From: Bizionia sp. M204
Lineage (GTDB): Bacteria > Bacteroidota > Bacteroidia > Flavobacteriales > Flavobacteriaceae
Direction: 5' to 3'
Assembly (NCBI RefSeq): GCF_023205095.1
Contig: NZ_CP046242.1
Location: 3,151,001 to 3,215,000 of the forward strand
DNA: 64,000 bases
Made by a program: the position numbers and the translations under genes. How positions within the stretch are numbered: position 1 is the first letter of the stretch; each line of letters begins with the position of its first letter. This document shows, one piece after another, positions 1-64,000 of the stretch. The notes under the pieces were generated by a model. The model had not been told where the DNA came from. It worked only from the letters and a program-made list of their open reading frames with translations, and made no database searches.

Positions 1-422
1 TGGCTCATGCCGTTCCTCCAAATGAAGCTTATGATGAGGCTTTGAAAAATCCACAAGCCGAGAATTCTTTTGAAACCGAAAATCAATTTGTAAACGGTGA
101 TTCAGATATTATGTACAATTTTGCCAAACGGGGTGTGCATTTGTTAAGTCATAAAAATGCAGATAAGTGGGGTGAAAAAGCGGCGCGAATTGTAACGGTT
201 TCCCCAGGCGTTATTGAAACACCTATGGCCATGAAAGCAGCTGAAGAACACCCAGAACGCATGGCAAAGATTAAACAAGCTACACCCTTAAAGCGTAATG
301 GTCAGCCTGAAGATGTTGCTGATGTGGTGAACTTTTTAGTTAGTGATGCGGCGCGATTTATCACGGGAACTGATATTTTGGTAGATGGTGGTGTTATTCA
401 AAACATTAAAAACATGTATTAA
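1..422 (+). CDS. SDR family oxidoreductase, C-terminal part (truncated by window edge)
   Basis: The reading frame is open from base 3 to the stop at 420-422, so only the C-terminal part of the gene is present. The visible part has the SDR features that follow the catalytic site: a VSPGVIETPM segment (the PG-hinge after the cofactor site), then a region reading LKRNGQPEDVADVVNFLVSD and the terminal ITGTDILVDGG motif. Together these are typical of classical short-chain dehydrogenases that use NAD(P). The Tyr-x-x-x-Lys catalytic pair cannot be placed with confidence in what is visible; a segment reading MYNFAKRG lies where it would be expected, with Tyr and Lys four residues apart. The substrate cannot be told. 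Confidence 0.85.
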   Translation, partial: AHAVPPNEAYDEALKNPQAENSFETENQFVNGDSDIMYNFAKRGVHLLSHKNADKWGEKAARIVTVSPGVIETPMAMKAAEEHPERMAKIKQATPLKRNGQPEDVADVVNFLVSDAARFITGTDILVDGGVIQNIKNMY

Positions 423-537
423 ATAGAAAAACGTGTCAAGCCAAAAAATACCATGCATAAAATTATCTTAAAATGATATGTAAAGTATCTTTTGGCTTAA
501 GGTTTGCTTGTTAAATATGTAAACAATAAAACGCCCT

Positions 538-1545
538 ATGAACAAAACACATGTTTTACTAACTGGAGCTTCAGGAACTGTTGGTTTTGAAGCACTAAAA
601 CAACTCCTTGAAAAAGGTATTTATCAGGTAACGGTTTTTGACAAAAAATCCAAAGCAACGATTGAAAAGTTTGCACCTTTTAAAGATCAAATTACTATTA
701 TATATGGTGATATTTCAAATCCTTTAAATTTAGAGTCTATCCGTAATATAGATGCTGTTATTCATTTGGCAGCTATTATTCCACCTTTGGCAGATGAGAT
801 GCCTGAATTAGCACACAAAGTAAACACAGTAGGCACGCAAAATTTAATTGCTCAATTGGAAAAGGAGTCGCCAAATGCTTTCTTTATGTATAGTTCTAGT
901 ATTTCTGTATATGGAGATCGTATTGAGAATCCGTATATACATGTGGGCGATCCGCTCATTCCAAGTGAAGGTGACGCGTATGCAGAAACAAAAATTGCCG
1001 CCGAAAAGACCTTGCAAAACAGTCAATTAAATTGGACTATTTTTAGACTGGCAGCTATTATGGGAAATCATAAAATGTCTAAACTCATGTTTCATCAACC
1101 TTTAAATACAGCTTTGGAAATTGCTACACCACGTGATACCGCTCGTGCATTTGTAAACGGAATCGAAAAGGAAAAGGCCTTGTCCAAACAGATTTTTAAT
1201 TTAGGTGGTGGTGAAACCTGCCGCATTAGCTACGAACATTTTTTAGAACGTTCCTTTGCTATATTTGGATTAGGGGAACTTGATTTTCCAAAACACGCCT
1301 TTGCCGATAAAAATTTTCATTGTGGTTATTATGCCGATGGTGATGCTCTTGAAAAAATTGTTAACTTTAGAGAAGATTCATTAGAAGATTATTTTAGTAT
1401 GGAAGCTGAAAAAGTGTCGTCCTTAAAAAAAACAGCAGCCTGTATTTTTAAAAAACCTATAAAATGGTATTTATTAAAACAATCTGAACCTTATGATGCT
1501 TACAAAGCTCAAGATAAAAAACAGATGCAACATTATTTTAATTAA
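538..1545 (+). CDS. NAD-dependent epimerase/dehydratase family protein (extended SDR)
   Basis: This 335-aa protein starts with a nucleotide-binding TGASGTVG motif at about residues 9-16, the extended-SDR form of the TGxxGxxG fingerprint. A D-I-S segment follows strand 3, then HLAAIIPP, and a serine-rich YSSSISVYG stretch precedes the catalytic YAETK (Tyr-x-x-x-Lys) at about residue 150. These are the signatures of sugar-nucleotide epimerases, dehydratases and related atypical SDRs, which bind NAD(P) in the cytoplasm. The C-terminal third is poorly conserved in the family and sets the substrate, which cannot be predicted. The gene is followed after 11 bases by the DUF2141 gene, so the two are probably co-transcribed. 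Confidence 0.85.
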   Translation: MNKTHVLLTGASGTVGFEALKQLLEKGIYQVTVFDKKSKATIEKFAPFKDQITIIYGDISNPLNLESIRNIDAVIHLAAIIPPLADEMPELAHKVNTVGTQNLIAQLEKESPNAFFMYSSSISVYGDRIENPYIHVGDPLIPSEGDAYAETKIAAEKTLQNSQLNWTIFRLAAIMGNHKMSKLMFHQPLNTALEIATPRDTARAFVNGIEKEKALSKQIFNLGGGETCRISYEHFLERSFAIFGLGELDFPKHAFADKNFHCGYYADGDALEKIVNFREDSLEDYFSMEAEKVSSLKKTAACIFKKPIKWYLLKQSEPYDAYKAQDKKQMQHYFN

Positions 1546-1556
1546 AACTCAAACCT

Positions 1557-1973
1557 ATGAACATGTTATTAGCGTATCTCTCAATTATATTTGGGTTTTT
1601 GTCCTCGGATGCACCACAACTAACAATCAATATTCAAAATATTGAAAAAATTCAAGGCTATATTATTATTGGTATTTACAACGCAGAAGAAGGGTTTCTG
1701 GAAAAAGATTCAGAAATTAAACACTACAAATTAACTGTAAAAGAAAATGTAGAACGCCTTATTATCAATGATTTGCCAAAGGGTGATTATGCTATTTCTA
1801 TGTATCATGATGAAAACTCGGATGGCATTTGTAATCTAAATTTTATAGGGATTCCAAAAGAGCCGTATGGTTTTTCAAATAATTTTAAACCCAAATTTTC
1901 GGCACCCAAATTTGTGGATTGTAAGTTTTCATTAATCGGGGATCAAGTTTTGAATATCAAGCTAGTGGATTAA
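1557..1973 (+). CDS. DUF2141 domain-containing protein
   Basis: The 138-aa product has a hydrophobic N-terminus that looks like a weak signal peptide, followed by a beta-rich domain. It carries the features of DUF2141: a GIYN segment after the second strand, the DLPKGDYAISMYHDENSDG block, and the IGIPKEPYGFSNN block near the C-terminus. Members are small exported proteins of unknown function, common in Bacteroidota and Proteobacteria. The gene starts 11 bases after the epimerase gene, which suggests one transcript. The start at 1557 is the first ATG in frame; a second ATG two codons later is equally possible. Confidence 0.85.
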   Translation: MNMLLAYLSIIFGFLSSDAPQLTINIQNIEKIQGYIIIGIYNAEEGFLEKDSEIKHYKLTVKENVERLIINDLPKGDYAISMYHDENSDGICNLNFIGIPKEPYGFSNNFKPKFSAPKFVDCKFSLIGDQVLNIKLVD

Positions 1974-2025
1974 TAATTGAATATATAATCGTCATAGAAT
2001 TAACTAACTAACTAAAACTATTATT

Positions 2026-2664
2026 ATGGAAGCAACATTTTTAAAATCTATTAAAGAGGCCATTAAACATTGGTACATTCCGGTGATTGTTGGACTGTTT
2101 TTTGTTATCGTAAGCATTATTGTGTTTATGTCGCCAGCAGGTTCATTATTAACCTTGTCCATTTTATTTGCCTTGTCATTTTTATTTGGCGGATTATCAG
2201 AAATTATATTTTCAGTAGTCAATAGGCATCAATTAGAAAATTGGGGTTGGTCTTTAGCGTTTGGAATTATTACTTTTATTGTAGGTACGTCTTTACTTAT
2301 TCACCCTGCATTATCTATACCGGTTCTGGCGTTTTATATTGGATTTATTATTCTATTCCGTTCCGTGGCAGCTATCAGTTTTGCGCTCGATATTAAACAA
2401 TATGGAAGTAAAAATTGGGGTATTTTATTAGGACTTGGAATTTTAGGAATTATCTTTTCATTCATTTTAATTTGGAATCCCATATTTGCCGGAATGAGTG
2501 TTGTTATTCTTGTGGCATTGAGTTTCTTATTTAGTGGATTATTCAGTATTTATCTGGGTTTACAATTACGCCAAATTCATAAATCGTCTAAATCTATTTC
2601 AGCAGAACTAAAAGAACGTTATGATGACCTTATGGAGGAAATTCGAGACGAATGGGATGATTAA
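2026..2664 (+). CDS. HdeD family acid-resistance-like membrane protein (DUF308)
   Basis: The 212-aa protein is mostly hydrophobic, with about six predicted membrane spans arranged as repeated helix pairs. The pattern of glycine-rich helices (LFALSFLFGGLSEIIFS, LGLGILGIIFSFILIWNP, LVALSFLFSGLFSIYLG) matches the DUF308 repeats of the HdeD family. In E. coli HdeD is an inner-membrane protein involved in acid resistance at high cell density; that role cannot be assumed here. A short charged cytoplasmic tail ends the protein. The gene stands alone and is followed by a terminator at 2700-2747. Confidence 0.85.
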   Translation: MEATFLKSIKEAIKHWYIPVIVGLFFVIVSIIVFMSPAGSLLTLSILFALSFLFGGLSEIIFSVVNRHQLENWGWSLAFGIITFIVGTSLLIHPALSIPVLAFYIGFIILFRSVAAISFALDIKQYGSKNWGILLGLGILGIIFSFILIWNPIFAGMSVVILVALSFLFSGLFSIYLGLQLRQIHKSSKSISAELKERYDDLMEEIRDEWDD

Positions 2665-2699
2665 TTTACTCTAAATTTTAAAACAATATTTTTATACGG

Positions 2700-2747
2700 C
2701 ACGTTTGGTTTATGAAATATCTTACCAAACGTGTTTGTATTTTATTT
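2700..2747 (+). terminator. Rho-independent terminator after the HdeD-like gene
   Basis: A perfect 10-bp stem pairs CACGTTTGGT (2700-2709) with ACCAAACGTG (2724-2733) and is followed by a T-rich tract. The loop is rather long at 14 bases. Confidence 0.65.
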
Positions 2748-2875
2748 AAATCAACAGACTTCTATATTTTAGCGTTCTAATAACAATCAAGCAGCATTCA
2801 ATTTAGACTAAAAACAGATTTCCATTTTATGGTTGGAAGTGGATATTTAATTAAATTACAAACAAAAAATACGTT

Positions 2876-3325
2876 ATGATTACGATACAAAGAGCACAAT
2901 TACAAGACTTGGAATCTATTATTGCCATTGAGCAGCATGTTTTTGATACGGATAGTTATCCAGCTTTTGTAATTCGCCAATTATTTGATATTTCTGGTCA
3001 CTATTTTCTAGTAGCCAAAGAAGACAACAGCGTTTTGGGTTATGTTCTAGGTGGATTAAATTCAGAGAATATGCAAGGTTGGGTCTTGTCTTTAGGTGTT
3101 CATCAAGATGGGCGCGGTAAAGGGTTGGGAAAACAACTAACGGAGCAATTAGTTGAGGTTTTAAAAACGGCAAATGCGAAAGAAATTGCCTTAACGGTCT
3201 ATCCAGATAATGAAGCAGCCATAAAAATTTACAAGCATTTAGGCTTTGAAGGTGATGTTGTTTTAGATAACTATTTTTTAGATAATGAAGACCGAATTAT
3301 TATGACCTTAAAAACCAATCAATGA
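2876..3325 (+). CDS. GNAT family N-acetyltransferase (RimI-like)
   Basis: This 149-aa protein has the full GNAT fold order. An N-terminal IxxIE segment is followed by a VLGYVLGGL strand, then VLSLGVHQDGRGKGLGKQL, which holds the acetyl-CoA pyrophosphate-binding loop (Q/RxxGxG/A) at about residues 77-88. A C-terminal IALTVYPDNEAAIKIYKHLGF completes the domain. This arrangement resembles RimI-type acetyltransferases that modify protein N-termini, but other amine substrates are possible. The stop overlaps the start of the next gene in an ATGA arrangement, so the two genes are translationally coupled. Confidence 0.85.
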   Translation: MITIQRAQLQDLESIIAIEQHVFDTDSYPAFVIRQLFDISGHYFLVAKEDNSVLGYVLGGLNSENMQGWVLSLGVHQDGRGKGLGKQLTEQLVEVLKTANAKEIALTVYPDNEAAIKIYKHLGFEGDVVLDNYFLDNEDRIIMTLKTNQ

Positions 3326-5061
3326 TGAAAAAAATAGGACTTACCATAGTTGCATTATGTGCTTTTTTCAGTTGTAACAAACATGAAAAAACAACGGATA
3401 AAATGGATGCCGAAATTGAAACGTCGCAACTATTTTTCAATGGTGATATTTTAACAATGGATTCTGAAAAACCGGAATATGTCGAGGCTGTCGTTGAGAA
3501 AAATGGTGAAATTGTTTTCGTTGGTAGGAGAACCGAAGCCGAATCACACTTTCCCGGATCAACAAAAATTGATCTTAACGGCAAAACTTTATTGCCTGGT
3601 TTTATAGATCCGCACAGTCATTTCGGGATGGTTTCTAACACTATGGGACAAGTTGATTTGAATCCAGAACCAGTTGGAGACATCACTAATATTGATGATA
3701 TTTTAAAAAAATTAAAACAGTATAAAGAAGATAAAAACATTCCCGATGGCCAATGGATTTATGGTTGGGGTTACGACGATGGTCAGTTAGCAGAAAAACG
3801 ACATCCTACTAAAAAGGACATCGATAAAGTCTTACCAAATAATCCAGTGTATTTGCAGCATACAAGCGGCCACATGGGCGTTGCAAATTCGTTAGGACTA
3901 GAAAAATTAGAAGTCTCGGCAAAGACTAAAAGCCCGGAAGGTGGTACCATTGCACGATTTCCAAATTCTAATGAACCAACGGGCCTAGTTCAAGAAACAG
4001 CCATGTATCCTTTTGTAAGGTTGCTGCTTGAAAATCTAGCCTCTAAACAAGAAGAGTTTTTTAATACCACTCAAGACTATTATGCCTCAAACGGTATTAC
4101 TACGGCGCATGATGGTATGACGGACAGAAATACCATTCGTTTCTTTCAGAGGCAAGCAGATGCTGGGAAATTTAAAATCGATTTAATTTCTTTAGCGGGT
4201 TATGCGGAATTAGCATCTAATTTAAAAGACTCAACATTGGAGTTTAAAACCTACAAAAACAGATTTAAGGTACAAGGCACAAAAATAGTTGCCGATGGTT
4301 CGCCACAAGGAAAAACGGCATTTTTCACCAAGCCTTTTTTAACTGAAGTGCCAGGATGCGCTCACGATTGCAGAGGTTTGCCAAGTTTAACACAAGCCGC
4401 CATAAACGATTTATTTGTAATGGCTTATGAGAAGGATAACCAATTATTTGTGCATTGTAATGGCGATGCCACTGTTGATATGATTATTGAAGCACATGAA
4501 AATGCGTGCAAAACATTAAATCAGCCTTTAGATTACGACCGAAGAACCATTATTATTCACGCACAATTTGCAAGACCAGATCAATTAGAAACCTTTGTGA
4601 AATATAAAATGGAGCCCTCATTTTTTACCAATCATGCATATTTTTGGGGAGATATTCACGTCGAGAATTTAGGAAAAGAAAGAGCGGAATTTTTAAGCCC
4701 TATGGTAAGTGCAGCGCGTTTAGGTTTAAAACCTACCAATCATTCGGATGCTACTGTAACACCAATCAATCCTATTTTTACAATTTGGACAGCGGTAAAT
4801 CGCGTGTCAAGATCCGGCGTGGTCATTGGCAAAAATGAAAGAACAACACCGTATCAAGCCCTAAAAGCAATTACAGCCAATGCAGCTTATGAGCTTTTTG
4901 ATGAGAATTTAAAAGGCACTTTAACTGAAGGAAAATTAGCAGATTTTGTCATTTTGGACAAGAACCCGTTAAAAGTAGAGCCAATAGAAATTAAAGATAT
5001 TCACGTGTTAGAAACCATTAAGGAAGGTAAAACGATATATACCTATAGTTTTAAAAACTGA
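3322..5061 (+). CDS. Amidohydrolase, YtcJ-like, lipoprotein
   Basis: The 579-aa protein has a lipoprotein signal peptide with a lipobox ending at about Cys18 (AFFSC), so it is probably anchored in the envelope. The rest is an amidohydrolase-3 domain: an N-terminal beta-sandwich, a metal-binding HSH motif in GFIDPHSHFG at about residue 98, a VHCNGDATVD segment, a later IIHAQFARPDQ metal-ligand region, and NHSDATVTPINP near the end. This is the YtcJ/LAF3 branch of metal-dependent hydrolases that act on N-substituted formamides or amides. The natural substrate is unknown. It overlaps the acetyltransferase gene by four bases. Confidence 0.87.
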   Translation: MMKKIGLTIVALCAFFSCNKHEKTTDKMDAEIETSQLFFNGDILTMDSEKPEYVEAVVEKNGEIVFVGRRTEAESHFPGSTKIDLNGKTLLPGFIDPHSHFGMVSNTMGQVDLNPEPVGDITNIDDILKKLKQYKEDKNIPDGQWIYGWGYDDGQLAEKRHPTKKDIDKVLPNNPVYLQHTSGHMGVANSLGLEKLEVSAKTKSPEGGTIARFPNSNEPTGLVQETAMYPFVRLLLENLASKQEEFFNTTQDYYASNGITTAHDGMTDRNTIRFFQRQADAGKFKIDLISLAGYAELASNLKDSTLEFKTYKNRFKVQGTKIVADGSPQGKTAFFTKPFLTEVPGCAHDCRGLPSLTQAAINDLFVMAYEKDNQLFVHCNGDATVDMIIEAHENACKTLNQPLDYDRRTIIIHAQFARPDQLETFVKYKMEPSFFTNHAYFWGDIHVENLGKERAEFLSPMVSAARLGLKPTNHSDATVTPINPIFTIWTAVNRVSRSGVVIGKNERTTPYQALKAITANAAYELFDENLKGTLTEGKLADFVILDKNPLKVEPIEIKDIHVLETIKEGKTIYTYSFKN

Positions 5062-5109
5062 TTTTTTATTAAACGTTCATACATAAATAAATAGTTAAGG
5101 GTTGTGCCG

Positions 5110-7188
5110 TTACGCCTTAACGAACTTTTCTGCTATGTAGAGTTTTCCTTTTTTAAGTTTATCTAAATAAACATTCATATCGGCATATATTTCGGGTGCT
5201 AGAATGTATAATCCAGCAATATTTGGAAACGACATGGCTAAAATCATCATATCAGCAAAACTCAATACGGCACCAAGGCTTACAGAAGCTCCTAAAACCA
5301 CAAAGCCTAAATACATAAATTTATAGAGTAATTCTCCTTTTTTGCTTCGCCCAAAGAGGTAAGTCCATGAACGCATGCCGTAATAAGACCAAGACACCAT
5401 GGTTGAGAATGCGAATAAAAATACAGCAATAGCTAAAATCATAGGAAACCAAGATACCACGCTTCCAAAAGCAGCAGACGTCAATTCTACACCTCCCATT
5501 CCTCCACCATCTTTATGAATACCTGTAAATATTAGAACCAAAGCAGTCATGGTACAAACCAACATCGTATCAATTAAAGGTTCAACTAAAGAAGCAAAAC
5601 CATCCGCAATCGGATTATTGGTTTTGGATGCACTGTGGGCTATTGCCGCAGATCCAACACCTGCTTCATTGGAAAATGCAGCACGTTGTAATCCAACAAT
5701 TAGTACGCCTATAAAACCACCTTTTAGGGCATCGGCAGAAAAAGCACCATCATAAATTGCCATAAAAGCTCCGCCTATATTATCGATGTTGTTGCCTATT
5801 ACCACCAAGCAACCAATAATATATAACATGGCCATAAATGGTACAACTTTTCCTGTGAATTTAGCAATACTCTTTATTCCGCCAATAATTACAATACCAA
5901 CAAGCACAGCAAAACCAATACCAAATAAAAAACCTTGACCTTGAAGAATGGGTACCTGCTCGGACATTATTTTAAATGCTTGATTAGATTGGAGCATATT
6001 TCCACCACCAAAAGAAGCACCAACACCCAAAAACGCAAAAAGTCCTGCTAGAAATTTACCTAGTTTTTTAAACTTACGCTTTTCAAGACCATAGCGTAAA
6101 TAGTTCATCGGTCCTCCAAAAATTCTACCTTCCGAATCAATAAAACGGTATTTTACACCCATACTACATTCTGCAAATTTTAAGGACATTCCAAAAAAAC
6201 CAGCCATAAACATCCAAAATGTTGCGCCAGCTCCACCCAAAGAAATAGCAACTGCTACGCCAGCAATATTGCCTAGTCCCACGGTTGCAGATACGGCAGT
6301 TGCCATAGCTTGAAAATGTGTAATACTTCCCGGCGCATTAGGATCGTCATATTTACCGCTAGCCAATCCTAAAGAATGGCGAAAACCTCGAATATTGATG
6401 AATTTTAAGCGTATGGTGAAAAAAACACTTCCCATCATAAGCCAAATAACAATAAACGGAATGGTGTTTTCAACTACATCACCATTGGGGTGTAACAAAG
6501 GTTGTGGATTTTTAAATTGAATTGTTCCTATTAAAGGCTCATCAGTAGAAGTTGGTTTGCTACTTATGGAAATGTGTGCGTTTTTATTGACGAGATGTTT
6601 AAGGTTTCCGCCAAAATTGGCACGTACAACTGTTTCGTTGCCATTAATTTCAAGGATTGCAATTTCCTGATTCTGTTGCACCGTAGCTCCATCAGGAACT
6701 AACCATTCTTTTAAAAAATAGTCTTGATTGGTGTTTTTTATATGTGGGAGTCCAATATCGTCTTTTGAAATATAAACCACGGGATCGTATATTCCGAAGG
6801 AAGCGAAGGGATCCCAAAATAATATGGCACCAAGAAAATCTACCGCAGGTTGTACATTACTATTAAAAATTTCAGTAATAGATTCAGCAGGTATTTTGAA
6901 AGATTTTGAAGTCGACATACCGTTAGCATCTGTAACCATTACCGAGTGCGTCATGCCTTCAATTAAACCAATTGCGTTATTGGAATTTAAAGATGTATTT
7001 TGATTACTCCATTTGTATTGGTAAGGCGGTTTGCCACCTTTAACTATTAGTTGAGCCGTTCCGTTGTTTATTTCTGAAGATGGATTGTTTAATTCAACAC
7101 TAATTATTATTTCATTAAGGTCATTTTGAGCATTTAGACTCGAAATAAGAAAAAATGAAGTAAAAAGAAGGAGTAGTGATTTAAACAT
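5110..7188 (-). CDS. Na+/alanine-type (AGCS) symporter with N-terminal SprB-like and lipoyl-like extracytoplasmic domains
   Basis: The 692-aa protein has two parts. Residues 1-20 form a signal peptide. Residues about 45-100 contain an SprB-repeat-like segment (KGGKPPYQYKWSN). Residues about 150-215 look like a biotinyl/lipoyl-type beta sandwich (WLVPDGATVQQNQEIAILE ... VRANFGG) that lacks the modified lysine. From about residue 240 on, the sequence is an AGCS amino-acid:cation symporter, with GSITHFQAMATAVSATVGLGNIAGVAVAI, the FSNEAGVGSAAIAHSASKTNNP signature and about ten membrane spans. AGCS proteins import alanine or glycine with sodium. Family members elsewhere are usually 450-550 aa without the extension. 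The gene stands alone and is convergent with the amidohydrolase gene. Confidence 0.88.
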   Translation of the reverse strand: MFKSLLLLFTSFFLISSLNAQNDLNEIIISVELNNPSSEINNGTAQLIVKGGKPPYQYKWSNQNTSLNSNNAIGLIEGMTHSVMVTDANGMSTSKSFKIPAESITEIFNSNVQPAVDFLGAILFWDPFASFGIYDPVVYISKDDIGLPHIKNTNQDYFLKEWLVPDGATVQQNQEIAILEINGNETVVRANFGGNLKHLVNKNAHISISSKPTSTDEPLIGTIQFKNPQPLLHPNGDVVENTIPFIVIWLMMGSVFFTIRLKFINIRGFRHSLGLASGKYDDPNAPGSITHFQAMATAVSATVGLGNIAGVAVAISLGGAGATFWMFMAGFFGMSLKFAECSMGVKYRFIDSEGRIFGGPMNYLRYGLEKRKFKKLGKFLAGLFAFLGVGASFGGGNMLQSNQAFKIMSEQVPILQGQGFLFGIGFAVLVGIVIIGGIKSIAKFTGKVVPFMAMLYIIGCLVVIGNNIDNIGGAFMAIYDGAFSADALKGGFIGVLIVGLQRAAFSNEAGVGSAAIAHSASKTNNPIADGFASLVEPLIDTMLVCTMTALVLIFTGIHKDGGGMGGVELTSAAFGSVVSWFPMILAIAVFLFAFSTMVSWSYYGMRSWTYLFGRSKKGELLYKFMYLGFVVLGASVSLGAVLSFADMMILAMSFPNIAGLYILAPEIYADMNVYLDKLKKGKLYIAEKFVKA

Positions 7189-7411
7189 TGATTTTTATAG
7201 TTTTATCTGGAAAAATACAATTTAGGGATAACACGAAGCTCTCCCAAACTATTTCCTTAATTTTTTTGTGACTATTGATATATAGTTAAATAATTTATCA
7301 TCATAAATTACTTGTAAATCTTATTGTATTAATGCGCCTAAATTGGTGTATTTAGCTGTTAAAATATGCTTAATATTAACGAGTTAAATTAATTTTAGCA
7401 GCTGTAATCGT

Positions 7412-7419
7412 TATCTTTG
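7412..7419 (+). promoter_or_regulatory. Bacteroidota -7 promoter box upstream of the frameshifted SDR
   Basis: TATCTTTG matches the Bacteroidota housekeeping -7 consensus TAnnTTTG and lies 23 bases upstream of the ATG at 7443. No clear -33 TTTG is present at the normal spacing, so the call rests on the -7 box alone. Confidence 0.45.
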
Positions 7420-7442
7420 GAATTATCATAAATTAGAATATT

Positions 7443-8188
7443 ATGAAAAATTTAAAAGATAAAGTAATTATTGTAACAGGAGGTGCAGCAGGAATTGGTG
7501 GCGCTATGACAACGGAATTAACAGAAAGAGGCGCGTGCGTAGTTGCTGTAGATTTAAATGAAGACGCAGGCATGCAAAAAGTAGCCTCAAATCCGGAACA
7601 AATTGCGTTTTTAAAAGGTGATATTTCGAAGGAAACGGTTGCAATGGAAGCCGTTGCATTAGCGCTTTCTAAATTTGGTAAACTAACAAGTTTGGTAAAT
7701 AATGCACATGCATCTCGCCAAAAACCAATATTGGATTTACAGAAGATGATTGGAATTTATCGATGAACACAGGTTTAAAAGGAACCTTAAACTTCATGAA
7801 GGCGGCTTATCCCGAGCTCAAAAAAACCGGAGGGTCTATCGTTAATTTTGGTTCTGGAGCAGGCTTATTAGGCCAGAAAAATCAAGGAAGTTATGCGGCA
7901 GCTAAAGAAGCTATTCGTGGATTATCTCGTGTAGCAGCTAATGAATGGGCGGAAGATGGTATTCGTGTAAATATTGTTTGTCCGTTAGCATTTACGGATG
8001 GTGTAAAACATTGGAAAGAAAATTTTCCAGAGCAATATGAAGAAATTATCAGTAAAAATCTCATGGGCCGTTTTGGAGATCCACAAAAAGATGTGGCACC
8101 CATTGTCGCCTTTTTATTAAGTGAAGATAGTCAGTATATGACAGGGCAAACACTAATGGCAGATGGGGGAGATATCAAATTAAGATAA
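7443..8188 (+). pseudogene. SDR family oxidoreductase interrupted by a one-base deletion
   Basis: Two adjacent reading frames together make one complete short-chain dehydrogenase of about 248 aa. The first part (7443-7766) holds the cofactor-binding TGGAAGIGG and the VNNA motif. The second part holds the catalytic serine region VNFGSGAG, the YAAAK catalytic pair and the terminal MTGQTLMADGG. The frame switches at about 7737-7739: reading GAT, TT, then ACA GAA GAT GAT TGG shows that one base is missing from a run of T and A. Restoring one base gives a continuous PILD-F/L-TEDDWNLSMNTGLKGTLN, as expected for the family. It may be a real pseudogene or a sequencing error; the rest of the gene shows no decay. 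It lies 13 bases before another SDR gene in a likely operon. Confidence 0.75.
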
Positions 8189-8201
8189 TAGAAACAAAAC
8201 A

Positions 8202-8978
8202 ATGATGAATACATCAGACTTATTCAACTTAAAAGGGAAAACAGCTATTGTAACTGGTGGTGCAAATGGCATAGGAAAAGCTACTGCTAAATTACTGGCA
8301 AAACATGGTGCTAATATTTCGATTGGCGATTTTAATTTAGAAGATGCGAAGAATACAGCAAAAGAAATTGAAGCATTAGGTGTAAGGGCTATTGCTGTAG
8401 AATGTAACGTGTTAAAAGATGCAGATTTGGTAAATTTGGTAGACACAACCGTAAAAGAATTAGGTGGAATCCACATTTTAATTAATAACGCTGGAGGAGG
8501 TGGCGGTGGACGCGAAAATCCTTTTAAAATTTCGGTAGATGAAATTAAACGCGATTATGAATTGAACGTGTTTAGTGGCTGGCGATTATGTCAATTGGCT
8601 GTGCCATATATGAAAAAAGAAGGTTATGGTTCTATTGTTTTTACAACATCTATGTCTAGTATCAACAAAAGTCCTAATATGAGTGGCTATGGCGGTTCAA
8701 AAGCAGCTGTAAATCATACCGTTGCCAATTTAGCACACGATTTTGGTCCAGAAGTACGCATTAATGCTGTTGGTCCTGGAGCTACAAGAACAGCTGCTTT
8801 AGAAAGTGTTTTAACACCTGAAATTGAACAAACCATGTTAAAGCGCACACCAATTAAGCGTTTAGGAACTGCCGAGGACATTGCGGGAGCTATGTTATAT
8901 TTCGCCTCACCTATATCAGAATGGGTGAGTGGACAAACCATTTTTGTAAATGGAGGTGGCGAACAAACATTAGAGTAG
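8202..8978 (+). CDS. SDR family oxidoreductase, 7-alpha-hydroxysteroid dehydrogenase-like
   Basis: The 258-aa protein is a classical SDR. The cofactor site TGGANGIGKATA lies at about residue 18, NNAGGGGGG after the fourth strand, a TSMSS serine region, and YGGSK at the catalytic Tyr-x-x-x-Lys. The sequence INAVGPGATRTAALESVLTPEIEQTMLKRTPIKRLG is close to that of E. coli HdhA (7-alpha-hydroxysteroid dehydrogenase). The glycine-rich run after NNAG is also an HdhA feature. In a marine flavobacterium the physiological substrate need not be a bile acid, so the name describes similarity only. It follows the frameshifted SDR closely and is ended by a terminator at 9044-9078. Confidence 0.85.
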   Translation: MMNTSDLFNLKGKTAIVTGGANGIGKATAKLLAKHGANISIGDFNLEDAKNTAKEIEALGVRAIAVECNVLKDADLVNLVDTTVKELGGIHILINNAGGGGGGRENPFKISVDEIKRDYELNVFSGWRLCQLAVPYMKKEGYGSIVFTTSMSSINKSPNMSGYGGSKAAVNHTVANLAHDFGPEVRINAVGPGATRTAALESVLTPEIEQTMLKRTPIKRLGTAEDIAGAMLYFASPISEWVSGQTIFVNGGGEQTLE

Positions 8979-8988
8979 AATTAAAATA

Positions 8989-9028
8989 ATACCAATTTAA
9001 ACATGCAATAAAATGTTTAATTTGGTAT
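8989..9028. repeat. Imperfect 16-bp inverted repeat after the SDR gene
   Basis: Arms ACCAATTTAAACAT (8991-9004) and ATGTTTAATTTGGT (9013-9026) pair with one mismatch, and two further base pairs extend the stem outward. The loop is 8 bases. There is no T-run directly after it, so it is not itself a good terminator; the true terminator is the next hairpin. It could be a dispersed repeat of the genome or an mRNA 3'-end stabiliser. Confidence 0.6.
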
Positions 9029-9043
9029 GCTAGAGGTTTTAAA

Positions 9044-9078
9044 AAAGCAGTTGTTTTTAATGGCTGCTTTAATTTTTT
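9044..9078 (+). terminator. Rho-independent terminator after the SDR pair
   Basis: AAAGCAG (9044-9050) pairs with CTGCTTT (9064-9070), followed by AATTTTTT. It lies directly before the start codon of the EamA gene at 9082, so that gene must either be read through or use a promoter that overlaps this hairpin. Confidence 0.6.
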
Positions 9079-9081
9079 AAT

Positions 9082-9984
9082 ATGGGAAAATTTTTCAATA
9101 ATCGTTGGGTTTTATTATTAGTCATCACATTAACTTGGGGAAGTTCATTTATGCTTATAAAGAAATCACTTGTGGCATTTACACCTTATGAGATTGGAGC
9201 TATTAGAATTGTTGGTTCTGGTATATTATTAGCAATTATTGGGATCCCTGCAATTAAAAAGATGACTAAAAAAACATTGCTTTGGGTGGCTATAGTTGGT
9301 TTTTTTGGTAATTTCTTACCTATGTTTCTGTTTCCAATAGCGCAAACCCAAGTAAGCAGCTCATTGGCGGGAATATTGGACTCTTTAGTGCCTGTTTTTG
9401 TTCTAATATTTGGATTTTTACTGTTCGGAATAAAAAGTAAAATGACACAAGTAATTGGCGCCGTTATTGGTTTTTTAGGAGCCGCAAGTTTAATATATTT
9501 TTCAGATGCAAATACAGAAGGTTCGCAATTTGGATATACAATGCTCATTGTTTTAGCAGGCGCATCTTATGGCATAAACGCCGTTGTAATTACAGAGCGG
9601 ACTTCAGAAGTAAAAGCAGTAGAGTTAACAGCTGCTGTTTATACTATCTGGGCTATTCCGGCTATGGTTATATTGTATTTTACAGGGTTTATTCAAAATT
9701 TTGAAATGAAACCAGAATATGTAGAACCACTAGGTTATTTAGGATTTCTAACCATTTTTGGAACAGCAATTGCCATGTTACTGTATTATAAATTAATTCA
9801 AAACACATCTGCAGTTTTCGCAAGTACAGCAAGTTATTTGTTACCTGTTGTTGCCGTGATTTGGGGAATTATTGATGGCGAAAAATTCACAATTTGGTAC
9901 GTCTTTGGCGGTATTTTGATTTTAATTGGTATTTATCTCATACGTGAGAAGAAAGTAAATCCTAAACTAGTGCCAAGAACGTAG
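9082..9984 (+). CDS. EamA/DMT family transporter
   Basis: The 300-aa protein has about ten membrane spans built from two EamA repeats, at about residues 8-138 and 150-288. The first repeat starts with the typical LLVITLTWGSSFMLIKKSL, and the second ends in the VFGGILILIGIYLIREKK helix with a positively charged tail. DMT-superfamily members export amino acids, nucleobases or other metabolites; the substrate here cannot be inferred. The start codon follows a terminator by only three bases. Confidence 0.87.
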   Translation: MGKFFNNRWVLLLVITLTWGSSFMLIKKSLVAFTPYEIGAIRIVGSGILLAIIGIPAIKKMTKKTLLWVAIVGFFGNFLPMFLFPIAQTQVSSSLAGILDSLVPVFVLIFGFLLFGIKSKMTQVIGAVIGFLGAASLIYFSDANTEGSQFGYTMLIVLAGASYGINAVVITERTSEVKAVELTAAVYTIWAIPAMVILYFTGFIQNFEMKPEYVEPLGYLGFLTIFGTAIAMLLYYKLIQNTSAVFASTASYLLPVVAVIWGIIDGEKFTIWYVFGGILILIGIYLIREKKVNPKLVPRT

Positions 9985-10170
9985 GTTTATTGTTCTTCAT
10001 TTTATGAAATGGAACCTACGGATTCAGACGATTTGTTATTCAATAATTAACTTTAAGGGATAGTAAGGAAACGCATTAATTTACCTGATTAAATGGTGTA
10101 AATATTAGATATCCTCACTTAAAATCCATATATTATTCGCTTCGGAAAAATAACACCAATAGCAGTCCTA

Positions 10171-10193
10171 AATTAGAAATTACGTTTCTAATT
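10171..10193. repeat. Perfect 9-bp inverted repeat upstream of tmm
   Basis: Arms AATTAGAAA (10171-10179) and TTTCTAATT (10185-10193) flank a 5-base centre (TTACG). It sits in the 331-base gap between the EamA gene and tmm (9985-10315), about 120 bases before the tmm start. It could be an operator or a small hairpin. Apart from this, a weak GCTGC/GCAGC hairpin at 10217-10232 and the structure at 10261-10295, nothing was seen in the gap. Confidence 0.4.
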
Positions 10194-10260
10194 ATTGCGT
10201 GTTTATTGCTTCCCCCGCTGCAAAAACGCAGCATTTTAATAAATTTTAAATAATAACGAT

Positions 10261-10295
10261 TTGCGCTCAATCTAATTTTTTAGATGGATGCGCAA
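10261..10295 (+). promoter_or_regulatory. Leader hairpin just upstream of tmm
   Basis: An outer 6-bp stem (TTGCGC with GCGCAA) and an inner 6-bp stem (ATCTAA with TTAGAT, loop TTTT) are joined by an internal loop of 3 and 4 bases. It ends 20 bases before the ATG at 10316. There is no T-run immediately after it, so it is more likely a leader structure or a binding site than a terminator. Confidence 0.35.
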
Positions 10296-10306
10296 TTATA
10301 AATTAA

Positions 10307-11707
<1,401 letters not shown>

Positions 11708-11745
11708 GCTTTAAAAATCCATAGTCGCATATATTTTTAAGAATT

Positions 11746-11782
11746 AGACCTTGCAACTTTATACTAGTGCAAGGTCTTTTTT
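11746..11782 (+). terminator. Rho-independent terminator after tmm
   Basis: A perfect 10-bp stem pairs AGACCTTGCA (11746-11755) with TGCAAGGTCT (11768-11777), loop 12 bases, followed by a run of six T. Confidence 0.85.
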
Positions 11783-11847
11783 CTTTATCCAAATGGGCAT
11801 AAGGCCTATTTTTTTGTTAATTTAACAGCATCATAAACACCTGTTAC

Positions 11848-13302
11848 ATGAATTGGATTTTACTTGGAGAAATTGCTTATATCATTATAGTTATTTTAGT
11901 TATTTCTAGAGTATTGTACGATACCCGTAGTAGTACCAAAGCTTTATCCTATATATTATTCATTGTATTTGTACCATTCTTGGGTATGATTTTTTACTTT
12001 TCTGTGGGAACAAACTACAGAAAACGAAAACTCTATTCAAAAAAAATAGTGGAAGACGAACCGCTGCGAGAACGCATTAGAAATAGGATGAACACCTATT
12101 CTGAAGCTATAAGTAATTCTGGATTAATTGCAAGAAAAAGTGAAACGTTGATTGAGTTTATTCGTCGTGCAGGAAGTAGCCCATTAACCGCAAATAACGA
12201 CGTAAAACTCTTAATAAATGGCGATGAAAAATTTCCAGAATTATTAAAAGAACTGGATAAAGCATCAGCGCACATTCATATAGAATACTATATTTATGAA
12301 GATGATATTACAGGCAATCAAATTGCCGATATGCTTATAAAAAAAGCCAGTCAAGGCGTTGAAGTTCGTTTTATGTATGATGATTTTGGAAGTCATGGTT
12401 TAGGGCGGTCATTCATAAAAAAACTACAAGATGGTGGCGTGCAAACGGCACCATTCTATAAAATAAAATGGTATGCATTTGCAAACCGAATCAATTACAG
12501 AAATCATAGAAAAATTGTTGTTATTGATGGAGTTGTTGGTTTTGTAGGTGGTATTAATATGAGCGATAAGTACCGAAATGATTTAAGTACTAAAAATCAT
12601 TTATTTTGGAGAGATACGCATGTCGTAATCAAAGGTCAAGCCACGGCCTATTTACAGTATTTATTTATGGGTGATTGGAACTTTTGTAGCACAACGCCAT
12701 TTGAGTATTCAGAGTCCTATTTTATAGATAGCACCCAACAAGAAGTCATCTCTAACGAAGTGGTTCAAATTGCCGCTTCCGGTCCAGATAGTTTACAGCC
12801 TGTTATTTTTTATTCCCTTTTAGAAGCCATTAGTTCTGCCAAAAAATGCATTTATATTACAAGTCCGTATTTTATTCCAGACCAAAGTTTAATGGATGCG
12901 TTACTTATTGCCGTTCAAGGCGGATTAGATGTTAAAATCATCATCCCAGGTGTTTCAGATTCTAGAATGGTAAATGCCGCCGCAAGTGCTTATTATACAG
13001 AGCTGTTGCAAGTTGGTGCAAAAATTTACAAGTATAATAAAGGGTTTGTGCATGCAAAAACAATGGTTGTAGATGATGATTTGGCCATCGTAGGATCGGC
13101 CAATATGGATTATAGAAGTTTTGATCTTAATTTTGAAGTCAATGCCATGATTTATAGCAAAAATATAGCGGTACAACTTACAGAAGCTTTTGAAAATGAT
13201 TTAAAAGATTCTGAATTAATGGATGCACAAGCTTGGTTAGATAGACCAAAATATATTCATTTGTGGGAGAAAATGGTGCGTTTGTTATCACCATTTTTAT
13301 AA
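11848..13302 (+). CDS. cls: Cardiolipin synthase
   Basis: The 484-aa protein has two N-terminal membrane spans (about residues 4-22 and 33-52) and two phospholipase D motifs: HRKIVVIDGVVGFVGG with His at about residue 220, and HAKTMVVDDDLAIVGSANMD with His at about 402. Both HxKxxxxD cores are intact. This is the layout and length of the ClsA/Cls family, which joins two phosphatidylglycerol molecules to make cardiolipin in the inner membrane. The gene stands between the tmm terminator and the MscS gene; its neighbours suggest a membrane-homeostasis grouping. Confidence 0.93.
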   Translation: MNWILLGEIAYIIIVILVISRVLYDTRSSTKALSYILFIVFVPFLGMIFYFSVGTNYRKRKLYSKKIVEDEPLRERIRNRMNTYSEAISNSGLIARKSETLIEFIRRAGSSPLTANNDVKLLINGDEKFPELLKELDKASAHIHIEYYIYEDDITGNQIADMLIKKASQGVEVRFMYDDFGSHGLGRSFIKKLQDGGVQTAPFYKIKWYAFANRINYRNHRKIVVIDGVVGFVGGINMSDKYRNDLSTKNHLFWRDTHVVIKGQATAYLQYLFMGDWNFCSTTPFEYSESYFIDSTQQEVISNEVVQIAASGPDSLQPVIFYSLLEAISSAKKCIYITSPYFIPDQSLMDALLIAVQGGLDVKIIIPGVSDSRMVNAAASAYYTELLQVGAKIYKYNKGFVHAKTMVVDDDLAIVGSANMDYRSFDLNFEVNAMIYSKNIAVQLTEAFENDLKDSELMDAQAWLDRPKYIHLWEKMVRLLSPFL

Positions 13303-13433
13303 TTTTAAAAGCAGGTTCGGGGATACGAGTTTTATAGACCGCTTCGTAACCGTCCGTATTATTTTCAAATGGTTCAATATATTACTGGTAAAACCGTATT
13401 TTTAGTTCTTATTAATTCTCAAACAGAAATCTT

Positions 13434-14333
13434 ATGAATGAATCAATTCAGCTTATGAAAGAATCTTTGAAAGCCTATTGGGAATCTTTCATTATGGGTG
13501 TTCCTAAAATTATTCTGGCCATAATAATGATAATTGTTGGGTTTCTGCTGGCTAATATTATTTCACGTTTTTTTAAAAAAACCTATCTATTAAAAACACA
13601 AGACCCGTTAATGGTTAATTTCCTGTCTAAAACGGTGAAATTAGCGGTTTTAACATTGGTTATTATGATGGCGTTAAAAGTAGCTGGATTACAAGGTGTA
13701 GCAACAGGGTTGTTAACAGCTGCCGGAGCATCAGCCGTCATTATAGGGTTTGCTTTTAAAGATGTTGGCGAGAATTTTATATCCGGAATTATTTTGTCCT
13801 TCAACCGTCCTTTTGATGTGGATGATACCATTATGGTAGATAATATTTTTGGTAAAATTAAATCGTTAGAATTCAGATATACCAAGGTAAAAACTTTTGA
13901 TGGTCGCGATGTGTATATTCCCAATAGCGATATTATAAAAAAAGCGGTTTATAACTATACCGAAGATGGGTTTTTTAGACTAGATTTTATGGTAGGTATA
14001 GATTATGAAGACGATATTGATACGGCTAAAAAAGTTATTTTAGATACAGTTAGAAATTCTGAAGGTGTTTTTGAGGATGGAGAACACGAGTGTTTTGTGG
14101 TAGTCGATTCGTTAGGCGTAAGTACCGTGAATTTAAAAATTCTCTTTTGGGCTCAAACAAAGGAATATAGAAAACGCGCCTTGGAAGTAAAAAGTACCGT
14201 TGTGAGAAATGTGAAACAAGTAATTATGGAAAATGGTTTAAATATGCCTGCTGATATTACTGAAATTAAATTATATGGTTCGCAAACTAGTATTCCAGTA
14301 ACGGTTGATTATAAGAATAAGGATAAAGAATAA
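13434..14333 (+). CDS. Small-conductance mechanosensitive channel (MscS family)
   Basis: The 299-aa protein has three membrane spans in the first 120 residues, with the pore-lining glycine/alanine-rich helix TGLLTAAGASAVIIGFAFKDVGENFISG. The beta-domain that follows holds the RPFDVDDTIMVDNIFGKIKSLEFRYTKVKTFDGRDVYIPNSDI block, and the C-terminal cytoplasmic vestibule runs to the end. All three MscS regions are present and the length is that of E. coli MscS (286 aa). It opens under membrane tension to release solutes on osmotic downshock. Confidence 0.93.
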   Translation: MNESIQLMKESLKAYWESFIMGVPKIILAIIMIIVGFLLANIISRFFKKTYLLKTQDPLMVNFLSKTVKLAVLTLVIMMALKVAGLQGVATGLLTAAGASAVIIGFAFKDVGENFISGIILSFNRPFDVDDTIMVDNIFGKIKSLEFRYTKVKTFDGRDVYIPNSDIIKKAVYNYTEDGFFRLDFMVGIDYEDDIDTAKKVILDTVRNSEGVFEDGEHECFVVVDSLGVSTVNLKILFWAQTKEYRKRALEVKSTVVRNVKQVIMENGLNMPADITEIKLYGSQTSIPVTVDYKNKDKE

Positions 14334-14413
14334 ACGCCGTTAAAACGGGTGTATTTTCGTTTTAAAGTTTGCGTAATTTTAGGTCTTGTTTTTTATCAAT
14401 TCATTTTAAATTG

Positions 14414-14421
14414 TATCTTTG
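14414..14421 (+). promoter_or_regulatory. Bacteroidota -7 promoter box upstream of the HupE/UreJ-like gene
   Basis: TATCTTTG matches TAnnTTTG, 26 bases before the ATG at 14448. A TTG at 14386-14388 could act as the -33 element, but its spacing of 25 is longer than usual. Confidence 0.45.
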
Positions 14422-14447
14422 AAAACACCCTAAAAACTACATAACTA

Positions 14448-15038
14448 ATGCTTGAAAATTTCTGGTTTAATGTTGAATATGGCATCAATCACGTTTTAGA
14501 TATTAATGCCTATGACCATGTACTATTTCTTATTGTACTTACAGTTCCTTATCTGTTTAAAGACTGGAAACGTGTTCTCATTTTAGTAACCATTTTTACT
14601 TTAGGTCACACCTTATCTTTGGTGCTTGCTGCCTATGGCGTTGTGAGTGTTAATGGAGCGTTAGTGGAGTTTTTAATTCCTATTACCATTTTAATTGTTG
14701 CTCTTTTTAATGTGTTTACTGCAGGAAAAGGTGCCCAAAAAGAGAAAATTGGTGTGCTATTTTTTTCGACCCTCTTTTTCGGACTCGTTCACGGATTAGG
14801 TTTTGCTCGAGAATTTCAAATGATGGTTGGAAAATCGGATAACAAACTTCTTACCTTATTAGAATTTGCTCTTGGTATAGAATTGGCCCAAATAATCATT
14901 GTATTTGTGGTGCTATTTTTGGGTTATATTATGCAAACTGTTTTCCGTTTTTCAAAGCGCGACTGGGTTATGGTTATTTCAGCAGTCGTCGTTGGATTGG
15001 TAATTCCTATGATTTTAAATAGCGATTTAATAGCCTAA
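14448..15038 (+). CDS. HupE/UreJ family membrane protein
   Basis: The 196-aa protein has about six membrane spans. Conserved histidines and charges sit in the pattern typical of HupE/UreJ_2 proteins: an N-terminal GINHVLDINAYDHVLFLIVL, TLGHTLSL in the second span, and FFGLVHGLGFAREF later. Related proteins are linked to nickel uptake for hydrogenase or urease, but many flavobacterial members occur without either enzyme. No hydrogenase or urease gene is seen in this window, so the substrate is open. Confidence 0.85.
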   Translation: MLENFWFNVEYGINHVLDINAYDHVLFLIVLTVPYLFKDWKRVLILVTIFTLGHTLSLVLAAYGVVSVNGALVEFLIPITILIVALFNVFTAGKGAQKEKIGVLFFSTLFFGLVHGLGFAREFQMMVGKSDNKLLTLLEFALGIELAQIIIVFVVLFLGYIMQTVFRFSKRDWVMVISAVVVGLVIPMILNSDLIA

Positions 15039-15082
15039 AGACGCCTGATGCCTAAAGTTTTCATAAATCTTTAATAGTGAGG

Positions 15083-15113
15083 TTGTAATTAAAATACGAA
15101 GCCACTATCTTCG
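15083..15113 (+). promoter_or_regulatory. Promoter upstream of the deaminase-protease pair
   Basis: TTG (15083-15085), a 20-base spacer and TATCTTCG (15106-15113) match the Bacteroidota -33/-7 pattern with one mismatch in the -7 box. The ATG lies 12 bases downstream at 15126. Confidence 0.45.
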
Positions 15114-15125
15114 TTATAAGTAAGT

Positions 15126-15566
15126 ATGTTTATGAAAGAGAAAAAACAACTTAAATATGATAAAGCGTATTTAAGAATGGCTTCAGAATGGGGAAAATTA
15201 TCCTATTGTAAACGCAAACAAGTTGGTGCCATCATTGTAAAAGATAGAATGATTATTTCCGATGGTTACAATGGTACACCAACCGGATTTGAAAATTTTT
15301 GCGAGGACGACGAAGGGTATACCAAATGGTATGTGCTCCATGCCGAAGCCAACGCCATTTTAAAAGTTGCGGCATCTACACAGTCCTGTATGGGTGCAAC
15401 CCTTTATATTACCCTTTCTCCATGCAAAGAATGTAGTAAATTAATCCATCAAGCAGGTATAACACGTGTGGTTTATAAGGATGCTTATAAAGATGATTCG
15501 GGTTTACAGTTTTTACAAAAAGCAGGAATAGAATTAAAATTAATTACAGATTTAACAGCTGAATGA
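15126..15566 (+). CDS. dCMP deaminase-like cytidine/deoxycytidylate deaminase
   Basis: The 146-aa protein has the zinc-binding deaminase signature: HAEANAI with His at residue 72 and Glu at 74, and PCKECSKLIHQAGI with the two zinc cysteines about 30 residues further on. An N-terminal KRKQVGAIIVKDRMIISDGYNGTPTGFENFCEDD block is typical of dCMP deaminases and of ComEB, which convert dCMP to dUMP for thymidylate synthesis. The stop overlaps the start of the CtpA-type gene (ATGA), so the two are translated together, although their functions are not obviously linked. Confidence 0.85.
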   Translation: MFMKEKKQLKYDKAYLRMASEWGKLSYCKRKQVGAIIVKDRMIISDGYNGTPTGFENFCEDDEGYTKWYVLHAEANAILKVAASTQSCMGATLYITLSPCKECSKLIHQAGITRVVYKDAYKDDSGLQFLQKAGIELKLITDLTAE

Positions 15567-17152
15567 CATTTAAAAAGAAATATTTACCACTGATACTAGG
15601 CGTAGGAATTGCGGCTGGAATTTTTATAGGTGGAAAATTAAATTTTTCTGATAAACCAGATCGTTTATTTAGCTCCAATAGTAAAAAGGAAAAGCTAAAT
15701 CGGCTAATTGATTATATTGATTATGAATATGTAGATGATGTTAATACAGACAGCATTGTAGATATTACTGTTAACGGTATTCTAGAAAATCTAGATCCAC
15801 ACTCGGTTTATATTCCAAAAGCCGATATGCAACGGGTTACCGAAAACATGAAAGGTGATTTTGTGGGTATTGGTATTAGTTTTTACACCTATAATGACAC
15901 CATTACTGTAATCCGAACTATTGAAGGAAGCCCAAGTGATAAAGTGGGTATTCAAGGTGGCGATCGGATTATTACCGCCGATGGCGATTCCATTTTTGGT
16001 AAAGATTTAAGCAATTCAGATATTATCAAGAAGCTAAAAGGACCAATTGATACCAAAGTTAAATTAGAAGTCTACCGTAAAGGCGAACCAAAATTACTGA
16101 CCTTTACAGTAAAGCGCGATCATATTCCTATTCGGAGTGTGGATGCGGCTTACATGCTTACCGAAACATTGGGCTATATAAAAATCAACCGTTTTGCAGA
16201 GTCTACTTATAAAGAGTTTAAGGAAGAACTAGAAAATTTAAAAAAATTAGATGTTCAGGATTTGGTCTTGGATTTACGTGGTAATCCAGGTGGATTTTTA
16301 ACCATTGCCGAACAAATAGTGGATGAGTTTCTAGAAGATGATAAGCTTATTTTATTCACAAAAAATAAACGTGGAAGTATTCAAGAAAGTTATGCTACCA
16401 AAAAAGGCGATTTTGAAAACAGTAAAGTATATGTGCTTATTGATGAAAATTCTGCATCGGCAAGTGAAATAGTAGCTGGCGCACTTCAAGATAACGATAA
16501 GGGAACCATTGTTGGCCGAAGATCGTATGGAAAAGGCTTGGTGCAGCGAGAAATGAATTTAGGAGATGGTAGTGCGGTACGTTTAACCGTGTCGCGCTAT
16601 TATACACCAACAGGACGCTCCATTCAACGTTCTTATAATAATGGTAATAAAGATTATTACGATGATTATTTTGAACGTCTAAGCAGTGGTGAATTCCTAG
16701 ATCCTGAAAAAATAGAAGTAGCCGATTCCTTGAAGTTTACCACACCAAAAGGTAAAGTGGTTTATGGCGGTGGTGGCATTATTCCAGACGTTTTTGTGCC
16801 ACTAGATTTAAGCATGCAAAACGAAACCTTAACCTTTTTACAACGTCGTGGTTTTGTGAGTAATTTTGTGTTTGAAGAATTGGAGAAAAATCGCCATGCT
16901 TATGATGATTTTTCGCGTAAGGATTTTATTGATAATTTCATCGTATCGGACGATTTTGTATTAGCTTTTCAAGATTATCTCAACTCTAAAACAAGTGCCA
17001 ATATAACTTTTGTAGCTTATAATGATGAGGTAAAACAGTACATTAAAGCAACATTGGCGGCACAACTTTATACCAAAGGTGCTTTTGAAGAAGTGCTCAA
17101 TAAAAGCGATGTGATGATTGAAGAGGTTCTAAAATTGGATGCCAAGTTATAG
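15563..17152 (+). CDS. C-terminal processing peptidase (S41 family, CtpA-like)
   Basis: The 529-aa protein has an N-terminal membrane or signal segment (LILGVGIAAGIFIGG). A PDZ domain at about residues 95-185 has the typical GDRIITADGDSI block. The S41 catalytic domain follows, with LDLRGNPGGFL, the nucleophile region ENSASASEIVAGALQDN at about residue 297, and GRRSYGKGLVQ carrying the general-base lysine at about 320. CtpA/Prc proteases act in the periplasm on misfolded proteins or on lipoprotein and peptidoglycan-enzyme substrates. The C-terminal 120 residues are a flavobacterial extension. It overlaps the deaminase gene by four bases. Confidence 0.92.
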   Translation: MTFKKKYLPLILGVGIAAGIFIGGKLNFSDKPDRLFSSNSKKEKLNRLIDYIDYEYVDDVNTDSIVDITVNGILENLDPHSVYIPKADMQRVTENMKGDFVGIGISFYTYNDTITVIRTIEGSPSDKVGIQGGDRIITADGDSIFGKDLSNSDIIKKLKGPIDTKVKLEVYRKGEPKLLTFTVKRDHIPIRSVDAAYMLTETLGYIKINRFAESTYKEFKEELENLKKLDVQDLVLDLRGNPGGFLTIAEQIVDEFLEDDKLILFTKNKRGSIQESYATKKGDFENSKVYVLIDENSASASEIVAGALQDNDKGTIVGRRSYGKGLVQREMNLGDGSAVRLTVSRYYTPTGRSIQRSYNNGNKDYYDDYFERLSSGEFLDPEKIEVADSLKFTTPKGKVVYGGGGIIPDVFVPLDLSMQNETLTFLQRRGFVSNFVFEELEKNRHAYDDFSRKDFIDNFIVSDDFVLAFQDYLNSKTSANITFVAYNDEVKQYIKATLAAQLYTKGAFEEVLNKSDVMIEEVLKLDAKL

Positions 17153-17214
17153 CCGTTTAACTTTTAGTTAAAGTTATCAATTTTGGTTACGATTATTCAT
17201 AGTCTCATTAACCA

Positions 17215-17817
17215 CTAAACTTTATCATGAACTTTAACGTGTTCTCCGTTATTCCATAGTGTTAAAATATCCGTTGCCACATGAGCACCACTTCCTGAAG
17301 CTATGGCGAATTGACTGCGCCAACCAGCAAGCGTTCCAGCCACATATAACCCGTCTTCTATTAGATGGTTATCGTTTTGTAACCAAATACGTTCTTTCTC
17401 CGTTTTTGCTCGTGGGTGTGGTTTAATATATGGTTCCAAACCCGAAATAGTGAGTAAATTCGTGTATCCAACAGCCACAACTACTAGTTTAGATATGTAG
17501 GTTGCCTTGTTAGTAATAACGGAAAAACCATCAGTAGTTTTGGCTATAGTTTGTACTTTTTCATGTTCAATACAATCTACATGTGGATATAAGGTGTGTA
17601 ATTGTTCTTTTCCGGAAACTAAAATATCTGCGCCTGTAGTGCCAGGTGTTACACCTAAAACATTATTAAATAAGGCGTTTTGTAAATGCGATGTTTTCTG
17701 ATGAAGAATAATACCAATATGTTTATCTGCCGCAAACACTTGTTTTTTTGCTGAACCTAGAACTAATGCGCAGGACATACCAGCTGCACCACCACCAATA
17801 ATTAAAACATCAAACAT
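17215..17817 (-). CDS. FAD-dependent oxidoreductase, short thioredoxin-reductase-like protein
   Basis: The 200-aa protein begins with a dinucleotide-binding VLIIGGGAAGMSCALVLG. After about residue 160 it has GLYVAGTLAGWRSQFAIASGSGAHVATDIL, the FAD-contacting end of thioredoxin reductases. The whole NADPH domain and the redox-active CxxC pair of TrxB are missing, so this is only the FAD half (TrxB is about 310 aa). The ends are clean, so it is probably a real family of short flavoproteins and not a fragment. The upstream 67-aa gene overlaps it by one base, and they are likely co-translated. Confidence 0.75.
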   Translation of the reverse strand: MFDVLIIGGGAAGMSCALVLGSAKKQVFAADKHIGIILHQKTSHLQNALFNNVLGVTPGTTGADILVSGKEQLHTLYPHVDCIEHEKVQTIAKTTDGFSVITNKATYISKLVVVAVGYTNLLTISGLEPYIKPHPRAKTEKERIWLQNDNHLIEDGLYVAGTLAGWRSQFAIASGSGAHVATDILTLWNNGEHVKVHDKV

Positions 17818-18020
17818 TAGTTATTGTTTTTAGCTTTTTGATCAATTTTTTTTGAAATAGATAAAATCTGTAAAAGTACAATTGCGCAAAGCGAAGCAAA
17901 AATAGTAATCAACGCCACCATGCTTTCACCTTCAAAAGGTGCGCTAAAATTAATTTTAGTCACATTAAATCCAATTAAAACAATGGCTAAAATGGATAGG
18001 ACAAGCGTGAGTATTTTCAT
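17817..18020 (-). CDS. Small membrane protein, two predicted spans
   Basis: The 67-aa product has two hydrophobic segments (about residues 3-22 and 35-53) and a basic, lysine-rich tail (SKKIDQKAKNNN). No family was recognised. Its stop overlaps the start of the short flavoprotein gene (TAATG), so translation is coupled, which suggests that the flavoprotein may be tethered to it or act with it at the membrane. That is inference from position only. Confidence 0.65.
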   Translation of the reverse strand: MKILTLVLSILAIVLIGFNVTKINFSAPFEGESMVALITIFASLCAIVLLQILSISKKIDQKAKNNN

Positions 18021-18166
18021 AATAAAAATAGTTTTCGTTTACGTTTCTGAATTTTTTCGAAAGAACATTCCAAAAAGAATCTAACAAAGATGACGTAATT
18101 AATAGTTTTTACAAAATTAGACCATTATTCCTAAAGTTCCATCATTATAGTAACCGAAAGTTTCTC

Positions 18167-18174
18167 TATTTTTG
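18167..18174 (+). promoter_or_regulatory. -7 box four bases before the DUF3109 start codon
   Basis: TATTTTTG matches TAnnTTTG and ends four bases before the ATG at 18179. Transcription would begin at or within a base or two of the start codon, which points to a leaderless mRNA. Confidence 0.5.
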
Positions 18175-18178
18175 CAGC

Positions 18179-18745
18179 ATGTTTCAATTAGGAAAAACCA
18201 TAGTTTCGGAGGATATTATCCAAAAAGATTTTGTCTGTAACCTGTCGGCGTGCAAAGGTGCTTGTTGTATAGATGGTGATGCAGGTGCACCACTTGAAAA
18301 GGCGGAAGCCCAAATCCTGGAGGATATTTACCCAAAAGTAAAACCCTTTTTACGTCAAATTGGGATTGATGCTATTGAAGCTCAAGGTACTTTTATTACC
18401 ACAGCAACTGGTGAATTAGAAACACCACTTATTGATGGAGCGGATTGCGCTTATGTAACTTTTGATAAAAAGGGAACGGCTTTGTGCGGGATTGAAGAGG
18501 CCTATAATCAAGGTGCTATTGATTGGAAGAAGCCCGTTTCTTGCCATTTATATCCTATTAGAATTAAAGAGTATTCCGAGTTTTCTGCGGTAAATTATGA
18601 TAAATGGGAAATTTGCGATGATGCTTGCGTTCTAGGTAAAGAATTACAAGTGCCTGTTTATAAGTTTGTTAAGCAGGCGTTAATAAGAAAATTTGGTGAA
18701 GACTGGTATACCGATTTAGAAAAGGTAGCCGAAAAGTTGTCATAA
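18179..18745 (+). CDS. DUF3109 family protein (cysteine-rich)
   Basis: The 188-aa protein has the conserved cysteine arrangement of DUF3109: CNLSACKGACC near residues 22-31, a DCAYV segment, ALCGIEEA, KPVSCHLYPIRI and WEICDDACVLG. These cysteines fit a metal or iron-sulfur site; the family is related to YkgJ-type putative zinc- or iron-chelating domains. The molecular function is unknown. The gene is preceded by a -7 box adjacent to the ATG. It stands alone between the flavoprotein pair and the CHAT gene. Confidence 0.85.
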   Translation: MFQLGKTIVSEDIIQKDFVCNLSACKGACCIDGDAGAPLEKAEAQILEDIYPKVKPFLRQIGIDAIEAQGTFITTATGELETPLIDGADCAYVTFDKKGTALCGIEEAYNQGAIDWKKPVSCHLYPIRIKEYSEFSAVNYDKWEICDDACVLGKELQVPVYKFVKQALIRKFGEDWYTDLEKVAEKLS

Positions 18746-18776
18746 CTTACTCAAATATATTATATTGTCCATCTAT

Positions 18777-18806
18777 TCTCTAATATAGACTCGCCTATAT
18801 TAGAGA
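18777..18806. repeat. Perfect 12-bp inverted repeat upstream of the CHAT gene
   Basis: Arms TCTCTAATATAG (18777-18788) and CTATATTAGAGA (18795-18806) flank six bases (ACTCGC). No T-run follows directly, so it is not a classical terminator. It lies 45 bases before the CHAT start codon and 31 bases after the DUF3109 stop. It could be an operator, a leader hairpin, or a weak terminator. Confidence 0.6.
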
Positions 18807-18850
18807 CTAATTGCGTTTAATATTTTTAACCCAAATGAGACCTATTCCTT

Positions 18851-21800
18851 ATGAAAAAAGTAATTTTTTTCTTAATTAGCTCGTTAACCTTTCACGTGTT
18901 ATTTAGCCAAACTACTTGGCAAGACTACACCAAAAATGCAGATTCATTACAGCTTAATTTTCAGTTTAAAGATGTTATTGAACCTAGACAAAAAGCCATT
19001 GATATAGCAAAAACACAGCAAAAAGATACGGTTCCATTTCTAAATTTATTGTTAGAGATGAGTAAAAATGAACTTGCCACTTCTAACGCAGAACTGAAAT
19101 CTGAAGCCTATAAAAGTCTGCAATCACAAATTTTAGAATTAGAAGAGTCTGGTGCTGAACCAGAAAGACTTTACCAAGCGTATAGACGCATGTATATTTT
19201 TGCTCATAATTACATGAGGAACATGCGGGACACGGATAAATACGTGGCTAAATCTATAGATTATCATTACAAATGTCAAGAAATAGACTCTGTCGTTTTA
19301 ATGAAAACCTTGCATACTTCTGGTGTCGTGTCTCGTGTGGTTGGTAGGCTTAACGCATCTGTTGCGGTATTAAAAAAGGCTGAAGATCTGTATCAACATA
19401 TTGATCCTGAAGTGAGAAACACCAATAATATGGCTAGTATTTATTTAGACTTGGCCATGGTTTATAACTATGAATTTTTAAACATTCCATCCAAACGCTT
19501 AAAATATCTTAAAAAGTCTGAAGCCACATTTAAAAGTGTGGACAAACCAAATATGGACTACTTTATAGGTGTTTATACCAATCTATCCGATTACGAAGAG
19601 CTTGAAGGAAATTATAAGAAAGCAGAAAATTATTTAAAAAAAGCTATTCAACTATATAAAGATAATGCAGCTTTAGCACAGGAATCTAGAAGAGGAAAAA
19701 TAGGTTTTAAAAGAGATTTGCAGTTTAAGGCATCTTTACTAAAAATTTATCGTGAAACAGGACAGGAAGATAATATGTTGTCGCTTTTTCAGGAAATGAA
19801 AACCATTAATTCAGAAAACACACTGGACGATATTGAAACAGATTTTATAGCAACTGCTTATTTAATCGTAGCAAGATATTACCGTTTTAAAAATAATGAA
19901 AAAGCCTTGACCTATCTCAATGAAGGTTTAGAATTTCATAAAAAAATAAATTTTAAGAAGCTTGAAGATCAATTTACAATAGAAAAAATTAAGATTTTAA
20001 TTGATGAGGAGCGATATGTAGAAGCAGAAAAACTTTTAAAGGAAATTGAAGGTGAAGAAAAATTACGTCCAACCATTGAAAATGACATATTAGTTCTTCA
20101 TGCCTCATTAAATTTTAAAAAGAAGAATAACGAAGCTTATACTTATATCAATAAATTAATTTATGGGATTTCTGAAGAAAATAAAGCTTTAGATATTAAA
20201 ACAATGGCTTATCAGGATTTTACACCAAGTCTCGTTTTGAATGATATCCAGTATCTTTTAGAACTTATAGAAAATCTTGAAAAATCATCATTTAAAGATG
20301 ATACCGTAAGACATACGTTATATCTCATAGCTTTAAAACAATTTGAATCTAATTTTCATCATGAGTTTCTAAATGAAAAACTAAAAAAGACCTACGATAA
20401 AATAAGTTTTTACTTTCTTGAAAAAGCATCCAACAACCAATTAGCAGAAAGCGACATTGATTTATTTTTAAATTTTACCGAAACTATTGAAGCTAAATAT
20501 TTGCTGAATACATTTATTGCCAACAGGGCGGAATCTAATCTGAACGAAACGGATGAACTCATTCATGATGAGCAGCGTTTACGGTCTAATATTACCTATC
20601 TGAAAAAGAAAAATATTGAAAAAAAATCGGATAGCTTGCGTGAACTTATTTTTGAAGAAAATTTAAAGTTGGATGCTATAAAAGATCAAATAAAAGAGCA
20701 AGGTTTTTATATCTCTCAAATTATAAATTCAGAGGATTCGCAAAAGCAAAAACAGATTTTTAAAGATCGTTATATAATAAAGTATAAAATAGTAAACAAT
20801 CAAGTATTCAGAATTATTTATAATAACAATGATATTAAATTTACTAACCTGGGTAGTTATTTGGACATAAAACCAGAGGTCACTAAAATGCTATCTAAAA
20901 CTAAAAATATTAATGTTCCAATAATTGAAATTAAAAAACACGGAGCAAATTTGCACAGTATTTTACTTACCGACGTTGATTTGGCCAGTAATAATAACAT
21001 CTATATTATTCCAGATGGTATTTTGCATTATTTGCCTTTTGAGCTATTAGTATCCAACCATGACTATTTGCTAAACCAAACTAAAATTAGTTATGTTTCT
21101 GCATTAAGCTTTATCGATTCGCCGGTAGAAATTAATAAAGAGAATGACAAAATTGCATTATTTGCACCATCATACAATCTGTTTGCGCCTACAGATACGC
21201 AGTTGGCTGTAAGAGGTGAGCCTTATTATTTGGATGGTGCTATTAAAGAAGTGAATTCCATTTCAGAATTATTTGAAAACAGTGATGTTTACACCAATAA
21301 TAATGCCTCTAAAGAAGCTTTCAAATCACTTTCTAACGACTATTCTATTCTTCATCTGTCTATGCATTCCTTTTTAAATGATGCGGACTCCGAGTTGAGT
21401 AGTTTAGTTTTTTCAGATACGAAGGCCGATTACGAATTGTATATTTCTGAACTATATGGCTTAAACCTAAATGCCAATATGGTGGTTTTAAGTGCGTGCA
21501 ATACAGGTGTTGGAGAATTTAAAACAGGAAAAGGCATTGTATCTATGAACACCGCCTTTACGGCAGCAGGAGTACCATCAGTTTTGTCCAGTTTATGGAG
21601 CGCACCGGATGATGCTACTAAAGAAATTATGGTTTCATTTTATAAGCATTTAAAAGATGGAAATGATAAAGCTGAAGCTTTACAAAAGGCGAAACAAGAT
21701 TTTTTAAGCGCAAATGAAAACATGTCTTTGGATCATCCTTATTATTGGGCAGGATTTGTAATGTCTGGAGATATTTCGCCTATCGTAGACAAGAAAAATA

Positions 21801-21886
21801 ATACAATCTGGTATCTAATAGGAGGTGGCGCTCTAATTTTATTAGTTGTGCTCTTCTATAGAAAACAGAAAAAGCAAGCGGCTTAA
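18851..21886 (+). CDS. Exported TPR-CHAT protease with C-terminal membrane anchor
   Basis: The 1011-aa protein has a signal peptide (residues about 1-19), a long helical TPR region (about 30-480), a lysine/glutamate-rich linker with coiled-coil character (about 540-640), and a C-terminal CHAT domain (about 720-975). The caspase-like dyad is His839 in ILHLSMHSFLN and Cys883 in VVLSACNTGVGEFKTGKG. The conserved VPSVLSSLWSAPDDAT block follows. A membrane span (about residues 985-1003) and a basic tail come last, so the CHAT domain should face the periplasm. CHAT peptidases cleave partner proteins. The neighbours (convergent anti-sigma-like and sigma genes) suggest a proteolytic signalling role, which is inference. 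Confidence 0.9.
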   Translation: MKKVIFFLISSLTFHVLFSQTTWQDYTKNADSLQLNFQFKDVIEPRQKAIDIAKTQQKDTVPFLNLLLEMSKNELATSNAELKSEAYKSLQSQILELEESGAEPERLYQAYRRMYIFAHNYMRNMRDTDKYVAKSIDYHYKCQEIDSVVLMKTLHTSGVVSRVVGRLNASVAVLKKAEDLYQHIDPEVRNTNNMASIYLDLAMVYNYEFLNIPSKRLKYLKKSEATFKSVDKPNMDYFIGVYTNLSDYEELEGNYKKAENYLKKAIQLYKDNAALAQESRRGKIGFKRDLQFKASLLKIYRETGQEDNMLSLFQEMKTINSENTLDDIETDFIATAYLIVARYYRFKNNEKALTYLNEGLEFHKKINFKKLEDQFTIEKIKILIDEERYVEAEKLLKEIEGEEKLRPTIENDILVLHASLNFKKKNNEAYTYINKLIYGISEENKALDIKTMAYQDFTPSLVLNDIQYLLELIENLEKSSFKDDTVRHTLYLIALKQFESNFHHEFLNEKLKKTYDKISFYFLEKASNNQLAESDIDLFLNFTETIEAKYLLNTFIANRAESNLNETDELIHDEQRLRSNITYLKKKNIEKKSDSLRELIFEENLKLDAIKDQIKEQGFYISQIINSEDSQKQKQIFKDRYIIKYKIVNNQVFRIIYNNNDIKFTNLGSYLDIKPEVTKMLSKTKNINVPIIEIKKHGANLHSILLTDVDLASNNNIYIIPDGILHYLPFELLVSNHDYLLNQTKISYVSALSFIDSPVEINKENDKIALFAPSYNLFAPTDTQLAVRGEPYYLDGAIKEVNSISELFENSDVYTNNNASKEAFKSLSNDYSILHLSMHSFLNDADSELSSLVFSDTKADYELYISELYGLNLNANMVVLSACNTGVGEFKTGKGIVSMNTAFTAAGVPSVLSSLWSAPDDATKEIMVSFYKHLKDGNDKAEALQKAKQDFLSANENMSLDHPYYWAGFVMSGDISPIVDKKNNTIWYLIGGGALILLVVLFYRKQKKQAA

Positions 21887-21889
21887 TAT

Positions 21890-22618
21890 TTAATTAATTT
21901 GTTTTAAAAGTTTTTCGGCCTCCTGCTTCTTAAACGTACCATTGCTAATTAAGGCTTTTAAGGTGGTTGCTGCTTTTAAATTAGATTCTGTTTTAATATA
22001 TGCAAGTGCTAAATACCAAAGCTGTTGCGCTTTAAAATTTTCAGAAATATTTTTGGTGTCGGATAATATGGTAATAGCTTCCTTATTCTTATCCAAATAT
22101 AAAAGGGCATTTGCTTTATAAAAATATAATGCTGTATCTGGATTATCTTTTAAAATTGTATTGAAATGCTTTAACGCCAACTCATAATTTTTAGCTTCAT
22201 AAGCAATAAAAGCTTGGGACATTAAATCATGAGTATCTTGACCTCTTACAATAGGGTGTACCACATTTTTATAAGGTTCAAAATGGGAGGCATAGAGCGC
22301 CTGATTACTCACATTGTTTTGTTGGTAAATCCAGAAACTAGGAATTGCTAATAAAATAATAATTACAGCTGCAATTGCCCATTTTAAATATGGATTCCCC
22401 GTGTTTTTTAAAGCGCTTTTAGCAGTGTTGTCTAATGCTTGAAACCTTTCTTTCAGTTGTGTTTGCTCTTCTTTGGCAATAACCGTTTTAAGGTTTTTTT
22501 CAAATGCAACCGCTTTTGCAAAATCAGGATCTGTTTCCATTAAATGGTTAAACGCTTTCTGAGTTTCTTCAGTAAGTGTTTTAGAAAAATAGTGTTCTAT
22601 TAAGTTCTCTTTATTCAT
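21890..22618 (-). CDS. TPR protein with N-terminal anti-sigma-like part and one membrane span
   Basis: The 242-aa protein has a cytoplasmic N-terminal part of about 80 residues (ENLIEHYFSKTLTEETQKAFNHLMETDPDFAKAVAFEKNL), which has the helical, zinc-free look of Bacteroidota anti-sigma N-termini. One membrane span follows (about residues 81-99), and then an extracytoplasmic tail with about two or three TPR units (LMSQAFIAYEAKNYELALKHFNTILKDNPDTALYFYKANALLYL). It begins four bases after the sigma-factor gene ends and is surely co-transcribed with it. The pairing and topology suggest it holds the sigma factor at the membrane. Its stop is three bases from the stop of the convergent CHAT gene. Confidence 0.78.
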   Translation of the reverse strand: MNKENLIEHYFSKTLTEETQKAFNHLMETDPDFAKAVAFEKNLKTVIAKEEQTQLKERFQALDNTAKSALKNTGNPYLKWAIAAVIIILLAIPSFWIYQQNNVSNQALYASHFEPYKNVVHPIVRGQDTHDLMSQAFIAYEAKNYELALKHFNTILKDNPDTALYFYKANALLYLDKNKEAITILSDTKNISENFKAQQLWYLALAYIKTESNLKAATTLKALISNGTFKKQEAEKLLKQIN

Positions 22619-22622
22619 GCTA

Positions 22623-23171
22623 TTAATTAAAGATCATTGCTTTTAAAGCTTTTAAACAACGTGATTTTTGACTTTTGGTAACATCTTTGTTGTTATAATT
22701 TAATTCGGCCGTAATATCGTCTATGGTAAAACCTCTGTAATAAAATAAAGTCAATATTTCTTTACACTTCCCTTCTAAATTAATAAAGGCTGCTTGTAAC
22801 TGTTTTTGTTCGTCGGTTAGCTCGCCTATTAATTCTGTAGAGAGATCATATTCATTCTTTAAGCTATCAAATAATGCAGGCTCACTTACTAAATGTAATT
22901 TTTGTTGCTGTTTTAAGGCTTTAAAAATCTTATATTTTCCAATACTGAAAAGGTAGGTTTTGACTTCGCTTTTTAAATTATCCAATTTTCCATTCATAGC
23001 ATTTTCCCGCAATGCAATAATGGCATCTTGATACATGTCGGTTATCAAGTCTTCGTCCGCGGTATATTTTTTAGCAAATCCAATAAAGGCAGATTTATGC
23101 TCCAAATAAACGGCTTCTAAAGTTTCTATATGGCCTTTTTTTAAAGCTTTGACAATGTCTTCATCTATCAT
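22623..23171 (-). CDS. RNA polymerase sigma-70 family factor, ECF-type
   Basis: The 182-aa protein has an ECF layout. Region 2 (about residues 15-85) includes YTADEDLITDMYQDAIIAL and TYLFSIGKYKIFKALKQQ. A linker of about 40 residues follows, then region 4 (about 130-180) with the helix-turn-helix CKEILTLFYYRGFTIDDITAELNYNNKDVTKSQKSRCLKAL. There is no region 1 or 3. It leads an operon with the membrane TPR protein, its probable anti-sigma partner. A -7 box lies at 23191-23198. Confidence 0.88.
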   Translation of the reverse strand: MIDEDIVKALKKGHIETLEAVYLEHKSAFIGFAKKYTADEDLITDMYQDAIIALRENAMNGKLDNLKSEVKTYLFSIGKYKIFKALKQQQKLHLVSEPALFDSLKNEYDLSTELIGELTDEQKQLQAAFINLEGKCKEILTLFYYRGFTIDDITAELNYNNKDVTKSQKSRCLKALKAMIFN

Positions 23172-23521
23172 ATTAATGTCATTGGGAATTCAAAAGTAAA
23201 CAAGATTATTCAATAAAAAATTAAAATGGTGTTTACCTTTTTAAAAATATAGCACCAAATAGTACATAATTAGGTTTTAATATGCTAATAATTAATCCTA
23301 TTTCGAGATTTTATTCAAAATTAGTTATTAAAAACCGTGCAACAAAAAATAGCCTTTAAACTATAAGTATATGAAAACATCAAGTTGAGAATACTTTATG
23401 TTATCTATAAATTAGAATTCTTGTGCGAATACCGTTAGTCCATAACCTATTAAAATAGAGCCATTAGAGAGTTAGCTGAAAATGGTGAAATAGAAGAAAA
23501 CCGCAAAAATAAAATTAAAAC
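23172..23521. other. 350-base intergenic stretch between the sigma-factor and kinase genes
   Basis: Apart from the -7 box near its left end, no gene, strong hairpin or repeat was seen. It contains the upstream region of the sigma operon and the downstream region of the kinase gene. A short coding-like stretch near 23450-23520 was considered and not accepted. Confidence 0.5.
23191..23198 (-). promoter_or_regulatory. -7 box upstream of the sigma-factor gene
   Basis: On the minus strand TACTTTTG matches TAnnTTTG, 19 bases before the ATG at 23171. No -33 TTTG is seen at the usual spacing, so this promoter may need an activator. Confidence 0.4.
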
Positions 23522-25474
23522 CTACTTGATAGGAATATTTAAAATTACTTGTGTTCCACAGGCCATATTATTATCATCATATAAATCTATTATATCAATA
23601 CTGTAATCTTCTTTGAACGTTTTCGAGAAGTTTTCAAGTCGCGCTTTGGTAATATTTAAACCAACCGATTGACGTTTTATTTTCTTTTCATTTTTAATTT
23701 TCTCCGAAGCAACGCGTCCAATTCCATTATCTGTTATGGTAATTGATACATGGTTGTCATGGGTTTTTTTAGCAACTAATTCTATTTTTTTATTTTGAGT
23801 TTTACTTGATAATCCATGCCAAATAGCGTTCTCCAAAAATGGCTGTAAAATAAGTGAAGGTACTTTTATAGAGGATGTATTTAAGCTTTCATCAATTTTT
23901 TCTTGATAGTCAATTTCATTGGAAAACCGGATATTTTCTATATTCATGTAGAGTGACATGTTTTCAATTTCATCTTGAAGCGATATTTCCTTTTCGGTGG
24001 ATGCAATGAGTATTTTTCGGATTAGTTTTGAAAATTTATTGAGGTAATAAACAGCATTTTCCTTTTCGTTATTTATAATGTAAAGTTTGATAGAGTTCAA
24101 GGAATTGAAAATAAAATGCGGATTCATTTGATTGCGCAACATATCTTGTTCCAACGTTAAAATTTTCTTCTCGTTTTTAAGTTGGCGTTGACGGTATAAA
24201 ACATATAAGGTAATAAAAACCAAACTGGCACCTAACAGACTTAACAATAGGGTTCGTTTGTTTTTTTCTAGTCGGAGTTTTACTATTTCATTCTCACTGG
24301 CTAATTCTTTAATCTGATTGGTTTTTTTCTCCGTATCATATTTTATAATTAAATCATTAACATACTGAATGTTGCGTTCGTTTGTTAGGCTTTCATCTAA
24401 AATTACGTGTTTCCTGAACGTATCTAAAGCGGCATCATGTTGCCCAGACAATTCATAAATTTCGGATAAATATTTATAAGCTTCAATTTCTGAAGATTTC
24501 AAATTAAATTCTTTGGCAATTTCTAGTCCTTTATTTAATTGGGTTTTGGCAAATTCTAAGTTGTTGAGTTTTAATTCCGATAAGCCATAATTAACATAAG
24601 AAATAGCAATGTAAAACTGATCGTTTTCTTTAATCGCTCGTTGTAAGGCGTCTTTAATTATGGTGTTCGCTTCTGTAAACTTATCTTGATAAATGTAAAC
24701 TTTACCAATGCTATTAAAACAGATAACAATGCCTATTTCAGATTCAATTTGATAATTATAATCTAAAGATTTGTTGTAGTATTCCAACGCTTCTTCATAA
24801 TACCCCGTTTTTTCTTTAGCATATCCAATATTATGATTGTTAATAGCTAGACCGAGCTTGTTGTCTAATGCTTCTTCAATAGCTAATGATTTATAGAATT
24901 GAATAAGTGCTAAATCATATTGTTTTAAAGCCAAATAAATATTTCCCATACTGTTTTGAGAAACGGCAATACTTCGTTTTAAACCTAAAGTAATTTCTGG
25001 TGCATTTTCGGCTAAATGGAGTGCTTGTTTATGGTAATCCAAAGCAGAACGAATAGCGTCCATACGTCTGTAAACAACACCAAGCATGTTCAGACTAATG
25101 ACCTCCATTTCCAAATTCCCACTTTGTTTGGCTGTGGCAAATGCTTTTTTATATAAACCAATAGATTGTTCGTAATCAGAAATGTTTCTAAAACAATTAC
25201 CTAGTGAATTTAAGGCAAACCATTCGCCTTCCAAATAATCCTTCTGGTGACTTTTATGAACTAAATACGAAAGTTTAATGGTGTCAAATTTCACATTATG
25301 AAAAACAGAATCCAGAATAGCGGGTTTGTCTGGTCTTTCAATCAAAATGCTATCCACCTTTTTGTAAAAGGATTTTAAATCTAGTTCTTGCGCTACACTA
25401 CTAATTGTAGTTGCAAAGCAAAGCATAATAAAAATGGTGTTTTTAAAAAGCCTATAGTGGTTTTTGGTGTTCAT
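23522..25474 (-). CDS. TPR-containing sensor histidine kinase, LytS-like
   Basis: The 650-aa protein has a signal peptide (SSVAQ at about residues 25-29) and a TPR array over about residues 40-370 in the periplasm. A membrane span (LLLSLLGASLVFITLYVLY, about residues 402-420) and a short coiled coil follow. The His_kinase domain has QMNPHFIFNSLNSIKLYI with the phospho-accepting histidine, then an HATPase domain with LILQPFLENAIWHGL (N box) and DNGIGR (G box). This is the Bacteroidota TPR-LytS design. The cognate LytTR regulator is encoded directly upstream with a 6-base gap. Confidence 0.92.
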   Translation of the reverse strand: MNTKNHYRLFKNTIFIMLCFATTISSVAQELDLKSFYKKVDSILIERPDKPAILDSVFHNVKFDTIKLSYLVHKSHQKDYLEGEWFALNSLGNCFRNISDYEQSIGLYKKAFATAKQSGNLEMEVISLNMLGVVYRRMDAIRSALDYHKQALHLAENAPEITLGLKRSIAVSQNSMGNIYLALKQYDLALIQFYKSLAIEEALDNKLGLAINNHNIGYAKEKTGYYEEALEYYNKSLDYNYQIESEIGIVICFNSIGKVYIYQDKFTEANTIIKDALQRAIKENDQFYIAISYVNYGLSELKLNNLEFAKTQLNKGLEIAKEFNLKSSEIEAYKYLSEIYELSGQHDAALDTFRKHVILDESLTNERNIQYVNDLIIKYDTEKKTNQIKELASENEIVKLRLEKNKRTLLLSLLGASLVFITLYVLYRQRQLKNEKKILTLEQDMLRNQMNPHFIFNSLNSIKLYIINNEKENAVYYLNKFSKLIRKILIASTEKEISLQDEIENMSLYMNIENIRFSNEIDYQEKIDESLNTSSIKVPSLILQPFLENAIWHGLSSKTQNKKIELVAKKTHDNHVSITITDNGIGRVASEKIKNEKKIKRQSVGLNITKARLENFSKTFKEDYSIDIIDLYDDNNMACGTQVILNIPIK

Positions 25475-25480
25475 TGTGGC

Positions 25481-26215
25481 TTAAACTTTGTCTAAAAAAT
25501 CGGATTTGCGCTGTCTGGCCACTGGAATTTTCTCGTTGGTTTGCATAACAACATAACCATCATTTTTAATAAATTCCTTAATTTTATTAAGATTTATAAT
25601 GTAAGAATTGTGGATTCGGAAAAAATAATTTTCGGGTAAAAGTGCATTCACCTCTTTTAGTTTTTTGGTAACTAAAATCTTTTGGTTATCTGCCATAACA
25701 AAGGTGCTGTAATTACCGTCTGATTCTATGAAAATAATGTTATCTGTATCTAAAAATATTAATTTCCCATCGGTATTTAAGGTTATTTTTTTCTGATTAA
25801 AATTCTTGTTGAAATTAATAAGGATTTCTTCAATTTTAGCCACTGGAAACGCTGTAGAATTATGCTTTTTTATACGCGCCAAGGTTTCTTTTAAATCATC
25901 AGAGTCAATAGGTTTTAAAAGATAATCTATGGCTTCGTGTTTTAATGCTTTTAAGGCATATTCATTATAAGCGGTAGTAATCACTACAGAAAAATCTCTT
26001 TCAGTTAATTTGTCTAAAAACTGAAATCCATCCATGGTTGGCATATTGATGTCTAAAAAAACGCAATCAGGCTTGTTGGTGGTTAAATAACTAATAGCTT
26101 CTTCAGGTTTGTTAAAAGTGGCTATTATTTCAACTTCATCACTAAAGTTTGTGAGTTCCCAAGACAAACTTTCTATTGCTTTTTGCTCATCATCTACAAT
26201 TACTGCTCGTATCAT
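25481..26215 (-). CDS. LytTR family response regulator
   Basis: The 244-aa protein has an N-terminal receiver (AVIVDDEQKAIESL with the acidic pair, CVFLDINMPTMDGFQFL with the phospho-acceptor Asp at about residue 54, VVITTAYNEYALKAL, and the lysine of DYLLKPI). A C-terminal LytTR DNA-binding domain (about residues 140-240) has LIFLDTDNIIFIESDGNYSTFVMADNQKILVTKKLKEVNALLPENYFFRIHNSYIINL. It is co-transcribed with the TPR-LytS kinase, so the two form a two-component system. LytTR factors bind direct repeats in target promoters. Confidence 0.94.
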   Translation of the reverse strand: MIRAVIVDDEQKAIESLSWELTNFSDEVEIIATFNKPEEAISYLTTNKPDCVFLDINMPTMDGFQFLDKLTERDFSVVITTAYNEYALKALKHEAIDYLLKPIDSDDLKETLARIKKHNSTAFPVAKIEEILINFNKNFNQKKITLNTDGKLIFLDTDNIIFIESDGNYSTFVMADNQKILVTKKLKEVNALLPENYFFRIHNSYIINLNKIKEFIKNDGYVVMQTNEKIPVARQRKSDFLDKV

Positions 26216-26220
26216 GGTTT

Positions 26221-26228
26221 CAAATATA
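26221..26228 (-). promoter_or_regulatory. -7 box directly before the LytTR regulator
   Basis: On the minus strand TATATTTG is an exact TAnnTTTG match that ends five bases before the ATG at 26215, again suggesting a leaderless transcript. Confidence 0.5.
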
Positions 26229-26308
26229 ATAATATTCTAACATTTTGAACTTGAAATGGTTATAAATGATGAGTAAATTAATCTTAAAAAGTAGGAAATT
26301 CGTAAAAT

Positions 26309-26458
26309 ATGAGGGCGAAAATTGGTTTTTTGCCAATTACACATAATTCAATACCAACTATACAAAAGTGTTCTTGGTGTGGTGAGAAATTTCAGATATT
26401 AGCTTTGCTATTAAATTATTATACGATTAAGCATTTATTAAAGGGTATGTGCTATTAA
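26309..26458 (+). CDS. Possible 49-aa peptide with a CxxC motif
   Basis: An open frame from ATG 26309 to TAA 26456-26458 encodes 49 residues, including KCSWCGEKFQ (a CxxC-G-x-x-F pattern like half of a zinc ribbon) followed by a hydrophobic ILALLLNYY stretch. The stop lies only five bases before a terminator-like hairpin (26464-26489), and a second terminator follows. Hairpins of this kind in the gap between two divergent genes imply that some transcript ends there. No known family was recognised, and the frame is short enough to be chance. It could also be the remnant of a larger gene. Confidence 0.35.
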   Translation: MRAKIGFLPITHNSIPTIQKCSWCGEKFQILALLLNYYTIKHLLKGMCY

Positions 26459-26463
26459 TCAAC

Positions 26464-26489
26464 AAAAGGCTAGAATTTTCTAGCTTTTT
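26464..26489 (+). terminator. Terminator-like hairpin in the gap before nrdB (first of two)
   Basis: AAAAGGCTAG (26464-26473) pairs with CTAGCTTTTT (26480-26489) with one G-T pair and a 6-base loop. The right arm itself provides the T-run. Confidence 0.6.
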
Positions 26490-26527
26490 GACTTTAATCT
26501 CATTAGTTATTTAGTTAATTAGTTATT

Positions 26528-26557
26528 AAAAGAGCGAATTTCTCGCTCTTTTTTTAT
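26528..26557 (+). terminator. Rho-independent terminator in the gap before nrdB (second of two)
   Basis: A 10-bp stem pairs AAAAGAGCGA (26528-26537) with TCGCTCTTTT (26543-26552), loop 5 bases, then more T. The rest of the gap to nrdB (26558-26848) is AT-rich with no further gene, and no clear NrdR-type box was seen. Confidence 0.75.
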
Positions 26558-26848
26558 GGAAATTATTGAGCTATTTTCTAGTGCTTATTACATAGGTTTC
26601 GCCTATTGTTAGAGTGATTTTAACAGGTTAAATCTTACATTTTTTTTACATATCTTGTTTATTTAAATTATTGAAAATCAGTAATTTAATGGATTTTTAG
26701 GAAAAAAGTATGTCATACTGCGTCAATACTGGTTTGTTAAAAACTTGTTGACAATGTTTCTGAATTTACCTTTCAATTACAGATACTATTTTCAATATTT
26801 GTTAGTCACATTACCATTCAAATTATTAATTCTAAAAAAAAACTAACA

Positions 26849-27829
26849 ATGTCTCAACAAATTGAACCTATTCTACAAGAAAACAAAGATCGCTTTGTTA
26901 TTTTTCCTATTCAACATAACGATATTTGGGAATGGTACAAAAAATCTGAAGCCAGTTTCTGGACGGCTGAAGAAATTGATTTACATCAAGATTTAACCGA
27001 TTGGAAAGGTAAATTAAATGATGATGAGCGTTATTTTATTAAACACATTCTTGCTTTTTTTGCTGCTAGTGATGGCATTGTAAATGAAAATTTAGCTGAA
27101 AATTTCATTAACGAAGTGCAATATAGTGAAGCTAAGTTTTTTTATGGATTTCAAATAATGATGGAAAATATTCATAGCGAAACCTATTCACTATTAATAG
27201 ATACCTATGTAAAAGATGAAGTTGAAAAGGATCAGCTTTTTAATGCTTTAGATAATTTTCCAGCTATTAAGAAAAAGGCAGATTGGGCTTTAAAATGGAT
27301 AGAATCGCCTAGTTTTGGTGAACGTTTAATTGCTTTTGCGGCCGTTGAAGGTATTTTCTTTTCTGGTGCCTTTTGTTCTATATTCTGGTTAAAAAAACGT
27401 GGTTTAATGCCTGGCTTAACATTTTCTAACGAGCTAATTTCTCGCGATGAAGGTGTGCATTGTGATTTTGCTGTGCATTTACACAACCACCACTTAATAA
27501 ATAAAGTGCCAAAAGCACGTATTCGTGAAATCCTTATAGATGCTTTAGATATTGAACGTGAATTTATTACCGAGTCATTGCCAGCTAGCTTAATTGGTAT
27601 GAATGCCAAATTAATGTCGCAGTATCTAGAATTTGTAACTGATAGACTTTTAAGTGAGTTGGATTGTGAAAAAGAATACAATACAGCCAACCCTTTTGAT
27701 TTCATGGATATGATATCCTTACAAGGAAAAACCAATTTCTTTGAAAAGCGTGTGTCGGAATATCAAAAGGCAGGTGTTCTTAATAAAGAGGAAGATAAAG
27801 ATAAGTTCAGTTTTGACGCTGATTTTTAA
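26849..27829 (+). CDS. nrdB: Ribonucleoside-diphosphate reductase small subunit (class I)
   Basis: The 326-aa protein has the helical four-residue metal-ligand pattern of class I small subunits: [39 protein letters not shown] in the first third, [17 protein letters not shown] carrying the Glu and His ligands and a radical-tyrosine candidate, and the later [49 protein letters not shown]. It makes the tyrosyl radical that NrdA needs to reduce ribonucleotides. The gene order nrdB-nrdA is usual in Bacteroidota; nrdA begins 178 bases further on. Confidence 0.95.
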
Positions 27830-28007
27830 ATAACAACCCTTAATAATAGTTAATAGCAACAATGGTGTGGATATTCATCTACCTGTGTTCTTGCTAGACT
27901 TTTATATAAATTCAAAGTTCTAATTTCTTATAAAATTAGACTACCCTTTTAGCTAATTAATCCATTTTCCTGTAAGGTGTAACAGGAAACAAAAAACGTG
28001 TAAAATT

Positions 28008-30494
28008 ATGTATGTATTAAAAAGAGATGGCCGGAAAGAACTCATGATGTTCGATAAAATTACAGCAAGAGTTAGAAAACTGTGTTACGGTTTAAACGAA
28101 TTAGTAGATCCTGTAAAGGTAGCTATGCGAGTTATAGAAGGACTTTATGATGGTGTTACAACCAGCGAGCTAGATAATTTAGCCGCTGAAATTGCAGCAA
28201 CCATGACAACGGCTCATCCTGATTATGCGCGTTTGGCTGCTCGAATTTCGGTGTCTAACCTACACAAAAACACTAAAAAAACGTTTAGTGAGGTGATGCA
28301 TGATTTGTATAACTACGTAAATCCTAGAACAGGAAAAGATGCGCCATTACTATCAGATGAGGTCTACCAAGTGATTATGGATAATAAAGATAAATTAGAC
28401 TCTACAATTATTTATAATCGCGATTTTGGTTATGATTATTTTGGGTTTAAAACACTTGAGCGTTCGTATTTATTAAAGCTAAATGGTAAAATTGCTGAAA
28501 GACCACAACACATGTTGATGCGTGTTTCTATAGGTATACATTTAAATGATTTAGATGCCGCTCTGGAAACCTATGAACTGATGTCTAAAAAATATTTTAC
28601 ACACGCGACACCCACACTTTTTAATTCCGGTACACCAAAACCACAAATGTCATCCTGTTTTTTATTAACCATGAAAGATGATAGTATTGATGGTATTTAT
28701 GATACATTGAAACAAACCGCCAAAATATCACAATCAGCTGGAGGTATTGGTTTAGCTATTCACAATATTCGTGCAACAGGAAGTTATATCTCTGGAACTA
28801 ACGGAACATCCAACGGTATTGTTCCTATGTTAAAAGTTTTTAACGATACAGCACGTTATGTAGATCAAGGTGGTGGAAAACGTAAAGGAAGTTTTGCCAT
28901 GTATCTTGAAACTTGGCATGCTGATATTTTCGATTTTTTAGATTTGAAGAAAAATCACGGTAAAGAAGAAATGCGTGCACGCGATTTGTTTTATGCGATG
29001 TGGATTTCTGATTTGTTCATGGAGCGGGTTCAAGAAGATGGCAAATGGACTTTAATGTGCCCGAATGAATGTCCAGGAATGGATGAAGTGCACAGTGAAG
29101 AATTTGAAGCCTTATATTTAAAATACGAAGCGGAAGGCAAAGGTAGAAAAACCATTAAGGCTCGTGAGCTTTGGGAAAAGATCCTCGAATCGCAAATTGA
29201 AACGGGAACGCCGTATATGTTGTATAAAGATGCCGCTAACCGCAAGTCCAATCAGAAAAATTTAGGCACCATTCGGTCGTCTAATTTATGTACGGAAATT
29301 ATGGAGTACACCTCCCCAGATGAGGTGGCTGTTTGTAATTTAGCATCTATTGCGTTGCCAATGTTTATTAAAAATGGCGAGTTTGATCATAAAGAACTTT
29401 ATAAAATTACCAAACGCGTTACCAAAAACTTAAACCGTGTTATTGATAGAAATTACTACCCTGTAAAAGAGGCTGAAAATTCTAATTTCCGTCACAGACC
29501 TGTTGGTTTAGGTGTTCAAGGATTGGCTGATACGTTTATAAAATTACGCATGCCTTTTACAAGTGATGCTGCTAAAAAATTAAATCAAGAAATTTTTGAA
29601 ACTCTATACTTTGCAGCAGTAACAGCTAGTATGGAAGAGGCAACAGCTGATGGTCCTTACCAAACATATGAAGGATCGCCAATAAGTCAAGGGGAATTTC
29701 AACACAACCTTTGGGGAATTAATGATAACGAATTAAGTGGTCGATGGGATTGGGCTAAACTGCGTGGAGAGGTTAAAAAACATGGTGTTAGAAACTCCTT
29801 GTTAGTTGCGCCAATGCCAACAGCAAGTACCTCTCAAATTTTGGGTAATAATGAATGTTTCGAGCCTTATACGTCTAATATTTATACGCGTCGTGTGCTA
29901 TCGGGTGAATTTATTATTGTCAACAAACACTTACTGGAAGATTTAGTAGAACTTGGTCTATGGAACGAAGGTTTAAAACAAGATATCATGCGTGCTAATG
30001 GATCAATTCAAGGTATTGAGTCTATTCCTCAAGATATTAAGGAGCTTTATAAAACGGTTTGGGAATTAAGTATGAAAGACATTATTGATATGTCACGCCA
30101 TAGAGGTTATTTTATTGACCAATCTCAATCCTTAAACCTGTTTATGGAAGGTGCAACCATGGCAAAATTAACACCTATGCATTTCTATGCTTGGAAGAGT
30201 GGTTTAAAAACAGGTATGTACTACTTAAGAACGAAAAGTGCGGTAGATGCTATTAAGTTTACCTTGGATAATAAGAAAAAGGAACAACCAGTTGCTGAAG
30301 CCATTATAGAGTCCACACCAATGGTTGATACAGTTATGGCCCAACAAAAACAGCAGGCCGTAAAAACAGCTGCTAAATTTGCTGAAAAGCAAACTCCGGA
30401 AGAGGTGGAGCCCATGTCTGCAGATGAAATGAAAGCGCTTATTGCCCAAGCAAAAGAAGCAGAAGGTGATGATTGCTTGATGTGTGGATCTTAA
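28008..30494 (+). CDS. nrdA: Ribonucleoside-diphosphate reductase large subunit (class I)
   Basis: The 828-aa protein has an N-terminal ATP-cone ([23 protein letters not shown] ... about residues 1-95), the allosteric domain. The catalytic barrel follows, with [18 protein letters not shown] holding the first redox cysteine, [26 protein letters not shown] with the active-site Cys, and the [30 protein letters not shown] loop. The extreme C-terminus ends in DDCLMCGS, the CxxC tail that passes electrons from thioredoxin. It is a complete class Ia enzyme. About 90 residues of glutamine/lysine-rich linker precede the CxxC tail. Confidence 0.96.
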
Positions 30495-30522
30495 TGATTT
30501 AAAAGATGTAATTACTATATTG

Positions 30523-30552
30523 AAAAGCACCTTGAGAGAGGTGCTTTTTTTA
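30523..30552 (+). terminator. Rho-independent terminator after nrdA
   Basis: A perfect 10-bp stem pairs AAAAGCACCT (30523-30532) with AGGTGCTTTT (30539-30548), loop 6 bases, followed by further T. Confidence 0.85.
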
Positions 30553-30710
30553 TTTGAGGATTTATTGAAATTGCTTTTGCCAAACCGAAATTTTATCAGT
30601 TTCTCAATATCTAAATGTTACTGAAACGGTTTGTATATGAAATCTAATTTGGTAAATTAAGTTGATTAAATAGTTGCCTGCATTTTTAATAACCAGAACT
30701 CATAAAAACT

Positions 30711-30739
30711 AAAAAGCATCTCCATTGGAGATGCTTTTT
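30711..30739 (-). terminator. Terminator of the phosphate-transporter gene
   Basis: A perfect 13-bp stem (30711-30723 with 30727-30739) has a 3-base loop; A- and T-runs on both sides make it usable in both directions. It lies 23 bases beyond the PiT stop on the minus strand. Confidence 0.8.
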
Positions 30740-30762
30740 TATAAAATTACTATAGGTTTAAA

Positions 30763-33063
30763 TTAACTTTCAGAATCCGGAACCGTTGCAGGTTCTACAG
30801 AGCTATCATGTGCATTATGATATTCTTCTAACAGATTCATAGTAGCATTTAGTAAATCTTTCGTTTCTAAAAGCACACTAAAATACAAGGTGGTATTTTT
30901 CGGGCTAGATTCTTCGGTTCTAGTACGCTCTACTTGTTTCTGGATTTTATGCGTTACCATATCCATAATCTCCTTTTTTCTACTTAATATAACGCCAATT
31001 TCTTCAAAAGAACGGGTGTCAAAGGCGGCTTTGGTATTAACGAATAGACGCTCAAAACGCTCATCAACTTCCTTCAGCTCTTTAATTTGGCTAAATTTCA
31101 GTTTCTTATGGTTGTTGTTAACGTGTTTGTGACTGATTTTAGAGATGTACTCTAAAGACTGTGTAATATCCTGTAAATAACCTAACACATTAATATAGAA
31201 GTTACTAGCGGCTACGCTGGATTCATCCAAATTCTTAATGAAATAGAAGATATTATCACGCAATTCATCAATTTCATTTCCAAGTTTAACAACCTGTTTT
31301 TTGTTCTTCTTCAGTAAGGATAAATCTTGTTTTGCTAAACCATTAATTGCATTGGTATAAATACGGTTACCACGTTTTATAACGTTGGCAATATTGTTGG
31401 TGCTTTCATGAATTACACCTTGAATAGAGCTACTCTCAGCACGCGTTAAACTATCTTCAGCTTTTAATTCTTTAGATTTCTTATTATGAGAAATATAGTT
31501 TCTTACTAATAAAACCGCAGCGAAAAGTAATAAAACAGGAACCATAACATTCACGTTCCAATTCAATAAGTAGGCAATTAAGGCTGCAGCAATAAATGCA
31601 ATAAACGCCGTGAAGAACCAACCTCCAATAACATTTAAAACACCAGCTACTCGGTATACGGCACTTTCTGCTCCCCAAGCACGATCCGCTAATGATGTAC
31701 CCATAGCAACCATAAACGTTACATAAGTGGTAGAAAGCGGTAATTTCATAGAGGTTGCAATAGAAATTAATACAGCAGCAACCATAAGGTTAACGGCAGC
31801 ACGAACTAAATCGAAAGCTGGTAACTCATAGGTTTTATCCTTTTTTAAATTTAAAACAGGTATTTCAAATTGCTTATCAATTTTTTTCTGCCATGATTCT
31901 GGTAAAATATAAGATGACATTTGCGATGCTAAAACGGCAAAACGCACAAACCCTCGCGATAAAAAGTTAGGCTGAAAACGTTCTTTTGTTTCACCTTGAC
32001 TTGATAAATCTAATGAGGTTTTTACAACACCTTTCGCCTTACTAGAAAACCATAATGTGGCAACCATAATTAAACCTGCACCAACTAATAAATAAGTAGG
32101 TGTTGCTACCTTATCGGCTAGGAAGCCCATACTAAACGTTTCTGCAGGAAGACCTGAAGCGACCCAAGTACTGTAAGAAAGCCAGCCAGCAATTGGAACA
32201 CCAATAAAGTTAACTAAATCGTTTCCAGCAAAAGCCAATGCTAAAGCAAAGGTTCCGACTAAAATAATGAGTTTATAAATATTTGCTTTGAAAACAGTGA
32301 TAAATAGATATGATATTAATGACCAAAGTACTAAACTAGCAAGTAAAATATAGGTAAGTTGGTGTTCAATAAATTCGTTTATCGTATCGCCATTTAGAAT
32401 TGCGAAAGCATCATCTGCAAATGATGTACCTTTTAAACCTTTGATAAAAATAAAATAGGTAATAGATGATAAAGCTATACCTCCAAAAAAGGCACCTACC
32501 CAATTAGCTTTTTTCTCAAAGTTATAAGACAACAATAGCCTTGCAACCCACTGAACAGCTGCACCAATAGAAAATGCGACGACGACGGATAGGAGTATTC
32601 CAAAGATAATTTCTGCCGCCTTTGAGGTGTTGATGTAGTCTACTAAATCAGTGAAACTTCCTCCATCATGACCAATTTTAATTAAAGACATTGCAACGGA
32701 AGCTCCTAATAATTCAAATACTATGGATACCGTTGTAGATGTTGGCATCCCAACTGAATTAAAAAAGTCTAACAATAGGATGTCTGTAATCATGACAGCC
32801 ATAAAGATGATCATGATTTCATCAAACATAAATTCGTGTGGGTTGAAAATACCTTTTCGGGCAACTTCCATCATACCACTAGAAAAAACGGCTCCTACGG
32901 CTACACCAACACTAGCAACAATCATGATTGTTTTAAATGAAATGGCTTTTGAGCCTATGGCTGAATTCAAGAAATTCACCGCATCATTACTCACACCTAC
33001 CACCAAATCAGCAACTGCTAATACGGCCAAGGCAATAATCATTAATAAGTATATATTATCCAT
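30763..33063 (-). CDS. PiT family inorganic phosphate transporter with C-terminal PhoU/DUF47-like region
   Basis: The 766-aa protein carries two PHO4 halves. The first includes the GVSNDAVNFLNSAIGSKA signature at about residues 23-40 and MPTSTTVSIVFELLGA. The second includes AFAGNDLVNFIGVPIAG and the LPLSTTYVTFMVAMGTSLADRAWG block. From about residue 540 to the end it is a helical, PhoU/DUF47-like cytoplasmic domain. The total length is larger than that of simple PiT proteins (420-550 aa), as is common in Bacteroidota. It imports phosphate with Na+ or H+. It is followed in the minus direction by a terminator and preceded by the lipoprotein and receptor genes on the same strand. Confidence 0.92.
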   Translation of the reverse strand: MDNIYLLMIIALAVLAVADLVVGVSNDAVNFLNSAIGSKAISFKTIMIVASVGVAVGAVFSSGMMEVARKGIFNPHEFMFDEIMIIFMAVMITDILLLDFFNSVGMPTSTTVSIVFELLGASVAMSLIKIGHDGGSFTDLVDYINTSKAAEIIFGILLSVVVAFSIGAAVQWVARLLLSYNFEKKANWVGAFFGGIALSSITYFIFIKGLKGTSFADDAFAILNGDTINEFIEHQLTYILLASLVLWSLISYLFITVFKANIYKLIILVGTFALALAFAGNDLVNFIGVPIAGWLSYSTWVASGLPAETFSMGFLADKVATPTYLLVGAGLIMVATLWFSSKAKGVVKTSLDLSSQGETKERFQPNFLSRGFVRFAVLASQMSSYILPESWQKKIDKQFEIPVLNLKKDKTYELPAFDLVRAAVNLMVAAVLISIATSMKLPLSTTYVTFMVAMGTSLADRAWGAESAVYRVAGVLNVIGGWFFTAFIAFIAAALIAYLLNWNVNVMVPVLLLFAAVLLVRNYISHNKKSKELKAEDSLTRAESSSIQGVIHESTNNIANVIKRGNRIYTNAINGLAKQDLSLLKKNKKQVVKLGNEIDELRDNIFYFIKNLDESSVAASNFYINVLGYLQDITQSLEYISKISHKHVNNNHKKLKFSQIKELKEVDERFERLFVNTKAAFDTRSFEEIGVILSRKKEIMDMVTHKIQKQVERTRTEESSPKNTTLYFSVLLETKDLLNATMNLLEEYHNAHDSSVEPATVPDSES

Positions 33064-33226
33064 ACGTTACTTTAAAATAGTTTGCAAATATCTATAGTGT
33101 TTGGAATTGTAATGTTACCTAAATGTTAACTTTTAGGCGTTTCATATTTTTTGATGTGAAATATTTTTGAAAACAGAAAACTGTAAAACAAGGTTAAAGC
33201 TTAATAAGTTAAGGTGCATAACCCGA

Positions 33227-33263
33227 AAAGACCGACCGAAACTAAAAGTTTCAGGCAGTCTTT
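33227..33263 (-). terminator. Likely terminator of the beta-helix lipoprotein gene
   Basis: An imperfect long stem (about 16 bp with a mismatch and G-T pairs; outer arms AAAGAC/GTCTTT, inner arms GAAAC/GTTTC) lies 27 bases after the lipoprotein stop in the minus direction, ending in TTTT. Confidence 0.5.
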
Positions 33264-33289
33264 CCATACTCTAAACTAATTCTGTTTTT

Positions 33290-34486
33290 TTATTCAGCAG
33301 TCCATAGTGCACCCCAAGTAGCATAATCTGTTCCTGTTCCGTTTGTGGCTCCTGATATAAAATCAGTTTCTTCAAATGGAACTTGTGTGTCGTTTTTCAT
33401 GGTAAGGGTAACGTCAGTAAATGTGACATTTGTAACCTGTAAATTACCATTTATTACGCCATTTCCTGTTGGATTATCCCCTAAATCACCATCTAAATCA
33501 AAGCCCTCTCCATAACCTTGAATAAGTATATTGTTAAAAATCCCTTGTGTTCCAGCTCTTAAACGAATGGCTTCGCTATCTGGATCATTGGCAGTTCCTA
33601 AACCGATAATTGTTAAATTGGTAACCGTTGGTTTTGAGTAATAACCGCCTTCATTACTAAAGTCTGTGTTATACCCATCGGCTTCAATGCCTTTGTCATG
33701 CTCAGAACCATGTTTAATATAGGCATTTGTAATGGTTCCCGTATAACCTTCAGTCCAATCAATAGAATCGTCTTGGGCGTTAATCACGGATACATAGCTT
33801 ACGTTAACCGTTCCGCCAAAAAACTCAACACCATCATCTTTTCCTTCATAGGCTTGAATGTACTCAACAACGGTTTCGTTTCCAACACCATAAAATGAAA
33901 ACGCGTTATTTTCAGATTGACCGTCTGCCGCACCACCGGAATATTCTACACGCATATGACGTAACGTGCCAGAGGAATCATTACTCATATTTCCACCGTA
34001 AGGTAAACTAGCAATTTCAGATGTTGATGTTCCAGAACCTGTTACGGAGTTAATAGGCGCTTTACCTAAAATAATTAATCCACCCCAATCTCCAGCAGCT
34101 GGCGATGGCGCATTAGATGTCATGACAATTGGATTATTTGCCGTTCCAGTTGCAATAATTTTTGCGCCTTGGGAAATAGCAATATATACATCAGCTCCTG
34201 TAGCTTCAGCATAAATTGTTGCACCTTCGTTAATGATGAGATTCGTTCCTGAAGCCATGATTACAGGACCGCTAATACGGTAGCATTTGTTAGCTTCTAA
34301 TTCTAAATCTGACGTGTACTCGGCAGCTGGAATAGTGGTACATAAATCGTTCGTATTGTCATTACCATTGCCATTGTTATTTACCACACTGCTACTGTCA
34401 TTAATAACAATATCTGCGGTGTCATCTGATGAGCAAGAGAAAAGCATGGTTACAATTGCTAATCCTAAAATTACATTGTTTTTCAT
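33290..34486 (-). CDS. Beta-helix lipoprotein paired with a TonB-dependent receptor
   Basis: The 398-aa protein has a lipoprotein signal peptide (VTMLFSCSSDD, Cys at about residue 18), a short Ser/Asn/Asp-rich linker, and then a series of repeats (LIINEGATIYAEAT, VMTSNAPSPAAGDWGGLIILG, MRVEYSGGA, VEYIQAYEGKDDGVEFFGGTVNVSYVSVINAQDDSIDW) that look like a right-handed parallel beta-helix. It sits 40 bases after the TonB-dependent receptor gene and is surely co-transcribed with it. No SusD gene is present, so this protein may be the receptor's surface partner. Its ligand is unknown. Confidence 0.8.
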   Translation of the reverse strand: MKNNVILGLAIVTMLFSCSSDDTADIVINDSSSVVNNNGNGNDNTNDLCTTIPAAEYTSDLELEANKCYRISGPVIMASGTNLIINEGATIYAEATGADVYIAISQGAKIIATGTANNPIVMTSNAPSPAAGDWGGLIILGKAPINSVTGSGTSTSEIASLPYGGNMSNDSSGTLRHMRVEYSGGAADGQSENNAFSFYGVGNETVVEYIQAYEGKDDGVEFFGGTVNVSYVSVINAQDDSIDWTEGYTGTITNAYIKHGSEHDKGIEADGYNTDFSNEGGYYSKPTVTNLTIIGLGTANDPDSEAIRLRAGTQGIFNNILIQGYGEGFDLDGDLGDNPTGNGVINGNLQVTNVTFTDVTLTMKNDTQVPFEETDFISGATNGTGTDYATWGALWTAE

Positions 34487-34526
34487 TGTGTTTTTGTTTA
34501 ATTAATTTCTATTGTTAAAGTGATTG

Positions 34527-37340
34527 TTAAAATGTGTATTTAAGTTGTAAGCTTATATCCATGCCGCGTTTGTAATCTGATACGCCTTTGCCATTTGCTG
34601 AATTAACCACAACATCTCCTAAAGTGGTTTCTCTAATATATGTAACGGTTGGATTTAATAAATTCATGACACTTAAGTTGACTTCAAACGTGTTGCTAAA
34701 TGTGTTTTTCCAAATAAAATCTAGCGTTGGAACACCCTTTTCAATTACATTTCCTAATTGTCCAGAACCTAAAGCATCAATTCTGTCCGAGAAGTAAGAG
34801 AATACTAAATTGGCAACGGGTTTGTAGTTTTTAAATGTTGGAGAATAACTAATATCGGCATTCAGTAAGAAAGGTGAGGCACCTTGAAGTTGGTCTTTTG
34901 TTCTATTAAAACTCACATCGTAAAAATCGCCATCAATACGCTCATACAAATCTTGAGTGGTGTACATATACGTGGCATTTAGTCCAATAGATAAATCGGT
35001 GTCATCATTTTCATTGGTTATCAAATTTTTTCTGACTTCCAATTCAATGCCGTAAACATTAGCTTTATCACCTGTTCTAAAATAGCGTTGTGTGCCTGTA
35101 GCATCCGCACCAACAACTAAATTAATGGGGTCTTTAATGATTTTTGTGAAAGCGCCAAGCGATAAAATTTCACTTTTGCTGAAAAACCATTCGTATTTTA
35201 AATCCAAATTATAAATTTTAGAATAGCCTGCTTCTAGCAAATCTGGATTTCCACCAACACGAACTGAAATATCTTCGTAAACAAATGGTGCTACTTCTTT
35301 AAATTCTGGTAGGGATGCTGTTTGGCTGGCAGAAAACCGTAAGTTTTGGTCTTCATTCAGGCTATGCTTAATATTTAAGCTTGGCAGGAATAAGTTGTTT
35401 TTGGAAGTAATTTCATCAGTGCCTCGTAATCCTAAATTTATCACATCAAAAGCAATAGTTTGCTCAATAGATTCTAAACGGACACCTGGAACAAACAACC
35501 AATTATCGCCTGCTTTAATTTCGGCATTTACATAACCTGCATAAATATCTAATCGGCCTTGGTAGGTGTTTTCTGGAAGTCCAGGTCTGTTGGTGTTGGT
35601 GTATCCAGGAATGGGTTTAATTACTTTTATTTCATAAAGTCCACCGCTGTTTTCATTAACTTGAAGATTATTTAATGAAAATATACTGTTGAAATTATTG
35701 ACATCCGTAACGGGATAATTACCTTGAACAATATCATAACCATAACGAATGTTATTAAAATTACGCGTTTTGCTTTTACCATTATAACCAATATTTAATG
35801 TGAGTTTTTCGGTAGCTTGATAAGCTAAATTTAAGTTTCCGTTATATTCATCATCGGTAATACTTTGAAAGTAACGTTGATTATCATAATCCACATTGCT
35901 ATAAAAAATTGGGTTTGTATTGGGATTGTTATCAAAAGCTAAATGGTAGTTTTCTAAACTGATTCGTTTACGGTCTGGCTGATCGGCATTTACATAATTA
36001 TAGCCAAACCCCCAATCCACTTCAATTTTTCCCGATTTATGATTACCTAATAATTGGTTAACAAACATTTTAGTTTGGTCAAACTGTACATTCATTTGGT
36101 AGAAACCTTCATCTGTATTTTGAATGGCATCTCTGTTTTTTCCATTTCCATTGGTGCCAAAATACCCAACAACATCGGATGCGTTATTAATAAAAACCGA
36201 GCTGTATTTAACGGAATTGGCATCGTCTATTTTGTAGTTTACGTTTGCCATAGCTGTTGTTGTTGTGGCATATTCATACTCTTCAGCACTATCCACAAAG
36301 GCTTTTTTCTCGGTAAGCGTAAAATCTCTTGTAGTTCCTTGGCGGTATTCAAAATTGTTTTCAAAAGAACCGGTAGCAAAAATGCTTAAGCGCGAACCAT
36401 TTTTAAAATGAAACGATGTTCCAGTAGAAGCACCATAGCTTACATTTATAGGTGTTCCAGCAGAAACAGGATCGATACCATGGGATAATACCACAGCAAA
36501 CGGGTTGTGATCATAGCGACCATAATATCCGAAATACCCAGTTCCTTCGCTTTTCACAAAATCTTTATCAATGGCATTGGTATTAAAACCACTTCCCATA
36601 TAAACATCTAAAAACCCATTTCCATTGTAGTCCTTAGAGTTGATGTTAACATTTCCCGCTGAAAAATCACCATAAAAACCAACCGCATAGGCTTTACTGA
36701 TAGAAACGTTTTCAATAATATCGGAAGAGAACAAATCTAAATCCATGTTTTTCTTATTCACATCATTGGATGGAAGTGATAAACCATTCATGGTAGTGTT
36801 TAAGTAACGATCGCCCAATCCACGAACATATACGTTGCTGGAACCTTCCTGTTTAGAAACCCCTGATATTTTGGCAACAGCTCCTGCCGCATTGCTCACG
36901 CCTTTTCGTGATAACTCCTCGGCGCCAATACTTTGTTTAATTTCAACGGCTTTTTTCTGTTCTAATAATAAAGCTACTTCACTTTCTCGTTTGGTTGTAG
37001 TTGTTATAACAACTTCATCTAATGATGCTGCGTTTGCAGCCATAGGTAAATTTATCTCAGTAACCTTTCCGGCAATTATAGTTGCTTCTACCTCTTGAGT
37101 TTCGTAGCCAACAAAACTATAAACAATGGTGTATGTGCCAGCTTTTAAATTGTCTATTAGATATAAACCATCCATATCGGTTGTAGTACCTTTTGTAGTT
37201 CCTTTAATTAAAACATTGGCAAAAGGAAGCGGCTCATTGTTATATTCTTTGTCAGCAATTTTGCCAGCTAAAGAACCCGTATTTTGAGAATAGGATATTA
37301 GCGTTGTAAATAATAGTAGATTAAGAAGTAAATATTTCAT
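34527..37340 (-). CDS. TonB-dependent receptor with carboxypeptidase-regulatory domain
   Basis: The start was set at the ATG 37340, whose product begins MKYLLLNLLLFTTLISYSQ, a good signal peptide; an upstream GTG at 37394 would add 18 non-signal residues. The 937-aa protein then has a CarboxypepD_reg domain (about residues 25-100), a plug domain (about 110-230, with GVSNAAGAVAKISGVSKQEGSSNVYVRGLGDRYLNTTMNG) and a 22-strand-type barrel to the C-terminal FSLQLKYTF-like end (SLQLKYTF). It imports a large or scarce ligand across the outer membrane using TonB energy. It is co-transcribed with the beta-helix lipoprotein. The nearby PiT gene on the same strand invites a phosphate-related guess, which is not proven. 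Confidence 0.9.
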   Translation of the reverse strand: MKYLLLNLLLFTTLISYSQNTGSLAGKIADKEYNNEPLPFANVLIKGTTKGTTTDMDGLYLIDNLKAGTYTIVYSFVGYETQEVEATIIAGKVTEINLPMAANAASLDEVVITTTTKRESEVALLLEQKKAVEIKQSIGAEELSRKGVSNAAGAVAKISGVSKQEGSSNVYVRGLGDRYLNTTMNGLSLPSNDVNKKNMDLDLFSSDIIENVSISKAYAVGFYGDFSAGNVNINSKDYNGNGFLDVYMGSGFNTNAIDKDFVKSEGTGYFGYYGRYDHNPFAVVLSHGIDPVSAGTPINVSYGASTGTSFHFKNGSRLSIFATGSFENNFEYRQGTTRDFTLTEKKAFVDSAEEYEYATTTTAMANVNYKIDDANSVKYSSVFINNASDVVGYFGTNGNGKNRDAIQNTDEGFYQMNVQFDQTKMFVNQLLGNHKSGKIEVDWGFGYNYVNADQPDRKRISLENYHLAFDNNPNTNPIFYSNVDYDNQRYFQSITDDEYNGNLNLAYQATEKLTLNIGYNGKSKTRNFNNIRYGYDIVQGNYPVTDVNNFNSIFSLNNLQVNENSGGLYEIKVIKPIPGYTNTNRPGLPENTYQGRLDIYAGYVNAEIKAGDNWLFVPGVRLESIEQTIAFDVINLGLRGTDEITSKNNLFLPSLNIKHSLNEDQNLRFSASQTASLPEFKEVAPFVYEDISVRVGGNPDLLEAGYSKIYNLDLKYEWFFSKSEILSLGAFTKIIKDPINLVVGADATGTQRYFRTGDKANVYGIELEVRKNLITNENDDTDLSIGLNATYMYTTQDLYERIDGDFYDVSFNRTKDQLQGASPFLLNADISYSPTFKNYKPVANLVFSYFSDRIDALGSGQLGNVIEKGVPTLDFIWKNTFSNTFEVNLSVMNLLNPTVTYIRETTLGDVVVNSANGKGVSDYKRGMDISLQLKYTF

Positions 37341-37513
37341 GTGGTTTTTTACAAAATTTCTTACGGCAAAGAAACTGTAGAGATGTAAAGTCACGGTTAA
37401 CTAGGTATTAAACCTGTATCATAAAAACATTACCTAAAAGTTATGAGATTTTCTAAATAATCTGATTTCGAAACGGTTTCTTAACATTGAAAAAATACTA
37501 TCTTGCAAGTCAA

Positions 37514-37521
37514 TAGATTTG
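37514..37521 (+). promoter_or_regulatory. -7 box four bases before the dgt start codon
   Basis: TAGATTTG matches TAnnTTTG and ends four bases before the ATG at 37526. A TTG at 37487-37489 may serve as the -33 element (spacer 24, slightly long). Suggests leaderless transcription. Confidence 0.45.
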
Positions 37522-37525
37522 TACA

Positions 37526-38869
37526 ATGAACTGGGAACAATTATTATCATTAAAGCGTTTTGGCGATACGAATAAACGCTTGCGAAAAGAGCAAGATGAA
37601 ACACGTTTAGGTTTTGAAGTTGATTATGATCGTATCATATTTTCTTCAGAATTTAGAAGTTTACAAGATAAAACGCAGGTTATTCCCTTATCCCAAACAG
37701 ATTTTGTTCACACACGATTAACCCATAGTTTGGAAGTCAGTGTGGTTGGAAGAACACTTGGACGACTAGCAGGCAAACAGTTAATTGAAAAATATCCACA
37801 TTTACAAAATATTCATGGCTATCAACCAAACGATTTTGGTGCTATTGTAGCCGCTGCCGCTTTGGCTCATGATATTGGAAATCCACCTTTTGGACATTCA
37901 GGAGAAAAAGCCATAGGTGAATTTTTTAAAACAGGTGCAGGCAAAACATTCCAGTCGGAATTGACTGATAAAGAATATCAAGATTTATGTGATTTTGAGG
38001 GCAATGCCAATGGGTTTAAAATCCTAACGGAAAGCCGTATTGGTCGGGAAGGTGGTTTACGTTTAAGCTATTCTACGCTTGGTGCTTTTACAAAATACCC
38101 TAAAGAATCCTTGCCTAAAAAGCCAACTAAACATATTGCCGATAAGAAATATGGCTTTTTTCAAGCAGATAAAACCGCTTTTGAAGATGTGGCTAGTGAA
38201 TTGGGTTTAATTACGAGGAGAACGGATGATAATATAAGCTATGCTAGGCATCCATTAACCTTTTTGATAGAGGCAGCTGATGATATTTGCTACACCATAA
38301 TCGATTTTGAAGATGGTATTAATTTAGGTCTTATTCAAGAGGAGTTTGCTTTGGAATATTTAATTAAATTGGTTCGAGATAATATACAAACCAATAAATA
38401 CTACCAATTATCAACTACCCAAGACCGCATTAGTTATTTACGAGCATTGGCAATAAATACATTGATAAATGAAGCCGTTTCTGTATTTATTGAAAATGAG
38501 GAAGCTATTTTAAATGATACCTTCCAAACTGCCTTATTGGATAAAAGTAAGTATGAAGCACAAATTACCGATATTATTAATATTAGTATTAAAAACGTCT
38601 ATCAATCCAAGGAAGTTCTAGAAAAGGAAATAATGGGATACCGTGTTATAAATACATTATTGGAAACTTATGTGTCTGCTGTTAACAATGCTCATAATGG
38701 CACAGCTTCCAATTACGATACATTAATTTTAAACACCTTATCCGAGAGTATCAATATTCAAGAAGATTTAATTTATAAACGACTTTTAAATGTTTGTAAT
38801 TATGTAGCGTCTTTATCAGATAGTCGCGCAATTCTAATTTATAAGAAAATAAAGGGAATGGCTTTTTAG
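37526..38869 (+). CDS. dgt: Deoxyguanosinetriphosphate triphosphohydrolase
   Basis: The 447-aa protein has the HD-domain metal site of dNTPases: an N-terminal FRSLQDKTQVIPLSQTDFVHTRLTHSLEVS with the first His, then VAAAALAHDIGNPPFGHSGEKAI with the paired His-Asp. Downstream are DFEGNANGFKIL and YARHPLTFLIEAADDICYTIIDFEDG with the later Asp ligand. This is the class of dGTPases (Dgt) that remove triphosphate from dGTP and other dNTPs and so tune the dNTP pool. The gene stands alone. Confidence 0.93.
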   Translation: MNWEQLLSLKRFGDTNKRLRKEQDETRLGFEVDYDRIIFSSEFRSLQDKTQVIPLSQTDFVHTRLTHSLEVSVVGRTLGRLAGKQLIEKYPHLQNIHGYQPNDFGAIVAAAALAHDIGNPPFGHSGEKAIGEFFKTGAGKTFQSELTDKEYQDLCDFEGNANGFKILTESRIGREGGLRLSYSTLGAFTKYPKESLPKKPTKHIADKKYGFFQADKTAFEDVASELGLITRRTDDNISYARHPLTFLIEAADDICYTIIDFEDGINLGLIQEEFALEYLIKLVRDNIQTNKYYQLSTTQDRISYLRALAINTLINEAVSVFIENEEAILNDTFQTALLDKSKYEAQITDIINISIKNVYQSKEVLEKEIMGYRVINTLLETYVSAVNNAHNGTASNYDTLILNTLSESINIQEDLIYKRLLNVCNYVASLSDSRAILIYKKIKGMAF

Positions 38870-38969
38870 TAAGATAAAACTCTCAAAACCAGCTATTAAT
38901 CGAAATTATTTGCATATTAACGATGTGTTTTTTATATTTAGCTTATAAAATTAATTGAACTTGACTAAA

Positions 38970-39101
38970 ATGAGAAAAAATATATTAGGTGCTATCGTTA
39001 TATTTTTTGTAACCTTTGCTAGTTTATTAGCCTTAAGTGAGTTATCAAATAACAATGATTCTGACATTGATTCAACCCAATTCTACGCAGAAGATTACTA
39101 G
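38970..39101 (+). CDS. Small 43-aa membrane/exported peptide, stop overlapping that of dxs
   Basis: A 132-base open frame (ATG 38970, TAG 39099-39101) encodes an N-terminal MRKNILGAIVIFFVTFASLLAL, a basic start with one hydrophobic segment, then an acidic, polar tail (SELSNNNDSDIDSTQFYAEDY). It looks like a small single-span or exported peptide. The stop TAG lies in the palindrome CTAG (39098-39101), which is also the stop of dxs on the other strand, so the two genes share their last bases. The family is not known; the signal-like start and clean layout support a real gene. Confidence 0.5.
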   Translation: MRKNILGAIVIFFVTFASLLALSELSNNNDSDIDSTQFYAEDY

Positions 39102-40870
39102 TTTACATCACCATAATTTTTTAATACAAAGGCTCTAATTTTTTTAGGGCTAATGCCTGCTATATCTTCTAGCTCTTCTACAGAACCTTGTTCAATAAAC
39201 TGATCTGGAATACCCAATACTTTCAGCGTATTGTTATAATTAAATTGCGATTTAAATTCGGCAATCGCACTTCCAAATCCACCTATAATGGTTCCGTTTT
39301 CTACGGTAATAATAGTTTCGTATTTGTTGAAAATAGTATGCAATAAATCTATATCAAGTGGTTTAACAAACGCCATATCGTAATGGGAAATGGATATATC
39401 ATAAATCGCTTCGCATACGTTGTTGGCGACGCTACCAATACTTAAAATCGCTATTTTTTCACCTTGTTTTAATTGTTCGCCTTTGCTCATTATTACGTTT
39501 TCAAAAGGTACTTGCCAATTTACATTGTTTCCTCGACCTCTTGGATATCTTATAGCTAAAGGATTTGAAAGTTTTCCGAGCTGTGCCGTATAAAGTAAAT
39601 TTCTTAAGGTAATTTCATTTCTTGGCGCTGCAATAATCATATTCGGAATACAACGTAAATAGGCTATATCAAAAACACCATGATGTGTGGCGCCATCTTC
39701 ACCAACCAAACCAGCACGATCTAGACAGAAAATAACTGGTAAATTCTGTAAGGCTACATCATGAATTATTTGGTCGTAAGCACGTTGTAAAAAAGTAGAG
39801 TAGATGTTGCAAAACGGAATCATACCTTGGGTGGCCATACCAGCTGCAAGTGTTACGGCGTGTTGTTCGGCAATACCAACATCAAATGCGCGATTGGGAA
39901 AAGCATCCATCATATATTTTAAGGAACTTCCAGTTGGCATAGCAGGTGTAATACCAACAATTTTATTGTTTATTTCTGCTAATTCTACCAGGGTTAAACC
40001 AAAAACATCTTGGTATTTTGGAGCTTGTAAGGTGTTCGTTTTAGCAGGAATATCTCCCGTAACAGCGTCAAATTTTCCAGGCGCATGATAAACCACTTGA
40101 TTTTCTTCAGCCTGTTTTAAGCCTTTGCCTTTAGTTGTGATTATATGAAGGAATTTAGGGCCTTCAATGGTTTTTAAACGCTCTAATTCTGTTATCACTT
40201 TAAAAATATCATGACCATCAATAGGTCCTGAATAATTAAAATTTAAGGCTTCAAATATATTATCTTGTTTTTGAGTGCCCTTTTTTACGTTGGTTAAATA
40301 TTGTTTTAATGCACCAACACTTGGGTCTATTCCTATGGCATTATCATTTAAAATAACGAGCAAGTTGGCATTGGTAACGCCTGCATGGTTCAGACCTTCA
40401 AAAGCCATTCCGCTGGCAATGGAGGCATCACCAATAACGGCTATATGATGCTTTTTAAAATCATCTTGAATTTGTGCTGCAATAGCCATGCCTAATGCTG
40501 CCGAAATAGAGGTAGATGAATGTCCTGTGCCAAACATATCATAGATACTTTCAGAACGTTTGGGAAAGCCACTAATGCCATGTAGTTGGCGGTTGGTGTC
40601 AAAATTGGCTTTTCTTTCCGTTAGTATTTTATGAACATAAGCTTGATGCCCAACATCCCAAATTAATACATCATCTGGTGTATTAAATACATAATGCAAA
40701 GCAATAGTTAATTCCACAACACCTAGACTAGCACCTAAATGGCCTTCTTTGGTAGCCACAATATCAATAATAAATTGACGTAATTCTTTAGCTAAAACAG
40801 GTAGTTTATTTTGATTTAATGCCCGTAAATCTGCTGGGTTATTAATTGTATCAAGAATAATTGAATTCAT
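39098..40870 (-). CDS. dxs: 1-deoxy-D-xylulose-5-phosphate synthase
   Basis: The 590-aa protein has the DXS layout. The N-terminal TPP-binding half includes GHLGASLGVVELTIALHYVFNTPDD, VGHQAYVHKI and the TPP/Mg segment IGDASIASGMAFEGLNHAG with VILNDNAIGIDPSVG. The pyrimidine-binding half includes FDVGIAEQHAVTLAAGMA and LVGEDGATHHGVFDIAYLRCIPNM. A transketolase C-terminal domain runs from about residue 460. It catalyses the first step of the MEP isoprenoid pathway (pyruvate plus glyceraldehyde 3-phosphate). It is slightly shorter than E. coli Dxs (620 aa), as usual in Bacteroidota. Confidence 0.94.
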   Translation of the reverse strand: MNSIILDTINNPADLRALNQNKLPVLAKELRQFIIDIVATKEGHLGASLGVVELTIALHYVFNTPDDVLIWDVGHQAYVHKILTERKANFDTNRQLHGISGFPKRSESIYDMFGTGHSSTSISAALGMAIAAQIQDDFKKHHIAVIGDASIASGMAFEGLNHAGVTNANLLVILNDNAIGIDPSVGALKQYLTNVKKGTQKQDNIFEALNFNYSGPIDGHDIFKVITELERLKTIEGPKFLHIITTKGKGLKQAEENQVVYHAPGKFDAVTGDIPAKTNTLQAPKYQDVFGLTLVELAEINNKIVGITPAMPTGSSLKYMMDAFPNRAFDVGIAEQHAVTLAAGMATQGMIPFCNIYSTFLQRAYDQIIHDVALQNLPVIFCLDRAGLVGEDGATHHGVFDIAYLRCIPNMIIAAPRNEITLRNLLYTAQLGKLSNPLAIRYPRGRGNNVNWQVPFENVIMSKGEQLKQGEKIAILSIGSVANNVCEAIYDISISHYDMAFVKPLDIDLLHTIFNKYETIITVENGTIIGGFGSAIAEFKSQFNYNNTLKVLGIPDQFIEQGSVEELEDIAGISPKKIRAFVLKNYGDVN

Positions 40871-40960
40871 TTATGAGGAATATGTTGTAAAATTATTAAA
40901 ATAGCCCAAATATTTTTATTATTTCCTATTAAATAGAATAAATACTTCTAGTAACTTCCT

Positions 40961-40968
40961 TATATTTG
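40961..40968 (+). promoter_or_regulatory. -7 box upstream of the M36 protease gene
   Basis: TATATTTG is an exact TAnnTTTG match, 39 bases before the ATG at 41008. No good -33 TTTG was seen at standard distance. Confidence 0.45.
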
Positions 40969-41007
40969 AGGAATTATATTAAAACCTCTAATTTTTAATT
41001 TTGGAAA

Positions 41008-43689
41008 ATGAAAAATAACTACGCAAAAAAGTTGCTTTTTTTAGCCATTTTGGTGTTCGCCAATGTGGTTTATGCGCAAAGTAACTTAATGGAATCGAAT
41101 TACGCCTCTGTAATTCAAAATTATCTGAATCAAAATAAAGAAAAATATGGCTTAACAGTAAGTGATATTTCAGATTTATCAGTGGATAATGAATTCCTTT
41201 CAAAAAACAGCAAAATTACGCATGTTTATGTTAATCAAAGGTACCAAGGTATTCCGATTTTAAATGCTCTGTCAAGTGTTGCTATTAAAGGGAATGCTGT
41301 CTTTTATTATGCCAATAGATTTACAGGTAATGTTAATCAAAGAGTTAATACAACATCTCCACAATTAACGGCAAAGCAAGCAATTCATAATGTTGCGGCA
41401 CAATTAAATTTGGGCGCTGTACAGGATTTAGATTTAATTGAAAAGAATAATAATATCTACCTGTATTCAAATGGTTTTGTTTCTCAAACTACCATTCCAG
41501 TTAAATTAGTGTATTTTCAAAACGAAGCAGGAAACTTAACCCTTTCATGGGATTTAAGTATTCATACTTTGGATGGTGCTAATTGGTACAGTGTTCGTGT
41601 TGATGCAATTACAGGTGAAATTATTAATCAAAACGATTGGATTTTAACGTGTAATTTCGGCGATTTGGATCATGATAATCATGGTCATGTTTCAAATACT
41701 GTAAAACAAGTAGAATCTAATTTCACTTTGTTTAAAGAGGTCTCTTATTTAGCTGATGGCTCTCAATATAATGTGTTTGCACTTCCAGTAGAAAGTCCAA
41801 ACCATGGAAACAGAACATTGTTAGTAGAACCGGCAAACCTTAATGCTTCTCCTTATGGATGGCATGATACGAATGGTTTAGCTGGTGCTGAATTTAATGT
41901 AACCCGTGGAAATAACGTATGGGCTATGGAAGATAGAGATGGAAATGATGGCATAGGCTACTCTCCTAATGGCTCAGCTTCATTAAACTTCGATTTTCCA
42001 TTGGATATCAATCAGGAACCTGAAGGTTATCAAAACGTTTCGATCACGAATTTGTTTTATATAAATAATGTGATGCATGATATTTGGTATCAATATGGTT
42101 TTGATGAACCAAGTGGTAACTTTCAATCTAATACATACGGAAATGGTGGCCTGGGTAATGACAACGTACGTGCTGATGCTCAAGATGGGAATGGGCTTAA
42201 TGGCTCCATTAACAATGCTACATTTGGCACGCCTCCAGATGGAAATAATCCAAGTATGCGCATGTTTTTATGGTCACCTGCTGCAGGTTTACAAGATTTA
42301 GTTACTGTAAATAATAGTTCTGTAGCCGGAACATATACAGCTGTTAATCCAGCAACGGCAGCACCAAACAATATACCAGGAATTGGCGTGACACCTGTTA
42401 CAGCTGATTTACAATTGGTTAATGATGGGTCTGTAAACCCAACGGAAGGCTGTAATCCAATTGCAAGTGTAGCCGGTAAAATTGCCGTAATAAGACGAGG
42501 AACTTGTCCTTTTATAGATAAAATACAAAATGCGCAGGATGCTGGAGCCGTTGCCGTTATTGTTATTAATCATAATAACCCAACTAATGATCCAGCTTAC
42601 GTTCCTTACGTAAACATGGCAGGAGAAACAAATCCTGTTTTCTCAATTCCATCTGTATTTATGAATTTTGATGATGGCGAATTATTAATTGCAGCCATGG
42701 CGAATGAAACCGTTAATGTTACTTTGCAAGGACCAAGTCCTTTTATGCTTGATGGCAGCTTGGATAACATGATTGTAGCACATGAATATGGTCATGGTAT
42801 TTCAAATCGTTTAACAGGTGGGCCTAGCCAAGCAGGTTGTTTAACAAACGAAACTCAGATGGGTGAAGGTTGGTCTGATTGGTTTGCAATGATGATTACC
42901 TTACAAGGAACTGAAGACTATGCTGCTGGACGTGGTATGGTAACCTATGCTTCTGGGCAAGGCGTAAATGGAATAGGTATTAGAAATGCTAAATATGCAA
43001 CTGATTTTTCTGTAAATGGTTTCACGTATGGAGACACCAATAATACGGCTCAAGTGTCACAACCACATGGTATTGGCTTTATTTGGGGCACGATGTTATA
43101 TGATTTAACGGAGGCTTATGTTTCTAAATATGGTTTTGATGACGATATTTACAATGGAACAGGCGGAAATAATAAAGTAATGCAATTAGTAATAGATGCA
43201 CTTAAATTACAACCTTGTAACCCTGATTTTATTGAAGGTCGTGATGCGATTTTAGCTGCCGATATGGCAACTACAGGAGGTGAAGACCAATGTATGATTT
43301 GGGAAATATTCTCTAATAGAGGTCTAGGTGTTAATGCATCTGGTGGTAGTAAATTTAGTAGAACAGATCAAGTTGAGAATTTCGATATGCCTCTAGAAAC
43401 AGATCCTACGTTACAAAACTGTACTAGCTTAAGTGTGGACGAATTTAAACAAAGCGATTACAAAGTGTATCCAAACCCAACAAATAATAACTTGTTTATT
43501 AAAACGAATAAGAGTTTTGGTCAAGTAACTATGACTATTACAGATATTAACGGAAGACAGGTTTACAGTCAGAAAGTTGATTTATTTGGAACAGTTGAAG
43601 TTAACATGAATACACTACAATCTGGTATTTATATATTAAACATGAAAGGCCAGAATATTGATGCTAACCATAAAATTATTAAAAACTAA
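41008..43689 (+). CDS. Secreted M36 (fungalysin) metallopeptidase with PA domain and type IX sorting signal
   Basis: The 893-aa protein has a signal peptide (about residues 1-23, ending VYAQ) and an FTP-type propeptide (about 40-200). An M36 catalytic region follows, with a PA domain inserted at about 440-575 (VAGKIAVIRRGTCPFIDKIQNAQDAGAVAVIVIN). The zinc site is HEYGHGISNRL at residues 592-602, followed by MGEGWSDWFAMMITL with the third ligand. Residues about 815-893 (YKVYPNPTNNNLFIKT to the end) are a Por/type IX secretion C-terminal sorting domain. It is therefore an exported protease that degrades external protein. Confidence 0.93.
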   Translation: MKNNYAKKLLFLAILVFANVVYAQSNLMESNYASVIQNYLNQNKEKYGLTVSDISDLSVDNEFLSKNSKITHVYVNQRYQGIPILNALSSVAIKGNAVFYYANRFTGNVNQRVNTTSPQLTAKQAIHNVAAQLNLGAVQDLDLIEKNNNIYLYSNGFVSQTTIPVKLVYFQNEAGNLTLSWDLSIHTLDGANWYSVRVDAITGEIINQNDWILTCNFGDLDHDNHGHVSNTVKQVESNFTLFKEVSYLADGSQYNVFALPVESPNHGNRTLLVEPANLNASPYGWHDTNGLAGAEFNVTRGNNVWAMEDRDGNDGIGYSPNGSASLNFDFPLDINQEPEGYQNVSITNLFYINNVMHDIWYQYGFDEPSGNFQSNTYGNGGLGNDNVRADAQDGNGLNGSINNATFGTPPDGNNPSMRMFLWSPAAGLQDLVTVNNSSVAGTYTAVNPATAAPNNIPGIGVTPVTADLQLVNDGSVNPTEGCNPIASVAGKIAVIRRGTCPFIDKIQNAQDAGAVAVIVINHNNPTNDPAYVPYVNMAGETNPVFSIPSVFMNFDDGELLIAAMANETVNVTLQGPSPFMLDGSLDNMIVAHEYGHGISNRLTGGPSQAGCLTNETQMGEGWSDWFAMMITLQGTEDYAAGRGMVTYASGQGVNGIGIRNAKYATDFSVNGFTYGDTNNTAQVSQPHGIGFIWGTMLYDLTEAYVSKYGFDDDIYNGTGGNNKVMQLVIDALKLQPCNPDFIEGRDAILAADMATTGGEDQCMIWEIFSNRGLGVNASGGSKFSRTDQVENFDMPLETDPTLQNCTSLSVDEFKQSDYKVYPNPTNNNLFIKTNKSFGQVTMTITDINGRQVYSQKVDLFGTVEVNMNTLQSGIYILNMKGQNIDANHKIIKN

Positions 43690-43709
43690 TAATTTTTAAA
43701 TGATATTTT

Positions 43710-43741
43710 AAAAAGGCAACTAGTAATTTAGTTGCCTTTTT
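43710..43741 (+). terminator. Rho-independent terminator after the M36 protease gene
   Basis: A perfect 13-bp stem (43710-43722 with 43729-43741) has a 6-base loop and runs into a T-tract that overlaps the -7 box of the next gene. Confidence 0.85.
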
Positions 43742-43749
43742 TATTTTTG
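43742..43749 (+). promoter_or_regulatory. -7 box four bases before the tadA start codon
   Basis: TATTTTTG matches TAnnTTTG, ends four bases before the ATG at 43754 and overlaps the T-tract of the preceding terminator. No -33 element could be placed. Confidence 0.4.
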
Positions 43750-43753
43750 TAAA

Positions 43754-44203
43754 ATGGAGATATGTTTTGATGATGCTTATTTTATGAGGAAAGCCTTAAT
43801 GGAAGCTGAAATAGCTTTTGATAAAGGCGAAATTCCAGTTGGTGCTGTTATTGTAATTGATAATAGAGTTATAGCTCGAGGTCATAATTTAACCGAAATG
43901 CTAAATGATGTTACTGCTCATGCCGAAATGCAAGCCATTACAGCCGCTGCAAATTTTTTAGGTGGTAAATATTTACACAACTGCACATTATATGTTACGT
44001 TAGAGCCTTGCCAAATGTGTGCTGGTGCATTGTATTGGAGTCAAATAAGTAATATTGTTTATGGCGCTCGTGATGAAGAACGTGGTTGCATAAACTTACA
44101 AATCAAACTACATCCTAAAACACTTATAAAAGGAGGTGTTTTGGCAGATGAAGCTGCTTTATTATTAAAGCGTTTTTTTATTGAAAGAAGAAATTTAAAT
44201 TAA
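43754..44203 (+). CDS. tadA: tRNA-specific adenosine deaminase (TadA-like)
   Basis: The 149-aa protein has the zinc-dependent deaminase motif: HAEMQAITAA with His56 and catalytic Glu58, and TLEPCQMCAGALYWSQISNIVYGA with the two zinc cysteines. The MEAEIAFDKGEIPVGAVIV start and the VYGARDEERG strand are typical of TadA, which converts A34 to inosine in the anticodon of tRNA-Arg. Cytosine or guanine deaminases share the fold, so the name is by closest match. Its end overlaps the next gene on the other strand by four bases. Confidence 0.85.
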   Translation: MEICFDDAYFMRKALMEAEIAFDKGEIPVGAVIVIDNRVIARGHNLTEMLNDVTAHAEMQAITAAANFLGGKYLHNCTLYVTLEPCQMCAGALYWSQISNIVYGARDEERGCINLQIKLHPKTLIKGGVLADEAALLLKRFFIERRNLN

Positions 44204-44436
44204 AACTTATTTCGCTTTTGGCTTTCGCGCATTTTATCTAGATTTTCTTGTGTAAGCATGTAGTCACTCATTTTCTTATCTTTCCATCGATACCAAGAAA
44301 AGAGCGGAAAAACGATAAAAAACAAGCCTAATACGCCGCCTCCAACTAATTTAGGAGCGTATTCTAAATCCAGTGTTAAACCACAAATTATAGCAGTTAA
44401 TGAGGTGATTAGTAAAACTATAATAATGTATTTCAT
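44200..44436 (-). CDS. Small membrane protein with two spans
   Basis: The 78-aa product has two hydrophobic segments (about residues 2-21 and 31-49) and a charged cytoplasmic tail (RWKDKKMSDYMLTQENLDKMRESQKRNKF). No family was recognised. It lies two bases after the ClC gene on the same strand and is likely co-transcribed with it; it could be an accessory to that channel, but nothing in the sequence shows this. Its stop overlaps the end of tadA. Confidence 0.65.
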   Translation of the reverse strand: MKYIIIVLLITSLTAIICGLTLDLEYAPKLVGGGVLGLFFIVFPLFSWYRWKDKKMSDYMLTQENLDKMRESQKRNKF

Positions 44437-44438
44437 AA

Positions 44439-46241
44439 CTAATTAGTAATATTAATAAGTTTAGTTCGGTATGCGGTTAATAATTTTGATTTAGATACAA
44501 ATCCATAATATTTTCCGTCTTTAATAACAGGTAGGTTCCAAGCATTCGTGTCTTGAAACTTTTGCATAACCATTCTCATACTATCAATCTTATAATCAAT
44601 ATAGCCTGGAGGTAAATGCATAAAAGTTTCAACCGAAGTAGTATTGTACAATGCTTGATCAAACATAATATTCCTAATATCATCTAACAAAATAATACCA
44701 ACAAGGTTGTTGTCTTCGTTTATAACAGGAAACATATTTCTATTCGATTTGGCAACACCTTCATGAAGCATCTCTCCTAGAGACATGTCCGGACGAAGCG
44801 CTATAAAGTTTTTTTCAATAACACTATCAATATCCATAGATGTCAGCACATTTTGATCTTTATCATGGGTAAGCAAATCACCTCTTTCAGCTAATTCTCG
44901 GGTATAAATAGTATGTTCCATATAGTTTTTCGTAATCATATATGAAATGGCTACGGTAATCATTAAGGGAAGAAATAAAACATATCCACCGGTAATTTCA
45001 GCAATTAAGAAAATGGCAGTTAAAGGGGCGTGAATAACACCTGCAATAAGTCCGGCCATTCCAACCAATGTGAAGTTTGATTCAGATACCTGATGCCCGA
45101 AACCTATATTGTTGATTATTTTAGCCACGACATTCCCCAAAGCACTTCCCATAACCATAGTTGGAACAATTACACCTCCAACACCACCCGCGGCAAATGT
45201 CGTGGTCATAGCAATAGCTTTAAAAATAGTAAAGCCAATTAATAAGACAATTACAACCCAAATGTTATCAAGATACTTGTCAAAAAAAGTAGAACCCAAT
45301 GCATGGAGGTAATTTCCATCATAAAGGTCTCTGGTAAAGCTTAAACCTTCACCGTAAAGCGGCGGAATAAAGTAAAGCATAACACCAATTGCAAAACCAC
45401 CGACAAGTAGTTTCGTGAATTTGGATTTAAATCGATCAAAAAATGCATAAACAGCGAAATAAATTTTAGTAAAGTAAATGGAGCCAATGGCCGTACCCAA
45501 ACCTAAAATGATATAAAAAGCGGTATCTCTAATGGTAAATTTATCAGTAACTGTAAAATCGAAAAGCACCTCATCTCCTAAAAAGAAATACGAGGTTAAA
45601 ACCGAAGAAATAGAAGCAATAAGCAAAGGTAATAATGAAGCAAAAGTTAAATCCAAACTGAATACTTCAACAGCAAAAACAATAGCTGCAATAGGTGATT
45701 TAAACATTGAAGCTATCGCGCCAGCAGTAGCACAGGCTATTAATAATGTTCGTGTCTTTTTATCAATATGCATCAATCTACTTAAATTAGAACTGATGGC
45801 CGAACCAGACGTAATAGCTGGACCCAATAAACCAACAGAACCACCAAACCCAACGGTTAATGGCGCCATGATTATTGGATGATAGATTAACTTATAGGAT
45901 AACAGTCCTTTTTGTCTTAAAAGCGAATATAAAAGCGATGGCACAGCACGTTTAATAAAAGGAGGGACAGATGGCGTCATGGCTTTTTTAAACACATATT
46001 TTTTTAATAAATAAACCAGAAATAAACCTATAAATGGTAAAATAAAATAGAGTTGATTTTCAGAAAAAACAATTCCCTTGTCTAAAAACAGTTGAATAGA
46101 ATAGGTGATGTTTTTTAGGGTTAAAGCAGCGATACCTGTAGATAAACCAACAAAAATACTTAACAATAAAACAAAGTTTTTTTGAGAGATATATTTATAC
46201 CTCCAAATCATAGCGTGTTTTATGGCCGATTTAATATTCAT
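44439..46241 (-). CDS. Chloride channel family protein (ClC) with CBS domains, lacking the gating glutamate
   Basis: The 600-aa protein has a ClC membrane domain (about residues 20-440) and two CBS domains (about 455-595, with SLGEMLHEGVAKSNRNMFPVINEDNNLVGIILLDDI). At the selectivity region it reads GFGGSVGLLGPAIT (about residues 131-144), where typical ClC exchangers carry GREGP. The position of the gating/proton glutamate (Glu148 of E. coli ClC) is Leu139. The later AAGGVGGVIVPTMVMGSALG corresponds to the GGxFxP helix. This change suggests it does not exchange protons in the usual way and may be a passive anion channel or transport another anion. Confidence 0.88.
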   Translation of the reverse strand: MNIKSAIKHAMIWRYKYISQKNFVLLLSIFVGLSTGIAALTLKNITYSIQLFLDKGIVFSENQLYFILPFIGLFLVYLLKKYVFKKAMTPSVPPFIKRAVPSLLYSLLRQKGLLSYKLIYHPIIMAPLTVGFGGSVGLLGPAITSGSAISSNLSRLMHIDKKTRTLLIACATAGAIASMFKSPIAAIVFAVEVFSLDLTFASLLPLLIASISSVLTSYFFLGDEVLFDFTVTDKFTIRDTAFYIILGLGTAIGSIYFTKIYFAVYAFFDRFKSKFTKLLVGGFAIGVMLYFIPPLYGEGLSFTRDLYDGNYLHALGSTFFDKYLDNIWVVIVLLIGFTIFKAIAMTTTFAAGGVGGVIVPTMVMGSALGNVVAKIINNIGFGHQVSESNFTLVGMAGLIAGVIHAPLTAIFLIAEITGGYVLFLPLMITVAISYMITKNYMEHTIYTRELAERGDLLTHDKDQNVLTSMDIDSVIEKNFIALRPDMSLGEMLHEGVAKSNRNMFPVINEDNNLVGIILLDDIRNIMFDQALYNTTSVETFMHLPPGYIDYKIDSMRMVMQKFQDTNAWNLPVIKDGKYYGFVSKSKLLTAYRTKLINITN

Positions 46242-47054
46242 TTATTGTAGTAATTCCGCTTTTGTGACTAGTAAATCCTCTAAATATATTTGTCGTAAGG
46301 TTTCCACATACGGTCTTTTGTTATAATAGCCTTGTTTGAATTGTTCAATAGCCGTATTGATTAACGTTTCTGATAAAGCTATATTTCCTGTTTGCTGGGC
46401 TATTAAAGCTAAATAATAATTTGCGTCGGCACTAATGCCTCGACCGTGCTCTAGGCGTTTTTCAAAATTATATGTCGCTTTATCAAAATCTCCAGATTCG
46501 TAATAGGCAATGCCACGATATAAAAATGCGGTAAGCTCTACCCAGTCTTCGCCTGACTCTTCTATTTCTTGATTAATGTATGTGTCAAAATAAAAAATAG
46601 AATTATCATAATCCTTTAGGCCTAAATAGGCAATGCCTCGCCAATAGTCTACACTATGACCTTGCGGCTGATCCACAAAATTTGGTGTTAAGGTATCAGA
46701 GGCATCAAAATCGGCAATGGCTTTTTTATAATCTCTATAAAACCACAAATATAAATACCCTCGCCAAGGAATACGGGTCACAGAATCTAAGGGAATAGCT
46801 TTATCATATTGTTCTTTCCATTTATGAGGTATACCTCGTTTTAAATACGCAACGGAAAGTTCATAAACTGCTTGTTCATACGTAGAATCTATTTCAATAG
46901 CGCGTGCAATACCGTTAATGCTACCAGCTGAACCTTGTCCAAAATTGGTAACACCAAAACTGTAGGCTTCTTCGGCTTTCTCACGCTTTGATTTACATGA
47001 AAACAGACAAAGAACTACAAAGATACTAAGGGATAATTTCCGTAATCTCGCCAT
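46242..47054 (-). CDS. TPR-repeat lipoprotein
   Basis: The 270-aa protein starts with a lipoprotein signal peptide (SIFVVLCLFSCKSK, Cys at about residue 20), followed by about five TPR units (EQAVYELSVAYLKRG, WRGIAYLGLKDYDNSIFYFDTYI, AFLYRGIAYYESGDFDKATYNFEKRL, ADANYYLALIAQQTGNIALSETLI). It is a periplasm-facing scaffold. It overlaps the upstream 182-aa gene by 29 bases and abuts the ClC gene, so all three probably form one operon. The function is unknown. Confidence 0.82.
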   Translation of the reverse strand: MARLRKLSLSIFVVLCLFSCKSKREKAEEAYSFGVTNFGQGSAGSINGIARAIEIDSTYEQAVYELSVAYLKRGIPHKWKEQYDKAIPLDSVTRIPWRGYLYLWFYRDYKKAIADFDASDTLTPNFVDQPQGHSVDYWRGIAYLGLKDYDNSIFYFDTYINQEIEESGEDWVELTAFLYRGIAYYESGDFDKATYNFEKRLEHGRGISADANYYLALIAQQTGNIALSETLINTAIEQFKQGYYNKRPYVETLRQIYLEDLLVTKAELLQ

Positions 47055-47574
47055 TTTCTATTCGATAGGATATATACATATAGGAATCTCTAAAATCATC
47101 ATGTACATAATTTGGATTCCATATTTTAAGTTCTGTTGTAAGTTGAAATAATTGGTCTACCAACCGTTTGTTAAAGGTTTTAGGATGTAGGTCTAAATCA
47201 TTTTCATGGATAACATAACGTCCAGCTTCCCCTTTACAATTTATAACAAATCGGATGTTTAAATATCCTGAATCTGTGTAATTCTCGTTTTTATAATTTG
47301 AAAGAATAAAGGTGCGTAAACCATTTTTACCTTTGCTATAAGTTGCGCGTTCTGGATTATAATATTGTAAAATATAGTTTTCATTGCAAACTTCAAAACC
47401 GTTGCTTAACAAAGCTGTTTCAGGTTCAATATACTCAACGGCATGTGTATATTTTTGTTCAGGTACAAACTTATAATTAAACACATAATAGGCATAACCA
47501 TATAAAGCAAATAAGGCAATGGTAAGCCCTAAAACAACATACATAATAATTTTAAAAACGCGTTTCCACTTCAT
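47026..47574 (-). CDS. Membrane-anchored protein with TonB C-terminal-like domain
   Basis: The 182-aa protein has an N-terminal basic stretch and one membrane span (about residues 11-31). The C-terminal 90 residues (GYLNIRFVINCKGEAGRYVIHENDLDLHPKTFNKRLVDQLFQLTTELKIWNP ... YISYRIENGEI) have the beta-alpha-beta layout of the TonB C-terminal domain, with the usual RFVINxKGE-type strand. There is no proline-rich linker, so it is not a standard TonB. It overlaps the TPR lipoprotein gene by 29 bases. The assignment to the TonB-C fold is by eye and moderate. Confidence 0.6.
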   Translation of the reverse strand: MKWKRVFKIIMYVVLGLTIALFALYGYAYYVFNYKFVPEQKYTHAVEYIEPETALLSNGFEVCNENYILQYYNPERATYSKGKNGLRTFILSNYKNENYTDSGYLNIRFVINCKGEAGRYVIHENDLDLHPKTFNKRLVDQLFQLTTELKIWNPNYVHDDFRDSYMYISYRIENGEITEIIP

Positions 47575-47588
47575 TAGTTAAAACTACT

Positions 47589-47620
47589 AAAAAAATTGTC
47601 CCGATAGGCTATCGGGACAA
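47589..47620 (-). terminator. Terminator after aspS
   Basis: A perfect stem (TTGTCCCGATAG with CTATCGGGACAA, 47596-47620, minimal loop) is followed on the minus strand by a run of seven T. It lies 10 bases after the aspS stop. Confidence 0.85.
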
Positions 47621-47630
47621 ATTATAAATT

Positions 47631-49385
47631 TTAAGATTTTAAGTTCAGCTTTAAACTCAATTCTTCTAGTTGTTTATTGTCTAGTGGCGCAGGCGCATCA
47701 ATCATGACATCACGTCCTGAATTGTTTTTCGGGAATGCAATGAAATCACGAATGGTTTCTTGACCACCCAAAATAGCAACCAATCTATCCAATCCAAATG
47801 CCAAACCACCATGTGGAGGTGCACCATATTGAAAGGCATCCATTAAAAAGCCGAATTGGGCTTTAGCTTCTTCTTTTGTAAAACCTAAATAATCGAACAT
47901 TAAGGCTTGGATTTTTTTATCGTGAATACGTATAGAGCCACCTCCAATTTCGTTTCCGTTTAATACCAAATCATAAGCATTGGCTTTTACTTCGCCAGGA
48001 TTGGTTTCTAATAGTTCTAACTGTCCAGGTTTTGGTGATGTAAACGGATGGTGCATGGCATGGTAACGCTCCGTTTCGTCATCCCATTCCAAAAGTGGAA
48101 AATCCATAACCCAAAGTGGTGCAAATTCATTTGGTTTACGCAAATCTAAACGCTCTGCTAATTCCATACGTAGTGCGCTTAATTGTGCACGCACTTTATT
48201 TGTAGGTCCAGAAAGTACACAGACTAAATCCCCAGGTTTAGCTCCTGTTTTTTCTGCCCATTTAGCTAAATCGTCTTGGTCAAAAAATTTATCTACCGAT
48301 GATTTATACGTGCCATCATCATTACAACGACTATATATCATGCCTAAAGCGCCAATTTGCGGGCGTTTAACCCAATCAATCAGTTTGTCAATTTCTTTTC
48401 TCGTATAACTATTTCCACCAGGAACAGCAATACCAATTACTAATTCGGCATCATTAAAAACACCAAAGTCTTTATGTTGAGCAACATCATTTAACTCGCC
48501 AAATTCCATTCCGAAACGAATATCTGGTTTGTCATTTCCATATAAACGCATGGCATCATCATAAAGCATGCGTGGGAATTCTGAAATTTCAACACCATTC
48601 ACTTCTTTTAAAAGGTGTCTGGTTAAACCTTCAAAAGCATTTAAAATATCTTCTTGTTCTACGAAAGCCATTTCGCAGTCAATTTGTGTAAATTCGGGTT
48701 GTCTGTCAGCTCGTAAATCTTCATCTCGGAAACATTTTACAATCTGAAAGTATTTATCCATACCTCCAACCATCAACAATTGCTTAAAGGTTTGTGGGCT
48801 TTGCGGAAGTGCATAAAATTGCCCTTCATTCATCCTAGAAGGCACCACAAAGTCACGAGCACCTTCTGGCGTTGATTTGATTAAGTACGGTGTTTCCACT
48901 TCTATAAAACCTTCTTTTGATAAGTAGTTCCTAACCTCTTGTGTCACTTTATGACGAAAAATCAGGTTGTTTTTAACGGGATTACGACGAATATCTAAAT
49001 AGCGATATTTCATACGAATATCTTCGCCACCATCCGTTTTATCTTCAATTGTAAAAGGAGGTAACAAGGATTCATTTAAGATATCCATTTTAGACACCAA
49101 TATTTCAATATCACCTGTTGGGATATTGGCATTTTTAGAAGCGCGCTCAATAACGGTTCCTGTAACTTGAATAACAAATTCACGCCCTAATTTCTGTGCT
49201 TTTTCCATCATGGCTTTTGGTGTGCGTTCTTCATCAAAAACGAGTTGGGTAATACCATAGCGGTCGCGTAAATCGACCCAAACAATAAAACCTTTATCGC
49301 GTGATTTTTGAACCCAACCAGAAAGGGTTACTTCGGTATTGGTATGTGATGCTCGTAATTCACCACAGGTATGACTTCTATACAT
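47631..49385 (-). CDS. aspS: Aspartyl-tRNA synthetase
   Basis: The start was set at ATG 49385 ([44 protein letters not shown]), which begins the OB-fold anticodon domain exactly where AspRS proteins start. An open frame upstream to 49673 overlaps a terminator and the RND gene and is not coding. The 584-aa product has the class II motifs: the motif 2 region [23 protein letters not shown] and motif 3 [15 protein letters not shown]. The inserted GAD domain is at about residues 290-410, and the size matches bacterial AspRS. It charges tRNA-Asp. Confidence 0.95.
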
Positions 49386-49453
49386 AAATTTGTTGTTTTT
49401 ATACCTAGCAGGTATATGCGGATGCAAATTTAAGCAAGTTAACCGATTATCAA

Positions 49454-49484
49454 ATAAAAAAAGCCTCAACATTTGTTGAGGCTT
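49454..49484 (-). terminator. Terminator of the RND efflux operon
   Basis: A 10-bp stem pairs AAGCCTCAAC (49461-49470) with GTTGAGGCTT (49475-49484), loop ATTT, and ends in a seven-T run on the minus strand. It lies 45 bases after the RND pump stop. Confidence 0.85.
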
Positions 49485-49528
49485 CCCGCTATTAGCCAAT
49501 CTTTTATTTGAGGGTACAAGAATTGGCC

Positions 49529-52500
49529 TTAAATATTTTCTGTTTTTGTTGTTTTCTTCCGATACCACATTTTTAATTGCATGGATAAAAAGAATAAAAT
49601 TGGAACCACAATCAAGGTTAAAAATGTTGCAACTAGCAAGCCGTAAATTACCGTCCATGCTAATGGACCCCAAAATACCACATTATCTCCACCCATGTAA
49701 ATATTTGGGTCTAATTCACTAAATAACGTGAAAAAATTGATATTTAACCCAATTGCTAATGGAATTAATCCTAAAATAGTTGTAATAGCCGTTAGTAAAA
49801 CTGGACGTAAACGTGCTTTACCCGCTCTTACAATACTTTCGAATAAATCTTCTTTACTCAAATACTCATGGTCCTCTAAATCTAATTCGTGTTTCTTTCT
49901 GTCAATTAATAATTGCGCATAATCGAGCAATACCACACCGTTATTTACAACGATTCCAGCTAAAGAAATAATACCAACCATGGTCATCATAATAACGAAA
50001 GCACTTCCCGTCATTACAATACCACCAAATACACCAATCAGGCTTAAAAATATGGCGAGCATAATAATGGTTGGTTTAGAAATGGAGTTGAATTGAAATA
50101 TTAAAATAAAGAAAATCAACCCTAAACCTGTACCAAATGCACCCATTAAAAATGCCATTTGTTTATTTTGCTCTTCAATTTGACCGGTATAATCTATGTG
50201 AATGTCTGCTGGAAGATTTTTGTAACCCTTCATTTCATTCTGAATTTGCTTAACAATGGCGCCCGCATCGGTATAGCCTGGGGACAAGGCTGAATAAACG
50301 GTAACCACACGTTTAGTAGCCTTATGTTTTATAGCGCTAAAACTAGAGTTGTTTTCATGTTTAGTAACCGCAGATACAGGAATACTTTTTAATTGCCCGG
50401 TGTTATCTCTAAACGTGATGTTTTGGTTAAATAAAGCACTGGTATTGTAGCGGTTTTCTTCATTAAAACGCACGTAAATATCAAAATCATCGCCATCCTC
50501 TTTATAAATACCTGCTTTGGTTCCGAAAATAGAATTACGTAATTGTTGGCCAACTTGAGCGGCACTAATACCTAATTCTCCTGCTTTTTCTCTGTCAATA
50601 ATAACACGCATGGATGGCTTATCTTTATTCACATCAATTTTCAATTCGTCAATACCCGAAATATTTTTAGTATTAATGAATTCGCGCATGCTTTCAGCGG
50701 TATTAATCAGCTCGTCATAGTCATCGCCTTCAATTTCAATATTAATTGGAGATCCAGCTGGTGGTCCATTGGCATCTTTTTCAACAGAAATAAGAACACC
50801 AGGATAAATACCAACTAATGCTTCTTGAACTTTTTGACGCAGCAACTCACTATCTTCACCTTGGCGATATTTATACTCGCGCATGGATGCTGTAATTTTT
50901 GCTTTGTGTGGCATTTCAGCCGATGACCCACTATCTGTTTGTGGATTTCCTGCACCTTCACCAACTTGTGAAACCGCACTTTCTACCATGTAGTTATAAT
51001 CACCATCACGGTATTGTTCATCATTAACTACGGTGTAAACGCGCTTTTCAATTTCTTTGGTTATGGCGTTTGTTTTTTCAATAGCTGTTCCTTGTGGATA
51101 TTCTATATAAACAATAATTTGATTTGGCTTATTGTCTGGAAAAAATTCTACTTTGGTTCGTTGTGTAGATAATGATATCCCGAAAGCCACAAAAGAAAAA
51201 ACTAAAAGCACAAAAGTTCCAATGGTTAAACCGTATAAACGCCATCCAGATAAAGCCCAGCGCAACTGATTTTCATACCAACGCTCTAAACGTACCAAGG
51301 TTTTAGTTTGAAAGTTATTGGCCCACTTACGAAGGAATAATCTATAAGCCCACTGCATTATAGCGGTGAAAATCATTAGTGTTCCTAAACCGCGATATTC
51401 GCCACCAAAAATAAGTATCAAAATACCGAAACCTGCTATTATAGACGTGTTACGGATAATTTTTTTAAGTTCCATATCCTTATCTTCGGTACTCATAAAC
51501 TGCGAGACTAAAACCGAATTAAAGAAAATAGCAACAAATAAGGATGAACCTAGAACTACGGAAAGTGTTATGGGCAATATCATCATAAACTGTCCCATAA
51601 TGCCTGGCCATAAACCTAAAGGTATAAATGCGGCAACCGTTGTGGCTGTTGAAATAATAATAGGAAAGGCAATTTCGCCAATACCTTTTTTAGCCGCTTC
51701 AATACGGCTCATGCCTTCCTCGTCCATTAAACGATACACGTTTTCTACTACCACAATTCCATTATCTACCAACATCCCAAGACCCATAATTAATCCGAAA
51801 AGAACCATGGTATTTAAACTTTGGCCTAAAAGGTTCAATATCATAAGAGATATAAACATAGACATAGGTATGGCAAACCCAACAAATATGGCGTTCTTAA
51901 ACCCTAAAAAGAACATTAAAACCAGAACGACTAGAATCACACCAAAAATAATGTTGTTTACCAAGTCGTCTACTTGACCAATAGTTACTGGCGATTGATC
52001 ATTAGCGATGCTCACCTTCAAATCCTGTGGAAACTTATTGTCAATGGCATTTTGAACAATAACTCTAATTTGTTCCGCAGCATCAACCATGTTTTTTCCA
52101 GCACGTTTTTTAACGTCTAGCATAACAACAGGTTCACCAAACTCACGCGCATATGTTGTTTTATCTTCTTCGTGAAATGTTACTGTTGCTACATCTTTTA
52201 AATACGTGGCTTTACCTTTTTCTGCTTTTACTACAAAGTTTTCTAACTCACTTGGTGTTTCTATTTCACCAAGGATACGAATGGTTCTACGCTGACCACT
52301 GGCTATTAAGTTTCCAGCAGACATGGTTACGTTTCCGTTATTAATAGCGCCTATAATATCGTTAAAAGTAACATCGGCAGCCATCATTTTATAAATATCT
52401 ACGGCAACTTCAACTTCTTTATCTTGAGCACCACGAATATCCACTTTCTTGATTTCTAATAAATCTTCTATCTCATCTTGAAGTACTTCGCCATATTCTT

Positions 52501-53008
52501 TAAGTTTTTCAATAGGATAATCGCCCGAAATATTAATGTTTAAAATGGGCATTTCTTCAGAAAGGCTTAATTCAAACACATCAGGTTTTACCTTGGCACC
52601 ATTGGACATTGGCCAATCTTCGCCTGCCGTTTTGGTGTCTATTTCATCCTTTACCTTTTGTTTGGCTTGCTCAACGGTAAGATTTTCATCAAATTCCACA
52701 ATAATCATGGAGAAATCTTCTTGTGATGTTGAGGTTATTTCCACCACATTACTAACGGTTTTTAGTTCGTCCTCAAGTGGGTCTGTAATAAGTTTTTCAA
52801 TATCTTCTGCAGTATTTCCAGGGTATATTGAGCTAACATATATTTTAGTTTCGTTTACTTCAGGAAAATTTTCACGAGGCATTTCAAAAAATGCAGCAAC
52901 ACCTAAATAAAACATCACTAGAATTAGGACATACATGGTGGTCTTGTTGTTGATTGCCCATGATGATAAACCAAATTCTTTATCGACTTGTTTTTTCTTT
53001 TTAGTCAT
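49529..53008 (-). CDS. RND efflux transporter, inner-membrane pump
   Basis: The 1159-aa protein has the RND layout: twelve membrane spans, two large periplasmic loops, and segments such as [39 protein letters not shown] (start of porter domain), [29 protein letters not shown] (span 4 with the proton-relay Asp), and [23 protein letters not shown]. It resembles the hydrophobic-efflux AcrB/MexB group more than the heavy-metal group. It exports toxic compounds through the outer-membrane partner. The genes downstream on the same strand order (53019-56201) encode the other parts. Confidence 0.93.
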
Positions 53009-53018
53009 TAGTTTCTTT

Positions 53019-54209
53019 TTAGTTGTTAGTGCTTTCAGTTTGCATATCTACAACTCTAACGGTTTGACCATCTTTAACACTTCTAGCGCCTTCTTGAACA
53101 ATTTCAGCACCATCTTCTATGCCTTCTAAAACCTCAATAACGTCTCCTTGTGTTTTTCCTGTTTTTATAATAACGCGTTTAACGTCTCCTTCACCATTAT
53201 TGTTTTTGTTAGAAAGAATATAAATGTACTGTTCGCCATCTGCATTTTCAGAAATAATACTTTGTGGAATTAGTAAGGCCTTTTCACTTGTATAATCGTT
53301 AATTTTAAGACGCGCTGTTAAGTTTGGTTTAATATTATTGTCCTTATTTGGCACACTCACTTCTACTTTAAAGGTTCGGTTCGCAGGATTAATATAATCG
53401 CCAGCTTGACGCACTTTAGTCTCAATGGTTTCTCCTAAAATTGGAAATTCAACCGTAACATCTTTGCCTTTTGTTACACTACCAATATAGCTTTCAGGAA
53501 TATCCGTTTCTATATACATATTATCTAGATTTACAATACGCATTAGTTGACTTTGTCCTGCCATAACCACACTTCCTTGTTCGGTAATGATATCGTCTAT
53601 GGTACCAGAAAAAGGTGCAGTAACCGTGGTTTTTGAAATTTGTTGTTTTAGTTGATTCACTGCTTCTGCTTGCGATTCTGAAGAAGATTTAGCCTGTAAA
53701 TATTGGATTTCACTGCCAATATTCTGATCCCACAAACGCTTTTGACGTTCAAAGGTTGTTTTGGCTAAATTTGCTTGAATTTCTAATTGTGCTAGTTGCT
53801 GACTTAAACCACCATCATCAATTTTAGCAAGAATTTGTCCTTTTTTTACCTGCTGACCTTCCTTTACATAAACCTTGGTTAAAATACCATTGTATTCTGG
53901 CGTTACAACTAATAAATCTTTAGTGGTAACATTACCTTGTATTTCTAATTGGTGCTTGAAAACCTCCTCTTTTGCCTTAAAAGTAGTTATTAAAGGTACT
54001 TTTTTAATAGTATCTAGTTTTGCTATTTTTTCATTTAATAAGGCCATCTGGTCATTAAGCTCTTGTTGCTTGGTATCAATTTGCGAACGTCTTTCTTTTA
54101 ATTCAGATAAATTGTTTGATGCTAAAACAGCATCAAGCGATTTTTCATTTTTACTGCCACAAGACGATATGATAAGGGCAAGAATAATTAGGATTTTTAT
54201 ATTTTTCAT
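53019..54209 (-). CDS. RND efflux periplasmic adaptor (MFP), lipoprotein
   Basis: The 396-aa protein has a lipobox (LIISSCGSK, Cys at about residue 17). A short coiled coil (about 30-75) includes ERRSQIDTKQQELNDQMALLNEKIAKLD. A split lipoyl domain contains VYVKEGQQVKKGQILAKIDDG, then a helical hairpin, and AGDYINPANRTFKVEVSVPN in the barrel. This is the standard membrane-fusion protein that links an RND pump to its TolC-type channel. It lies 10 bases upstream of the pump gene in the operon. Confidence 0.92.
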   Translation of the reverse strand: MKNIKILIILALIISSCGSKNEKSLDAVLASNNLSELKERRSQIDTKQQELNDQMALLNEKIAKLDTIKKVPLITTFKAKEEVFKHQLEIQGNVTTKDLLVVTPEYNGILTKVYVKEGQQVKKGQILAKIDDGGLSQQLAQLEIQANLAKTTFERQKRLWDQNIGSEIQYLQAKSSSESQAEAVNQLKQQISKTTVTAPFSGTIDDIITEQGSVVMAGQSQLMRIVNLDNMYIETDIPESYIGSVTKGKDVTVEFPILGETIETKVRQAGDYINPANRTFKVEVSVPNKDNNIKPNLTARLKINDYTSEKALLIPQSIISENADGEQYIYILSNKNNNGEGDVKRVIIKTGKTQGDVIEVLEGIEDGAEIVQEGARSVKDGQTVRVVDMQTESTNN

Positions 54210-54231
54210 GATTTTATTGTGATGGATTGGC

Positions 54232-55575
54232 TTAATAATTTAGTGTGTTTAGTACGGTTTCTAGTTCAGATTTTTTGGTAATAACATTAAACATAGACTG
54301 CAAATATTCTTGTTGAGCCGTATACAGTTGTGTTTGTGCTTGCCTTAAATCAAAACTGGACGCAATACCTTCAAAAAATTTAGTTTGGTTCTTTTCTTCA
54401 ATGCGTTCTGCTAAATTTAAATTCTGTTGCTTGTTTTGATATTCTTCAATGGCAAACTGGTAGTCACTTTTTGCAGCTGATATTTGAAATTTTAACTGCT
54501 GTTCGGTTTCTGTTAGTTCCTCTTGAGCTATTTCTAAATTTATTTGAGCGCGCTGGGTTGCGGCACTCCGCATACCAGAACTAAATATGGGAATGGACAT
54601 ATTTACACCAAAAAGAGAAGACCCATACCATTCTTGATTATTGTTAGCAAAATTAAATTTTTCACCATAACCACTATATCCACCGTTTATAAATGCGCTT
54701 AAGGTTGGTAGAAAGCTGCTTTTCTCAAGTTTTAAAAGTAATTCTTGAGATTCCTCTTGGTTTTTTGCAATTTGGTAATCAATACTGTTTTCAATATTTT
54801 CATCTGCCTCCAAGAGCTCTAATGATATGTTTTGGAGCGTGAGAGTTTCTAAACTATCTATTAGAGAAATGGGCGTGTTTAAATCAATTCCCAACGTAAT
54901 ATTAAATAATTGATAGGCTATATCTTTAGAACGCTTGACATTATTTAAATAGTTTTTTAAACCCGTTAAAGTAATTTGCAATTGCTCCACGCTTTCTTCT
55001 TCCGCTAAACCATTTTGATATATTTTGGTAGTTTCAAAAAGATTTTTTTCAAGCACCTCAATGTTTTTATTGACAATGTTCAAGTTTTCTTCGGCTAAAA
55101 GCACGTTTCCATACGCGTTGATTACGGCATTTCTTACTTCTAAATCGGTTTTGATTTTAGCATTCTCTGAAATTTCTAGAAACACTTTTGCAGACTGTAA
55201 CCCAACCAAATACGAGCCGTCAAAAAGTAGCTGACTTAAAGTAGCCGTAGCGTTTATGCTTTGCTTTGGACTAAATTCAACAGGTACAAATGTGCCTGGC
55301 GTACCACCTGCAAGTTCTGCTGGAAGTAAGGAAACTTGTTGTTTTATCCAATTTTGGTAATCTACAGCGCCATTTATTTGTGGCAAACCTGTAGCTGTGG
55401 TTTCCCATTTTTGTTTTTCGGCAGCTTCAATATCTCTAACAGCATTTTTAATGGATCGGTTATTTATTAAGGCATAATCTATCGCTTCTTGTAAGGTTAA
55501 TGTACTTGGCGTTTCTTGAGCTATTAACCAAGTGGAAAATAATAGGCTGACTATTAATAGTGATTTATGTTTCAT
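54232..55575 (-). CDS. TolC family outer-membrane efflux protein
   Basis: The 447-aa protein has a signal peptide (about residues 1-20, SLLFSTWLIAQE) and two OEP repeats, each with long helices (LTLQEAIDYALINNRSIKNAVRDIEAAEKQK near the start and LAERIEEKNQTKFFEGIASSFDLRQAQTQLYTAQQEYLQSM near the end). Both are typical TolC features. It forms the outer-membrane exit duct of the RND complex and is the second gene of the operon, nine bases after tetR. Confidence 0.92.
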   Translation of the reverse strand: MKHKSLLIVSLLFSTWLIAQETPSTLTLQEAIDYALINNRSIKNAVRDIEAAEKQKWETTATGLPQINGAVDYQNWIKQQVSLLPAELAGGTPGTFVPVEFSPKQSINATATLSQLLFDGSYLVGLQSAKVFLEISENAKIKTDLEVRNAVINAYGNVLLAEENLNIVNKNIEVLEKNLFETTKIYQNGLAEEESVEQLQITLTGLKNYLNNVKRSKDIAYQLFNITLGIDLNTPISLIDSLETLTLQNISLELLEADENIENSIDYQIAKNQEESQELLLKLEKSSFLPTLSAFINGGYSGYGEKFNFANNNQEWYGSSLFGVNMSIPIFSSGMRSAATQRAQINLEIAQEELTETEQQLKFQISAAKSDYQFAIEEYQNKQQNLNLAERIEEKNQTKFFEGIASSFDLRQAQTQLYTAQQEYLQSMFNVITKKSELETVLNTLNY

Positions 55576-55583
55576 TGTTTGTT

Positions 55584-56201
55584 TTAGTCTATTTTTATTT
55601 TTGAGCTGTCACTTAATATGGTGTCTAATTTGTCAATTCCTTTTTTGGTGCTAATCCCGCGAATATGATATTCTAAATAATTATCCATTAACTGTTTCAT
55701 GGGGAAATCATTGGTTGGAAATATATCAACATCCTTTAAGCTCATCATGGTATTAAAGTAGAGTCGGGATACAAATTCAACATCAATGGATTCACGATAT
55801 AGTCCTTCTGATACACCACGAATTAAATTGTTTTTTACACAATCTTGCATGATGTGAAATTGATCGTTTTTTAGTGATTCGAAAATTTTCGGATAATATT
55901 TTTTAAGTTGGTATTGTGGTGATGATTTTTCATCTTTTAAATGGGTCATGGTGAATTTCTTGATTTCAAAAATTTCATCAATAGGATTTTGATTTAAAGC
56001 ACAAATACAATCAATACCTTGCGAAATAAATTCAAACATATATAAGGTTGTTGCCTGAACTAATTTCGTTTTCGTTGCATAGTGTAGGTATATGGTTTTT
56101 TTCGATACACCAATTTCATTGGCAATATCGTCCATAGTCACGCTTTTAAACCCGAAGTTTAAAAACAAATCAGCCGAACTTTTAAGAATTTTATCTTTCA
56201 T
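55584..56201 (-). CDS. TetR family transcriptional regulator of the efflux operon
   Basis: The start was set at ATG 56201 (MKDKILKSSADLFLNFG). An upstream in-frame TTG (56222) lies in the promoter and is not a likely start. The 205-aa product has an N-terminal TetR helix-turn-helix (FKSVTMDDIANEIGVSKKTIYLHYATKTKLV at about residues 18-48) and a ligand-binding helical body. It is the first gene of the tetR-tolC-MFP-RND operon and probably represses it, since a 9-bp-arm palindrome overlaps its -33 box (56224-56251). Confidence 0.92.
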   Translation of the reverse strand: MKDKILKSSADLFLNFGFKSVTMDDIANEIGVSKKTIYLHYATKTKLVQATTLYMFEFISQGIDCICALNQNPIDEIFEIKKFTMTHLKDEKSSPQYQLKKYYPKIFESLKNDQFHIMQDCVKNNLIRGVSEGLYRESIDVEFVSRLYFNTMMSLKDVDIFPTNDFPMKQLMDNYLEYHIRGISTKKGIDKLDTILSDSSKIKID

Positions 56202-56210
56202 AATAAGGTG

Positions 56211-56251
56211 CAAATATATCAAAGGAAACTTTAAAAACCAAAAAAGTTTCC
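56211..56251 (-). promoter_or_regulatory. Promoter of the TetR-efflux operon with overlapping operator palindrome
   Basis: On the minus strand a -33 TTTG (56239-56242), a 20-base spacer and an exact -7 box TATATTTG (56211-56218) precede the ATG at 56201 by nine bases. Over the -33 region lies the inverted repeat GGAAACTTT (56224-56232) and AAAGTTTCC (56243-56251), separated by 10 bases. A repressor bound there would block RNA polymerase, which fits TetR autoregulation. Confidence 0.72.
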
Positions 56252-56311
56252 ATAGTATTAACCTTTTCTTAATATTGGAGAAAGGTGTTGTAATAATTAA
56301 ATGAATTGCCT

Positions 56312-56319
56312 TATTTTTG
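56312..56319 (+). promoter_or_regulatory. -7 box four bases before the polyprenyl synthase start codon
   Basis: TATTTTTG matches TAnnTTTG and ends four bases before ATG 56324; a TTG at 56288-56290 lies 21 bases upstream and can serve as -33. This decides the start at 56324 over an in-frame TTG at 56306, and suggests a leaderless mRNA. Confidence 0.6.
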
Positions 56320-56323
56320 CTTT

Positions 56324-57298
56324 ATGCAAAACACACCTTATTATCAGCAAGCATTTGTGGATTACTTGGATGCGTATATTCAAGAAAAAGAACCAAAATC
56401 GTTATACGATCCAATTAATTATATATTACAATTAGGTGGAAAACGCTTGCGTCCTGTTTTAACTTTAATGACTGCAGAGATTTTTGATTGTCACTATACC
56501 AAAGCGTTAAATGCGGCTTTAAGTATTGAAGTTTTTCATAATTTTTCATTGGTTCATGATGATATTATGGATGATGCACCTCTGCGAAGGGGTCAAGAAA
56601 CCGTTCATGAGAAATGGGATTTAAACACGGGGATTTTATCCGGTGATGCCATGCTAATTATGGCGTATCAGTTGTTTGAAAACTATGATCCCGAAACGTT
56701 TCAAGCACTTGCTAAATTATTTAGCAAAACAGCTTTACAGGTTTGTGAAGGTCAGCAGTATGATGTAGATTTTGAAACTCGTGACGATGTGTCTATTCCT
56801 GAATATTTAAAAATGATTGAATACAAAACAGCCGTTTTGGTTGGTGCTGCTATGGAAATGGGTGCAATTGTTGCGCAGGTTCGGGAACAAGATAAACGCA
56901 ATATGTATGAGTTTGGTTTAAATTTAGGAATTGCCTTTCAACTACAAGATGATTATTTAGATGCATTTGGCAATCCCGAAACATTTGGAAAACAAGTTGG
57001 TGGTGATATTATTGAAAACAAAAAAACTTATTTATATTTAAAAGCCTTGGAGTTTTCTAGTGATGATGATAAGCAGCAGCTTTTACATTTATTCAGTTTA
57101 AAACCTACCGACCAGACCAATAAAATAGAAACCATTAAAGATATTTTTAACACCTCTGGCTCTAGTTTAGCAACCAAGCAGGTTATAGAGGAATATACCA
57201 ATAAAGCTTTTGGTATTTTAGAGCAGCTACAAATTTCTGAAGAAAAAAAGATGTTATTAAAAACGTTTGGTCAGCAGTTAATGAACAGGAATGTATAA
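56324..57298 (+). CDS. Polyprenyl synthetase family protein (trans-isoprenyl diphosphate synthase)
   Basis: The 324-aa protein (MQNTPYYQQAFVDYLDAYIQEKEPKSLY as start) has the two aspartate-rich motifs: DDIMDD in SLVHDDIMDDAPLRRGQETVHEKW (first) and DDYLD in AFQLQDDYLDAFGNPETFGKQVGGDI (second). GGKRLRPVLTLMTAE is the early substrate-binding segment. These mark a farnesyl/geranylgeranyl-type chain elongase. Phe lies five residues before the first motif, which usually limits the chain to about C15-C20, but the exact product length is not certain. It overlaps the next gene by one base (TAATG). Confidence 0.92.
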   Translation: MQNTPYYQQAFVDYLDAYIQEKEPKSLYDPINYILQLGGKRLRPVLTLMTAEIFDCHYTKALNAALSIEVFHNFSLVHDDIMDDAPLRRGQETVHEKWDLNTGILSGDAMLIMAYQLFENYDPETFQALAKLFSKTALQVCEGQQYDVDFETRDDVSIPEYLKMIEYKTAVLVGAAMEMGAIVAQVREQDKRNMYEFGLNLGIAFQLQDDYLDAFGNPETFGKQVGGDIIENKKTYLYLKALEFSSDDDKQQLLHLFSLKPTDQTNKIETIKDIFNTSGSSLATKQVIEEYTNKAFGILEQLQISEEKKMLLKTFGQQLMNRNV

Positions 57299-57648
57299 TG
57301 CAATTACCTACAACTTTTACCGATTTAATTGATGAAGCCAATCACTCCGAACTCTATCAGAAGTTAATTCAGCAATTGAATAAGGATTTAGCTTTGGCAA
57401 ATGTGGATTTGGAATTGGATCTGGAAATACTCCCAACTAGTTTAAAATTCATGTTGCATGAAATGGTTTATAAATTAATCCAAGAAAAGTTCATGGATTA
57501 TTTAAATCTGCTCTACATTATTGATGTTTCTGAAACCAAAGTTCGCGAGTTGGACGGTTCAGATACCATTATTATGGCAGAACAGGTGGCTTTTTTAGTG
57601 TTACAGCGCGAGTGGCAAAAGGTTTGGTTTAAGAATAGGTATTCATAA
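57298..57648 (+). CDS. Conserved hypothetical protein coupled to the polyprenyl synthase
   Basis: The 116-aa protein is helical and has no membrane span or signal peptide (MQLPTTFTDLIDEANHSELYQKLIQQLNKDLALANVDLELDLEILP). The start overlaps the stop of the synthase gene (TAATG), so its translation is coupled. No domain was recognised. Its fixed place after a prenyl synthase hints at a partner of that enzyme or of isoprenoid lipid metabolism, but the sequence does not show how. Confidence 0.6.
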   Translation: MQLPTTFTDLIDEANHSELYQKLIQQLNKDLALANVDLELDLEILPTSLKFMLHEMVYKLIQEKFMDYLNLLYIIDVSETKVRELDGSDTIIMAEQVAFLVLQREWQKVWFKNRYS

Positions 57649-57656
57649 ATTTATTT

Positions 57657-58199
57657 TTAAAAATAAATTCTAAAGAACGGCATCCAAGAACTTCCATAAA
57701 TACTCTTATCTCTATCATACAGCACATCATAACGAATTCCAATAGCTGTAGACACGCGCCCACTACTTATGGTGTAACCAGCGCCTAAAAACAATGCTGG
57801 ATACCAATAGTTCTCGTCTGCAATTAGAAGTCTATTTTCCCAATTCCGACTCACATTTAATTCTTCAAATTCAGCTGAAAGCTGCAATTGTGGAATAGGG
57901 TTAAAAAGTCCAAGAACACTTCCACCTAAAATAGTAGATTTGTAATAGTCCTTTCTAGAAGAATAGGTTCCGTTTAGTGAAACACCCATGGCAAATTGCG
58001 GGTTAAAACGATAAATAGCACTTGGTGCCAACGTCCCGCTGAAGTAATCACCAGAAAAACTTAATCCAACGGCGCCACCAAAACGCACATGACTCCAAAA
58101 ATCATTTGAATTATTTTGTGCGGTAACACTCAAAGTAATGAGGCAGAAAAAACCTATGAAGATACTATTTAATTTACGAAATAAAGAATCCTGTTTCAT
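57657..58199 (-). CDS. Outer-membrane beta-barrel protein
   Basis: The start was set at ATG 58199 (MKQDSLFRKLNSIFIGFFCLITLSVTAQ); an in-frame TTG two codons upstream is less likely. The 180-aa product has a signal peptide ending at about residue 28 and then amphipathic strands with alternating aromatic and polar residues (WSHVRFGGAVGLSFSGDYFSGTLAPSAIYRFNPQFAMGVSLNGTYSS). It ends in aromatic MPFFRIYF, typical of small porin-like OmpA/OmpW-type barrels. The specific function is unknown. It is convergent with the 116-aa gene. Confidence 0.75.
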   Translation of the reverse strand: MKQDSLFRKLNSIFIGFFCLITLSVTAQNNSNDFWSHVRFGGAVGLSFSGDYFSGTLAPSAIYRFNPQFAMGVSLNGTYSSRKDYYKSTILGGSVLGLFNPIPQLQLSAEFEELNVSRNWENRLLIADENYWYPALFLGAGYTISSGRVSTAIGIRYDVLYDRDKSIYGSSWMPFFRIYF

Positions 58200-58266
58200 T
58201 TTCAAAATTTTAGTTAATTACATGTTATAAATGTAAGAAAACCATATCTAATTTTAGTAAAAGTTG

Positions 58267-58274
58267 TACTTTTG
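58267..58274 (+). promoter_or_regulatory. -7 box upstream of sucA
   Basis: TACTTTTG matches TAnnTTTG, 38 bases before the ATG at 58313. A -33 TTTG at normal spacing is not clear. Confidence 0.4.
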
Positions 58275-58312
58275 TATAAATTTAGTCTGAACGATTCAGT
58301 TTTAATTCATTT

Positions 58313-61090
58313 ATGGATAAATATTCTTTTTTAAACGCAGCACATTCAGCATACTTTGCTGATTTATACGACCAATATTTACAAAACCCAGATTCTGTCG
58401 AGCCAAGTTGGAGAGCCTTTTTTCAAGGTTACGACTTTGGTAGTGAAAGCTATGGCATAACAGACAAGGTGGAAACAGAGCAAGTTATGGGAACGGATGT
58501 TTCCTGCGAACATGTTTCTATTAGTGTCACCAAAGAATTTCAGGTATTACAATTAATTGATGGGTATCGTAATCGTGGACATTTGTTTACAAAAACAAAC
58601 CCTGTTCGTGACAGACGTACGTATTCGCCTACTTTGGCTATTGAAAATTTCGGACTATCAGAATCCGATTTGGATACCACCTTTAATGCAGGAGACACCA
58701 TAGGTTCTGGCGTAAAAACATTGCGCGCCATTATTAAGCATTTAGATAATATATATTGTCACTCAATAGGAGTAGAATATATGTATATCAGAAAACCTGA
58801 AGAAATTAAATGGTTTCAGGAAAAATTGAGTATTAATGACAATCTGCCAAATTTTGATGCAGATCAGAAGAAACATATTCTTAAAAAATTAAACGAGGCC
58901 GTTTCCTTTGAAACCTTTTTACATACCAAATATGTAGGACAAAAACGATTCTCTTTAGAAGGAGGTGAGTCTTTAATCCCAGCATTAGACGCCTTAATTG
59001 AAAGTGCTTCGGATTATGATGTGAAAGAATTTGTAATGGGAATGGCACACCGTGGCCGTTTAAGTACATTGACAAATATTTTCGGAAAATCGGCTAAAGA
59101 TATCTTTAGTGAATTTGACGGTAAAGATTATGAGCAGGAGGTTTTTGATGGTGATGTGAAATATCATTTAGGTTGGACCAGTGATAGAGAAACCAATAAC
59201 GGCAATAAAATTAATTTAAATATTGCCCCAAACCCGTCGCATTTAGAAACCGTAGGCGCCGTAGTTGAAGGTATAGTTAGAGCTAAACAAGATGATAAAT
59301 ATGCCGATAATCCATCGCAAGTATTACCAATAGTTGTTCATGGTGATGCTGCTATTGCAGGTCAAGGCTTGGTGTATGAAATTGTTCAAATGTCGCAATT
59401 AGATGGTTATAAAACGAGTGGAACCATTCACATAGTTGTTAATAATCAGATCGGTTTTACTACCAATTATTTGGATGCACGATCTAGTACATATTGTACA
59501 GATATTGCCAAAGTAACACTATCTCCTGTATTACATGTTAATGCAGACGATGTGGAAGCTGTTGTTCACGCCATGTTATTCGCATTGCATTTCAGAATGA
59601 AATTTAAACGTGATGTATTTATCGATTTATTAGGCTATAGAAAATATGGTCATAATGAAGGGGATGAGCCACGTTTTACACAACCAAAATTGTATAAAGC
59701 TATTGCAAAACATCATAACCCAAGAGATATTTATGCTGAAAAGCTTATTTCTGAAGGAATTATTGATGAGGATTATGTTAAAAAACTGGAAGAAGACTAT
59801 AAAAATAAACTAGAAGAAAATTTAGAAGATTCTAGAAAAGAAGATAAAACGGAAATCACACCATTCATGCAAAACGAATGGGAAGATTACACAACTGCGG
59901 ACGAAAATAAAATGATGGAACCGGTTGATACAACTTGTAGCAAAGCCGATCTAGAAAAAGTAACCAAAGTTATTTCAAATCTTCCAAAGGATAAAAAATT
60001 CATTCGTAAAATTGAACGCTTAATACAGTCTAGACAAACCATGTTTGATGAAAACAAACTAGATTGGGCTATGGCAGAACATTTAGCTTATGGAACCTTA
60101 TTATTAGATGGTAACGATGTTAGAATTTCTGGTCAAGATGTGGAGCGTGGAACGTTTTCTCACAGACATGCCGTTGTAAAAGTAGAGGATAGTGAGGAAG
60201 AAATTATCCTTCACAATCAATTAAGTGATGATCAAGGTAAATTCTATATTTATAACTCATTGCTATCAGAATATGGTGTTGTAGGTTTTGATTATGGTTA
60301 TGCCATGGCAAGCCCTAGAACTTTAACTATTTGGGAAGCCCAGTTTGGCGATTTTAGTAATGGTGCACAAATTATGTTGGATCAATACATCTCTGCAGCC
60401 GAAGATAAATGGAAACTTCAAAACGGATTAGTTATGCTTTTACCGCATGGTTATGAAGGGCAAGGAGCAGAACATTCTTCCGGACGTATGGAGCGTTATT
60501 TGCAACTGTGTGCCAAGGATAATATGTTTGTGGCCGACTGTACAACGCCAGCCAATATGTTTCATATATTACGCAGACAAGTAAAAGCTGAATACCGCAA
60601 ACCTTTAATTATATTTACACCAAAAAGTTTGTTGCGTAACCCTAAAGTGGTTTCAACCGTTGACGAATTTGCAAATGGAAGTTTCCAAGAAGTAATAGAC
60701 GATCAGGAAATTAAAACTACTGATGTAAAATCATTAGTATTTGTTACTGGTAAGTTCTATTATGATTTACAGGAAGAGCGCGAAAACTTAAATCGTAAAG
60801 ATGTAGCTTTGGTAAGAATAGAACAATTATTCCCATTGCCAACAGAAGCTATTAGAGGGATAATGAAGAAATATAAAAATGCCGAAGAAATTGTTTGGGC
60901 TCAAGAAGAACCAAGAAACATGGGCGCATATAGCCACATGTTAATGCATTTAGACGAAACCAAAACATTTAGAGCGGTATCGCGTAGACCTTATGGAGCA
61001 CCAGCAGCTGGTAGTTCTGTACGTTCTAAAAAACGTCATAAAGAAGTTATAGACTTCGTGTTTGACAAAACGAAAAACAACCAACATTAA
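58313..61090 (+). CDS. sucA: 2-oxoglutarate dehydrogenase E1 component
   Basis: The 925-aa protein is a full-length E1. Its N-terminus MDKYSFLNAAHSAYFADLYDQYLQNPDSVEPSWRAFFQGYDFG is the E2-binding arm. Further on are FSLEGGESLIPALDALIE, the TPP region GDAAIAGQGLVYEIVQM with VVNNQIGFTT, and the C-terminal half with SHRHAVVKVEDSEEEIILH, LLPHGYEGQGAEHSSGRMERYLQL and SLLRNPKVVS. It decarboxylates 2-oxoglutarate with thiamine diphosphate and passes the succinyl group to the E2 lipoyl arm. It is followed after 27 bases by the E2 gene. Confidence 0.95.
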   Translation: MDKYSFLNAAHSAYFADLYDQYLQNPDSVEPSWRAFFQGYDFGSESYGITDKVETEQVMGTDVSCEHVSISVTKEFQVLQLIDGYRNRGHLFTKTNPVRDRRTYSPTLAIENFGLSESDLDTTFNAGDTIGSGVKTLRAIIKHLDNIYCHSIGVEYMYIRKPEEIKWFQEKLSINDNLPNFDADQKKHILKKLNEAVSFETFLHTKYVGQKRFSLEGGESLIPALDALIESASDYDVKEFVMGMAHRGRLSTLTNIFGKSAKDIFSEFDGKDYEQEVFDGDVKYHLGWTSDRETNNGNKINLNIAPNPSHLETVGAVVEGIVRAKQDDKYADNPSQVLPIVVHGDAAIAGQGLVYEIVQMSQLDGYKTSGTIHIVVNNQIGFTTNYLDARSSTYCTDIAKVTLSPVLHVNADDVEAVVHAMLFALHFRMKFKRDVFIDLLGYRKYGHNEGDEPRFTQPKLYKAIAKHHNPRDIYAEKLISEGIIDEDYVKKLEEDYKNKLEENLEDSRKEDKTEITPFMQNEWEDYTTADENKMMEPVDTTCSKADLEKVTKVISNLPKDKKFIRKIERLIQSRQTMFDENKLDWAMAEHLAYGTLLLDGNDVRISGQDVERGTFSHRHAVVKVEDSEEEIILHNQLSDDQGKFYIYNSLLSEYGVVGFDYGYAMASPRTLTIWEAQFGDFSNGAQIMLDQYISAAEDKWKLQNGLVMLLPHGYEGQGAEHSSGRMERYLQLCAKDNMFVADCTTPANMFHILRRQVKAEYRKPLIIFTPKSLLRNPKVVSTVDEFANGSFQEVIDDQEIKTTDVKSLVFVTGKFYYDLQEERENLNRKDVALVRIEQLFPLPTEAIRGIMKKYKNAEEIVWAQEEPRNMGAYSHMLMHLDETKTFRAVSRRPYGAPAAGSSVRSKKRHKEVIDFVFDKTKNNQH

Positions 61091-61117
61091 AATATTAAAA
61101 ACTAAAACAGTATCACG

Positions 61118-62398
61118 ATGATTTTAGAAATGAAAGTTCCTTCGCCAGGAGAATCTATTACAGAAGTAGAAATTGCAACATGGTTAGTTGCGGATGGTGA
61201 TTACGTAGAAAAAGACCAAGCTATTGCAGAAGTAGATAGTGACAAAGCAACTTTAGAATTGCCTGCCGAAGCTAGTGGAACCATAACACTTAAAGCAGAA
61301 GAAGGTGACGCTGTAGAAGTTGGAGCGGTTGTGTGTTTAATTGATACGTCAGCTGAAAAGCCAGGAGGCGGATCAGAAAAGGATGCGCCAGAATCCTATA
61401 AAGGTGGTGGCGATGAAGGTGGCGCTACAAAAAAAGAAACCGAAGAATTAGTTAAAGATTTGGATTCAGATAAGAAGAAATCTAATCATGATAAAGCATC
61501 AAATCCTGCTAATAAATCATACGCATCTGGTGTTGCTAGTCCTGCAGCTAAAAAGATTCTAGCTGAAAAAGATATGGATGCTTCAGAAATTTCAGGGACT
61601 GGAAAAGACGGTCGCGTTACTAAAGATGATGCTGTAAAAGCAGTGCCTTCTATGGGAACACCAACAGGTGGAAACCGATCAAGCACTAGAAGTAGAATGT
61701 CTATGTTAAGACGTAAAGTAGCAGAACGTTTAGTGGAAGCTAAAAATACAACGGCTATGCTTACTACGTTTAACGAAGTAGATATGTCGCCAATTTTTGC
61801 ATTGCGAAATGAATACAAAGAAGCTTTTAAAAACAAGCATGGTGTAGGGTTAGGCTTTATGTCTTTCTTTACTTTAGCTGTTGTTAGAGCTTTGAAAATG
61901 TATCCAGATGTAAACTCTATGATCGATGGAAACGAAATGATTACTTATGATTTCGTTGATATATCTATAGCTGTTTCTGGTCCAAAAGGATTAATGGTTC
62001 CTGTAATTAGAAATACCGAAAATTTAACCTTTAGAGGTGTTGAAAATGAGGTGAAACGCTTGGCTCTTCGCGCACGAGATGGGAAAATTACGGTAGATGA
62101 AATGACAGGTGGAACGTTTACCATATCTAATGGTGGTGTTTTTGGAAGTATGCTTTCAACACCAATTATCAACCCACCTCAAAGTGGAATTTTAGGAATG
62201 CACAACATTGTTGAAAGACCTGTAGCTATTGATGGTAAGGTTGAAATACGTCCAATAATGTTTGTAGCCTTATCTTACGATCATAGAATTATTGATGGTA
62301 AGGAATCTGTAGGTTTCCTAGTAGCAGTAAAAGAAGCATTAGAAAATCCAACAGAATTATTAATGGATAATAATGTTATGAAAGCTTTAGAGCTTTAA
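61118..62398 (+). CDS. sucB: 2-oxoglutarate dehydrogenase E2 component (dihydrolipoamide succinyltransferase)
   Basis: The 426-aa protein has one N-terminal lipoyl domain ([47 protein letters not shown], the lipoylated Lys in DSDKATLE at about residue 43). A flexible Gly/Lys/Asp linker follows, then an E3-binding domain ([33 protein letters not shown], about residues 140-172) and a catalytic domain ending in [17 protein letters not shown] with the active-site His and Asp. Along with sucA it makes succinyl-CoA in the TCA cycle; the E3 gene is elsewhere. A strong terminator follows. Confidence 0.95.
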
Positions 62399-62422
62399 TA
62401 AAATACAATTCTATATAATACG

Positions 62423-62459
62423 AAAGCGCTACTTCTAAAAGAAGTAGCGCTTTTTTCTT
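62423..62459 (+). terminator. Rho-independent terminator after sucB
   Basis: A 13-bp stem (62423-62435 with 62441-62453), loop of 5 bases, is followed by a T-run. It could also end the transcript of the 43-aa peptide on the minus strand, but there its T-run is short. Confidence 0.85.
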
Positions 62460-62480
62460 GAATACATAATAACTAACTTA

Positions 62481-62612
62481 CTAAAAAAAGCAAACAAGAA
62501 TATTTAGCGATATAACAATAACGACTAGTACGATAATCCCGAAAACGAAAAATTTACTCATGTTTGAATTTTGCATGATTTCAAGGTTGTTTGGTAGATT
62601 GGAATGTTCCAT
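62481..62612 (-). CDS. 43-aa single-span membrane peptide driven by promoter module C
   Basis: A 132-base frame on the minus strand (ATG at 62612, TAG at 62481-62483) encodes a polar N-terminal part (MEHSNLPNNLEIMQNSNMSK) and one hydrophobic segment (FFVFGIIVLVVIVISLNILVCFF) to the end. It looks like a small C-tail-anchored membrane peptide. The upstream 61-bp promoter module at 62669-62729 would give a 5' leader of about 60 bases. No known family was recognised. A possible 17-aa upstream frame starts at 62677. Confidence rests on the promoter context and on the clean hydrophobic segment. Confidence 0.55.
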   Translation of the reverse strand: MEHSNLPNNLEIMQNSNMSKFFVFGIIVLVVIVISLNILVCFF

Positions 62613-62668
62613 TTTATTTGTTTTTAAAGAAGAAATAATCTAAAAATAGAAAACTCCACATCTTTGAT

Positions 62669-62729
62669 TAATAGCATGATAAAGGTAAGACTAAAGAATC
62701 ATTTAAGAAATACGTAGAACTACGTATTT
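62669..62729 (-). promoter_or_regulatory. Promoter module C: palindrome, TAnnTTTA box and TGCTATTA
   Basis: Read on the minus strand, the palindrome (arms AAATACGTAG and CTACGTATTT, two central bases) occupies 62729-62708, then 20 variable bases, then TACCTTTA (62687-62680), three bases, and TGCTATTA (62676-62669). It is the first of three modules with exactly the same spacing. The centre of the palindrome lies 35 bp upstream of the centre of the -7 box, near -42 relative to the start of transcription. No TTTG is seen at -33, so the promoter probably needs an activator. Confidence 0.75.
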
Positions 62730-62751
62730 TTTGATTTTTACATTAGAATCC

Positions 62752-62821
62752 AAAAAAAAGGGCTTTTAATCAGATGATTAAAAGCCCTCTATTAAATCCC
62801 CTCAAATAACTAACTAATAGC
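62752..62821 (-). ncRNA. Putative small RNA B (about 70 nt)
   Basis: Downstream of module B the minus-strand transcript would start near 62821 and end at a strong hairpin, GGGCTTTTAATC (62760-62771) with GATTAAAAGCCC (62776-62787), loop of 4 bases, then a run of eight T (62759-62752). A 17-codon frame starting at ATG 62823 (M-L-L-V-S-Y...) runs into the terminator stem, so the transcript could instead encode a very small peptide. The body is otherwise without conserved coding features. Confidence 0.5.
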
Positions 62822-62875
62822 ATGGTAAAGGTATGTTACATAAACCATATAAAAAATACGTAGTTCTACGTATTT
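62815..62875 (-). promoter_or_regulatory. Promoter module B: palindrome, TAnnTTTA box and TGCTATTA
   Basis: The palindrome lies at 62875-62854, followed by 20 variable bases, TACCTTTA (62833-62826), three bases, and TGCTATTA (62822-62815). The spacing is the same as in modules A and C. The variable 20 bases do not match between modules, so only the palindrome, the box and the octamer are conserved. Confidence 0.75.
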
Positions 62876-62897
62876 TTGCTGTTTTTCATTTATAGCG

Positions 62898-62981
62898 CAA
62901 AAAAAAGACCTTAAAGGTAAAACCTTTAAAGCCTTTTGATATTCAACCTGTTACTGTAAAACAAGGTCTCCGATTAATAGC
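62898..62981 (-). ncRNA. Putative small RNA A (about 80-85 nt)
   Basis: Downstream of module A the transcript would start near 62981 and end at a 15-bp hairpin with two G-T pairs (62904-62918 with 62922-62936, loop of 3 bases), then an eight-T run on the minus strand (62906-62899). A 10-codon frame starts at GTG 62983 (V-L-L-I-G-D...). The transcript would be about 80-85 nt. Confidence 0.5.
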
Positions 62982-63035
62982 ACTGTAAATATACGCCATC
63001 CTTCTGTGTTGTGAAATACGTAGTTCTACGTATTT
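62975..63035 (-). promoter_or_regulatory. Promoter module A: palindrome, TAnnTTTA box and TGCTATTA
   Basis: The palindrome lies at 63035-63014, then 20 variable bases, TATATTTA (62993-62986), three bases, and TGCTATTA (62982-62975). The right edge of the palindrome is only three bases from the last base of the response-regulator gene (63039). Confidence 0.75.
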
Positions 63036-63038
63036 TTA

Positions 63039-63677
63039 TTAGGACTCTAAAAACTGTTCGTTTTCTTTAGCAAATAGAGAAAGACTATTGTGCTTGGATT
63101 CCAGGTTTAGTTTTTTAATAATATTACTCTTGTGTTTTTCTATAGTTCTACCAGATACAGATAGGGCATTGCCAATTTCATTAGCCGTTTTGTTTTGAGC
63201 TATTAACGATAACACCTTAATCTCTGTTTTTGTTAATTCGCTTAAGGAATGCGGTCGTTGGGTGTTAGTTTGTGAATTCAAATATTGAGCAATTTCTGCA
63301 CTAAAATAGGGTTTGTTATTGGTTACGCTTTCAATACAAAGCTCAATTTCTTCAATGGCAAATTCTTTTAAAATATATCCAAAAATTTTTAATTCTTGAG
63401 CTTTATCATACAACTCTTCACCTTTATCAAAGGTTATTAAAATAATTTTAGTCTTAATCCCATTTTTTAAACACTCTTCCGCTACCTCCAGCCCCGTTAA
63501 AAAAGGCATCCTGATATCTAGAATAGCAATGTTTGGTTTGTGTTTAACAATTAAATTATAGGCTTCTTTACCATCCTTCCCACTACCCAAAATATTATAC
63601 CCCTTGGACTTCAAAAAATCATGAAGCCCACGTAACATGAGTGGGTGATCGTCCGCTATAATAATTGAAGATTGCAT
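63039..63677 (-). CDS. NarL/LuxR-family response regulator adjacent to the promoter-module array
   Basis: The 212-aa protein has an N-terminal receiver: IIIADDHPLMLRGLHDFL with Asp9/Asp10, NIAILDIRMPFLTGLEVAEE with phospho-acceptor Asp54, and ILKEFAIEEIELCIESV with the conserved Lys. A C-terminal LuxR-type helix-turn-helix reads LTKTEIKVLSLIAQNKTANEIGNALSVSGRTIEKHKSNIIKKL at about residues 148-190. No histidine kinase gene lies next to it in the window. It is the natural candidate to bind the three palindromes immediately downstream, but no equivalent palindrome was found at the same distance upstream of its own start. A TATCTTTA box at 63706-63713 may be its promoter. Confidence 0.93.
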   Translation of the reverse strand: MQSSIIIADDHPLMLRGLHDFLKSKGYNILGSGKDGKEAYNLIVKHKPNIAILDIRMPFLTGLEVAEECLKNGIKTKIILITFDKGEELYDKAQELKIFGYILKEFAIEEIELCIESVTNNKPYFSAEIAQYLNSQTNTQRPHSLSELTKTEIKVLSLIAQNKTANEIGNALSVSGRTIEKHKSNIIKKLNLESKHNSLSLFAKENEQFLES

Positions 63678-63741
63678 GTGGTGGTTAGTTAATAGGTCTT
63701 TAGGATAAAGATAAGTAAATTTAAGATGTTGAAGTTTTATC

Positions 63742-64000
63742 TTACAGTTTTAAATATAAATATTTCTTTTCATAATCAATTATGCCTTTTCCTTTCTTTA
63801 AAATATCAGCACCTATAATACCATCCACTGGTTGCGCATTATGATTGATTAATGCCGTGTTTACATGGGTTAGATTAAACAATATTAGCGGAACCTTATC
63901 TTGTTTCCATTGGCCAATTTTAATTTGATTTTTTTTCGAAATCTGCGTCAACATATCTATGGCACCAGCTCCTGCAGCCTTGACTTCAGAATCAATAACC
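63742..64000 (-). CDS. Retropepsin-like aspartic protease family protein, C-terminal part (truncated by window edge)
   Basis: The frame is open to the edge of the window. The visible residues read VIDSEVKAAGAGAIDMLTQISKKNQIKIGQWKQDKVPLILFNLTHVNTALINHNAQPVDGIIGADILKKGKGIIDYEKKYLYLKL when joined across the window end and the first ATG, shown here only by its parts: a DGIIGADIL strand and a C-terminal IDYEKKYLYLKL. These match the second half of clan AA (retropepsin-like) proteases, in which the catalytic Asp lies upstream, outside the window. It is exported or membrane-linked in many bacteria; that cannot be seen here. Confidence 0.65.
   Translation of the reverse strand, partial: VIDSEVKAAGAGAIDMLTQISKKNQIKIGQWKQDKVPLILFNLTHVNTALINHNAQPVDGIIGADILKKGKGIIDYEKKYLYLKL

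Follow-up and report, generated by a model that had tools for sequence, protein, structure and literature searches.

A response-regulator gene and its tandem palindromic promoter modules in Bizionia sp. M204: a predicted output block of two small RNAs and a small protein found across Flavobacteriaceae

What is produced by three promoter-like modules that lie in tandem directly behind a response-regulator (RR) gene, and which protein reads them? The question is raised by the end of the window, by which we mean the whole stretch of 64,000 nucleotides from Bizionia sp. M204 that was analysed (NZ_CP046242.1, positions 3,151,001 to 3,215,000). Small-RNA regulation is little mapped in Bacteroidota, and the locus provides an RNA family with a model, its host genera, predicted activators and starts, and an unnamed small-protein family, so that with these in hand the whole circuit becomes testable by ordinary genetics. 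We consider it very likely that the array is an RR-driven output block, in which the RR acts through the palindromes to activate two trans-acting small RNAs (sRNAs) of a family used by several regulators, together with a small, probably membrane-bound protein.

The RR gene (63039–63677, minus strand) encodes a 212-aa protein of the NarL/FixJ family with a Response_reg domain (PF00072) and a GerE/LuxR helix-turn-helix (HTH; PF00196), the nearest solved relatives of which are DesR, VraR and EvgA. In most relatives read, the RR gene is preceded by an aspartyl-protease-like gene, the end part of which lies at 63742–63999 (minus strand) in the window; a Pfam search with this fragment returned no match, and a relative of it matches PF13650 over 70 aa. 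The array starts directly past the RR stop codon and runs to 62481 on the minus strand, each module comprising a 22-bp palindrome, 20 variable bases, TAnnTTTA, 3 bp and TGCTATTA (GCTATTA), 61 bp in total. Module 1 consists of a palindrome at 63014–63035, the predicted regulator site, centred at −43.5, and a −7 box (TATATTTA, 62986–62993) with a predicted start at 62981, from which the predicted sRNA A of ~83 nt (62899–62981) extends to a hairpin and 8 T at its 3′ end. Module 2 repeats this plan with a palindrome at 62854–62875, a −7 box (TACCTTTA, 62826–62833), a predicted start at 62821 and the predicted sRNA B of ~70 nt (62752–62821), likewise ending in a hairpin and 8 T. In module 3 (palindrome 62708–62729; −7 box TACCTTTA, 62680–62687; predicted start 62675), an open reading frame (ORF) of 43 codons at 62481–62612 takes the place of the terminator hairpin, all on the minus strand. 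Between this small ORF and the convergent, plus-strand odhB-like gene lies the GC-rich terminator of the latter (~62424–62454).

A preliminary description of this DNA had reported three 61-bp minus-strand modules of the same order and spacing, which we confirm (starts 160 and 146 bp apart), and had called them identical, which they are not to the letter, as the palindromes differ on the minus strand in their middle dinucleotide (AA, AA and TT). Its reading of the modules as promoters stands, while it had missed that each is predicted to start a unit of its own, namely two terminated RNAs and one small-ORF mRNA. According to a flavobacterial start-site study, the −7 box occupies −12 to −5 (PMC9723704), and because of this published position the +1 is assigned to the G of GCTATTA (62981, 62821 and 62675, each within 2 bp of the starts proposed earlier) and the palindrome centre to −43.5, in line with the activator-type position that had been suggested. 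Conservation had also been thought to be limited to what a regulator and RNA polymerase would read; this does not hold, as GCTATTA is the predicted RNA 5′ end and most likely transcribed. The motif also opens RNAs under a different palindrome, and it is missing from the seven other TACGTA-type promoters of the genus that were read (four in the own genome, three in congeners), which have a spacer of 20 bp in five cases and 21 in two (both by eye). We rejected GCTATTA as a promoter element, since these seven promoters do without it.

Genome-wide searches set the array apart from chance: the core TACGTAGNNCTACGTA has six copies in the 3.36 Mb genome vs none for the backwards control, and the full palindrome at 3 mismatches has six matches vs two for the control, the only exact 22-mers being the three of the array. 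The own genome has four further palindrome places, of which two came up in both searches; they resemble other promoters, with 20–21 bp to a −7-like box (by eye). Random spacing in other genomes, which the preliminary description had named as a refuting outcome, was not observed: among 64 palindrome matches at 30 RR loci of other genera, 46 have a TAnnTTTR box within 16–26 bp, and the spacer is 20 in 46 of 46; the 18 matches without a box in this range include variant boxes and registers that overlap. Of the 30 best RR loci, 28 (all but L049 and L050) contain one or more palindrome matches at ≤3 mismatches, a count made without a control. As side observations, two TACGTA palindromes of the own genome (L014 and L018, ~2743184 and ~2745667) stand 20 bp before TAGGTTTG and front a closely similar pair of lipoprotein-like genes separated by 2.5 kb, which are possible further regulon members, and the palindrome also fronts two repeated promoter blocks (L010, L021 and L023; L004 and L020), each common to unrelated genes of the genus and with the look of a mobile cassette.

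Within the genus, the RR has a match in all six genomes searched; the triple array is found by its exact core in four of the six, and relaxed matching recovers 3–4 modules in each of the six, the first module of L218 having a 19-bp spacer as read by eye. Outside the genus, relatives of the RR likewise have related arrays behind them. An RR match at E ≤ 1e-30, with paralogues counted, exists in 65 of 120 family genomes, and the strict module pattern occurs in 28, 26 of them RR-positive and two RR-negative (Fisher p ~1e-6; backwards control 0). The strict pattern is missing from 39 of the 65 RR-positive genomes, which is partly due to its requirement for a single exact half-site and start. Judged by these searches, the arrangement of RR and modules is widespread in Flavobacteriaceae. 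In the two exceptional genomes (G045 and G053; loci L254 and L255), intact modules remain between protease-like, tatD-like and odhB-like neighbours (names by eye), the RR is absent from the syntenic place, and no RR was found at E ≤ 1e-30 (for G045 among the 25 of 34 first-look candidates scored); L172 is a similar case. Modules without an adjacent RR in these two genomes speak against exclusive control by the RR, and because all three loci keep modules in its absence, another protein can presumably read the palindrome.

Both predicted sRNAs have a fold z-score of −3.3 (sRNA A at 62893–62979, sRNA B at 62750–62819), and the first 23 nt of sRNA B are identical in five of the six genus genomes, L218 being one base off. 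Among 58 modules selected for a GCTATTAA-like start and a box 20 bp from the palindrome, 53 carry a terminator-like hairpin of ≤ −12 kcal/mol vs one of 58 shuffled copies, and the four modules with the weakest hairpins sit before small ORFs. The canonical form of the RNA in other genera is GCUAUUAAUUAGUUCUUAGGGAGAAUUA followed by a terminator hairpin. A consensus was built from the 23 of these modules with the common TTAGGGAG motif and served as the source of model R1; it has 19 pairs, nine of them with compensatory changes (eight in the terminator hairpin, one in hairpin 1), so that the covariation sits mostly in the terminator, as any terminator would show. The first 24 nt of the RNA rank among the most conserved positions, in copies chosen for that motif.

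With strict filters, R1 matches 59 of 199 family genomes and five of 296 phylum-drawn genomes, four of these five belonging to Flavobacteriaceae, and with fast filters it has no match in the own genome. With filters off at 11 own-genus loci, R1 gives 40.2 bits for sRNA B, 32.2 for sRNA A and 13.7 for an own-genome RNA linked to a PAS-LuxR gene (see below); only sRNA B stands clear by R1, because the background reaches 33.9 on an antisense strand (and 33.4 in a congener, at its odhB-side terminator). Promoter, place and short common motifs, rather than R1, suggest that sRNA A and the PAS-linked RNA are kin. Rfam gave no match at the gathering score in 14 loci and 24 sub-threshold matches in window positions 62300–63200. 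Host genera include Algibacter, Formosa, Olleya and Lacinutrix, and the RNA family appears, from these matches, to be present in many marine Flavobacteriaceae.

The association of the RNA with its regulators emerged from a contig scan that used the canonical 26-base RNA start only and was hence blind to promoter and neighbours. It returned at least 116 stretches with at least 124 sites, of which 121 of the 124 listed were analysed, three being too near an end. Half-sites, one or more per site, of three palindrome classes occupy the fixed place in 117 of these 121 listed sites (85 TACG, 29 TACTCA, 3 TACC; 4 none), and when the place was left free, the best palindrome was still centred there in 95 of the 121. 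TACG-class sites have an RR upstream within 3 kb in 75 of the 76 assessable listed cases (tblastn; median distance 59 bp), which upholds the earlier tie to the NarL-type gene, and TACTCA-class sites have a 256-aa PAS-LuxR protein beside the RNA in all 27 assessable listed cases (tblastn); 11 sites of these two classes were not assessable for the neighbour. The three listed TACC-class sites comprise one near a PAS-LuxR-like gene, one without and one not assessable. As the palindrome class tracks the neighbour, different LuxR-type regulators each adjoin a copy of one sibling sRNA family. At L160, a further palindrome type follows a second RR-like protein, and L204 has this arrangement twice, with two RR-like gene copies lacking a Pfam match ~7 kb apart on the minus strand (~981 and ~7939), each followed by the canonical sRNA, whose promoter has a −7 box TATCATTG and a palindrome with CCGTAAG at its end. 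In L086, the canonical-like sRNA start at 1501 adjoins an RR, and no TACGTA palindrome is recognisable at the usual place.

The own genome carries such a PAS-LuxR gene (G000:C1:1236632-1237384), found in five of the six genus genomes and followed by a TACTCA palindrome (TACTCAAATTGAGTA), a −7 box one base off TAnnTTTG (CATTTTTG) and an RNA of the GCTATTATTTGAGGG type that has TTATTTGAGGG in common with sRNA B. The protein and its relative both score over the cut-off for GerE; for PAS_3, the relative is over the cut-off with 30.6 bits and the own protein reaches 23.1 vs a cut-off of 25.6. Sibling RNAs have TTATTTGAGGG in common in the genus of the window and TTCTTAGGGAG in other genera, and this likeness within genera suggests that the siblings evolve together. 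It is possible, and we propose it tentatively, that the family forms a multi-input hub, in which the RR, the PAS-LuxR protein and, in few examples, further PAS-LuxR or RR-like receivers each have a private copy of one sRNA, with 5′ domains that stay alike inside a genome, and converge on one target set, the RR branch adding a micro-protein. If this were true, different signals would converge post-transcriptionally in bacteria without CsrA. The match of palindrome class and regulator in any case offers a natural set for reading DNA-site choice by LuxR-type proteins in Bacteroidota.

The third predicted product, the 43-aa protein, has one hydrophobic stretch of membrane-helix length (by eye) and is probably membrane-bound; it has no Pfam or NCBIfam match. 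The ORF is present in five of the six genus genomes, L218 being the exception, and differences among five congeners fall mainly at third codon positions. Of the 81 loci with at least 1.4 kb of sequence downstream of the RR, 71 have a related ORF in the 3 kb behind this gene (HMM search), a count that is partly seed material because the HMM was built from 15 ORFs of the same loci; at two of the ten misses (L046 and L050), another small hydrophobic ORF is found at the same place. The typical protein has a short N-terminal part followed by KYFIIGL..LVVIVISINILV.FF. In many loci, the ORF starts ~80–120 nt past the last RNA start, and because it begins just past the last RNA hairpin in many genera, the final module may serve as an sRNA and a leader at once.

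The anatomy, the conservation, the terminator hairpins, the association of palindrome and regulator and the conserved small ORF are observed, and on them we base the following course of events, in which transcription, binding, phosphorylation, trans action and targets are what we infer. The RR, probably phosphorylated, would bind each 22-bp palindrome at −43.5 and activate a sigma-A-type promoter at each module, all modules together, as geometry and association would have it. Modules 1 and 2 would then yield short terminated sRNAs that open with GCUAUUA and carry a G-rich stretch ahead of the terminator, and module 3 the mRNA of the 43-aa protein, probably located at the membrane. By analogy with sibling sRNAs elsewhere, the sRNAs most likely act in trans, pairing via the 5′ end and the G-rich stretch, which would let separate signals reach overlapping targets.

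Alternatively, the short RNAs could lack a trans function and the modules could represent promoters with an attenuator or terminator whose role is to adjust the level of the small protein or to restrict read-through into odhB. The position of the small ORF, beyond the hairpin and ~80–120 nt past the last RNA start in many loci, would suit such a role, as would the presence of a related ORF at 71 of 81 array loci; however, several terminated modules precede one small ORF, so a leader function is impossible for the upstream ones, PAS-LuxR genes with unrelated or convergent next genes also have this RNA 5′ domain beside them (at least 11 loci), and conservation is among the highest over the first 24 nt, in copies chosen for that motif. 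We regard this alternative as unlikely. It is extremely improbable that the palindromes function as terminators or RNA hairpins and not as protein sites: they are inverted repeats in 20 of 22 bases beside A and T runs, with a T-rich plus strand, but the plus-strand odhB has its own GC-rich terminator (~62424–62454), the distance to the −7 box is fixed and the palindrome class changes with the neighbouring regulator.

A third alternative is titration as in Gac/Rsm, in which the G-rich loops sequester an RNA-binding protein instead of pairing with mRNAs. It draws on the NarL-family RR, the palindromic site, the several sRNAs per genome and the GGA in the loop of most module copies inspected (by eye), yet CsrA/RsmA exceeded the cut-off in none of 40 genomes, the own included (one weak sub-cut-off match, in G501; the controls E. 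coli, B. subtilis and T. maritima were positive), one GGA per RNA is usual, with some copies having none (by eye), and a single GGA is reported to be insufficient in Pseudomonas (PMC2375449); we hold titration to be very unlikely. By analogy, the output block proposed here would work like GacA-Rsm, VqmA-VqmR and CiaR-csRNA, yet it is a member of none of them. GacA-RsmX/Y/Z, as outlined in PMC2375449, combines a two-component RR, a palindromic upstream site and several small RNAs, and duplication of Rsm RNAs is reported (PMC7911923). The likeness extends to the NarL/FixJ RR, the palindromic upstream site and the several small RNAs here; in contrast to GacA-Rsm, the RNAs are ~65–85 nt long and usually have one GGA rather than several, and they lie beside the RR in an array that usually closes with a small ORF. 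Against the NCBIfam GacA-family model, the RR scores 92.2 bits (cut-off 280).

For VqmA-VqmR of Vibrio, the likeness lies in a PAS-LuxR gene beside an sRNA and concerns only the TACTCA-class copies (27 of 27 assessable listed sites), vqmA and vqmR being neighbours too. In that system, a PAS and HTH regulator activates the sRNA gene via a promoter palindrome (PMC8284805). The palindromes here are different, the sRNA family is common to other regulators and the regulator in the window is a two-component RR; a phmmer search of the PAS-LuxR protein against PDB chains gave 16 matches at E ≤ 0.01, all in the C-terminal HTH region and none named VqmA. The CiaR csRNAs of Streptococcus are sibling sRNAs, each with a terminator and a promoter that the RR activates (PMC3091779). 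The repeats used by CiaR are direct (TTTAAG-N5-TTTAAG), whereas inverted repeats stand at that place here, with a LuxR-type HTH, in another phylum and with several regulators. In Flavobacterium psychrophilum, Rfp18 is a conserved flavobacterial sRNA affecting protease mRNAs; its description, which is all that was compared, includes a third stem-loop and conservation in the genus Flavobacterium (PMC9723704). Among the open-licence PMC papers listed, titles and abstract starts yielded no description of the RR/sRNA arrangement.

Searches for sRNA targets were mixed or negative, and no target is claimed. The antisense word CCCTCAAATAA, taken from the stretch common to own-genus siblings, has 29 matches in six genomes (backwards word 18; shuffled word of the same composition 5), of which 10 are the sRNA genes; the other 19 represent 12 separate loci when grouped by eye. 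Four of these 12 lie 17–24 nt ahead of a start codon, namely an mreB-like gene (three genomes), a J-domain-like gene (four) and two others once each (names by eye), with two leader matches running across the predicted start; of the others, one is in the 3′ UTR of a gene of the window for an RND-type pump (three genomes) and seven are elsewhere. The canonical antisense word has 24 matches in 10 genomes (backwards word 8), 19 of them sRNA genes and none of the other five in a leader. The best candidate duplex reached a z-score of −5.1, equalled by a site without a same-strand gene. The pump gene (49529–53008, named by eye) has its 3′ UTR at 49455–49535 of the window on the minus strand, with a hairpin (z −4.2) whose loop holds CCCTCAAATAA, complementary to sRNA B, be it as a sponge, as a target or by chance. 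Just past this hairpin stands CTAATAGC, complementary to the 5′ end of sRNA B, and the whole arrangement recurs in the congeners L225 and L238.
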